This document shows, piece after piece, positions 1-37,408 of a stretch of 37,408 bases of DNA; position 1 is the stretch's first letter; each line of letters starts with the position of its first letter. The notes below the pieces were generated by a model that searched no databases, was not told the DNA's origin, and saw only the letters and a program-made list of their open reading frames with translations. The stretch covers positions 1 to 37,408 of the forward strand of contig CASETM010000088.1 of assembly GCA_949290865.1 (NCBI GenBank), in the 5' to 3' direction. The stretch comes from an uncultured Bacillota bacterium. GTDB lineage: Bacteria > Bacillota_I > Bacilli_A > Erysipelotrichales > Coprobacillaceae. A program made the position numbers and the translations under genes.

Positions 1-29
1 ATGTCAATGAATATGACTTAAATAGAATC

Positions 30-480
30 ATATTTCTTGTCATGCCTTTTTCATTTATTATGACTAAACTTTGAGGAAATATTATCAAATAAAGTGCTAT
101 TCTACACCATATCCATATGCTGGTGGAAATACCGCCAAAGATAAGCGTATCAAATTTCATGGGATTTCTTAAGGGGAAAAGCAGCGTAATCATCTACCAG
201 AAATGAGGCAATCTCAAATATCAGTACAGAAGCAGATCATTCTGGTGCAGAGGATATTATGTGGATACAGAGGAAAAAAACAAAATCCATAAAGGAATAT
301 ATAGTAAATCAGTTAGTAGTTGATTGAAAAAAGGAGACCAGCTGACACTGTTCGACCCAAGAGACCCTTTGAAAGAGTAGTATGTAAACGATACGGACTG
401 ACAGGCGAAAAAAGCACGTGTGTGTGCTGGCGATGAAGTTAGAGCTATACCCGAAAATGAAAAACCACTAACTATGACCG
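30..480 (+). pseudogene. Decayed IS200/IS605-family TnpA (Y1 transposase) remnant
   Basis: No intact reading frame exists here, but the frame starting at 75 reads through stops with clear IS200-type transposase features. An HIHMLVEIPPK segment at about 108-140 carries the HxH of the HUH nuclease. A conserved MGFLKGKSS stretch follows at about 171-200. An FWCRGYYVDT segment at about 240-270 lies just upstream of the region where the family has its catalytic tyrosine. A tail with FDPRDP is at about 347-366. In-frame stops occur at 90, after the YQK at about 207, and further on; the N-terminal third is barely alignable. It is a dead copy with no accessory tnpB gene beside it. The exact ends are uncertain, since I judged them by eye from the family pattern. 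Confidence 0.75.
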
Positions 481-488
481 ATGAATGA

Positions 489-513
489 TCATTGACTAAA
501 ACAAAGTCAATGA
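489..513. repeat. Perfect 9-bp hairpin at the end of the transposase remnant
   Basis: TCATTGACT (489-497) and AGTCAATGA (505-513) form a perfect 9-bp stem around an AAAACAA loop. It lies just after the TnpA remnant, where IS200/IS605 elements carry a subterminal hairpin recognised by the transposase. There is no T-run after it, so a terminator is less likely. Assignment as the right-end hairpin is inference. Confidence 0.5.
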
Positions 514-622
514 AATTATTTAAATATTAGCCTTTTGTGATAAAATTACTCTATTTTGGCCACATTTCACAAATGTATACAAATATTTTATGCTATATTC
601 ACAAAAAAAAGGATAAAAAGCT

Positions 623-650
623 TTTATTTATGATAATATTTTGTTATACT
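623..650 (+). promoter_or_regulatory. Possible opp operon promoter
   Basis: A good -10 (TATACT, 645-650) lies 46 bp before the oppB start codon. The matching -35 region near 623-628 (TTTATT) is weak, so the call rests mainly on the -10 and on position. No CodY-like or other operator was recognised in the AT-rich 5' region (514-696). Confidence 0.3.
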
Positions 651-696
651 TTTGAAGTATATAGGGATAAAAACAGTAGAAAGGGTGAGTATAAAT

Positions 697-1614
697 ATGT
701 TCAAATATATATTGAAACGTATCATCATTGGGGCAATAACATTGTTTATTTTGTCTAGTGTTACTTTCTTTTTGATGAAAGCAATTCCTGGATCTCCTAT
801 CAGTGGTGAAAAGTACAAAACAGCTGAAGCATATGAAGCTGCAAGAAAAAAATATAATTTGGATAAACCTGTTACAGAACAGTATTTGATTTACATGGAC
901 GGATTACTTCATGGAGATTTAGGAGAAAGTATGGTATCAACCGGGCGTACTGTCGGATACTATGTTGGAAATGGATTTCCTGTTACTGCTAAAGTAGGTG
1001 CAATTGCCTTTGTTGTAGCAATCGTTGGTGGGATTTCATTAGGAACAGCAGCGGCGTTGTCCGAGAAAAAATGGGTAAGTAATCTTTGTATGTTTTTTGC
1101 AACCATTGGAGTCAGTGTTCCTTCCTTTTTGATTGCAATGTTACTAATACTGGTATTTGGGGTTATGCTCCATGTATTACCATTTGTTGGTTTAAGAACA
1201 CCAGCAAACTATGTTATGCCAGTGATATCGTTATCACTTTATCCGATTTCAATGATTTCTCGTTTGACGCGAAGCAGTATGGTTGAAGTCATGAAACAGG
1301 ATTATATCACACTGGCACGTTCTAAAGGAACACCTTATAAAAAAGTAGTTATCAAACATGCGATTAAAAACGCAATGTTGCCGGTCGTTACATATGCAGG
1401 ACCAATGTTTGCGTTCCTGCTAACAGGAAGTTTTGTAGTCGAAACAATATACTCAATTCCAGGGATTGGATCAACATTTACATCAAGTATTATGAATCGT
1501 GATTATCCTGTTATTATGGGGGTAACGATTTTCTTGGGAATTCTGATTATTACCTTCAACTTGATTACTGATATCATTTCAGCGGCAATTGATCCTAGAA
1601 TCAAATTAAAATAG
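697..1614 (+). CDS. oppB: Oligopeptide ABC transporter permease OppB
   Basis: One of two membrane channel subunits of an Opp/Dpp-type importer for peptides. The 305-residue protein starts with a membrane segment (FKYILKRIIIGAITLFIL), has about six hydrophobic helices, and carries the EAA loop that contacts the ATPases at about residues 204-235 (TLARSKGTPYKKVVIKHA). I chose the ATG at 697 because AAGGGTGAG precedes it at a good distance and the membrane helix starts immediately; the frame extends to a TTG at 652 that would add 15 polar residues. It is the first gene of an oppBCDFA operon. Dipeptide against oligopeptide preference cannot be told from the permease. Confidence 0.92.
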   Translation: MFKYILKRIIIGAITLFILSSVTFFLMKAIPGSPISGEKYKTAEAYEAARKKYNLDKPVTEQYLIYMDGLLHGDLGESMVSTGRTVGYYVGNGFPVTAKVGAIAFVVAIVGGISLGTAAALSEKKWVSNLCMFFATIGVSVPSFLIAMLLILVFGVMLHVLPFVGLRTPANYVMPVISLSLYPISMISRLTRSSMVEVMKQDYITLARSKGTPYKKVVIKHAIKNAMLPVVTYAGPMFAFLLTGSFVVETIYSIPGIGSTFTSSIMNRDYPVIMGVTIFLGILIITFNLITDIISAAIDPRIKLK

Positions 1615-1625
1615 GAGGACATATT

Positions 1626-2558
1626 ATGGATAAAAGAAATGATGAATTACAGCTAACTCCTGATTTGTTTGAAAAGCTGGATGAAAGTGAAAAAAATGCA
1701 GAAAAGATCACATATGAAAGCAAAACATATTTTCAGGATGCCTGGATTCGTTTTAAGAAAAACAAATTGGCACTGGCAGGTTTATGTTTTATCATTTTCA
1801 TGGTTATTTGCTGTATTTTTATACCAATAATATCACCATACACTTACGATGGACAGGATATGACAAATGTCAATTCAGGCATGACGCTGCAGCATTTATT
1901 GGGGACAGACAAGTTTGGTAGAGATATCCTTGTACGTGTTATGTATGGTGGACGTATATCTTTAAGTGTCGGGGCATTGGCTGCTTTTATTGCACTGATC
2001 ATTGGAACAGTATACGGTGCGATTTCAGGATATGCTGGTGGGAAAGTAGATATGGTCATGATGCGTTTTGTTGACATGATGTATTCAATACCAGATATGC
2101 TGTATATTATTTTGATCGTAGTTGTTTTTGAACCAAGTATGTTCTCTATCTTGTTGGGTATTTCTATCTCGTCTTGGATGGGAATGGCAAGGCAGGTCAG
2201 AGCTCAGGTTATGACATTGAAAGAACAGGAATTTTCACTTGCTGCCTTTGTCTTAGGAGCAAGTAAAGCGAGAATTTTATTTAAGCATCTGATTATCAAT
2301 AGTATGGGTCCAATCATCGTTTCTGTAACAATGCTTGTACCTAGCGCAATCTTTAACGAAGCTTTCTTAGGGTTCTTAGGAATTGGGGTACCAGTTCCTC
2401 AGGCCAGCTGGGGAACACTGGCTAATGATGCACGACAGATCATGATGGCTTATCCGTTACAAGTTGTATGGCCAGTATTAGCAATTTGTTTAACGATGTT
2501 AGCGTTGAATTTTATTGGAGATGGATTGGGAGATGCTCTTGATCCTAAGAAAAAGTAG
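1626..2558 (+). CDS. oppC: Oligopeptide ABC transporter permease OppC
   Basis: Second channel subunit, 310 residues, partner of OppB. A polar N-terminal cytoplasmic tail of about 45 residues precedes the first helix, typical of OppC. The periplasm-equivalent loop LLGTDKFGRDIL is the well-conserved OppC/DppC signature, and the EAA loop (SLAAFVLGASKARILFKHLI) sits near residue 205. AGGAGG lies just upstream of the ATG, 11 bp after oppB ends, so translation is tightly linked. Complete and normal in length. Confidence 0.93.
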   Translation: MDKRNDELQLTPDLFEKLDESEKNAEKITYESKTYFQDAWIRFKKNKLALAGLCFIIFMVICCIFIPIISPYTYDGQDMTNVNSGMTLQHLLGTDKFGRDILVRVMYGGRISLSVGALAAFIALIIGTVYGAISGYAGGKVDMVMMRFVDMMYSIPDMLYIILIVVVFEPSMFSILLGISISSWMGMARQVRAQVMTLKEQEFSLAAFVLGASKARILFKHLIINSMGPIIVSVTMLVPSAIFNEAFLGFLGIGVPVPQASWGTLANDARQIMMAYPLQVVWPVLAICLTMLALNFIGDGLGDALDPKKK

Positions 2559-2567
2559 GTGTTAGGT

Positions 2568-3575
2568 ATGGCAATGTTAGATATAAAAAACTTATCAACT
2601 GAATTTGTGACTGATGATGGAATCGTACAGGCTGTCAGAGATGTCACACTTCATGTTGAAAAAGGGGAAATTCTTGGTATTGTAGGTGAATCAGGGTCTG
2701 GAAAATCACAGACAATGTATTCAGTTATGGGATTATTGGCATCTAATGGTCGTGTTTCTGAAGGGGAAATTACGATTGATGGTAGAGATATCTCTCCTAA
2801 AAACTATACCAAAAAAGAATATGATAAAATTATGTCTGATATCCGTGGAAATGAAATGGCCATGATTTTCCAGGATCCAATGACATTTTTGAATCCGGTT
2901 TTAAAAATTGAAACACAGTTGATCGAACCGATTTTAAATCACAATAAAATCTCTAAAAAAGAAGCAGTGCAAAGAGCTATCGAACTGATGAGAAGAGTTG
3001 GGATTCCTTCACCAGAACAGCGTATTAAACAATATCCTTTTCAGTTTTCAGGAGGAATGAGACAAAGAATTATCATCGCAATGGCATTGGCATGTAACCC
3101 AAAGGTTATCATTGCTGATGAACCAACGACAGCACTTGATGTGACAATTCAGGCACAGGTTCTGGATCTGATAGCTCACTTGAAAAACGAAATTGATTCA
3201 AGTATAATTATGATAACACATGATTTAGGTGTTGTAGCAAGCATCTGTGACAGGATTGCTATTATGTATGGTGGTAAGATTGTTGAAACGGGAACCGCCA
3301 GAGAAATTTTCTATGAGCCTAAACACCCATATACAAAAGGATTACTGTCATGCATTGCTAATCCTGAAGATAGAGAAAGAAAAGAGCTTCATCCTATTCC
3401 TGGGTCACCACCAGATTTATTGAATATTGGAAACTGGTGTCCATTTGTCGATAGATGTGAAAAAGCTATGAAAGTATGTAAGATGGAAATGCCAGATAAG
3501 ACAGAATTTTCTGAAACACATTCATGCATGTGCTGGCTGATGCACCCACTTGCAAAAGAAGGGAATGGTGAGTAA
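2568..3575 (+). CDS. oppD: Oligopeptide ABC transporter ATPase OppD
   Basis: Cytoplasmic ATPase that powers peptide import with OppF. Walker A (GESGSGKS) is at about residues 39-46, the signature FSGGMRQR near 160, and Walker B IIADEPTTALD near 180. The C-terminal extension has the PGSPPDLLN and RCEKAMKVC segments of the Opp/Dpp ATPase C-terminal domain. The frame opens at a GTG (2559) immediately after the oppC stop; I prefer the ATG at 2568 because AGGTG precedes it at a workable distance. The last base of its stop codon is the first base of the oppF start. Confidence 0.93.
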   Translation: MAMLDIKNLSTEFVTDDGIVQAVRDVTLHVEKGEILGIVGESGSGKSQTMYSVMGLLASNGRVSEGEITIDGRDISPKNYTKKEYDKIMSDIRGNEMAMIFQDPMTFLNPVLKIETQLIEPILNHNKISKKEAVQRAIELMRRVGIPSPEQRIKQYPFQFSGGMRQRIIIAMALACNPKVIIADEPTTALDVTIQAQVLDLIAHLKNEIDSSIIMITHDLGVVASICDRIAIMYGGKIVETGTAREIFYEPKHPYTKGLLSCIANPEDRERKELHPIPGSPPDLLNIGNWCPFVDRCEKAMKVCKMEMPDKTEFSETHSCMCWLMHPLAKEGNGE

Positions 3576-4573
3576 TGGCAGATCCAATTTTAAAGTTAGA
3601 GGACCTCAAGGTATATTTTAATATCGGTGGTGGTCTTGGACGTAAAAAAGATGTTGTTAAAGCTGTTGATGGTATTTCATTAGAAATCTATCCTGGCGAA
3701 ACTTTCGGATTGGTTGGTGAATCTGGTTGTGGAAAATCAACAACAGGACGTGCTATTGTCAAGATTTATGAACCAACTTCTGGAAAAATATATGTTTCTG
3801 GTAAAGATATTACTAAAATTAAAGGTAATGAACTGAAACAGTTTAAACAGAACGTTCAAATGATTTTCCAGGATCCATATGCGAGCTTAAATCCACGTAT
3901 GACCGTTGGTGAAATTATTAAAGAACCAATGGATATTCATAAGGTTTATAAAACAAATGAGGAAAAAGAAGCGAGAGTCAGAGAATTGCTGGAACTGGTT
4001 GGGTTAAAACCTGATCATATTCGAAGATATCCGCATGAATTCTCGGGAGGGCAAAGACAAAGGATTGGTATTGCTAGAACGCTTGCTTTAAATCCAAAAC
4101 TGATTGTTTGTGATGAGCCAATTTCTGCGCTGGATGTTTCCATTCAAGCACAGGTTATAAATTTGCTTGAAAAAATTCAAGCAGAAATGGGAATTTCCTA
4201 TTTATTCATAGCCCACGATTTGAGCATGGTCAAACATATTTCTGATCGTATCGGTGTTATGTATTTAGGAAATTTAGTAGAAGTAGGAAACAGTGATGAC
4301 CTGTATCATAATCCATTACATCCTTACACTGAAGCATTGTTGTCATCTGTACCAATTCCAGATCCAGATGTTGCAAAAAGTAAGGAAAGAATTATCTTAC
4401 AGGGAGAATTACCAAGTCCTATTGATCCACCTTCAGGTTGTGTCTTTAGAACACGTTGTCCAAAAGCAACAGAACGATGTGCACTAAGCAAACCAGAATT
4501 AAAGAAGGTTAAAGATCGTATGGTGGCGTGTTTCCTATATGAAAATGAAGAACAGAAAGGGGAAGGAAAATGA
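3575..4573 (+). CDS. oppF: Oligopeptide ABC transporter ATPase OppF
   Basis: Second ATPase of the importer, 332 residues. Walker A GESGCGKST, the FQDPYASLNPRMT segment typical of OppF, signature FSGGQRQR and Walker B IVCDEPISALD are all present. The C-terminal domain has the RTRCPKATERC cysteine motif. The start overlaps the oppD stop by one base (TAATG) and the stop overlaps the oppA start (ATGA), a sign of translational coupling through the whole operon. Confidence 0.93.
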   Translation: MADPILKLEDLKVYFNIGGGLGRKKDVVKAVDGISLEIYPGETFGLVGESGCGKSTTGRAIVKIYEPTSGKIYVSGKDITKIKGNELKQFKQNVQMIFQDPYASLNPRMTVGEIIKEPMDIHKVYKTNEEKEARVRELLELVGLKPDHIRRYPHEFSGGQRQRIGIARTLALNPKLIVCDEPISALDVSIQAQVINLLEKIQAEMGISYLFIAHDLSMVKHISDRIGVMYLGNLVEVGNSDDLYHNPLHPYTEALLSSVPIPDPDVAKSKERIILQGELPSPIDPPSGCVFRTRCPKATERCALSKPELKKVKDRMVACFLYENEEQKGEGK

Positions 4574-6213
4574 AAAAATTACTAAGTTCTTTATTAAGCT
4601 TAAGTATGTTATTTGCTCTTACTGCTTGTGGTGGAAGCGAAAGAGATACAACAACTCTTCGTGCAGCACAAGGTGGGGATATCGAAATCATGGACCCAGC
4701 AATCGTTGATGATTCAGTAACTGCAAACGTACTGGCACAAATGTATGAAGGATTATATAAGTTAGACAAAGATGGTAATGCCATTCCTAATGTGGCTACT
4801 GACGCTCCTGAAGTCAGTGAAGATGGATTAACTTATACAATCAAATTAAATGAAGGGTATAAATGGAGTGATGGTGAACCTTTAACAGCTAATGATTATA
4901 TTTATGCATGGAAACGTGCTGCTGCTATGGGTACAGCAGATGCTTATTATTCACAGTTCATCAATAAAATCGTTAACGGTGGTACTGGTGAAAAATTGAA
5001 AAATATTGATGCTTTAGGTGAATTTGGTGCTGTTGCTACTGATGATTACACAATCCAAATTACTTTAAATCAAAAATGTGCTTACTTTGCATCATTATTA
5101 ACAAATACAGTATTCTATCCTGTACGTCAGGATGTTGTTGAAAAAGATGGTGGAAATCCATTAGAAAGTACATGGGCTAATAGAGAAGACTGCCCTACAA
5201 ACGGTGCTTTCAGAGCAACAAAAATCGACTCTAAAGATGAAGTTATTTTAACAAAGAATGAAGAATATCATGCTGCAGATGAAGTTACTTTTGAAACAAT
5301 TTCTTTCAAAGTTATGGCTGATGCAAGTTCACAGACAAGTGCTTTCCAATCAGGAGAAATTGATTGGGCTTCTTCAATTAACTTGGAAACAGTCAATGCT
5401 GATGATGAATTAAAAGATTGCTTATATGCAATTGAACCATTCGTTTGTAACTATTATGTACTGATCAATGCTGGAGATGAAAACGTTGAAGGTGATGATT
5501 ATAGTGATGCATTAAAAGATGCAGATATTAGAGCTGCAATCTCATATGCAATTGACCGTGAAGCTGTATTAAAAGTATCTGGAAAAGGTGAATATGCATA
5601 TGAATTAAATAACTTAGTACCAGTTGGTATTCCAGGAGCAAATGGTGATTTTACTACTGAAAATGGAAATAACTATGCTGGTGGTTATGATTTAGCGAAA
5701 GCTCAGGAAATCATGAAATCTAAAGGTTATAGCGAAGATAATATGCTTGAATTAACTTACAGCTATAATGATACACCAATGCATAAAGACGTTGCTCAGG
5801 CTTTACAGGATTCATTAAAGAAAGCATATATCAACTTAAAAGCTGATCAGGCTGAATTACAGACTTTCTTTGATAACCGTGATAAAGGTAACTTTGAATT
5901 AGCTCGTCATGCTATGACTGCTGACTTCTTAGATCCTATGGCTTACTTATCAATGTACTATGGAGCAAATACTGCTGGTAATACAGTTGATGATGCTAAA
6001 TATGAAGCTTTAATTGATGAAGCTGAAACATTAGATGGTGAAGCTCGTTATGCTAAATTAGCGGAAGCTGAAAAATATTTAGTACAGGATATGCATTATG
6101 TTATCCCATTATTCGGATATACTGATCCATTCTTAAAAGCTAGTGATTTAGAAGGTATTACTTCTTCACCAGAAGGTCACTATGATTTAACTAGAGCAAA
6201 ATTTGCTGAATAG
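4570..6213 (+). CDS. oppA: Oligopeptide-binding lipoprotein OppA
   Basis: Extracellular solute-binding protein (SBP family 5), 547 residues, that captures peptides and hands them to OppBC. The signal peptide ends in a lipobox LTAC with Cys20 as the lipid anchor. Family hallmarks include the early ADDP-like segment (IMDPAIVDDSVTANVL), the YTIKLNEGYKWSDGEPLTANDYIYAWKRA block and the ADIRAAISYAIDRE block. Unlike many opp operons, the binding protein is the last gene. Codon use is strongly biased to AT-ending codons, fitting an abundant surface protein. A terminator follows directly. Confidence 0.93.
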   Translation: MKKLLSSLLSLSMLFALTACGGSERDTTTLRAAQGGDIEIMDPAIVDDSVTANVLAQMYEGLYKLDKDGNAIPNVATDAPEVSEDGLTYTIKLNEGYKWSDGEPLTANDYIYAWKRAAAMGTADAYYSQFINKIVNGGTGEKLKNIDALGEFGAVATDDYTIQITLNQKCAYFASLLTNTVFYPVRQDVVEKDGGNPLESTWANREDCPTNGAFRATKIDSKDEVILTKNEEYHAADEVTFETISFKVMADASSQTSAFQSGEIDWASSINLETVNADDELKDCLYAIEPFVCNYYVLINAGDENVEGDDYSDALKDADIRAAISYAIDREAVLKVSGKGEYAYELNNLVPVGIPGANGDFTTENGNNYAGGYDLAKAQEIMKSKGYSEDNMLELTYSYNDTPMHKDVAQALQDSLKKAYINLKADQAELQTFFDNRDKGNFELARHAMTADFLDPMAYLSMYYGANTAGNTVDDAKYEALIDEAETLDGEARYAKLAEAEKYLVQDMHYVIPLFGYTDPFLKASDLEGITSSPEGHYDLTRAKFAE

Positions 6214-6216
6214 AAG

Positions 6217-6242
6217 AAAGCGAGTTTATCTCGCTTTTTTAT
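6217..6242 (+). terminator. Terminator of the opp operon
   Basis: AAAGCGAG (6217-6224) and CTCGCTTT (6230-6237) form an 8-bp stem with a 5-base loop, followed by a T-run. It separates opp from the downstream peptidase gene. Confidence 0.85.
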
Positions 6243-6269
6243 TACACTGTTGGAAAGGAAGGTATAATT

Positions 6270-7496
6270 GTGAAAATCAGATCAATCAAAGAACAATATG
6301 AGATTAAAGATATCTGCCTGCAGGAAAGATTAGATGACATCGTTCCCAAAGTACTGATGAACAGTACTGCTGATGCCTGGCTGGTTGCCAGTAAAGAATA
6401 TCATGAAGATCTTGTTTTTGATATTTTGACACCAGGCAGTTATTTAACAGCACGAAGAATAACGATGTTGATATTTGTCAAAGATGAAAAAGAGGTTAAA
6501 CGTTTTTCTTTAAGTTTACCTGATGAAGATCTTAACAGATTTTATCCACAGTATTGGCGTTTTGGTCAAGAAGAACAGATGGAAGCTTTAAATCGTTTTT
6601 TAACAGAATATAAGCCACGTAAAATCGCAATAAATATTTCTGAAAATGATACTTATGCTGATGGTTTAAGTTATGGCTTATATCAGACACTCAAAAAAGG
6701 ATTAAATCAGGAATTCGTAGAACGTCTGACTGTTGACGAAATGATACCAGTTAAGATTATGGAAATCAGAACCAAGACGGAATTATCTTTATATCCAGAA
6801 TTAATGGAGATTGCTTTTTCTGTCATTGAAGAAGCTTTTAGTCTAAAACAGATTGTTCCAGGAAAAACAACAACATTTGATCTTGAATATTTTATGATGG
6901 ATAAAGTTACACAAATGGGCTTGGAATATTGGTTTTCACCAACTGTTGATAAATGGAAAGAAGGCTCATCAATTGAACGAGATACAGGCGTGATTGAAAA
7001 AGGAGATCTTTTACATTGTGATTTTGGTATAAAATATTTAAATCTATGTTCAGATACACAAAGATTAGCTTATGTAGCAAAAGATGAAGATACTGATGTT
7101 CCTCAATGGATGAAAGACGGTTTTAAAGTCAATGACAGATTCCAGGATATCGTTTGTCACTGTATGGCTGAAGGAAAGAGTGGAAATGATGTTTTGATGG
7201 ATTCATTAAAGCAGGCTGCTAATGAAGGCATTCAAGCATGTCTGTATTCGCATCCATGTAATATTTATGGACACGGACCAGGACCAACAATTGGATTATG
7301 GAATAATCAAAACAGCATACCGTATAAAGGTGATATATGCATGTCACTTGATACAGTTTATGCTTTAGAATTAAATACCAAATATGAGTATCAAGGAATA
7401 ACATATACATTCTATTCAGAAGAGACTGTTTCATTTACTGATCAGGGAGTTACTTTCCTGTATCCAGGTCGTTCTGAAATTTATTTCATTAAATAA
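6270..7496 (+). CDS. M24-family metallopeptidase (Xaa-Pro aminopeptidase-like)
   Basis: Probable two-metal cytoplasmic aminopeptidase, 408 residues, with an N-terminal creatinase-type domain and a C-terminal pita-bread fold. All five expected metal ligands can be placed: D251 (LHCDFG), D262 (CSDTQ), H335 (YGHGPGP), E367 (ALELN) and a glutamate at 384/385 (SEETVSF). The start is a GTG preceded by GGAAGG. It lies between the opp terminator and convergent pepT, so a role in digesting imported peptides, perhaps proline-containing ones, is likely. M24 members also include enzymes of other specificity, so the substrate is not certain. Confidence 0.8.
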   Translation: MKIRSIKEQYEIKDICLQERLDDIVPKVLMNSTADAWLVASKEYHEDLVFDILTPGSYLTARRITMLIFVKDEKEVKRFSLSLPDEDLNRFYPQYWRFGQEEQMEALNRFLTEYKPRKIAINISENDTYADGLSYGLYQTLKKGLNQEFVERLTVDEMIPVKIMEIRTKTELSLYPELMEIAFSVIEEAFSLKQIVPGKTTTFDLEYFMMDKVTQMGLEYWFSPTVDKWKEGSSIERDTGVIEKGDLLHCDFGIKYLNLCSDTQRLAYVAKDEDTDVPQWMKDGFKVNDRFQDIVCHCMAEGKSGNDVLMDSLKQAANEGIQACLYSHPCNIYGHGPGPTIGLWNNQNSIPYKGDICMSLDTVYALELNTKYEYQGITYTFYSEETVSFTDQGVTFLYPGRSEIYFIK

Positions 7497-7500
7497 AAAG

Positions 7501-7530
7501 AAACTCCTGTTTTTATAGCAGGAGTTTTTA
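7501..7530. terminator. Terminator between M24 peptidase and pepT
   Basis: AAACTCCTG (7501-7509) pairs with CAGGAGTTT (7519-7527), followed by T's on the plus strand and preceded by A's that could serve the minus-strand pepT. Confidence 0.85.
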
Positions 7531-7576
7531 TTAAAAATATTTATCGCGAAATGATCATCAAACAAAGCATAAAAGA

Positions 7577-8797
7577 TTATTTCACATTATTTTCCAGTAA
7601 TCTTAATATCATTTCAACCTGTTTTTGCATCATGGTCACTGATACAAATTCAAATGGTCCATGATAATTAAAGCCACCAGTTCCAATATTTGGACAAGGC
7701 AATCCTAAGAATGTCAGGCGTACACCGTCAGTACCACCACGAATCGCAGTTGACGTCGCTTCAATTCCACCAGCTCTGATTGCCTCTTTGGCATGATCAA
7801 CGATATACATATGATCTTTCAGTGCTTCTTTCATATTAAGATAGCTTTCTTCAATTTCTACATCAACAATCTGATATTCATATTTTTTATTTAAGAATTC
7901 AGCGATATCCTTAAAATCCTGACATTGTTTTTTGGCCAGTGTTAAATCATGATTTCGAATGATATATTCCATGACTGTTTTTTCACAGTTTCCATTAATG
8001 GAATGGAGATGATTGAATCCTTCATAACCTTCAGTAGATTCAGGACGGGCATGGGCAGGTAACAGTGAATCAAATTCCTGTGATACATGAACTGAATTGA
8101 TCATCTTATTTTTGGCACTGCCAGGATGAATACTTTTTCCATGAATAGTAACTGTTGCACTAAAAGCATTGAAATTTTCGTATTCAACATCACCGATGTC
8201 TCCACCATCAACAGTATAGGCATAGTCAGCGTTGAATTTTTTAACATCAAAATTATCTGTACCGCGGCCAACTTCTTCATCAGGTGTAAAAGCAATCTGA
8301 ATATCATTATGTTTAAATTCCGGATGATCATAAAGATACTGAACCATTTGCATGATAATGGCTACACCAGCTTTATCATCAGCCCCCAGCAAAGTGGTTC
8401 CATCAGTTGTTATCAGATCATGATGAACCAATTGAGAAAGAATTGGATATTCTTCGGGATCTAAATACATTTCTTTTTCTTTATTTAAAGTAATGATCGA
8501 ACCATCATAATCATTAACGAATTGAGGATGAATATCTTTTCCACTGGCATCAGGAGATGTATCCATATGAGCAATAAAACCAATGACTTTTCCCTGATGA
8601 TCATTATTGGATGGAATCGTCCCATAGACGATGCCATATTCATCTAATTCGGCATTTTCAACACCAAGGCTTTTTAATTCAGCAGTTAAATATTTTCCCA
8701 GTTCTAACTGTTTTAAAGTTGAAGGTGTTGTTGTTGAATGTTCGTCAGACTGTGTATCAAAACTGACATATTTTAAAAATCTTTCTTTAATTTCCAT
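7577..8797 (-). CDS. pepT: Peptidase T (tripeptide aminopeptidase, M20B)
   Basis: Cytoplasmic zinc aminopeptidase that removes the N-terminal residue of tripeptides. The 406-residue protein has the M20 motifs in order: FIAHMDTSPDASG (zinc His and catalytic-side Asp), LLGADDKAG (bridging Asp), FTPDEEVGRG (catalytic Glu pair), the HPGSAKNKM dimerisation-domain segment and a late RGGTDG. I chose the ATG at 8797, giving MEIKERFLKYVSFDTQSDE, because GTGAGG sits just upstream; the frame extends upstream to 8839 with 14 residues that do not resemble PepT. With opp and the M24 enzyme it makes a peptide-use neighbourhood. Confidence 0.93.
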   Translation of the reverse strand: MEIKERFLKYVSFDTQSDEHSTTTPSTLKQLELGKYLTAELKSLGVENAELDEYGIVYGTIPSNNDHQGKVIGFIAHMDTSPDASGKDIHPQFVNDYDGSIITLNKEKEMYLDPEEYPILSQLVHHDLITTDGTTLLGADDKAGVAIIMQMVQYLYDHPEFKHNDIQIAFTPDEEVGRGTDNFDVKKFNADYAYTVDGGDIGDVEYENFNAFSATVTIHGKSIHPGSAKNKMINSVHVSQEFDSLLPAHARPESTEGYEGFNHLHSINGNCEKTVMEYIIRNHDLTLAKKQCQDFKDIAEFLNKKYEYQIVDVEIEESYLNMKEALKDHMYIVDHAKEAIRAGGIEATSTAIRGGTDGVRLTFLGLPCPNIGTGGFNYHGPFEFVSVTMMQKQVEMILRLLENNVK

Positions 8798-8902
8798 ATT
8801 AACCTCACTTTCTTTTTTATTATACAACTTTCCATACATTTTAACTATGAATTCAGGATAATAATGTTATAATTATTTTTGTTGAAAAGGGGGAATCAAT
8901 GA

Positions 8903-9637
8903 ATGAATCAGACAATCAAAGAATTATATGATAGAAAATCAGTTAGAGTATTTACTGATGAAAATATCACCGAAGAAGAAAAAAAGATAATCATGAATGC
9001 AGCGCTGCAGGCACCAACGGCTGGAAACATGGCATTATATTCAATAATTGATATTCAGGATCAGAAAATTAAAGACATATTGGCACAAAGGTGTGATCAT
9101 CAGCCATTTATTGCTAGAGCACCAATGGTATTGGTTTTTTGTGCAGATTATCAAAAATGGTTTGATATGTTTAATGAATATACGATAGGGGTTCCTAAAT
9201 TAGAAGAATCTGATTTGATTTTGGCAGGACAGGATTGTATTATTGCTGCTCAAAATGCTGTTGTTGCTGCTGAATCTTTAGGAATAGGAAGCTGTTATAT
9301 AGGGGATATTTTAGAAAATTTTGAATTAAATAAAGAATTGCTGAATTTGCCAAAATACGCAGTTCCTTATATCATGCTGGTTTTTGGTAAACCGACACAA
9401 CAACAGAAAGATCGAATCAAACAGAAAAGATTTACATTAGAAGATATGGTCCATGTCAATGCTTATCATCATAAAACAATTGAAGAAACAAAAGTAATGT
9501 TTAAAAAACAAAGTGGAAAATCTGATGAAGAGCTGGCAAAATATATAGAAGCTTTTGCAAAAAGAAAATTCTTTGCAGAATTTAGAAATGAGATGAATCG
9601 TTCGGCAAGAGCCATTATTAAATCGTGGGTAGAATAA
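8903..9637 (+). CDS. Nitroreductase-family FMN oxidoreductase
   Basis: Flavin-dependent NAD(P)H oxidoreductase of the nitroreductase superfamily, 244 residues. The N-terminal RKSVRVFTDE segment (FMN phosphate contact), AALQAPTAGNMALYSII, the central AAQNAVVAAESLGIGSCYIGDI block and a late VFGKP are diagnostic. The ATG at 8903 follows an AAAAGGGGGAA ribosome-binding site; an ATG four bases earlier is out of frame. The length is nearer to NfsA/Frp-type enzymes than to the roughly 170-200-residue small types. The natural substrate cannot be told. It is divergent from pepT and probably monocistronic. Confidence 0.85.
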   Translation: MNQTIKELYDRKSVRVFTDENITEEEKKIIMNAALQAPTAGNMALYSIIDIQDQKIKDILAQRCDHQPFIARAPMVLVFCADYQKWFDMFNEYTIGVPKLEESDLILAGQDCIIAAQNAVVAAESLGIGSCYIGDILENFELNKELLNLPKYAVPYIMLVFGKPTQQQKDRIKQKRFTLEDMVHVNAYHHKTIEETKVMFKKQSGKSDEELAKYIEAFAKRKFFAEFRNEMNRSARAIIKSWVE

Positions 9638-9665
9638 AGGTCGCATCATGCGACCTTTTCTTTTC
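9636..9665. terminator. Bidirectional terminator, nitroreductase/aminotransferase
   Basis: AAAGGTCGC and GCGACCTTT form a 9-bp stem (outer arms 9636-9658) flanked by A's and T's, in between two convergent genes; it overlaps the last codons of the minus-strand gene. Confidence 0.8.
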
Positions 9666-10860
9666 CTAACTGAATTAGACATTCTTTAATTTTTAATAAC
9701 GCTTTTCGGGCCTGTTCTCTATCAGCGAAGCAGGCATGAACAATACGCAGATAACCTTCTCCCTGATAACCATAAGGTGTGCCTTCATTAACTGAAACAT
9801 GTGCATGTTCAAGAAGGTAGGCAGCGACCTCGGCGCTTGTTCCTAGTTTTGATACATCGATCCAAGAAAGAATACCACTTTGTGGTTTGATGGCAGTGAC
9901 ATGAGGAATCGAACTCAATATCTCATATGCGTCATTTCTTCTTTCCAGGAGAATCTGATGATAGTTTTCCATAATAGTTTCATCTTTTAAAGCGGTTATC
10001 GCAGCAATTTGTGCGAGTGTATTGGTTGCTCCAATAACATTGACTGCACCACCATAAAAAACGTCCATAAAACGATCATTCGATACGATATAGCCAACTC
10101 TAAAACCCGATAATCCTAATCCTTTTGAAATAGAAAATACAGTCACCGTTCTTTCAAACATGCCTGGTAAAGACATTGGAGCGATCATTTCATTCTGGTC
10201 ATAAATATGATCTTCAAAAGCCTGATCACAGACAAGGATCAGATCATTTTCAATGATAAAACGACTAAGAGCGGTCAATGAACGACGATTGAAGATGGTT
10301 CCAGTAGGGTTGTTAGGATGTGTCAGGACGACCATTTTTGTATTCTTGGTTAACCTCTTTTCGAATTCACTGATATCAGGCTGATAGCCGTTTTCTGGAT
10401 ATAAAGGAACATGAACGGCTTTAGCACCACATAGTTTAGCGTTTAAAAAATTAGATGGATAACTGGGATCAGGAATGAGAACTTCATCACCCTCTGTTAA
10501 AAATGGCATCATGGCATAAAGTAATCCAGAATCAGAACCTGGAGTTATCAGAATATTTCGTGTCGGATCAAGATCAACATCATACATTTTTTTCAGGCGC
10601 TGAGCAATCAGCGTTCTTAGCTGTAAGTTACCTATTGGCATCGTATAATGACTGATCAGTCCTTTGTTGATTTCATCAATGAGAACTTTTTTGATTGATT
10701 TGGGTAAAGCAGGATCTGGGAAAAATGGATCAGCCCATGACATGAAAGTGTATCCCTGTGCCATTAGACGACCAGAATTTTCACCTACATCTGCTTTGGT
10801 GACTTTAGAAAAAAGACCACCTTGTAAATCCTTAAAGCGATCATTCATTTTGTCATTCAC
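9646..10860 (-). CDS. Class I/II PLP-dependent aminotransferase
   Basis: Fold-type I aminotransferase, 404 residues from this start. The protein shows the DPSYP segment, the THPNNPTGT substrate/PLP loop, the VCDQAFEDHIYD Asp/Tyr region and SISKGLGLSGFRVGY with the Schiff-base lysine and phosphate-binding Arg. I chose the GTG at 10860 because AAGGAGG lies nine bases before it; the next ATG (10848) is too far from the site, and the longer form to 10884 begins upstream of it. The group is often annotated as aspartate or aromatic aminotransferase, but no motif fixes the amino donor. It is divergent from pflA. Confidence 0.85.
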   Translation of the reverse strand: MNDKMNDRFKDLQGGLFSKVTKADVGENSGRLMAQGYTFMSWADPFFPDPALPKSIKKVLIDEINKGLISHYTMPIGNLQLRTLIAQRLKKMYDVDLDPTRNILITPGSDSGLLYAMMPFLTEGDEVLIPDPSYPSNFLNAKLCGAKAVHVPLYPENGYQPDISEFEKRLTKNTKMVVLTHPNNPTGTIFNRRSLTALSRFIIENDLILVCDQAFEDHIYDQNEMIAPMSLPGMFERTVTVFSISKGLGLSGFRVGYIVSNDRFMDVFYGGAVNVIGATNTLAQIAAITALKDETIMENYHQILLERRNDAYEILSSIPHVTAIKPQSGILSWIDVSKLGTSAEVAAYLLEHAHVSVNEGTPYGYQGEGYLRIVHACFADREQARKALLKIKECLIQLGKEKVA

Positions 10861-10926
10861 AATGATTATCCTCCTTTCATTCAAACTATCACTATTATAA
10901 ATGACTTCAATTTATTTTTGTAGTCA

Positions 10927-10956
10927 TAGACAATGATATTTTGTGGACTTTATGAT
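10927..10956 (+). promoter_or_regulatory. Probable pflA promoter
   Basis: TAGACA (10927-10932) and TATGAT (10951-10956) are 18 bp apart, 29 bp before the pflA start codon. Confidence 0.45.
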
Positions 10957-10984
10957 AAAATAAAAAAAGAAAGATGGTGATATT

Positions 10985-11734
10985 ATGAAAGGTTATATTC
11001 ATTCAACAGAAAGCTGTGGAACTGTTGATGGACCAGGGATACGATTTGTCGTTTTTTTTCAGGGATGTCCGATGCGCTGTGCATACTGTCATAATCCTGA
11101 CACATGGCAGCCCAATGTTGGAGAAATGATGTCAGTTGATGAAATTCTTGACATGTACAACAGTAAAAAAGAATTTTATAAAAACGGTGGGATCACATGT
11201 ACTGGTGGCGAACCAATGATGCAAATGGATTTTCTGATTGAACTGTTCGAAAGATGCAAAAAAGAAGGAATCCATACATGTTTGGATACTTCCGGAATTA
11301 TGTTTAGTGAAAATGAAGAAACATTGAAAAAGGTTGATCGTATGCTGGCTGTGACCGATCTGGTCATGCTGGATATCAAGCACATTGATCCTGAAGAACA
11401 TATCAAACTGACGCAGCAGCCAAATGATAGAATTCTGGCGTTTGCGAAATATATCGATAAAAAAGGGATCGATATCTGGATCAGACATGTTGTGGTGCCA
11501 ACGATTACGCAAAATGATAAATATTTATATCAGTTAGGAGAATTTCTGGCGCAGCTGAAACATCTCAAAGCTTTAGATGTTTTACCTTATCATACAATGG
11601 GAATTCCTAAATATAAAAATTTAGGAATGGAATATCCTTTAAAAGGAATTGAGGCATTAAGCAAAGAAGATGCGATCAAAGCCAGAGATGTCGTATTAAA
11701 AGGAATGAAAGATGCGTTAAATAGACATGATTAA
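10985..11734 (+). CDS. pflA: Pyruvate formate-lyase activating enzyme
   Basis: Radical SAM glycyl-radical activase that installs the radical on pyruvate formate-lyase during anaerobic fermentation. The 249-residue length matches PflA. The cluster motif C28-x3-C32-x2-C35 is in QGCPMRCAYCHNPDTW, preceded by GTVDGPGIRFVVFFQGC, and GGEPMMQ follows as the SAM-binding segment. The absence of an extra ferredoxin-like insert between the cysteine motif and GGEP separates it from choline- or glycerol-type activases. The lyase gene itself is not in this window, so the partner is encoded elsewhere. Confidence 0.92.
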   Translation: MKGYIHSTESCGTVDGPGIRFVVFFQGCPMRCAYCHNPDTWQPNVGEMMSVDEILDMYNSKKEFYKNGGITCTGGEPMMQMDFLIELFERCKKEGIHTCLDTSGIMFSENEETLKKVDRMLAVTDLVMLDIKHIDPEEHIKLTQQPNDRILAFAKYIDKKGIDIWIRHVVVPTITQNDKYLYQLGEFLAQLKHLKALDVLPYHTMGIPKYKNLGMEYPLKGIEALSKEDAIKARDVVLKGMKDALNRHD

Positions 11735-11759
11735 AATGTCTATTTTACTTTAGGTAAGA

Positions 11760-13502
11760 ATGATGAATATTACAGACATTCAAAAAACATTAGATCAGTT
11801 ATATAAAGAAAGTCTTGATCAGGCTTATGAATATATGATGAAAATTGCAATGCAGGCCATGCAAGACCAAAATGATGAGATTTTATTATTTATTTTAAAT
11901 GAATTGATAGGTTATTATCGTGTTACATCGAAAAAAGCGGAAGGGAAAAAGATTGCTGATCAGCTGATTCATCTGCTTTATGCCAGAAATCTGGAAAACA
12001 GTATCGCTGGAGCAACCTCTTATCTGAATATTGCGACGATGTATCGAGCGTTTGATAAAACTGAATCGGCCTTAAAGCTTTATCAGCTAACTGATAAAAT
12101 CTATGAACAGCTGCCGGAAAATGATATCAGACGTAGTGCTTTCTACAATAATTACAGTCTGCTTTATCTTCAGCTTAAGGAATATAACAAAGCGATTGCT
12201 TTAGGTGAAAAGGCATTAGCTATTGTTGCTGCCAACAAAAACAGAGCGGAAGAAGCTGTCAGCTGTGTCAATCTGGCACAAATGTATCTGGCGGTAAATC
12301 AGATCGATAAGGCCAAGAAACTCGTGGAAAGAGGAATTGATCTGTTTCATCGCTACACGGAAAAAGATTCCCATTACTTTTCGGCGCTGGCTGCTTTGGC
12401 ACAATGTCATTATCGTCGCAATGAATATGATCAGGCCGTGGTCTTGTATGAAGAAGCGATTGCTGGTGTAGAAAGAGTCTATGGCAGAAATAAAGATTAC
12501 GAAACCTTGACGGCCAATCGAGATCAGATCCTGGCTTTATCAAAGCAGCGTAAAGGCCTTGAGCTGTGTCGCAGATATTATGAAACCTTTGGGGAAAAGA
12601 TGATCGAGGAAAAGTTCAAAGATGAAAAACCATATATGGCTGTTGGCATGTTTGGCTTTGGATCAGACTGTTTAGGCTATGATGATGAGATTTCTCAAGA
12701 TCATGATTTTGGTGGAGGATTCTGTATCCTGCTGCCCGAACCAGTTTATTCAAAAATTGGGAAGGATTTGCAGGAAGCATATGATCAGCTTCCTGAAGAA
12801 TTTGACGGAATCAGGCGGATGACATCTTTTCATGGACAGGGAAGAGTCGGTGTCTTTGAAATCAATGCCTTTTTTGAACAGTTTCTGCAGCAGATCCCGC
12901 AGACCTTATCACAGTGGCTTTACGCTGATGAAAATGCGCTATTAAACTGTACCAATGGTATGATCTTTGCAGATCACTATGGAGAAGTTACTCGCATTAG
13001 AGAATATCTTCATTATTATCCAGAAGATGTACGAATCAAAAAGATTGTACGGGCAATTGCAAAAATGGCGCAGTCTGGGCAGTATAATTATGCCAGATGC
13101 ATGAAAAGAGGGCAGATTGTTGCTGCCAGTATGGCACTGTATGAATTTGTTGATCAGACATTATCATTGATTTATCTTTTCAATCGAAAATATAAACCTT
13201 ATTATAAATGGAGCTTTTATGGACTGAAAGACTGTACGATCCTGTATGATATCAAAGACAGTCTGGAACAGCTTGTTTTGCTGCCTTGTCAGCAGGATAA
13301 ATGGCATAGAGACAGCAATCCTGTTAATCTTGATGATCCTAAGATCCGCATCATTGAATATATCTGTCAAAGAGTCATCGAACAGTTAAAAGCTGAAGGA
13401 CTGACTACATTGGATCATGATTTTTTAGAAGATCATACACAGGAAGTGATGAACCATATTAAAGATCCGGGTATCCGCTGCAAACATATCATGGAGGGTT
13501 AA
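11760..13502 (+). CDS. TPR protein fused to a DUF4037-like nucleotidyltransferase
   Basis: Two-part protein of 580 residues. The N-terminal half (about 15-250) is helical with TPR-like repeats, for example SYLNIATMYRAFDKTESALKLYQLTDKIYEQL, AFYNNYSLLYLQLKEYNKAIALGEKAL and ALAALAQCHYRRNEYDQAVVLYEEAI. From about 290 it resembles DUF4037, a polymerase-beta-type nucleotidyltransferase group: G-F-G-S-D at about 299-303, then a D-H-D triad at 314-316 as the metal-binding DxD, and VFEINAFF as a candidate third acidic site. The start is the first of two adjacent ATGs after AGGTAAG. Its stop abuts the next gene with a GAGGG site inside its last codons, so the two form an operon. The substrate is unknown. 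Confidence 0.7.
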   Translation: MMNITDIQKTLDQLYKESLDQAYEYMMKIAMQAMQDQNDEILLFILNELIGYYRVTSKKAEGKKIADQLIHLLYARNLENSIAGATSYLNIATMYRAFDKTESALKLYQLTDKIYEQLPENDIRRSAFYNNYSLLYLQLKEYNKAIALGEKALAIVAANKNRAEEAVSCVNLAQMYLAVNQIDKAKKLVERGIDLFHRYTEKDSHYFSALAALAQCHYRRNEYDQAVVLYEEAIAGVERVYGRNKDYETLTANRDQILALSKQRKGLELCRRYYETFGEKMIEEKFKDEKPYMAVGMFGFGSDCLGYDDEISQDHDFGGGFCILLPEPVYSKIGKDLQEAYDQLPEEFDGIRRMTSFHGQGRVGVFEINAFFEQFLQQIPQTLSQWLYADENALLNCTNGMIFADHYGEVTRIREYLHYYPEDVRIKKIVRAIAKMAQSGQYNYARCMKRGQIVAASMALYEFVDQTLSLIYLFNRKYKPYYKWSFYGLKDCTILYDIKDSLEQLVLLPCQQDKWHRDSNPVNLDDPKIRIIEYICQRVIEQLKAEGLTTLDHDFLEDHTQEVMNHIKDPGIRCKHIMEG

Positions 13503-14099
13503 ATGATGATTAGAGAAATTATTGAAAGAGAATGGGATTTTTTTCAGAAAGTAGAAAATATTGGCGGTAGAGCATCATGTCAGAATGATTTTGAAACATT
13601 TTATCTGCAAAGGCAGGGACAGTTTGCAGTATTTTATCCTGAAGTCAATGAAGCCTATCTGGAAGATCTGAAACACTATCAGGAAACTGGGAGAAATCCA
13701 CTGATGGAAAAGTATGCCTATATGATGGAATCAACCGATCCTGAATACTATGACCAGATCAAAGACCAGCTGCCAACAAGAACAAAGGAACAGCTGGATA
13801 TCATTGATTCTATTTGTCAGATTGAAGTGGCAATGCGTGAAGAATTTAATCAGCAATATCCTAAACTGGCTGGTAATGCCCGTGATACTTATACTGAAGA
13901 TGATCAAAAGAATAATACATCGTTTGAAACTTATCTGCGTGGAGAATTATCTACTTATTCACCACAGACGCTATATCTTTATGGCAAAATGCTGGCGGAT
14001 ATGTATCAAAAGGGACAGAATATTGTTCTTATGATTCAGGAAAAAACGGTGCAGGGATATGGCTATGCTTCTCTTGATGATATTGAAGCAAAATTGTAA
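13503..14099 (+). CDS. DUF4125-family protein
   Basis: Soluble acidic protein of 198 residues resembling DUF4125: an early REIIEREWDFFQKVENIGGRASCQND, then TFYLQRQGQF, YAYMMESTDPEYY and a conserved middle IVAMRE-like segment (ICQIEVAMREEFNQQYPKLAGNAR). No signal peptide, membrane helix or known catalytic motif is visible. It begins immediately after the stop of the TPR/nucleotidyltransferase gene and shares its ribosome-binding region, so it is probably a partner or target of that enzyme. DUF4125 genes next to DUF4037 genes are a recurrent arrangement as far as I know; function is not established. Confidence 0.65.
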   Translation: MMIREIIEREWDFFQKVENIGGRASCQNDFETFYLQRQGQFAVFYPEVNEAYLEDLKHYQETGRNPLMEKYAYMMESTDPEYYDQIKDQLPTRTKEQLDIIDSICQIEVAMREEFNQQYPKLAGNARDTYTEDDQKNNTSFETYLRGELSTYSPQTLYLYGKMLADMYQKGQNIVLMIQEKTVQGYGYASLDDIEAKL

Positions 14100-14116
14100 G
14101 CATTATCAAAAAACGA

Positions 14117-14145
14117 TTTAACTTCCTGGTGAAGTGTGCTAAAAT
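14117..14145 (+). promoter_or_regulatory. Possible promoter of the PTS IIB gene
   Basis: TTTAAC (14117-14122) and TAAAAT (14140-14145) with a 17-bp spacer, 33 bp before the start codon; a strong GAGGAGG site follows. Confidence 0.35.
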
Positions 14146-14178
14146 ATATTTAACGTAAAAATATGAGGAGGAATCAAG

Positions 14179-14481
14179 ATGAAAATCTTATTATGTTGTT
14201 TAGCAGGGGTTACTTCGACTTTGTTTTCAACTAAATTAAAAGAAGCAGCTTCTAGAAATCGTGTTGATGCAACTGTATGGTCAGCATCAGAACATGCTGT
14301 TGAATATTCCTTAGATTTAGCAGATGTTGTTTTGGTTGAACCACAATTAAAAGGATCAGTGGAAAAAATTCAAGCTATGGATCCATCAAAACCAGTTATT
14401 TTAATTAGTGATGAAGATTTCAAAAAATTCAATGCTATGAAAATTTTCCAATTAGCATATGATGCTGTCAATAATAAATAA
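14179..14481 (+). CDS. Orphan PTS IIB subunit (lactose/cellobiose type)
   Basis: Small cytoplasmic phosphocarrier, 100 residues, matching the length of CelA/ChbB-type IIB proteins. The N-terminus MKILLCCLAGVTST places Cys7 where the phosphorylated cysteine of the IIB loop (C-x-A-G-x-[ST]-[ST]) should be. The following ASEHAVEYSLDLADVVLVEPQLKGSVEKI fits the IIB pattern in which the partner contacts lie. No IIA or IIC gene is adjacent; it stands alone between two terminated units, next to a fructokinase. It may serve a PTS encoded elsewhere or act as a regulator. Confidence 0.75.
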   Translation: MKILLCCLAGVTSTLFSTKLKEAASRNRVDATVWSASEHAVEYSLDLADVVLVEPQLKGSVEKIQAMDPSKPVILISDEDFKKFNAMKIFQLAYDAVNNK

Positions 14482-14507
14482 GAATGATTCGATCATTCTT
14501 TTTTTTA
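14481..14507 (+). terminator. Terminator of the PTS IIB gene
   Basis: AGAATGAT (14481-14488) pairs with ATCATTCT (14492-14499) around a 3-base loop, followed by eight T's. Confidence 0.85.
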
Positions 14508-14525
14508 AAATAAGGAGATAGAAAA

Positions 14526-15407
14526 ATGAAATTAGGAGCAATCGAAGCAGGCGGAACAAAATTCGTTGTATGTATTGGTGATGAAAATGGTCAAGTTATC
14601 GATCGAGCATCTTTTCCAACAGAAACACCAGAAAAAACAATGGCCAATGTTTTTAAATATTTTGATGGAAAAGACATTGAAGCTTTAGGTGTTGGCAGTT
14701 TTGGCCCAATTGATCCCGATGTAAACAGTCCAACATACGGATATATCACCACAACACCGAAACCAGGATGGTCAAACTATAATATCATGGGAGCACTCAA
14801 ACAAAGATATACGATCCCAATGGGCTTTGATACCGATGTCAATGGTGCAGCTTTAGGGGAAGCAACTTTTGGTGCTGCCAAAGGATTAGACAGTGCTTTA
14901 TATTTAACGATTGGAACAGGAATCGGTGGCGGTGCTATTATTGGTGGTCAGCTGGTTCATGGACTTCTGCACCCTGAAATGGGGCATATGAAGATGATCG
15001 TTAGAGAAGATGATCATTATAAAGGAACCTGTCCATATCATGGAACCTGTCTGGAAGGTCTGGCAGCGGGACCAGCTATCGAAGGACGCTGGGGCATCAA
15101 GGGAAATGAATTGCCTGAAGATCATCCGGCCTGGGATCTGGAAGCTTATTATCTGGGACAGGCCTGTGCTAATTATATTTTAACTTTATCACCTAAAAAG
15201 ATCATTTTAGGTGGTGGCGTGATGCATCAAAAACAGCTGTTTCCAATGATCCATAAATACACGCAGGAATTTTTAAACAACTATATTCAAAAAGACGAAG
15301 TTACGACGGATAAGATCAAAGATTATATCGTTTATCCAGGACTTGGTGATAATGCAGGTGTCGTTGGCGCTTTGGCACTTGCGAAAAAAGCTTTAGAAGA
15401 AAACTAA
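14526..15407 (+). CDS. scrK: ROK-family fructokinase
   Basis: Phosphorylates fructose (probably to fructose 6-phosphate) with ATP. The 293-residue protein has the N-terminal phosphate loop EAGGTKFVV, the DTDVNGAALGE catalytic-Asp segment, the LTIGTGIGGG ATP loop, HPEMGHMKM, and the ROK zinc site H...CPYHGTC (Cys-x-x-His-x-x-Cys). The LEGLAAGPAIEGRWG segment after the zinc site is typical of fructokinases rather than glucokinases. It follows the orphan PTS IIB gene after a terminator, so the pair may be separately transcribed. The ribosome-binding site is AAGGAGAT. Confidence 0.88.
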   Translation: MKLGAIEAGGTKFVVCIGDENGQVIDRASFPTETPEKTMANVFKYFDGKDIEALGVGSFGPIDPDVNSPTYGYITTTPKPGWSNYNIMGALKQRYTIPMGFDTDVNGAALGEATFGAAKGLDSALYLTIGTGIGGGAIIGGQLVHGLLHPEMGHMKMIVREDDHYKGTCPYHGTCLEGLAAGPAIEGRWGIKGNELPEDHPAWDLEAYYLGQACANYILTLSPKKIILGGGVMHQKQLFPMIHKYTQEFLNNYIQKDEVTTDKIKDYIVYPGLGDNAGVVGALALAKKALEEN

Positions 15408-15417
15408 AGCTTTTTTT
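15384..15417 (+). terminator. Terminator overlapping the end of the fructokinase gene
   Basis: A 13-bp stem (15384-15396 with 15404-15416) whose left arm lies within the last codons of the gene, ending in a T-run. Confidence 0.85.
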
Positions 15418-15509
15418 ATAACCAGTTATTGATATTATATATATCATTTATCTTTTAAAAATCGTAGACTTTGCTATAATGTATCTATATCAAAAAAGGA
15501 GGAATTATT

Positions 15510-16793
15510 ATGGCAAAAGTCGATACAATTGCTATTCATGAAGGCTGGAAACCATCAAGAGGAGAACCAAGAGAAGTACCAATCTATCAAAGTACAACTT
15601 TTAAATATAATACTAGTGAAGAAATGGGAAAACTGTTCGATCTGGAAGATACTGGCTATTTCTATACTCGTCTGCAGAATCCAACCAATGATGCTGTAGC
15701 AGCCAAGATTGCTGCAATGGAAGGTGGGGTTGCCGGAATGCTGACAAGTTCAGGACAGGCTGCCAATTTCTTTGCCGTTTTTAATATTTGTGAAGCTGGT
15801 GATCATTTTATTGCCTCTTCTGCAATTTATGGAGGAACATATAATCTATTTGGTGTAACAATGAAAAAAATGGGCATTGACTGCACTTTTGTAGATCCTG
15901 ATATTTCAGAAGAAGATCTGCAGAAAGCATTCAAAGCCAATACCAAATGTGTTTTCGGAGAAACGATCACGAATCCTACTGTACAGGTATTTGATATTGA
16001 AAAATTCGCTAAAGTTGCTCATCGCAATGGTGTCCCATTGATCATTGACAATACCTTTGCTACACCAGTAAACTGTCGTCCAATTGAATGGGGATGTGAT
16101 ATCGTTACTCATTCAACAACAAAATATATGGATGGTCATGGTGTTGCGGTTGGTGGAGCTATCGTTGACAGTGGAAATTTTGACTGGCTGGCTCATAAGG
16201 AAAAATTCCCAGGACTGACAACACCTGATGAATCATATCATGGTATTGTTTATGCGGAAAAATTTGGGAAACTTGCTTATATTACCAAAGCAACATCACA
16301 GCTAATGAGAGACCTGGGATCAATTCAGGCACCACAGAATGCTTTCTATCTGTCATTAGGATTAGAATCATTGGCGGTAAGGATGAAGAAACACTGTGAA
16401 AATGCCCTGGCTGTTGCGAAATATTTGGAAAGCAATGACCAGGTTGCCTGGGTCAAATATGCTGATCTGGAAAATGATCCATATCATGAACTAGCGAAAA
16501 AATACTGTCCAAATGGAACTTGTGGAGTCTTATCATTCGGTTTAAAAGGTGACCGTGACACAGCTGAAAAATTCATGGACAGTCTGAAACTGGCATCGAT
16601 CGTGACTCATGTTGCTGATGCAAAAACATGTCTGCTGCATCCAGCGAGCCACACACATCGTCAAATGTCAGAAGAACAGTTAAAAGAAGCAGGTATTGCA
16701 ACTGATCTGATTCGTTTTTCCGTTGGTATTGAAGATGCCAATGATATTATCGATGATCTGAAACAGGCTTTTGCGGTGATTGCTGACAAATAA
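15510..16793 (+). CDS. metY: O-acetylhomoserine sulfhydrylase (Cys/Met PLP enzyme)
   Basis: PLP enzyme that makes homocysteine from O-acetylhomoserine and sulfide. The 427-residue length and the sequence of motifs fit the MetY group: TIAIHEG start, VPIYQSTTFKY, YTRLQNPTNDAVAAKIAAMEGG, LTSSGQAAN, IDNTFATP, and HSTTKYMDGHG with Schiff-base Lys205. The long loop with PGLTTPDESYHGIVYAEKFG is typical of sulfhydrylases rather than the shorter cystathionine synthases and lyases (about 380 residues). No SAM riboswitch or T-box is visible in the 100 bp upstream; a TATAAT (15475-15480) is the only promoter-like element. A cysE-type gene is at the far end of the window. Confidence 0.9.
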   Translation: MAKVDTIAIHEGWKPSRGEPREVPIYQSTTFKYNTSEEMGKLFDLEDTGYFYTRLQNPTNDAVAAKIAAMEGGVAGMLTSSGQAANFFAVFNICEAGDHFIASSAIYGGTYNLFGVTMKKMGIDCTFVDPDISEEDLQKAFKANTKCVFGETITNPTVQVFDIEKFAKVAHRNGVPLIIDNTFATPVNCRPIEWGCDIVTHSTTKYMDGHGVAVGGAIVDSGNFDWLAHKEKFPGLTTPDESYHGIVYAEKFGKLAYITKATSQLMRDLGSIQAPQNAFYLSLGLESLAVRMKKHCENALAVAKYLESNDQVAWVKYADLENDPYHELAKKYCPNGTCGVLSFGLKGDRDTAEKFMDSLKLASIVTHVADAKTCLLHPASHTHRQMSEEQLKEAGIATDLIRFSVGIEDANDIIDDLKQAFAVIADK

Positions 16794-16823
16794 GATGATC
16801 TGATTAGATCATCTTTTATTTTT
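16792..16823 (+). terminator. Terminator after the sulfhydrylase gene
   Basis: AAGATGATCT (16792-16801) pairs with AGATCATCTT (16806-16815), then a T-rich tract. Confidence 0.85.
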
Positions 16824-16862
16824 TGAATAATGGGGTATAATTTAAAAAAAGAGGGTGTTTTG

Positions 16863-17639
16863 ATGAAAGTGGCTTTGGCACAAATCAATATTATTTTTGA
16901 AGATAAACACAGTAATTATGTAACGGTGGAAGAATTTGTCAGACAGGCTAAGGAAAATGAGGTTGATCTGATTATTTTTCCAGAAATGACATGTACAGGC
17001 TTTACGATGAATGCTAAAGAATATGGCGAAAAAGATCAGGAAACGTTGCAATTTATGAAAAAGCTTTCAAAAAAATATTTTATGAAAATCTGTTTTGGAC
17101 AGGCTGTCTATAAAAATGGGCAGTATTATAATAATCTGATGATCATTGATGGTGATGAAATACTGCTCAGTTATGATAAGATGCATCTGTTTCAGGAAGA
17201 AAAGAATCATTATGCCAAAGGTGACAGCATATCATCATGCTATGTAGCGCAGATACCAGTGTCAGCTTTTATCTGTTATGATCTAAGATTTCCAGAAATT
17301 TTTCAGTATGCTTCTCAACAGAGCAGCATGATCATTGTTATCGCTTCCTGGCCAGAAGTCAGAGATGATCATTGGCTGACGCTGCTTAAAGCTCGCGCTA
17401 TTGAAAATCAATGCTATGTGATTGGAGTCAACAGAGTTGGACAAGATCCATTGCATTCATATACTGGTCATAGTGCTGTCTATAACAGCTATGGAGAGAT
17501 GATGAATTCGTTATCTTGTCAAGAAGAAAATATTTATGTTGAAATCAGTCAGGAAGATATCAAAAAAGAACGATATGATTTTAATATCAAGGAAGATAGA
17601 AGGAACAATATTTATTTCGATCTATATAATAAAATGTAG
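16863..17639 (+). CDS. Carbon-nitrogen hydrolase (nitrilase superfamily, omega-amidase-like)
   Basis: Probable cytoplasmic amidase, 258 residues. The catalytic triad can be placed as E41 (FPEMTCTG), K106 (YDKMHLF) and C138 (AFICYDLRFPE), each in its usual context. The set is closest to YafV/Nit2-like omega-amidases that hydrolyse alpha-ketoglutaramate, but substrate is inferred only from resemblance. The ATG at 16863 follows GAGGG; the frame reaches back to 16830 with no ribosome-binding site. The next gene starts six bases after the stop, so they are likely cotranscribed. Confidence 0.82.
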   Translation: MKVALAQINIIFEDKHSNYVTVEEFVRQAKENEVDLIIFPEMTCTGFTMNAKEYGEKDQETLQFMKKLSKKYFMKICFGQAVYKNGQYYNNLMIIDGDEILLSYDKMHLFQEEKNHYAKGDSISSCYVAQIPVSAFICYDLRFPEIFQYASQQSSMIIVIASWPEVRDDHWLTLLKARAIENQCYVIGVNRVGQDPLHSYTGHSAVYNSYGEMMNSLSCQEENIYVEISQEDIKKERYDFNIKEDRRNNIYFDLYNKM

Positions 17640-17644
17640 GGGTT

Positions 17645-18067
17645 ATGGATATGGATAAACGTGATCATCAAATTATTGAATATATCAGCAGTATCAAAGA
17701 TAAAGAAAGTCCACTTTTTAAAACGATTGGCTTTTATCTTCGTGATGAAAGATATGTAGAGGAATTGAAAGATTACTTTAATTCCCGTTTAAGTCTTTTC
17801 TGTCTGATCGTTATCATTTTTATGAATATGATCCTGACAGGAGAGTTGATATTTATCTTTTTTAGTCAGTATGACAGTCTGCTTAAAATAATGATGACAG
17901 GTGTACTGCTTCTGATGGATTATATGCTGATCAGAAAATACAAAAATTATTTGTCAGTCAGCTATAAATATCGGCTTATGTATCTTTTTATTGAAAGTAT
18001 ACCATACGATGTTTTGATGAAAGTGTATGAACGGATCACTAAAAAAGATCTGTATCAGGAAAAATAG
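17645..18067 (+). CDS. Small membrane protein of unknown function
   Basis: I do not recognise this 140-residue protein. A charged N-terminal part (about 1-48, DKRDHQIIEYISSIKDKESPLFKTIGFYLRDERYVEELKDY) precedes two hydrophobic helices at about 50-75 (LSLFCLIVIIFMNMILTGELIFIFF) and 82-98 (LKIMMTGVLLLMDYMLI). A charged tail of about 40 residues follows. It could be anchored to the inner face of the membrane by the hairpin. It is very probably expressed with the upstream amidase gene: GGGG lies just before its ATG. A second in-frame ATG six bases on is an alternative start. Confidence 0.65.
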   Translation: MDMDKRDHQIIEYISSIKDKESPLFKTIGFYLRDERYVEELKDYFNSRLSLFCLIVIIFMNMILTGELIFIFFSQYDSLLKIMMTGVLLLMDYMLIRKYKNYLSVSYKYRLMYLFIESIPYDVLMKVYERITKKDLYQEK

Positions 18068-18092
18068 GAACTTTTTAAGTTCCTATTTCTTT
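18062..18092. terminator. Bidirectional terminator
   Basis: AAATAGGAACT (18062-18072) pairs with AGTTCCTATTT (18078-18088) between convergent genes; the right arm lies in the end of the minus-strand kinase gene. Confidence 0.8.
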
Positions 18093-18985
18093 GGGATGAT
18101 AAGATTGACTGCCCGATTGATAATACAGGCATTGATTGGAAGTGAGCAGCCTTTTTCACCGTCAATATCAACGATCAAATCCTGATTCTGACAGCTGATA
18201 GTTACATGTTTTCCTTGTTTATATTCGATAAAAGGACTTTTTTCGTGTTTTCCAAAACGATAATCTTTAAATAGTGCAATGAGATCTGTGATACTGCATT
18301 TTTTAATGATCATCAGATCCAGTTTGCCATCATTGATATCGGCATAAGGAATGATATTATTGAAACCACCGACCCTGGTCGTATTGGTAATAGCGAACAT
18401 ATAGGCATCTGTATTGAACTCTTCATCATCAATCTTGACTGTTAAATGGAGATTTGTTCTTAACTGCTGAGGCAAGTCAAGCAAACCTCTGATATAATAG
18501 GCTAAAGGACCATATTTCTTTTTATCGTTTTTGGAAACGACAAAGGAAATATCGCTGAACATTCCTCCTGCGGCAACATTGATAAAATAAGAATCATTGA
18601 TTTTTCCTACATCACTGGATGTGATCTGGAAATTCTGGATCATTTTGACAATACCGTTGACAGAAGTTGGAAGTTTCAGATAATTCGCGAAATCATTGAC
18701 GGTTCCTGCTGATAAGATACATAGAGGAATGCGCTTGTTACTGTCGATCATTCCGGAGATGACTTCATTTAAAGTTCCGTCACCACCAACACACATGATA
18801 AAATCATACTGATCTTCGTTGGCAGTTTTGGCTTTAAAATAGGCATCATTTTTCTTTTTTGTGTAGAACACATCAAAATCAGCGACGATTTTCTTGAGTA
18901 TAAGCTGACCAATAATCTTATCCAGTTTATTCTGGATAATATGTTTTCCTGATGAAGGATTAATGATTAGTAAACATCTTTTCAT
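18083..18985 (-). CDS. Diacylglycerol/lipid kinase (YegS/DagK family)
   Basis: ATP-dependent lipid kinase of 300 residues, with the DAGK catalytic domain at the N-terminus: LIINPSSGK at the start, CVGGDGTLNEVISGM as the nucleotide-binding motif, and ILSAGTVNDFANYLKLP next. The middle GVGKI-like stretch (SSDVGKINDSYFINVAAGGMFSD) and the C-terminal DGKLDLMIIKK and DIDGE segments are typical. It could phosphorylate diacylglycerol formed during lipoteichoic acid synthesis, but YegS-type enzymes vary in lipid substrate. It is divergent from the RNase H gene. Confidence 0.85.
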   Translation of the reverse strand: MKRCLLIINPSSGKHIIQNKLDKIIGQLILKKIVADFDVFYTKKKNDAYFKAKTANEDQYDFIMCVGGDGTLNEVISGMIDSNKRIPLCILSAGTVNDFANYLKLPTSVNGIVKMIQNFQITSSDVGKINDSYFINVAAGGMFSDISFVVSKNDKKKYGPLAYYIRGLLDLPQQLRTNLHLTVKIDDEEFNTDAYMFAITNTTRVGGFNNIIPYADINDGKLDLMIIKKCSITDLIALFKDYRFGKHEKSPFIEYKQGKHVTISCQNQDLIVDIDGEKGCSLPINACIINRAVNLIIPKK

Positions 18986-19102
18986 GAATAATTCACCTAC
19001 TTTAATCCTATTTTACGATATTCTACAATATTATACAATTAAATAATCACTTTACTATTAGAAAGTTTTGTTTTACTATAATCAAAAGAAAGGGGTATAT
19101 TT

Positions 19103-19726
19103 ATGGCAAAATATTATGCAGTAAAAATTGGCAGAAAGGAAGGAATCTTTTCTTCGTGGGATGAATGTAAGGAACAGGTACATGGTTATCCCGGAGCTGT
19201 TTATAAATCTTTTTCAACACTTGAAGAGGCAGAAAATTTTCTTGGGGACATTGGTGAGGTAGCTGATATGCAAAATGGAGTCATTGCCTATGTTGATGGA
19301 AGTTTCAACGTCAAGACAAATGAATATGGCTATGGCTGTGTCCTGCTGGAAAATCAGAATATTATTAAAACATTATATGGTAAAGGGGACAGAGCAGATC
19401 TGGCAGAAATGCGTAATGTTTCTGGAGAAATCCTGGGTTCTCTGGCAGCGGTCCATTATGCAATCGAAAATCATTATGGTCAGATCTGTATTTATCATGA
19501 TTATGAAGGAATTGAAAAATGGGTGACCGGTAAATGGGAAGCACGAAAAAAACTGACAAAACAGTATCGTGATACAATGTTAAGACTGCAGAAACAGATT
19601 GGTATTGCCTTTATTAAAGTACCGGCTCACAGCAATGATATTTACAATGACATGGCTGATGCCCTGGCCAAAAAAGCAGTCGGAATTAAAGATGACAAGA
19701 AAAAGAATGCAAAAAAAGTATCATAG
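19103..19726 (+). CDS. rnhA: Ribonuclease HI with N-terminal hybrid-binding domain
   Basis: Cleaves the RNA strand of RNA-DNA hybrids. Residues 1-50 form a viroplasmin-like hybrid-binding domain (YYAVKIGRKEGIFSSWDECKEQVHGYPGAVYKSF). The RNase H domain from about 60 has all four acidic catalytic residues: D65 (YVDGS), E109 (SGEILGS), D133 (YHDYEG) and D186 (MADALAK). The 207-residue length agrees with this architecture, seen in many Firmicutes. AAAGGGG precedes the ATG. Its 3' end overlaps the start of the nuclease gene in another frame. Confidence 0.9.
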   Translation: MAKYYAVKIGRKEGIFSSWDECKEQVHGYPGAVYKSFSTLEEAENFLGDIGEVADMQNGVIAYVDGSFNVKTNEYGYGCVLLENQNIIKTLYGKGDRADLAEMRNVSGEILGSLAAVHYAIENHYGQICIYHDYEGIEKWVTGKWEARKKLTKQYRDTMLRLQKQIGIAFIKVPAHSNDIYNDMADALAKKAVGIKDDKKKNAKKVS

Positions 19727-20222
19727 ATACTTTTGGAAAAAGAGATGTTTCATCTTTGTTTTCCTGCTGGCAGCATTCAGTTCTTTACTGTATTTTTCTC
19801 ATCAGGATATTGATCAAGGTCAACGTTTTGAAGTGGATTTCGATAAAGCGGTTGATGGTGATACGGCCTGGTTCATGATTGATGGAGAATCTGTAAAGGT
19901 CAGATTTCTGTATATTGATACGCCAGAAAGTACGAACCAGGTAGAACCTTATGGCCAGGAAGCCAGTGCCTTTGTCACTGCACAACTGCAGCAGGCAGAA
20001 AAGATCGAACTGGAGATAAACGTAGATGGTGAGCAGTATGATCATTATGATCGACTGCTGGCATGGGTTTTCGTTGATGATGAACTGCTGCAGGAAAAGA
20101 TTGCGGAAATGGGCTATTGTGAGAAGTTTTATGACTATGGATATGATTATCCGTATAAAGAAATGATCATTGCAGCCAATGAACAGGCAATGAAGGAAAA
20201 ACGAGGAATTTACAGCAAATAA
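19707..20222 (+). CDS. Membrane-anchored or secreted thermonuclease (SNase family)
   Basis: Staphylococcal-nuclease-type phosphodiesterase, 171 residues from this start. A basic stretch (KKYHRYFWKKR) and a hydrophobic helix (CFIFVFLLAAFSSLLYF) form a signal peptide or anchor, so the enzyme works outside the cell. The catalytic set is visible: VKVRFLYIDTPES with Arg and Glu, and DHYDRLLAWVF with the second Arg; calcium-site acidic residues are in AVDGDTAWF. The start is uncertain: ATG at 19707 gives the shortest clean signal peptide; ATG at 19692 adds five residues, and both overlap the rnhA end. No strong ribosome-binding site is seen, so translation is probably coupled to rnhA. Confidence 0.85.
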   Translation: MQKKYHRYFWKKRCFIFVFLLAAFSSLLYFSHQDIDQGQRFEVDFDKAVDGDTAWFMIDGESVKVRFLYIDTPESTNQVEPYGQEASAFVTAQLQQAEKIELEINVDGEQYDHYDRLLAWVFVDDELLQEKIAEMGYCEKFYDYGYDYPYKEMIIAANEQAMKEKRGIYSK

Positions 20223-20244
20223 AAAAAGACATCTGTCTTTTTTT
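20221..20244. terminator. Bidirectional terminator
   Basis: A7-GACA / TGTC-T7 stem with a 2-base loop between convergent genes, symmetrical and so able to act in both directions. Confidence 0.85.
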
Positions 20245-20536
20245 AATTTGTTTCCATTTTTTTATTTTTTTTGATCAGGATAATATGAACGATCACATAA
20301 ACAATAAAGACGATAGCAAATATCCATAAGAAATTTCCGTAAATATATTTTGGATCCCCTGACCACCAGGCAAACCATTCACCACATTTTTTGATCAGAA
20401 TCGCCATTGCATATGAAAAAGTGGCACATCCTAAAACAGCAATAATAAAAGAAATGATTTTATTCAAGATCTCTTTAAAGATCAGTAAAGATACAAAACA
20501 TACAAATGCTACAAACATAGAAATGACAAAATGCAT
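20243..20536 (-). CDS. Small membrane protein, three helices, unknown function
   Basis: Unrecognised 97-residue membrane protein. Three hydrophobic segments are visible: about 2-20 (HFVISMFVAFVCFVSLLIF), 26-46 (IISFIIAVLGCATFSYAMAIL) and 69-90 (FLWIFAIVFIVYVIVHIILI), the second followed by KKCGEWFAWWSGDP, a Trp-rich interfacial loop. I chose the ATG at 20536 because AAGGAGG sits eight bases before it; an ATG six bases earlier is too close and the longer frame to 20593 lacks a site. The tail is lysine-rich. It stands alone, divergent from the glycosyltransferase gene. Confidence 0.65.
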   Translation of the reverse strand: MHFVISMFVAFVCFVSLLIFKEILNKIISFIIAVLGCATFSYAMAILIKKCGEWFAWWSGDPKYIYGNFLWIFAIVFIVYVIVHIILIKKNKKMETN

Positions 20537-20650
20537 AATCATATCCTCCTTTTTATACTTAATAAAAATACCACAAATAATCAGCAAATGCAATAAGTGG
20601 TGTATTAATTTACGATTTATGCTAAAATATTGTTTAAGGGAGAATTGAGT

Positions 20651-21619
20651 ATGAAACTATTAACTGTATGTATACCTTGTCATAATTCAATCGAAAATAT
20701 GCATAAATCGATTACGTCATGTCTTTTGATGAAAGAAGAAGTTGAAGTTATCATTATTGATGATCATTCGACTGATGAAACTCTGCAGGTTGCCAAAGAA
20801 TATGAAGCTTTGTATCCTGATATGATTCAGGTCATTGAAAATCACGATGATTTCTTTTTAAAGAAAGCATTGGACCACAGTCATGGACTGTATTTTAAAA
20901 TTTTAAAAAGTGGTGATTTTTTTGATCAGCCTTCATTAGTCAGTGTGATTGAAACTTTAAGAGATTTTATCAGAATTCAGGCTAATCTGGATCTGCTGAT
21001 CACAGATCATAAATGTGTAAGTGAAGGAAAAAGAGATCAGAAGATGTCTTATCGTAATATTTTTCCTACGGAAACGCTTTTTGAATGGCATGGCCTTAAG
21101 GCGTTTAAGAAACACTTTCAGATTGATCTGCAGGCCATGATCATCAAAACAAGTATATTAAAGAACATCAGAGATATAATAAAGAATGATGAATTTATGT
21201 ATGTTTATCTGATTTATGGAATGATTCCACATATTAAATCCATGTATTATCTGCAGACATATTTCTACTGCTGCAGTGAGAAAAAAGAAACTCAGATCCA
21301 TGAACTGGATCAGTATATTGTATTGCTAAAGAATTTGTGGAATGCTTATTCAGTTTACTCTTTAAAAAGCAGAAGACAGCGTTATTTTGCGATAGAACAG
21401 TTGTCTAGAATCTATATTGCTATTGAATATCTGGTTTTCAAAAACAATGAAAAAGAGAAAAAGAATGAACTGGATCTTTATTTACAGGATACGAATCCTA
21501 AACTGTTTAAAGCAGTTACCAATAATCTTTTTGGAACACTGTTGAATTTCAAAAATGAAACAGCACAGAATATGTTAAACAGGCTGTTTGATAAAATATA
21601 TGATAATTACCATATTTAA
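20651..21619 (+). CDS. Glycosyltransferase family 2 protein (atypical DxD)
   Basis: GT-A fold glycosyltransferase of 322 residues. The N-terminus LLTVCIPCHNSIENMHKSITSCL and EVIIIDDHSTDETLQVAKEY form the nucleotide-sugar binding half, as in GT2 enzymes. Where relatives have the metal-binding DSDDW-type motif, this protein reads YFKILKSGDFFDQ: the first and third positions are Lys and Gly. The C-terminal 200 residues are mostly helical, without membrane segments. The ATG at 20651 follows AAGGGAG; the frame reaches back to a TTG at 20630. A PAP2 phosphatase gene follows closely, so a role in surface glycan or lipid-linked sugar metabolism is possible. Confidence 0.75.
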   Translation: MKLLTVCIPCHNSIENMHKSITSCLLMKEEVEVIIIDDHSTDETLQVAKEYEALYPDMIQVIENHDDFFLKKALDHSHGLYFKILKSGDFFDQPSLVSVIETLRDFIRIQANLDLLITDHKCVSEGKRDQKMSYRNIFPTETLFEWHGLKAFKKHFQIDLQAMIIKTSILKNIRDIIKNDEFMYVYLIYGMIPHIKSMYYLQTYFYCCSEKKETQIHELDQYIVLLKNLWNAYSVYSLKSRRQRYFAIEQLSRIYIAIEYLVFKNNEKEKKNELDLYLQDTNPKLFKAVTNNLFGTLLNFKNETAQNMLNRLFDKIYDNYHI

Positions 21620-21635
21620 AGGAATAGGAGAAAAA

Positions 21636-22229
21636 ATGCAAAATATCAGAAAAAAAAATCTGTATGTCATCCCATTACTGTTATTTATAATTGATTTTGT
21701 GCTTATTCATTTACAGCTGATGGAAACTGCTGATCAGACTGTTTATCAGCTGACACAGCTGATGAAATGCGATATAATGACACAATTCTTTAAGCTTTGT
21801 TCTTTTTTAGGCAGTACTTATTTTTATGTTGTGACGATTGCATTGCTGGTACTGTTGAAAAGCCGTAAAGATATCTATACTGGGATTCATCTGCTGATTA
21901 TCCAGGCAATAAACCGTTTCATTAAATTTATTATTAAAAGACCACGACCTGATGAGATTTTTCATCTGGTGAAAGAAACCAATTACAGCTTTCCCAGTGG
22001 ACACAGCATGTCAGCGATGGCTGGCTATGGACTGTGGATCATTGAAGTCAAAAACAGTAATTTGAAGTATAAAAATGCGCTTATGATTGTTTTAGGGCTT
22101 ATGATATTTCTGATTGGTTTGAGCAGGATTTATTTAGGTGTTCACTATTTTTCTGATGTTATTGGTGGATTTCTTTTATCGCTCAGTTATATATTATTTA
22201 TTTATTACCACACCTCTTTTTATGCCTGA
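21636..22229 (+). CDS. PAP2-family membrane phosphatase
   Basis: Integral membrane lipid phosphatase of 197 residues, of the type that dephosphorylates phosphatidic acid, undecaprenyl pyrophosphate or PGP. The three PAP2 motifs are present: KFIIKRPRP (motif 1), PSGHSM (motif 2, with the proton-donor His) and SRIYLGVHYFSDVIGG (motif 3, with the nucleophile His). About five or six membrane helices surround them. The ATG at 21636 follows TAGGAGAAAAA; the longer frame start at 21588 overlaps the upstream gene. The spacing of 16 bases suggests cotranscription with the glycosyltransferase. Confidence 0.87.
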   Translation: MQNIRKKNLYVIPLLLFIIDFVLIHLQLMETADQTVYQLTQLMKCDIMTQFFKLCSFLGSTYFYVVTIALLVLLKSRKDIYTGIHLLIIQAINRFIKFIIKRPRPDEIFHLVKETNYSFPSGHSMSAMAGYGLWIIEVKNSNLKYKNALMIVLGLMIFLIGLSRIYLGVHYFSDVIGGFLLSLSYILFIYYHTSFYA

Positions 22230-22241
22230 AAGAGGTTTTTG
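22212..22241 (+). terminator. Terminator after the PAP2 gene
   Basis: ACCTCTTT (22212-22219) pairs with AAAGAGGT (22229-22236), then T's; the left arm is inside the coding sequence. Confidence 0.75.
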
Positions 22242-22311
22242 TGTATAATCGGTGAAATGAATGGAAATTGTGTTTGATTATGTTATAATGAAGATGTTGA
22301 AAGGGTAAAAT

Positions 22312-23418
22312 ATGAAGCAATTGGAAAATAAAAAAAAATATATAGCAATTATTGTCGTTGCTGTTATTATCATTCTGATTTATAAAAATATCGACAGTCA
22401 CTTTTTTGATATGATATATAGTGCCTTTTTACCGGTGATTATTGGTGGTATTCTGGCATATTTTTTACAGCCTATCGTTTATCTTATGGAAATGCGGATC
22501 GATGCTATCAAAGATGGCAAGTTTTCAAAGATTAGCCATACGATTTCTTCTATTACGGTTTTTATTCTGTTTATGATGATCATTGTGGCTTTACTGGTAT
22601 TATGTGTTCCAGCACTTCTGGATTATATCGTGAATATTTCTGAAAATATCGGTGTATATAAAACAAGTTTTGAAAAATCGATTGTTGATACTTTTGGCAA
22701 CAATATGTTCAGTCAGACTGTTGTTGATTGCGGACTGGCCTTGATTAACAACATGAGCATGATTGAGCCGGTTAATCCAATGGATACGATCGATACTGTT
22801 TTTCAGACTGGAAGTAAGCTGATTACATTGCTGATTGGTCTGATTTTCACACCTTATTGCCTGATTGAAGCGAAAAGACTGGTTTCGATTTTTGATCGAT
22901 TGCTAGGATTGTTTATTTCTGATAAAAGTATTGCATTAATTCATGGTTATACCTTTAAGGTTCATCATATTTTTGGCAGATTTATCTATGGTAAGTTTTT
23001 AGATTCGCTGATTATTGGTTTGATTGCCTTTGTTGGTTTAGGACTTATGGGCATTGAGTACTTCCCATTGCTGGCAGGATTTATTCTGATTACCAATATG
23101 ATTCCTTATTTTGGACCGTTTATTGGAGGAATACCAGCGGTGCTGGTCGCTTTGATAACTGGAGATTTACTGACTGCACTGTCAACGATGCTGTTTGTCT
23201 TTGTTTTACAGCAATTTGATGGATTGTTCTTAGGACCTAAGATCTTAGGGGATGTCGTAGGTATTTCTCCATTCTGGGTGTTATTTTCTATCACGGTTTT
23301 TGGCAGTCTGTTTGGATTTATTGGGATGTTTTTGGGAGTACCAATCATTTGTGTTATACGTATGTTTTTCAACGATTATATTGAATATCGAAAAGATAAA
23401 GAGAAAGCAACGGGATAA
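22312..23418 (+). CDS. AI-2E family permease (PerM/YdbI-like)
   Basis: Polytopic membrane protein of 368 residues in the AI-2E transporter family, whose members export small molecules or move ions. An N-terminal pair of helices (YIAIIVVAVIIILIY and AFLPVIIGGILAYFLQPIVYLM), a long central amphipathic part, and a C-terminal bundle are typical. The family block around ILITNMIPYFGPFIGGIPAVLVAL and QFDGLFLGPKILGDVVGISPFWVLFSI is clear. The AI-2 link comes from one E. coli member; the true substrate here is unknown. GAAAGGG precedes the ATG, and the gene ends in a terminator just before a tRNA. Confidence 0.87.
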   Translation: MKQLENKKKYIAIIVVAVIIILIYKNIDSHFFDMIYSAFLPVIIGGILAYFLQPIVYLMEMRIDAIKDGKFSKISHTISSITVFILFMMIIVALLVLCVPALLDYIVNISENIGVYKTSFEKSIVDTFGNNMFSQTVVDCGLALINNMSMIEPVNPMDTIDTVFQTGSKLITLLIGLIFTPYCLIEAKRLVSIFDRLLGLFISDKSIALIHGYTFKVHHIFGRFIYGKFLDSLIIGLIAFVGLGLMGIEYFPLLAGFILITNMIPYFGPFIGGIPAVLVALITGDLLTALSTMLFVFVLQQFDGLFLGPKILGDVVGISPFWVLFSITVFGSLFGFIGMFLGVPIICVIRMFFNDYIEYRKDKEKATG

Positions 23419-23431
23419 GTTGCTTTTTTTT
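23404..23431 (+). terminator. Terminator after the AI-2E permease gene
   Basis: AAAGCAAC (23404-23411) pairs with GTTGCTTT (23419-23426) followed by T's. Confidence 0.85.
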
Positions 23432-23468
23432 ATGAATAATGCTAGGATATATCATGTAATTTCTATAT

Positions 23469-23545
23469 GTCCACGTAGCTCAGCTGGATAGAGCACACGC
23501 CTCCTAAGCGTGGGGTCGGAGGTTCAAATCCTCTCGCGGACGCCA
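23469..23545 (+). tRNA. tRNA-Arg (anticodon CCT)
   Basis: A full cloverleaf can be drawn: acceptor GTCCACG/CGCGGAC, D-stem GCTC/GAGC, anticodon stem CACGC/GCGTG around the loop CTCCTAA (anticodon CCT, reading AGG), a 5-base variable loop, T-stem GGAGG/CCTCT with TTCAAAT loop, discriminator G and an encoded CCA. The acceptor stem has one A5-C68 mismatch where a G-C pair would be expected. It sits at the left edge of a segment of foreign composition; tRNA-Arg genes are frequent integration sites. Confidence 0.93.
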
Positions 23546-23554
23546 TGAAAATTC

Positions 23555-23597
23555 CGTCGAAAGCATTGTCTTTGATATACTTTCGGCGTTTTCTTTT
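23555..23597 (+). terminator. Terminator after tRNA-Arg
   Basis: CGTCGAAAG (23555-23563) pairs with CTTTCGGCG (23580-23588, one T-G wobble), followed by TTTTCTTTT. Confidence 0.75.
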
Positions 23598-23761
23598 GTT
23601 TAAAAAAGATCATTTTTATTGATGGGAATGAAGAGACAAGGGAAAGTAGATTAACTGGTTTTAAAATAGTGTAAGAAAGGATATGGCATATTTATATGAA
23701 TAATTCTTAAGTTGAAATTAGGATCAGCTTCTCATGAATGAAATAAAATATATTCATTCTC
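23598..23761. other. Non-coding stretch at the island's left edge
   Basis: AT-rich sequence between the tRNA terminator and the TetR promoter. I see no gene, repeat of the tRNA end, or recombinase remnant in it. Confidence 0.5.
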
Positions 23762-23790
23762 TTGACAAAATCTTTTTTTAATATTAAACT
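23762..23790 (+). promoter_or_regulatory. Promoter of the TetR regulator gene
   Basis: A consensus -35 (TTGACA, 23762-23767) and TAAACT (23785-23790) separated by 17 bp. The tandem operator follows immediately, so bound repressor would block the start site. Confidence 0.65.
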
Positions 23791-23818
23791 TATAACAGTG
23801 TTATATAACAATGTTATA
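23791..23818. promoter_or_regulatory. Tandem overlapping palindromic operator
   Basis: Two 15-bp palindromes of the form TATAACA-N-TGTTATA lie at 23791-23805 (centre G) and 23804-23818 (centre A), sharing two bases, so the repeat period is 13 bp. Both half-sites of each copy are perfect. They occupy the space between the -10 element and the ribosome-binding site (GGAGG, 23821-23825) of the TetR gene, which suggests autorepression by two repressor dimers. Confidence 0.7.
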
Positions 23819-23833
23819 TAGGAGGTGTGCAAA

Positions 23834-24448
23834 ATAAACGGAAATGGAACGACTTTAGAAAACATCCATCGGGCAGCGAAAGTGGAATTTTTAGAAAAAG
23901 GATATAAAGATGCTTCTTTGCGAAATATTGTAAAATCCGTGGGAATGACTACCGGAGCCTTTTATGGATATTACAAAAGTAAAGAAGAACTTTTTGAGGC
24001 TATCGTAGGTGAGCATTACGAATATATTCTCAACCGTTTTATAAAGGCACAGCAGGAGTTTGCCGAGCTTCCAGCCGTGCAGCAGCCAGAAGTTATGAGT
24101 GACATTTCGGGTATTTGTATGTATGATATGCTTCATTATGCGTATGAACATTTAGAGGAATGTAAACTCATCCTCTGCTGTTCGGAAGGAACGAAATTTG
24201 CTGGGCTTATTGATGAAATGGTGGAGATTGAGGTAGATGGGACACATGCCTATCAGGATGTCTTAAGGAAGCTTGGTAAGCCTTCCCCCAAGATTGATCC
24301 TACTCTTGAACATATTCTGATCACCGGAATGTTTCATACTTTTTTTGAACTAATCGTACACGAAATGCCGCTCAAAGATGCCGAAAACTACGTTAAAGAA
24401 ATGCGCGCCTTTTATACAGCAGGATGGATGAAAATTATGGGGCAGTAA
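23834..24448 (+). CDS. TetR-family transcriptional regulator with uncertain start
   Basis: One-component repressor of about 205 residues. The N-terminal helix-turn-helix reads ENIHRAAKVEFLEKGYKDASLRNIVKSVGMTTGAFYGYYKSKEELFEAIV, a textbook TetR domain; the rest is a helical ligand-binding and dimer domain. The frame is open from a GTG at 23825, but that codon overlaps the GGAGG site and cannot be the start. Eight bases after GGAGGT the frame has ATA (23834), exactly where a start is expected, giving (M)NGNGTTLENIHRAA. No in-frame ATG, GTG or TTG occurs before the HTH. So the start may be a rare ATA, or the gene has lost its start. It precedes and probably controls the ABC pair. Confidence 0.8.
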   Translation: MNGNGTTLENIHRAAKVEFLEKGYKDASLRNIVKSVGMTTGAFYGYYKSKEELFEAIVGEHYEYILNRFIKAQQEFAELPAVQQPEVMSDISGICMYDMLHYAYEHLEECKLILCCSEGTKFAGLIDEMVEIEVDGTHAYQDVLRKLGKPSPKIDPTLEHILITGMFHTFFELIVHEMPLKDAENYVKEMRAFYTAGWMKIMGQ

Positions 24449-24470
24449 TGCCTTATAATTTTTACCAAAC

Positions 24471-24488
24471 AGTTAGTCTAGACTAACT
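24471..24488. promoter_or_regulatory. 18-bp perfect palindrome upstream of the ABC pair
   Basis: AGTTAGTCTAGACTAACT is a perfect palindrome followed by TAAAT. Its core GTTAG-N6-CTAACTTAAA recurs at 28154 before the methyltransferase block. It lies 11 bp after a TATAAT (24454-24459), so it may cover a transcription start. It has the TTAG-N6-CTAA spacing contained in the DtxR/IdeR iron box, though the inner bases differ. Confidence 0.55.
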
Positions 24489-24505
24489 TAAATTTGGATA
24501 TTGTT

Positions 24506-24523
24506 AGAACATAGACGTGTTCT
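24506..24523. repeat. Short inverted repeat in the ABC leader
   Basis: AGAACA (24506-24511) and TGTTCT (24518-24523) with a 6-base centre. It lacks a T-run, so it may be another binding site or a leader hairpin. Confidence 0.3.
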
Positions 24524-24558
24524 CTTTATCATAAACACAAAGAAAAGGAGGGATTTTT

Positions 24559-26331
24559 TTGAAAAAACAATCCAATTTATCACGGCTGCTAGAAATTGCA
24601 GGTAACCATAAGTATCTGACCTATGCTTCCTGGGGACTTTCTGCCATCAGTGCCCTGATTGCTCTGGTGCCATTCTATTGTATCTGGAAAATGATCAAGG
24701 AAGTATTGGATGTGGCACCAGATTTTGGTCAGGCACAGAACCTGACCAGCAATGGATGGATGGCAGTATTGTTTGCGATCATTGCATTGGTCGTTTACAT
24801 AGCTGGGCTTATGTGTTCCCACTTAGGAGCATTTCGTATCGCTACAAACCTGCGTATCCAGACCATGGAGCATATCGTTAAACTTCCTCTTGGGTTTGCC
24901 GAGAGTTTTGGCAGTGGAAAACTGCGCAAAATCGTCAACGAATCCAGCGCAGCCACCGAAACCTATCTCGCCCATCAGCTTCCCGACAGAGCCAATGCCA
25001 TTGCAACCCCCTGCGGTCTTTTGGTGCTGTTGTTCGTGTTTGACTGGAGACTGGGACTGTTGAGCCTTGTTCCGGTTGTGCTGGGCTTTCTGATCATGAT
25101 GGCAATGACCGGAAAGCAGATGCAGGAAAAGATGAAAGAATACCAGAATGCGCTGGATGATATGTCCAATGAAGCGGTAGAGTATGTCCGCGGTATTCCG
25201 GTCGTAAAAACATTTGGCCAGACGATCTTTTCCTTTAAGAAGTTTAAAGACTCCATTGACCGCTATAAAGTATGGGTGATCGCTTATACAAAGCAGCTTC
25301 GGACACCAATGATGTTTTATACAGCTGCGATCAACGGCGTTTTTGCCACACTGATCGCCGGAGGATTGTTGTTTGCACAAGACGGGGTGACTTCCGGTTT
25401 CTTACTGGATCTCATTTTCTATATCATTATTACGCCGGTTATTTCTGTTACACTGACACGCATCATGTTCCAAAGTGAAAATGCCATGATCGTAGACGAT
25501 GCTTTACAGAGAATTGACAGCATTTTGCATTTGAAGCCTCTGGCGGAAACGAAACATCCAAAGCATCCTCAGAACGCTTCCGTGGAACTGAAATCGGTTC
25601 ATTACAGCTATGATGGAGAAAAAGATGTATTAAAAGATATTTCACTGACCATTCCAGCTGGACAGACGGTAGCTTTTGTCGGTCCGTCCGGTGGTGGAAA
25701 GACAACGCTTGCCAACCTGATTTCCCGATTCTTTGATCCTCAAAGCGGAATGGTAAAAATCGGTGGTGTCAATGTAAAAGATATTCCAAAAGAGGAACTG
25801 ATGAACACAGTATCTTTCGTGTTTCAGAATAGCCGTCTGATCAAGGCGTCCATTTTGGAAAATGTGCGTATGGGAAAACCGGAAGCTACTCGTGAGGAAG
25901 TTCTGGCTGCCCTTCATCACGCGCAATGCGATGATATTCTGGAAAAACTCCCACAGGGTGCGGATACGGTCATCGGAACAAAAGGGGTCTATCTTTCCGG
26001 CGGCGAGCAGCAGCGAATTGCCATTGCTCGTGTAATGCTGAAAAATGCACCGATCATCATTCTGGATGAAGCCACTGCTTTTGCTGACCCAGATAACGAA
26101 AGCCGTGTACAGGCAGCTTTTACAAAACTTTCCGAGGGTAAAACGGTAATTATGATTGCCCATAGGCTTTCGACCATAACAAATGTGGATCAGATTTTTG
26201 TCATTTGCGACGGACAGGTTGCCGAGTGTGGCAACAGCCGCGAATTACTTGCAAAAGACGGCATTTTCAGCCGTATGTGGAAAAATTACCAGACTTCCGT
26301 GCAATGGAAGGTAACAAAGGAGGTGCAGTGA
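24559..26331 (+). CDS. ABC exporter-type half transporter, subunit A
   Basis: Fused membrane and ATPase protein of 590 residues: six helices in the first ~310 residues, then the nucleotide-binding domain. Walker A GPSGGGKTT starts at residue 375, the signature LSGGEQQR at 479, Walker B IIILDEATAF with D503 and E504, and the H-loop IAHRLST near 535. The D-loop region reads ADPDNE, a form I associate with the YbtP/YbtQ-IrtA/IrtB siderophore-importer group of exporter-fold transporters. The start is TTG at 24559, eight bases after AAGGAGGG. The following gene begins one base after the stop, so the two form a heterodimer. Substrate is unknown. Confidence 0.88.
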   Translation: MKKQSNLSRLLEIAGNHKYLTYASWGLSAISALIALVPFYCIWKMIKEVLDVAPDFGQAQNLTSNGWMAVLFAIIALVVYIAGLMCSHLGAFRIATNLRIQTMEHIVKLPLGFAESFGSGKLRKIVNESSAATETYLAHQLPDRANAIATPCGLLVLLFVFDWRLGLLSLVPVVLGFLIMMAMTGKQMQEKMKEYQNALDDMSNEAVEYVRGIPVVKTFGQTIFSFKKFKDSIDRYKVWVIAYTKQLRTPMMFYTAAINGVFATLIAGGLLFAQDGVTSGFLLDLIFYIIITPVISVTLTRIMFQSENAMIVDDALQRIDSILHLKPLAETKHPKHPQNASVELKSVHYSYDGEKDVLKDISLTIPAGQTVAFVGPSGGGKTTLANLISRFFDPQSGMVKIGGVNVKDIPKEELMNTVSFVFQNSRLIKASILENVRMGKPEATREEVLAALHHAQCDDILEKLPQGADTVIGTKGVYLSGGEQQRIAIARVMLKNAPIIILDEATAFADPDNESRVQAAFTKLSEGKTVIMIAHRLSTITNVDQIFVICDGQVAECGNSRELLAKDGIFSRMWKNYQTSVQWKVTKEVQ

Positions 26332-26332
26332 T

Positions 26333-28066
26333 ATGATCAAAAAACTGCAGAAAAAATATGCCCTGTCCAAACAGGGAGCAAAGGATCTGATTAAAGGCTG
26401 CCTGGCCTGTGTCCTTCAAAATCTGTCTTTTATGTTTCCAGTGGGACTTTTATATTACCTGGTCAGCGATCTGATGAACGGAGGTGTTCCCGGTAGGAAA
26501 ATTCCATTTTATGCGGCAGGCTGCATGGTGTGTATCGGCCTGATTCTGTTGACAACGTTCTTTCAATATAATGCGACCTATTTTGCTACCTATAAAGAAA
26601 GCGGTATCCGCCGCATTACTCTGGCGGAGCATCTGCGTAAGATCCCCCTCTCTTTTTTCGGGAAAAAGGATTTAGCCGATCTTACCAGTACGATTATGGC
26701 GGACTGCACCTTTCTGGAGCAGAGTTTTTCGCATTTTATCCCTGAACTTGCGGGTTCGATCATTTCTACGATTCTGATTTCCATCGGTCTGCTCTTTACG
26801 GACTGGAGAATGGCACTGGCTGCCTTATGGGTTCTGCCGGTTGCCTTTGCGATTGTGGGATTTTCTGCAAAGATTCAGGCAAATCTGAATCAAAAAGCGA
26901 TGGATGTGAAGATGGCCTGCGCAGACGGGATACAGGAGTGTATTGAAACGGTTCGTGATCTGAAAGCAAACAATGCGGAGCAGGCATATTTAAAAGGTCT
27001 GGAAAAGAAGATCCGTGCCGTGGAGCATCGTTCCATTCTCAATGAATTTGGTCTTGCTGCTTTTGTGGTTTCCGCATCATTGGTGCTGAGACTTGGTATT
27101 GCAACGGTTGCGCTGGTGGGAGCTGTTCTGCTCATGCAGGGGAGCCTTTCTGTACTTACGTTCTTTATGTTCCTTTTGGTGGTATCCCGTTTGTATGACC
27201 CGCTGCAGGGGGCACTCCAGAATCTTGCGGCAGTCATCAGTACCCGAACCAACATTGCCCGTATGAATGAGATTCTCGATCATCCCATCCAGCAGGGCAG
27301 CGACAGGCTTTCTAATCAGGGATATGATATTGTCTTTGACCATGTCGGGTTTGCCTATAATACCGGAGAAACTGTATTAAAAGATGTTTCCTTTACAGCA
27401 AAACAGGGAGAGGTAACGGCTTTGGTCGGCCCATCCGGCGGCGGAAAAACAACCGTATCTCGGCTGGCTGCCAGATTTTGGGATATTAACAGTGGAAAGA
27501 TTACCGTGGGAGGCATGGATATATCAAAAATAGACCCGGAAACACTGCTTTCTCTGTATTCCATCGTATTCCAGGATGTCATCCTGTTTGACAATACGAT
27601 TCTGGAAAATATCCGAATCGGAAACAAAGACGCCACAGATGAACAGGTCATTGCGGCTGCGAAACTTGCCAATGTGGATGAATTTGTCAAAAAACTGCCT
27701 CAAGGATGGCACACCAGTATCGGGGAAAATGGCTGTGAACTTTCCGGTGGAGAGCGCCAACGTATTTCCATTGCTCGCGCATTTCTGAAAAATGCGCCAA
27801 TCATTCTTTTGGATGAAGCGACTGCTTCCCTCGATGTGGAGAATGAAACTCTGATACAGACAGCCCTTTCCCGTTTGATTGCAGATAAAACCGTTCTGGT
27901 GATTGCTCATAGAATGCGTACCGTAGCCGGAGCAGATAAGATCGTTGTTCTTTCTGATGGCATCGTGGCAGAAGAAGGATTACCGAAGGATCTGGCAGAG
28001 AAAAATGGTGTGTATGCTCATATGGTAAAACTGCAGACAGAAAGCCAGAATTGGAAGCTTACGTGA
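26333..28066 (+). CDS. ABC exporter-type half transporter, subunit B
   Basis: Partner half transporter of 577 residues. Six membrane helices precede the ATPase domain, with Walker A GPSGGGKTT at residue 366, signature LSGGERQR at 470, Walker B IILLDEATASLD with D494/E495 and H-loop IAHRMRT. Unlike its partner it has the common D-loop SLDVENE. Both subunits keep all catalytic motifs, so both ATP sites look competent. AAGGAGG lies 9-10 bases before the ATG, inside the end of the upstream gene. After its stop, about 50 bp (to 28114) read as an orphan coding tail in another frame, perhaps left from a deleted gene. Confidence 0.88.
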   Translation: MIKKLQKKYALSKQGAKDLIKGCLACVLQNLSFMFPVGLLYYLVSDLMNGGVPGRKIPFYAAGCMVCIGLILLTTFFQYNATYFATYKESGIRRITLAEHLRKIPLSFFGKKDLADLTSTIMADCTFLEQSFSHFIPELAGSIISTILISIGLLFTDWRMALAALWVLPVAFAIVGFSAKIQANLNQKAMDVKMACADGIQECIETVRDLKANNAEQAYLKGLEKKIRAVEHRSILNEFGLAAFVVSASLVLRLGIATVALVGAVLLMQGSLSVLTFFMFLLVVSRLYDPLQGALQNLAAVISTRTNIARMNEILDHPIQQGSDRLSNQGYDIVFDHVGFAYNTGETVLKDVSFTAKQGEVTALVGPSGGGKTTVSRLAARFWDINSGKITVGGMDISKIDPETLLSLYSIVFQDVILFDNTILENIRIGNKDATDEQVIAAAKLANVDEFVKKLPQGWHTSIGENGCELSGGERQRISIARAFLKNAPIILLDEATASLDVENETLIQTALSRLIADKTVLVIAHRMRTVAGADKIVVLSDGIVAEEGLPKDLAEKNGVYAHMVKLQTESQNWKLT

Positions 28067-28153
28067 AGAAGCCTCAAAAAAGATCTTATCGGAATTAAAA
28101 GAGCAATTTGAGTAGAAAAAGATTTTTAAATCTGTTAAAATATACGAAAAAAG

Positions 28154-28174
28154 GTTAGCTATAACTAACTTAAA
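28154..28174. promoter_or_regulatory. Second copy of the GTTAG-N6-CTAACTTAAA motif
   Basis: GTTAG-CTATAA-CTAACTTAAA (28154-28174) matches the site at 24472 in both arms and the downstream TTAAA, with a different centre. It ends about ten bases before the start codon of the first methyltransferase and adjoins its AAAGAGG ribosome-binding site, so a bound protein would block transcription or translation. Confidence 0.5.
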
Positions 28175-28184
28175 GAGGCGGATT

Positions 28185-29039
28185 ATGAACAAATATACAA
28201 TTAAAAAGAATTCATTACAGGAAACATTGATCATTCCATTATACGCCCGATGGCTCTGTTCGCAGAAATTTTCCGAATTGTTTCAGGATAAAACAGCCGA
28301 GGAGTTAATTAAAAAAGTAGATTATGACTTTTCTGCATTAGAAAAACAATCGGAAAGTATCATACATAGTTTTGGAGCATTGGAAGTAGCCATGCGCCAA
28401 AATGATCTCGCATGGGAAATACGGGACTATCTCCACCAACATCCAAAAGCTGCGGTCATTAATCTTGGTTGTGGACTGGACAACACCGGACGAGTGTGCG
28501 ACAACGGTCACTGCCATATCTGGAATATTGACCTGCCGGATGTGATTGCGCTGCGGAATCAATTGCTTCCTGCCGGAGAGCGGGAAGAAAATCTGGCATT
28601 TGATTTAACAGATCCGAATTGGATGAAAGCTATCCGGTTTGATCCTGAGGATGGGGCAGTCATGTTTGCTGCGGGTGTATTCTACTATTTTACTACAAAC
28701 CAGATGAAGCAGTTGGTTAAGGCAATGGCCGAACATTTTCCGGGAGGACGTCTGGTTTTTGATGCAGCAGGCAAAACCGCTGTCAAACTAATGCTGAAAA
28801 CCTGGGTAAAACAGGCGGGGATCAAGGATGTTGGTGCATATTTCTCTGTAAAGGATGCCAAAGGAGAGCTGGAGTGTTGGTCACCTCTGCTCTCTGTTTC
28901 CAGCTGCGGGTATATGCAGGGCTATCAGAAGTTGGAGGGGCCGGGAGTAAGATTCATTCATCGCCTTCTGGCTAAAATAGCCGACGGACCGTTGCATTTG
29001 CAGATTATACGAGTACGTTTTAAGGAGAAAACTGAATGA
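28185..29039 (+). CDS. SAM methyltransferase, leucine-carboxyl-methyltransferase/TcmP-like (copy 1)
   Basis: Class I methyltransferase of 284 residues. An N-terminal helical part with the LCM-family segment IIPLYARWLCSQKF and GALEVAMRQND precedes motif I NLGCGLDNTG at about 93-101. Next come WNIDLPDVIALR (acidic SAM ribose contact) and AGVFYYF. The family methylates carboxyl or hydroxyl groups, as in TcmP of tetracenomycin synthesis, but the acceptor here is not visible. It is clearly paralogous to the gene at 30408 (matching GCGL, CDNG, DLP-VI--R--LLP--ER). It opens the methyltransferase block, with its own motif copy upstream, and its stop overlaps the next start (ATGA). Confidence 0.82.
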   Translation: MNKYTIKKNSLQETLIIPLYARWLCSQKFSELFQDKTAEELIKKVDYDFSALEKQSESIIHSFGALEVAMRQNDLAWEIRDYLHQHPKAAVINLGCGLDNTGRVCDNGHCHIWNIDLPDVIALRNQLLPAGEREENLAFDLTDPNWMKAIRFDPEDGAVMFAAGVFYYFTTNQMKQLVKAMAEHFPGGRLVFDAAGKTAVKLMLKTWVKQAGIKDVGAYFSVKDAKGELECWSPLLSVSSCGYMQGYQKLEGPGVRFIHRLLAKIADGPLHLQIIRVRFKEKTE

Positions 29040-29548
29040 ACTGGATGCAAACGATATTAGACGGATTTGCTATGGCAGCCTATTTTAATTTATTTGCTGC
29101 TGCCGTGGCACTGTACAATCCCCGACTGATGTGCCCCAGCTATCTGCATGCTATTATCAAGAATGCTTCGGAACCGCTCTCAAAAGCGGAGAATCGCTTT
29201 TACTGGCTATGGACCTTTTTAGGAGAGCTTCTGCCCCTCTTGCTCTATGGGACATTGAGCGTAGTGGAAGGCGGCACTCATGGATTTTGGCAGATGGCAC
29301 TGACAGGATACATCCAGTGGATGATGATAAACGTGTGCGATCAGTTTTTTCTGGATATCTTTCTCATCCAGAAAAAGGCAAAACACCGTTTTATGATTCC
29401 TGGTACGGAAGGGCATCCTGGCTATGGGTTCAAAGCGTGGATGAAAAGTTACGCATTGCCGGAGCATCTGTTGCAATGGTCATTGATCCTTTGTCCCCTG
29501 ATGGCAACGGTGCAGGCTGGGATAGGAGTATTGTTGATGAGATTATAA
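29036..29548 (+). CDS. Membrane protein of the methyltransferase cluster, unknown function
   Basis: Not recognised. The 170-residue protein has about four hydrophobic segments: near 8-27 (DGFAMAAYFNLFAAAVALY), 55-77 (FYWLWTFLGELLPLLLYGTLSVV), 84-111 (FWQMALTGYIQWMMINVCDQFFLDIFLI) and 144-168 (EHLLQWSLILCPLMATVQAGIGVLL). The loop RFMIPGTEGHPGYGFKAWMKSYALPEH has conserved-looking His, Gly and aromatic residues. It overlaps the upstream methyltransferase by four bases and lies 19 bases before the next, so it is an integral member of the operon. It could present or transport the methylated product, but that is inference. Confidence 0.7.
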   Translation: MNWMQTILDGFAMAAYFNLFAAAVALYNPRLMCPSYLHAIIKNASEPLSKAENRFYWLWTFLGELLPLLLYGTLSVVEGGTHGFWQMALTGYIQWMMINVCDQFFLDIFLIQKKAKHRFMIPGTEGHPGYGFKAWMKSYALPEHLLQWSLILCPLMATVQAGIGVLLMRL

Positions 29549-29567
29549 ATATAGAGGAGATAATGTA

Positions 29568-30383
29568 ATGAATAAAAAAGAATTAAAACAGGAGAATATT
29601 CGACTTGGGACTCACGGGGAAGACTATGGAAGCTGGATGTCTAACCCTGTCTTTTACATCATTGGCGGAATCGGAATTTTGGCTGCTGTACTTGCTGTTC
29701 TCTCTTTTTATGTATTTCGTGTCGCTGTTCTTGGTATTTTGTTTGCTGTTATCACAATTGCACTTGTAGTTTTGCTGATCTGGATCACATGGATCAGACG
29801 GCAGTATGCTTTTGGTGGTGGCGGAATCATGGAACAGGTTCATCGGGTCATCCTCTCTCATTTGGATTATGACGGTGATGGAAAGATTTTGGAAGTTGGC
29901 TGCGGCTCCGGAGCACTGACAATCCGTGCGGCTCTGACATGGCCGAAAGCAAAAGTAATCGGTATTGATTATTGGGGCGCTGTGTACAATTACAGCAAGG
30001 CACTTTGCGAGAAAAATGCAACCAGTGAGGGCGTGGCTTCACGTTGTGTATTCCAGCACGGTGACGCGAAACAATTGGATTTTCCTGATGAGAGCTTTGA
30101 TGTCGTTATCAGCAATTATGTCTATCATAATATCATAGGTGCTGATATGCATAAACTGCTGCTGGAAAGCCTGCGGGTATTGAAAAAAGGTGGTATTTTT
30201 GTACTCAATGATGATATGAAACCAAAACTGTATGGTGATATGGATGCTTTTGCACAGCAGCTGCGGGATATGGGGTATCAGGATGTTCGTCTTGTTGATA
30301 CGGCACAAGAAGTCTTTGGTTCTCATCGCCGAGCTGCAATGATGATGTTAGGATCTTCCAGACTCCTGGTGGGACGGAAATAA
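29568..30383 (+). CDS. Membrane-anchored SAM methyltransferase (UbiE-like)
   Basis: Class I methyltransferase of 271 residues with two N-terminal membrane helices (about 28-50 and 52-75), then a cytoplasmic catalytic domain. Motif I ILEVGCGSGALT is at about 107-118; GIDYWG is the acidic ribose contact, DAKQLDFPDESFDVVISNYVYHNI contains motifs II and III. GVLKKGG-like RVLKKGGIFVLNDD follows. The fold resembles UbiE/Coq5 and the group annotated as Methyltransf_11. The membrane anchor suggests a hydrophobic or membrane-bound substrate. GAGG lies before the ATG, 19 bases after the membrane protein gene. Confidence 0.83.
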   Translation: MNKKELKQENIRLGTHGEDYGSWMSNPVFYIIGGIGILAAVLAVLSFYVFRVAVLGILFAVITIALVVLLIWITWIRRQYAFGGGGIMEQVHRVILSHLDYDGDGKILEVGCGSGALTIRAALTWPKAKVIGIDYWGAVYNYSKALCEKNATSEGVASRCVFQHGDAKQLDFPDESFDVVISNYVYHNIIGADMHKLLLESLRVLKKGGIFVLNDDMKPKLYGDMDAFAQQLRDMGYQDVRLVDTAQEVFGSHRRAAMMMLGSSRLLVGRK

Positions 30384-30407
30384 TGTCACGATAATGGAGG
30401 ATTGGTT

Positions 30408-31214
30408 ATGCAAACATTAGGTATTGTGGAGGATACTCTGTTTGTCCCTATGCTGGGCAGAATCTATGCCAGTGAGCATTGCCCGCAGATTTTATATGAT
30501 AAAAAAGCACTGGAATTGAAAAATAAGCTGCCCTCAGACCTGATTGCACTGAATAAGCAGAACCAGTATACCCTTTTGGCTTCTGCCTCCAGGTCCGCCA
30601 ATATGGATCGGTTCATTCGATCTTTTCTGGAACGAAGGCCAAACGGGGTGATTGTTCAGCTGGGCTGTGGTCTGGAGACAACTTATTACCGCTGTGATAA
30701 CGGAAGGACACGCTGGTATGCTGTGGATCTGCCTCATGTAATCGAATACCGGCGAACACTTCTTCCTGAATCAGAGCGGGAATGCTATATTTCCGGGGAT
30801 GCCTTTGTGATAGACTGGATCAAAAAAGTCCGCAATGATGTGCCAGATGCTCCTATTCTCGTTACCGCAGGTGGACTATTCCATTATTTTGAGGAAAATA
30901 AGGTCATTTCCCTTCTGCGTATGATCAGACAGTCAGGAAATATGGAAGTTGTTTTTGATACTGTGAACAAAAAAGGGATGGCTATGATGCAAAAGAAGTA
31001 CATGAAGCAGGTAGGCCATGGTGATGCGCAGATGTTCTTTTATGTGGATGCAGCAAGAGAACTGGCAGCAAAGATTGGGGATGATGTGAAGGTGATTGCG
31101 GAGGAATCTTATTATCGTTACATTCCTAAAAACGGCTTAAAGCTCTCCACAAAGGTCAGTATGGCGGTTTCTGATCGTTTCAAAATGGTAAAGATGATAC
31201 AGTTGAAGTTATAA
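30408..31214 (+). CDS. SAM methyltransferase, leucine-carboxyl-methyltransferase/TcmP-like (copy 2)
   Basis: Paralogue of the gene at 28185, 268 residues. Motif I is QLGCGLETT near 84-91, then YYRCDNGRTRWYAVDLPHVIEYRRTLLPESER, closely tracking copy 1, and TAGGLFHYF in place of AAGVFYYF. The N-terminus is more divergent. The ATG at 30408 is seven bases after GGAGG; an in-frame TTG at 30402 is too close. It is the last gene of the block. No terminator is obvious after it, only AT-rich sequence. Two divergent copies suggest two methylation steps on related acceptors, or a heterodimer. Confidence 0.8.
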   Translation: MQTLGIVEDTLFVPMLGRIYASEHCPQILYDKKALELKNKLPSDLIALNKQNQYTLLASASRSANMDRFIRSFLERRPNGVIVQLGCGLETTYYRCDNGRTRWYAVDLPHVIEYRRTLLPESERECYISGDAFVIDWIKKVRNDVPDAPILVTAGGLFHYFEENKVISLLRMIRQSGNMEVVFDTVNKKGMAMMQKKYMKQVGHGDAQMFFYVDAARELAAKIGDDVKVIAEESYYRYIPKNGLKLSTKVSMAVSDRFKMVKMIQLKL

Positions 31215-31333
31215 ATTGGAATACAAGTAAAGTTAAACCGCATAGCATTTTGCAAAAAAGTATAAAAAAATATTCAAACTGTTGTCATTTGAAAAATCAA
31301 ATATGTTAATGTTAAGAAACGTGTTTAATTTAA

Positions 31334-31441
31334 ATGAAAGATGATAAAAGAATAAAACAATCGCTGAATTATCTAAGTCCACAAGAGTACAGACAATTAC
31401 TGGATCTTAATTAAAATAACAGGTCCAAGAAATTGTCCGCA
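31334..31441 (+). mobile_element. IS3-family remnant: transposase C-terminus and right inverted repeat
   Basis: Bases 31334-31414 encode 26 residues (KRIKQSLNYLSPQEYR) matching the C-terminal end of IS3-family OrfB transposases, with a stop. Directly after, bases 31418-31441 look like the right terminal inverted repeat: read on the minus strand it begins TGCGGACAATTTCTTGGACC, with the family's TG tip. No other part of the element is readable between 31215 and 31333. The scar sits between the last methyltransferase and a truncated permease, so it probably mediated the deletion that removed the permease's first part. Confidence 0.65.
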
Positions 31442-31448
31442 CCTCCAA

Positions 31449-32906
31449 CCCTATTTATTATATTCCCTTATTCCTACCGCTTCTGGAGCAGTTTTAGGAG
31501 TATTAATTGGGGAAAAAGTGTTGCCATTTGCCATTATGAATACTTATTCCATGCTTTATACCGGCTTGCATGATTATCTGCTTCCCTATAACTGGACACA
31601 GGGATTCATTGCGATACTCGTTAGTACTTTTAGCACAACCACTTCATGCCTTCTTGCCTGCTATAAGATGATCAGAGCAAAACCTGCACAGATCATGCGT
31701 CCTGATGCTCCACAAAATGGAAAACGAGTTTTGCTGGAAAAGGTATCTTTTCTTTGGAGAAGGCTTAGTTTTACTCAAAAATCGACAATTAGAAATCTCT
31801 TTCGTTATAAAAAAAGATTTTTTATGACGTTGTTTGGCGTTGCTGGATGTATGGGGCTTGTTTTGGTTGGATTTGGATTGCATGATTCAATCATGGTTGT
31901 TGGTGATAAGCAGTTTTCGGAAATTACCCATTATCAAGCGGCAATTTCAATAAAAAATGAAAATAGCAGATCTGTAGATGGATTGATAGATGAACTTTAT
32001 AGCAGAGATGCCGAAATCATTCCTTTGTCAATTTATGAAAAAAATGTTGAATTACAGAGTGATTCAGCGACACAAGAAGCAACTTTAGATGTTCCGCAAA
32101 CTACAGATAATATTAATAAATTTTTTACATATCGAGTGAGAGGAAGTCATGAAAATATCGATTTTCCCCTAGATGGTGCTCTTATTAGTGAAAAAACAGC
32201 GACAAGCCTTGGAGTAACGATTGGAGATAAAATTCAGATTAAAAATGGTGATTCAGAAATTGTCTCCATACAAATAACTGACATTTTTGAAAACTATATT
32301 GGACATTATCTTTTCCTTACAGCAGATACTTATCAGAAAATGTATGGAATAACACCAGAATATAATCAGTTATTTTTGTCTTATCCAAATAACTCAGAAA
32401 GTTATGAAAATGAATTAGGAAGTTATCTCTTGCAACAAGACGCTGTGCAAAATGTGTCTTTCGTGTCAGAAACAATTCAATGGGCAAATGATACACTTGC
32501 TTCTCTCAACACCATTGTATATATCGTTTTAACATCAGCAGGTTTATTGGCTTTTGTTGTTCTCTATAACTTGAATAGTATTAATATAGCAGAACGCCAA
32601 AGAGAATTAGGAACTTTAAAAGTTTTGGGATTTTATGACAGCGAAGTTGCTTCCTATATTTATAAAGAAAATATTATTTTATGCGTACTTGGAATTTGCT
32701 TTGGTATGTTTGCAGGCGTAATTTTACATCAATATGTCATTCGATCCATAGAAGTAGATATGATCATGTTTGGCAGAACAATTTCTATATTCAGCTTTTT
32801 AACAGGTGCTTTTTTAACATTAATGTTTTCTATTATTATCAATTTTGCAATGTATCGCAGTATTAAAAAAATAGATATGATTGAATCTTTAAAAAGTATT
32901 GAATAA
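31449..32906 (+). pseudogene. 5'-truncated FtsX-type ABC permease
   Basis: The open frame encodes the C-terminal part of a large FtsX/MacB-like permease. Homology-like sequence starts at about 31449 (PYLLYSLIPTASGAVLGVLIGEK), right against the IS3 end, without a start codon of its own; a GTG at 31518 is the first possible. It has two helices, an IRNLFRYKKRFFMTLFGVAGCMGLVLVGFGL segment, an extracytoplasmic domain of about 200 residues, and three final helices ending in YRSIKKIDMIESLKSIE, the usual FtsX-permease end. The missing N-terminal half and the absence of the partner ATPase suggest it is non-functional. It is more AT-rich than the methyltransferase block. Confidence 0.75.
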
Positions 32907-33338
32907 GAAAATATTTTTCCATTACAGATAGAAAAAAAGGTTAAGCATCTTACCAAAAAAATATCATTGGAGCAGGAATTTTGTCACGCTACAATGGAAT
33001 AATTGTATCCCTCTAAACCTGTTTTGGGGTTGGAGGGATTTTCAGATAAGAGTAAACAATTACAATAAAGCGAAAAAGGTTAATTATTCCTGAATATTGT
33101 AAATGTCACTTTGAAAAATTGTGCAAAGCTGATACTGATGGAATAGAATTGCTGAATACTGAAAAAGATGTTGTTATTTTGATGAAGACAGGCTCATGTC
33201 AAAAGTATATCTCAGTAAAATCGTTATCATTGACTGAAAAATGACGACTGTTTTCAAAATTCAAACAATACAAGATTTGAACACTATGTGATTGATCAGT
33301 GTCAAAATAAAATCAAGAAAGAATTAAAAAAGCATTCA
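32907..33338. other. Decayed intergenic stretch
   Basis: No intact gene. A terminator-like hairpin is at 33008-33042. From 33056 to 33244 a frame is open but has no ATG; it encodes a Cys-containing peptide (PEYCKCHFEKLC ... TGSCQKYISVK) that I do not recognise and that may be the tail of a lost gene. The remaining sequence shows many stops in all frames. It marks the right edge of the foreign segment. Confidence 0.5.
33008..33042 (+). terminator. Terminator-like hairpin after the truncated permease
   Basis: TCCCTC (33008-33013) pairs with GAGGGA (33033-33038) and an inner AACC/GGTT adds to the stem; only four T's follow. Confidence 0.5.
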
Positions 33339-33353
33339 TCACGAATGCTTTTT
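33326..33353 (-). terminator. Terminator of the MATE gene, overlapping its stop
   Basis: AAAAAGCATTC (33327-33337) pairs with GAATGCTTTTT (33343-33353). The stop codon of the minus-strand MATE gene (33339-33341) lies in the loop. Confidence 0.8.
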
Positions 33354-34637
33354 CATCGTTGTTTTGCTGATCAGCATGCTTAAACATAGTGTTGTCATTT
33401 CGGCAGCAGGGAAAGCCAGCCAGATACCAGTGAGACCAAAGCACCAGGAGAGCCCGAAAGCAAATAAGATGATCAGAATGATTCCTCTAGATACCGCAAT
33501 CAAAGATGAAGCTTTGCTTTTTCCAATCGCACTGTAAAAACCAGCAGTGACGATATTGATCCCAGCAAATAAGAATCCAACAAAATAGAGACGAATACCT
33601 TGATTGGCCAGTCTAGCTAATGGTCTAGAATATTCACTGTTAAAAATACGAATGATTTTATCACCAAAGATCAATATTAAAATGATAAGAACCAAAGCAA
33701 TAAAGATGCCTAGCAGTAAAGAATATCGATATATTTTCTTTTCCTGGTCATATTCTTTTTTACCATGCATTTCACTGGCTAAAGGCTGCAGTCCCTGGGC
33801 GACACCATTTAACAGGGCAATCCCGACCAGGGCAATATTCGCGATGATGCCATAGGCAGCAACTGCCACATTTCCTGTGAGTTTCAAGAGTAAAAAATTG
33901 AAGACCATCGTGGTCAGGCCACTGGCAATTTCACCAACAAAAGAAACAATTCCCAGCTGACAGGATGAAATCAGTTTTTTCAGTGATGGCAGCATTTTTA
34001 TCACGCGAACTGTATTGTTTTTAGATAGATAATGGATCATGCAGATCATCATGGAAATAACAGGAGACATTCCGGTTGCCAGGGCTGCTCCTGCCATTCC
34101 TAAATGCATGGGAAACATAAAGATATAATCAAGGATGATATTGCTGATCCCACTGATCAAAGTGGCTGTCATCGCAATCTTGGGAGCGCCATCGTTTCTG
34201 ACAAAAGCTGTCATGGAATAATTCATCATGAAAAATGGTGTACAGCACAGGATGATTCGCGTGTATGTATGACCGATTTCTAATATTGTCTGATCAGCAC
34301 CCATGGCTTTTAAAATCACACCTGGAAAGAAAATTCCCGCAAAAACAAAAATAATGCTGATTATCATGGTCCAGATCAGGGCATTAGTAAAATACTGGTC
34401 ATAATCTCTGGCGCCGATATGTTTTGATAGAGAGTAACGGGTCGCTGCCCCAGTTCCGATCATGGAACCAATTGCAAAGATCAGTCCATAAACTGGCAAG
34501 ACCAGATTTAATGCCGTAATGCCATTGGCTCCCTGTGCTGCGGCAATAAAGTAGGTATCAGCCAGAATGTAACAGGAGATACTTGTCATCGCAATCATAT
34601 TAGGAATGATATATTTTCGTAACTGTTTTTCAATCAT
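33339..34637 (-). CDS. MATE-family efflux transporter
   Basis: Cation-coupled multidrug or metabolite exporter of the MATE superfamily (DinF/MepA-like branch), 432 residues with 12 membrane helices in two halves. Family marks include the early ADTYFIA segment, GSMIGTGAATRYS, the inter-half region and GVAQGLQPLASEMHGK in the second half, which mirrors the first. It is slightly shorter than the usual ~450 residues because the first helix starts almost at Met1. A minus-strand ribosome-binding site (CGAGGAC) precedes the ATG. An XRE regulator is divergent from it and may control it. Confidence 0.88.
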   Translation of the reverse strand: MIEKQLRKYIIPNMIAMTSISCYILADTYFIAAAQGANGITALNLVLPVYGLIFAIGSMIGTGAATRYSLSKHIGARDYDQYFTNALIWTMIISIIFVFAGIFFPGVILKAMGADQTILEIGHTYTRIILCCTPFFMMNYSMTAFVRNDGAPKIAMTATLISGISNIILDYIFMFPMHLGMAGAALATGMSPVISMMICMIHYLSKNNTVRVIKMLPSLKKLISSCQLGIVSFVGEIASGLTTMVFNFLLLKLTGNVAVAAYGIIANIALVGIALLNGVAQGLQPLASEMHGKKEYDQEKKIYRYSLLLGIFIALVLIILILIFGDKIIRIFNSEYSRPLARLANQGIRLYFVGFLFAGINIVTAGFYSAIGKSKASSLIAVSRGIILIILFAFGLSWCFGLTGIWLAFPAAEMTTLCLSMLISKTTMKKHS

Positions 34638-34794
34638 ACATTGTCCTCGTGAAATAAGTATTTTTTCTAATATAACAAAAACAGTAATAGATGTAAAGAT
34701 AGACTGTTATCATTACGGGCGAAACTGTCAATGTTCTCTGGTAGCGTTTTTTTTCATTATATTTTATACTTGAGTTAAGATGGAAGGAGGAAAT
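34638..34794. promoter_or_regulatory. Divergent promoter region, MATE/XRE genes
   Basis: AT-rich intergenic region. A TATACT (34765-34770) is a likely -10 for the XRE gene, without a good -35. No clear operator was recognised. Confidence 0.35.
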
Positions 34795-34797
34795 ATG

Positions 34798-35250
34798 ATG
34801 AATTTAGGACAACAGCTGGCTAAGGCCCGAAAGAAAAATGGGATGTCACAGGAAGAAGTGGCAGAAAAGCTAGGTGTCAGTCGACAGACCATTTCAAAAT
34901 GGGAACTTGATGAAACCGTTCCTGATATTTATCAGGCAAAAAAACTGGCAGTGATTTATCATCTGTCATTAGATAAACTGATTGAATTTGATATCGAAAC
35001 TGAAAAAATTAAAGAAACGATTGCTTCAATAAGTGAAGAAACGAGTCAAAAAATTGACTGGAATAAAATGTGGAGTCAGAAATATCCTGTTTTGCAGCAG
35101 TATAAAACAGAAGTTCAGACCGATGAATATGTACAGTCTCTGAAAAAAATGCTGATAAAACTAAAAAAAGATCATGGCTATGATGATCAGGATGCTTTTC
35201 TGGTATTGAAGGATATTCTGGCAAGCATATGGAATCATAAAAAAGGATAA
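34798..35250 (+). CDS. XRE-family helix-turn-helix regulator
   Basis: Transcriptional regulator of 150 residues. Residues 3-58 form a Cro/CI-type HTH (LGQQLAKARKKNGMSQEEVAEKLGVSRQTISKWELDETVPDIYQAKKLAVIYHLSLDKLI). The remainder is a charged, helical domain without a recognised fold, ending in KKDHGYDDQDAFLVLKDILASIW. AAGGAGG ends seven bases before the ATG at 34798; another ATG at 34795 would also be possible. Its divergent position next to the MATE gene suggests local control, but I see no operator to support this. Confidence 0.83.
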   Translation: MNLGQQLAKARKKNGMSQEEVAEKLGVSRQTISKWELDETVPDIYQAKKLAVIYHLSLDKLIEFDIETEKIKETIASISEETSQKIDWNKMWSQKYPVLQQYKTEVQTDEYVQSLKKMLIKLKKDHGYDDQDAFLVLKDILASIWNHKKG

Positions 35251-35277
35251 TTGTCCTAAGACAACTATCCTTTTTTT
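35241..35277. terminator. Bidirectional terminator between XRE and cysE genes
   Basis: A 14-bp stem with one mismatch (outer arms AAAAGGATA / TATCCTTTT, inner TTGTC / GACAA) between convergent genes, with A's on the left and T's on the right. Confidence 0.8.
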
Positions 35278-36187
35278 AGAAATTCCCCTGTTTGAAGTCT
35301 TCTGATTTTTCAGAATACTTAAAACGCATGACAGCTTTATTATTGACAACGGTTCCTGCTGGAATGGATTTGGTAATGAAAGTATTTCCGCCAATAATCG
35401 AACCTTCACCAATGACCGTTTCACCGCCTAAAACACTGGCATTGGAATAAATGGTGACATGATCCTTGATTGTTGGATGACGTTTGACATTTTTAAGACT
35501 TTGTCCACCGTGAGTTGAAGTTGCACCCAATGTCACTCCCTGATAGATTTTGACATGTTCACCGATGATCGTCGTTTCGCCAATAACGATTCCGGTTCCG
35601 TGGTCGATCATCAGATAACGGCCCAGAGTGGCACCAGGATGAATATCGATTCCAGTCAGACTGTGAGCGTGTTCAGTCATGATACGAGGAATCAAAGGAA
35701 CATTTAACAGATGCAGTTCGTGAGCGATACGGTTGACCATGATGGCATAGTATCCTGGATAAGTGATGACGATTTCTGAAATCGAAAAAGCAGCAGGGTC
35801 ACCATCGAAGGTTGCATCAGCATCAGTTGACAGATATTCTCTAATGCTCGGAATCCTTTTTAGAAATTCTAATGTTATTTTTTCTGCTTCGGCTTTTTTT
35901 TCTTCCTTGCTGAAGTTCTGATATTTTTCACTGTAGTCAAAAGCGAGAAGGATCTGCTTTTCCAGTTCATCATAGATGATCTGGATCTGATCACCCAGAT
36001 AGTATTTGACAACTTCGCTTTTCAAGTTTTTACGGCCAAAAAAACCAGGAAAGACTATATCCTGCAGACGTGACAGAATATCGAGGATGATGGTTTTATC
36101 TGGCTGAGGAATGGTATCTATTTTTGATATATTGTCATATTGATGATAGCTTTGTTCAATATCATCAATGATCTTATCTAATTGCAT
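35276..36187 (-). CDS. cysE: Serine O-acetyltransferase
   Basis: Makes O-acetylserine from serine and acetyl-CoA, the first step of cysteine synthesis. The 303-residue protein is of the long form: a helical N-terminal domain (about 1-150), then the left-handed beta helix with hexapeptide repeats. It has [33 protein letters not shown], holding the two active-site histidines, and [31 protein letters not shown]. The ATG at 36187 follows GGAGGTG; an upstream ATG at 36205 lies before the ribosome-binding site. The cysteine synthase gene is not in view. Confidence 0.9.
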
Positions 36188-36237
36188 AAATTCACCTCCA
36201 TGCATTATTATATTAATAGTATCAAATCCTTTAAATA

Positions 36238-36286
36238 TGTCAAATTAAATGAGAATTTTTTGACATGTATGGTATAATTGTCAAAA
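36238..36286. promoter_or_regulatory. Three TGTCAAA half-sites around the LD-carboxypeptidase -10
   Basis: TGTCAAA (36238-36244), TTTTGACA (36258-36265, inverted) and TGTCAAAA (36279-36286) alternate in orientation. A TATAAT (36273-36278) abuts the third. The second and third form an 8-bp inverted repeat with a 13-base centre. The TTGACA in the second is only seven bases from the -10 and so cannot be its -35. The arrangement lies between divergent cysE and the carboxypeptidase gene and could be an operator for either. Confidence 0.4.
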
Positions 36287-36304
36287 GAAAGAGAGACCAT
36301 ATAT

Positions 36305-37111
36305 ATGAAAAAAGCAGGGATAGTCTGCTGTTCTAATGGTTTATCAATGAATCAGAAAGAACAGATGCAGCAATTAGAAATACAGCTAAAAAAACTGGGT
36401 ATTGAATGTGTCTGGAGTCCGTATCTTTACTGTGTAACAAATGGCAGAGCTGCCAGTGCGAAAGAACGGGCTGCGGTGTTAATGCAGATGAACGCTGATA
36501 AGTCAATCGATATGATTTTTGATATTTCCGGTGGTGATCTTGCCAATGAAATACTGGATGAACTGGATTTTACCAAGATGAGCAAGGTTTTTTGGGGATA
36601 CAGTGATCTGACAGTGGTATTGAATGCCATCTATAGTCAAACGGGACGATGTTCGGTCCTGTTTCAGATTAGACATTTATTAAATCAGGAAATACAGATT
36701 GAAAGATGGAAGCAGCATACATTGTTTTCCATTGATTATCAGATCGTTCAGGGAACAAAGGTGACTGGAACTGTCATTGGCGGAAATATTCGCTGTTTTC
36801 TTAAATTGGCGGGAACTAGATATTTTCCTGACACCAAGAATAAGATCCTGCTTTTAGAGGCATACAGTGGCAATGCGGCCAGGCTGGTGACTTATTTTGC
36901 TCAGCTTAAACAGATGCAGGTGTTTGCAAGCATCAAAGGTCTGTTGTTAGGAACATTTACTGAATATGAACGTCATCATGATAGAAATGAACTGCTGGCG
37001 TTGATTCAGCCTTTTATTAGGGAAGATCTGACGGTCATCATGACAAAAGATATTGGGCATCATCCAGATGCCAAAGCAATCATTATTGGAAAAGAATATG
37101 TATTTGAGTAG
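36305..37111 (+). CDS. LD-carboxypeptidase family protein (S66)
   Basis: Serine peptidase of the S66 family, which includes the LdcA muramoyl-tetrapeptide carboxypeptidases and MccF immunity proteins. The 268-residue protein has the Ser-Glu-His set in context: S100 (WGYSDLT), E185 (LLLEAYSG) and H252 or H253 (DIGHHPDAKAIIIG). GGDLANEILDELD is the usual segment after the first domain. It could recycle peptidoglycan peptides or detoxify a microcin-like compound. The ATG at 36305 was chosen over the frame start TTG at 36278, which lies in the promoter region; the ribosome-binding site (GAGAG) is weak. Confidence 0.85.
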   Translation: MKKAGIVCCSNGLSMNQKEQMQQLEIQLKKLGIECVWSPYLYCVTNGRAASAKERAAVLMQMNADKSIDMIFDISGGDLANEILDELDFTKMSKVFWGYSDLTVVLNAIYSQTGRCSVLFQIRHLLNQEIQIERWKQHTLFSIDYQIVQGTKVTGTVIGGNIRCFLKLAGTRYFPDTKNKILLLEAYSGNAARLVTYFAQLKQMQVFASIKGLLLGTFTEYERHHDRNELLALIQPFIREDLTVIMTKDIGHHPDAKAIIIGKEYVFE

Positions 37112-37143
37112 TATTTTTTCTAAAATAAGTATATAGTCTAAAA

Positions 37144-37200
37144 GACAAACTATTAAATGTCAATAATTAATTTAAATAATTATTTTTAATAGTGTTTGTC
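37144..37200. repeat. Long imperfect inverted repeat
   Basis: GACAAACTATTAAA (37144-37157) matches the inverse of TTTAATAGTGTTTGTC (37185-37200) except for a two-base insertion, and an inner AATAATTA/TAATTATT pair lies within. It has no T-run at either edge. It resembles a cruciform or an element end more than a terminator. Confidence 0.45.
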
Positions 37201-37221
37201 CTGATTTAGAGGAGCAATCCG

Positions 37222-37323
37222 ATGTTCTTTGATGTATTGAGTGGATTTTTGGGTGCACTAAAAACAGCTTTTCAAAATATATATTTTGAAAGCTCTTACA
37301 TTTTAGATTTTCTTTGTTTTTAA
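37222..37323 (+). CDS. Possible 33-residue peptide (speculative)
   Basis: An AGAGGAG site (37208-37214) lies seven bases before an ATG that opens a 33-codon frame, MFFDVLSGFLGALKTAFQNIY and onward, ending in a stop at 37321-37323. The peptide is hydrophobic and mildly amphipathic, like short membrane-active peptides. Against it, the frame contains a strong hairpin and covers the terminator region of the next, convergent gene. It may be chance. Confidence 0.2.
   Translation: MFFDVLSGFLGALKTAFQNIYFESSYILDFLCF
37259..37294 (-). terminator. Terminator of the minus-strand gene at the window end
   Basis: A hairpin with arms AGCTT...CAAAATAT / ATATTTTG...AAGCT (37266-37294, one bulge) is preceded on the plus strand by CTAAAAAC, which gives a T-run after the stem on the minus strand. 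Confidence 0.6.
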
Positions 37324-37408
37324 GCTATTAACTCAGTCGCTTCATTTTTATAAACAAAACGATGAATTTCACCATTGATATCAGAATACTGATAAATCTG
37401 TTTTCTGG
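37320..37408 (-). CDS. 3' end of an unrecognised gene (runs off the window)
   Basis: The last 29 codons of a minus-strand gene are visible, ending RKQIYQYSDINGEIHRFV and YKNEATELIA before a stop at 37320-37322. The fragment is too short to identify. A terminator lies 25 bases downstream, which supports a real gene end. Confidence 0.5.
   Translation of the reverse strand, partial: RKQIYQYSDINGEIHRFVYKNEATELIA

Follow-up and report, generated by a model that had tools for sequence, protein, structure and literature searches.

What acts on the 28 bp of DNA that carry two overlapping palindromes at the start of a predicted tetR gene? In the window, by which we mean the whole 37,408-nucleotide stretch of DNA that was analysed, two 15-bp perfect palindromes of the form TATAACA-N-TGTTATA are present at 23791-23805 and 23804-23818 with a period of 13 bp, just as the original prediction had claimed. 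Each consists of 7-bp arms around one central base, and the two share 2 bp, TA, at 23804-23805. Their predicted placement between a -10 hexamer and a ribosome-binding site was also borne out, TTGACA-17-TAAACT lying upstream and AGGAGG downstream. The elements of this region are as follows.

23762-23767, plus strand: -35 hexamer of the tetR promoter, TTGACA; 78 of 81 loci have this exact hexamer 27-32 nt ahead of the operator unit
23785-23790, plus strand: -10 hexamer TAAACT, 17 bp from the -35; most relatives are TATAAT-like here
23791-23805, no strand: putative operator unit 1, TATAACAGTGTTATA, its central G being the predicted +1 within 1 nt
23804-23818, no strand: putative operator unit 2, TATAACAATGTTATA, centred 13 bp downstream of the centre of unit 1
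23820-23825, plus strand: Shine-Dalgarno sequence AGGAGG
23834-23836, plus strand: likely start codon ATA (AUA), 8 nt after AGGAGG; ATA is found at the same place in 44 of 81 loci
23834-24448, plus strand: predicted TetR-family autoregulator (Pfam TetR_N PF00440, 49.5 bits against a cut-off of 24)

The +1 was placed from the position of the -10. Since a promoter scan of the region returned 2 promoter-like sites against 4.0 in shuffles, the promoter call is based on place and conservation and not on the scan. We consider that the 28-bp element is, with a probability of about 0.77, the autoregulatory operator of the TetR repressor encoded at 23834-24448, composed of two abutting 13-bp units; the sequence comparisons on which this reading is based are set out below.

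Single sites of this kind are not exceptional. In the window, no match other than the two exact copies has fewer than two mismatches, and at up to three mismatches there are 6 matches versus 4.11 expected. Across the organism's own 2.33-Mb genome, the tandem copies are the only two places within one mismatch, while a reversed control pattern gives four, so that there is no enrichment of single sites. The tandem arrangement at this position, in contrast, is far from what chance would give. Within the fetched DNA of the 81 loci, which extends about 3 kb or less to either side of the gene, no second copy was found at up to seven mismatches of 26, nor was a further copy within one mismatch found in the own genome, which leaves the repressor's own promoter as the only visible target.

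A scan of 84,980 genomes gave 264 stretches encoding a relative; the best 80 of these 264 (proteins 69-95% identical) were kept and, together with the window, make up a first set of 81 loci. Up to 160 nt upstream of the gene, the best pair of adjacent 13-mers had 0-4 misses at 20 scored positions, and 0-3 in all loci except one. The unit pattern, which was derived from the same 81 loci on which it was scored, fitted fully in 40 of them, with one mismatch in 28, two in eight, three in four and four in one. Among 1,620 dinucleotide shuffles the best score was four misses (reached once) and the mode was eight; none fell below four. A further set of mostly more distant loci played no part in choosing the pattern, and its search also permitted periods of 12, 14 and 15 bp. 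It started from 92 loci (L084-L109, L148-L213), from which 13 missed by the helix-turn-helix motif, 17 duplicates and two short ones were removed, leaving 60; weak partial matches (L110-L120) and matches without a fetched locus were excluded. A 13-bp period with at most two mismatches was found in 51 of the 60 and a 14-bp period in three, the six loci without a tandem by this criterion being L095, L175, L181, L195, L197 and L199. From the 13 loci that the motif had missed (L096-L102, L108, L109, L152-L155), only L100 (period 14), L102 and L109 (single palindrome in each) were read by eye in a usable orientation. A chance palindrome was rejected, the tandem being kept in 80 of 81 first-set and 51 of 60 further loci against the shuffles. 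In L081, L181 and L195, palindromes flank the -10, one on each side, instead of abutting after it.

Column counts over the 81 loci read ATAACAGTG[A/T]TAT for unit 1 and ATAAC[A/G]N[T/C]GTTAT for unit 2. G occupies the centre of unit 1 in 76 of the 81, while the centre of unit 2 is free; the position of the former on the predicted +1 may explain why G is kept there, and the conservation of unit 1 is partly explained by this overlap with the start point. The inner bases TATATA (operator positions 11-16) are near invariant, at 79-81 of 81 each. Position 10 is A in 50 of the 81 loci, so that the inner half of unit 1 is in most cases imperfect, and repressor binding there may be weaker. The exact symmetry that the original prediction saw in each half is true of the window but not general, perfect 6-bp arms in both units being found in 4 of the 81 close and 8 of the 60 further loci.

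The number of dimers that bind here is the point on which the main alternative differs. One unit is a palindrome of 13-15 bp, which is the length of a single-dimer TetR site, and the operator with its two units spans 28 bp, long enough for two dimers. Two dimers, as first proposed, appear likely because two full units are kept at a fixed phase; the accompanying comparison to QacR is unsupported, and the geometry speaks against it. At 10.5 bp per turn, centres 13 bp apart are about 86 degrees from each other (by arithmetic only), which would set neighbouring dimers side by side. In dimer-of-dimers TetR structures, the dimers are 130-180 degrees from each other about the DNA, on operators of 28 bp (QacR), 32 bp (CgmR), 31 bp (Ms6564) and 22 bp (CprB), SlmA being a further case (PMC4150764). 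The present system resembles these in having a TetR-family regulator and an operator of about 28 bp, and CprB also regulates its own gene, but here the units are complete and head to tail, with a 13-bp spacing (14 bp in L104-L106) and the smaller angle. DarR is similar in that two dimers occupy overlapping palindromes of which one half-site may be imperfect, as the inner half of unit 1 often is here. However, its site is 20 bp long, with inter-dimer contacts and, in our own reading of the printed sequences, dimer centres only a few bp apart (PMC10636190).

Alternatively, a single dimer could bind, either on one unit or on the overall 26-bp dyad, with the other unit weak or auxiliary. We regard this as unlikely, though some of the data fit it: unit 1 is often imperfect as a palindrome, in 19 of the 81 loci the whole 26 bp form a dyad in which no more than one of the 13 pairs is mismatched, and some distant loci (L095, L102, L109) have a single clear palindrome. 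One dimer would not require both units to be kept at 13 bp, as they are in nearly all first-set and most further loci, and the near invariance of TATATA at the junction also argues against it.

Turning to the protein, its structural model (pLDDT 92) has an all-helical TetR-type fold. Among the 50 Foldseek matches listed were EthR, PfmR, GusR, FasR, MtrR and DarR, with E of about 1e-4 and TM of 0.38-0.60, values that suggest a ligand domain without a close relative; from the fold, no inducer could be inferred among these matches. In one relative, L011, tetR has an in-frame TAG after about 100 codons, yet the protein match runs past it. The recognition helix reads TTGAFY in 78 of 80 aligned first-set proteins (the truncated L011 left out). 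The exceptions, L039 and L040, read KTLGAFY, and these two are the only ones among the 81 loci with G at 4, G at 17 and C at 23 of the operator together, ATAAC/GTTAT becoming ATAGC/GCTAT in three of the four half-sites. Since L039 and L040 are sisters on the tree, this covariation counts as one event. Single changes occur with the ordinary TTGAFY helix (G at 17 in 11 and C at 23 in five other first-set loci; G at 4 in L183, L203, L204 and L211 of the further set), and 11 of 54 further-set tandem loci have at least one such half-site change, four of them at position 4. The link between helix and operator is thus at most weakly suggestive. One of the residues changed in L039/L040 aligns, in our own alignment on the shared SK motif, with DarR Lys44, which specifies a base in DarR-DNA structures (PMC10636190). 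The identification as a TetR operator, already made in the original prediction, is supported by the place of the tandem on the start point of a TetR_N gene, by its conservation and, weakly, by the joint change of helix and half-sites in L039/L040.

A second palindrome follows the gene, ahead of two transporter genes:

24425-24467, plus strand: terminator-like hairpin that spans the stop codon of tetR (-21.5 kcal/mol, z -7.6)
24471-24488, no strand: palindrome AGTTAGTCTAGACTAACT, probable DtxR/EqbA-type iron box, with GTTAG-N6-CTAAC at 24472-24487
24559-26331, plus strand: ABC half-transporter 1, YbtP/IrtA-like, with a TTG start
26333-28066, plus strand: ABC half-transporter 2, YbtQ-like
28154-28169, no strand: second probable iron box, GTTAGCTATAACTAAC, preceding the first methyltransferase gene

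The 3' end of tetR was compared in 79 loci (L011 and L048 left out). By a loose criterion, 71 of the 79 have a similar hairpin; in the window, a simple terminator scan did not report the one at 24425-24467. TTAG-N6-CTAA follows tetR in 77 of the 79 loci, its distance from the first stop-codon base being 25-27 nt in 74 of them, and occurs seven times in the remaining 398,785 nt of fetched DNA of these loci; in the further set the box is present in 53 of 59. In the organism's own genome, exact GTTAG-N6-CTAAC gives six sites versus two for the reversed control, and the 18-bp form with one mismatch allowed gives seven versus 15. One of the own-genome copies has two feoA genes on one side and, on the other, a gene with Fe_dep_repress and Fe_dep_repr_C domains; others are near enolase and ORFs without an evident iron role. 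Among 21 loci with such a site, one taken per genome, Feo genes adjoin the site in 8 (L128, L132-L136, L143 and L147, by eye), one gene having been Pfam-checked at seven of the eight and the eighth checked via L121. EqbA, a DtxR-like repressor of the equibactin ICE of Streptococcus equi, needs a palindrome for binding that contains GTTAGATGTATCTAAC, the same GTTAG-N6-CTAAC as at 24472-24487, and that likewise serves an iron-uptake locus (PMC3672683). That palindrome differs in being 36 bp long and in preceding NRPS genes, the rest of it is not common to the window, and the available text of the report describes no TetR operator at that locus (PMC3672683). From these sequence matches, the 24471 palindrome is probably a DtxR/EqbA-type iron box.

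That the 24471 palindrome is instead the true TetR operator, with the repeat at 23791 serving another regulator, is therefore very improbable. Both palindromes are conserved in the cassette and the one at 24471 precedes the transporter genes, as this idea would have it; however, the form of the palindrome recurs beside FeoA/FeoB genes, in the own genome with a DtxR-type gene and feoA as its neighbours, and inside the sequence that EqbA needs, so that it was disfavoured as a TetR operator and is better explained as an iron box. In L039/L040, moreover, this box stays GTTAG/CTAAC despite the changed helix. In L104-L106, distant relatives with the 14-bp period, a single promoter carries both an iron box and, behind it, the double operator, and in L105 and L106 an ABC gene directly follows tetR (by eye). 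The promoter scan found none for the ABC genes, also not between hairpin and iron box. Given this and the near-fixed distance of the box, either the hairpin would contain a weak promoter or polymerase coming from the tetR promoter would be blocked at the box.

Scarcely credible is a role of the repeat as RNA, in which a 5' leader hairpin would control translation of the repressor: a 9-pair hairpin is possible in the transcript immediately ahead of the Shine-Dalgarno sequence, but the fold energy of the leader is ordinary for its composition (z -0.34, equalled or bettered by 65 of 200 shuffles), the first unit begins upstream of the predicted +1, and at the gathering score Rfam gave no family in 23400-24700 besides the tRNA.

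The operator appears to be followed by an unusual initiation site. By sequence comparison, the start codon of tetR is likely AUA: ATA occupies the position that AGGAGG would direct in the window and in 43 of 80 relatives. In the window the reading frame is open from a GTG at 23825, which overlaps the Shine-Dalgarno sequence and has none of its own. This overlap disfavours the GTG as the start, yet an in-frame GTG at -9 recurs in 18 of the 44 ATA loci. Altogether, 20 of the 44 have an in-frame GTG (18) or ATG (2) at -9, inside or directly against the Shine-Dalgarno sequence, nine more have an upstream start candidate only at or inside the operator, and 15 have none between the predicted +1 and the ATA. 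Elsewhere in the 44 genes ATA makes up 39 of 573 Ile codons, and this rarity makes it unlikely that the conserved ATA is an internal Ile codon by chance. The 46-protein clade that includes the window (support 80) has 41 ATA, two ATG (L024, L037), two ATC (L010; L053, which has ATG two codons upstream) and one GCA (L052, no clear start), and its ATA hosts are as different as Roseburia, Emergencia and Faecalicoccus. Outside the clade, ATA is found in L039/L040, TTG in L047 and GTG in L073, and most others start one codon earlier or later. On a tree without L011, most of whose branches are weak, parsimony gives at least six changes between ATA and other states.

Predicted Shine-Dalgarno pairing is stronger in the 44 ATA loci (mean -12.8) than in 34 loci with canonical starts (mean -9.9 for 29 ATG, about -11.5 for four GTG and one TTG), with p = 1.3e-6 when relatedness is ignored and some doubtful assigned starts, such as that of L010, are included; L046, L052 and L066, in which no start codon was found, were left out. 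AUA starts with extended Shine-Dalgarno sequences are described for infC and ccpN of Staphylococcus aureus, where ribosome profiling showed both, and reporters also the latter, at about 10% of AUG and up to 30% in rich medium; the ccpN AUA start is conserved between S. aureus and B. subtilis (PMC13009471). The tetR gene would share with these an AUA start with an extended Shine-Dalgarno sequence in a regulatory gene, but their evidence is experimental whereas ours is by comparison only.

For the genes behind the iron box, half-transporter 1 scores 334.5 bits with YbtP, 285-305 with IrtA and 243 with SAV1866, and half-transporter 2 scores 288 with YbtQ and 274 with SAV1866, a thin margin. YbtPQ/IrtAB are thus the closest for the pair among half-transporters; full-length B-family transporters, which match over two stretches, outscore them for both. 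The iron box and the likeness to YbtPQ/IrtAB suggest metal-chelate import under iron control. Downstream of the ABC pair, 28185-31214 encodes two LCM-type methyltransferases, one of class I and a product with no Pfam match. Seven loci (L003-L008, L010), which come from Emergencia, Roseburia, [Ruminococcus] torques and others, share 91-92% identity with the window's DNA from 23759 (the -35) to at least 27444, near which the fetched loci end. When five other genomes of the window's genus were compared, G005 alone carried the ABC genes at 93%, G002-G004 having relatives at 63-70% and G001 (72% complete) none. Such identity across distant hosts, with patchy presence within the genus, points to horizontal transfer. 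The homology of the cassette begins at the -35, about 214 bp after a tRNA-Arg gene (23469-23545) that is a possible integration site. The only matches to mobile records were two to plasmids (36-46%) and two to faecal phage contigs (37-69%).

Under our preferred reading, each ATAAC-NNN-GTTAT unit would hold one repressor dimer. Unit 1 has its centre at the transcription start, and unit 2 follows at a distance of 13 bp, immediately ahead of the ribosome-binding site. The two dimers would sit side by side and block RNA polymerase at the start point until ligand binding to the repressor released it from the operator. The repressor is probably made sparingly, because its translation would start at AUA. 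Since the transporter genes carry a probable iron box of their own, the cassette would respond separately to iron, via a DtxR-type repressor, and to the ligand of the TetR protein. We interpret the cassette as an importer of a ferric siderophore or of a comparable metal chelate.

The operator is a variant of known TetR autoregulation. Among the literature matches listed, a scope outside which most subscription journals fall, there was no description of this operator or of this cassette, nor of an AUA-started TetR gene. With its sites abutting at 13 bp and not interleaved, the operator lends itself to testing how two TetR dimers are accommodated on such DNA, and natural variants are at hand in the period of 14, in units split around the -10 and in the changed helix and operator of L039/L040. 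Besides infC and ccpN, the tetR gene may be a further case of conserved AUA initiation, and one found across many gut species; start-codon callers limited to ATG, GTG and TTG would misplace its start. If the AUA start is true, it would make the repressor level sensitive to initiation factors or growth state, besides ligand and iron. In the cassette, a TetR input and a probable iron box come together on a single pair of transporters. With the odds about evenly balanced, two TetR dimers on the start point and a conserved AUA start may hold the repressor down twice in horizontally spread, iron-linked ABC cassettes.
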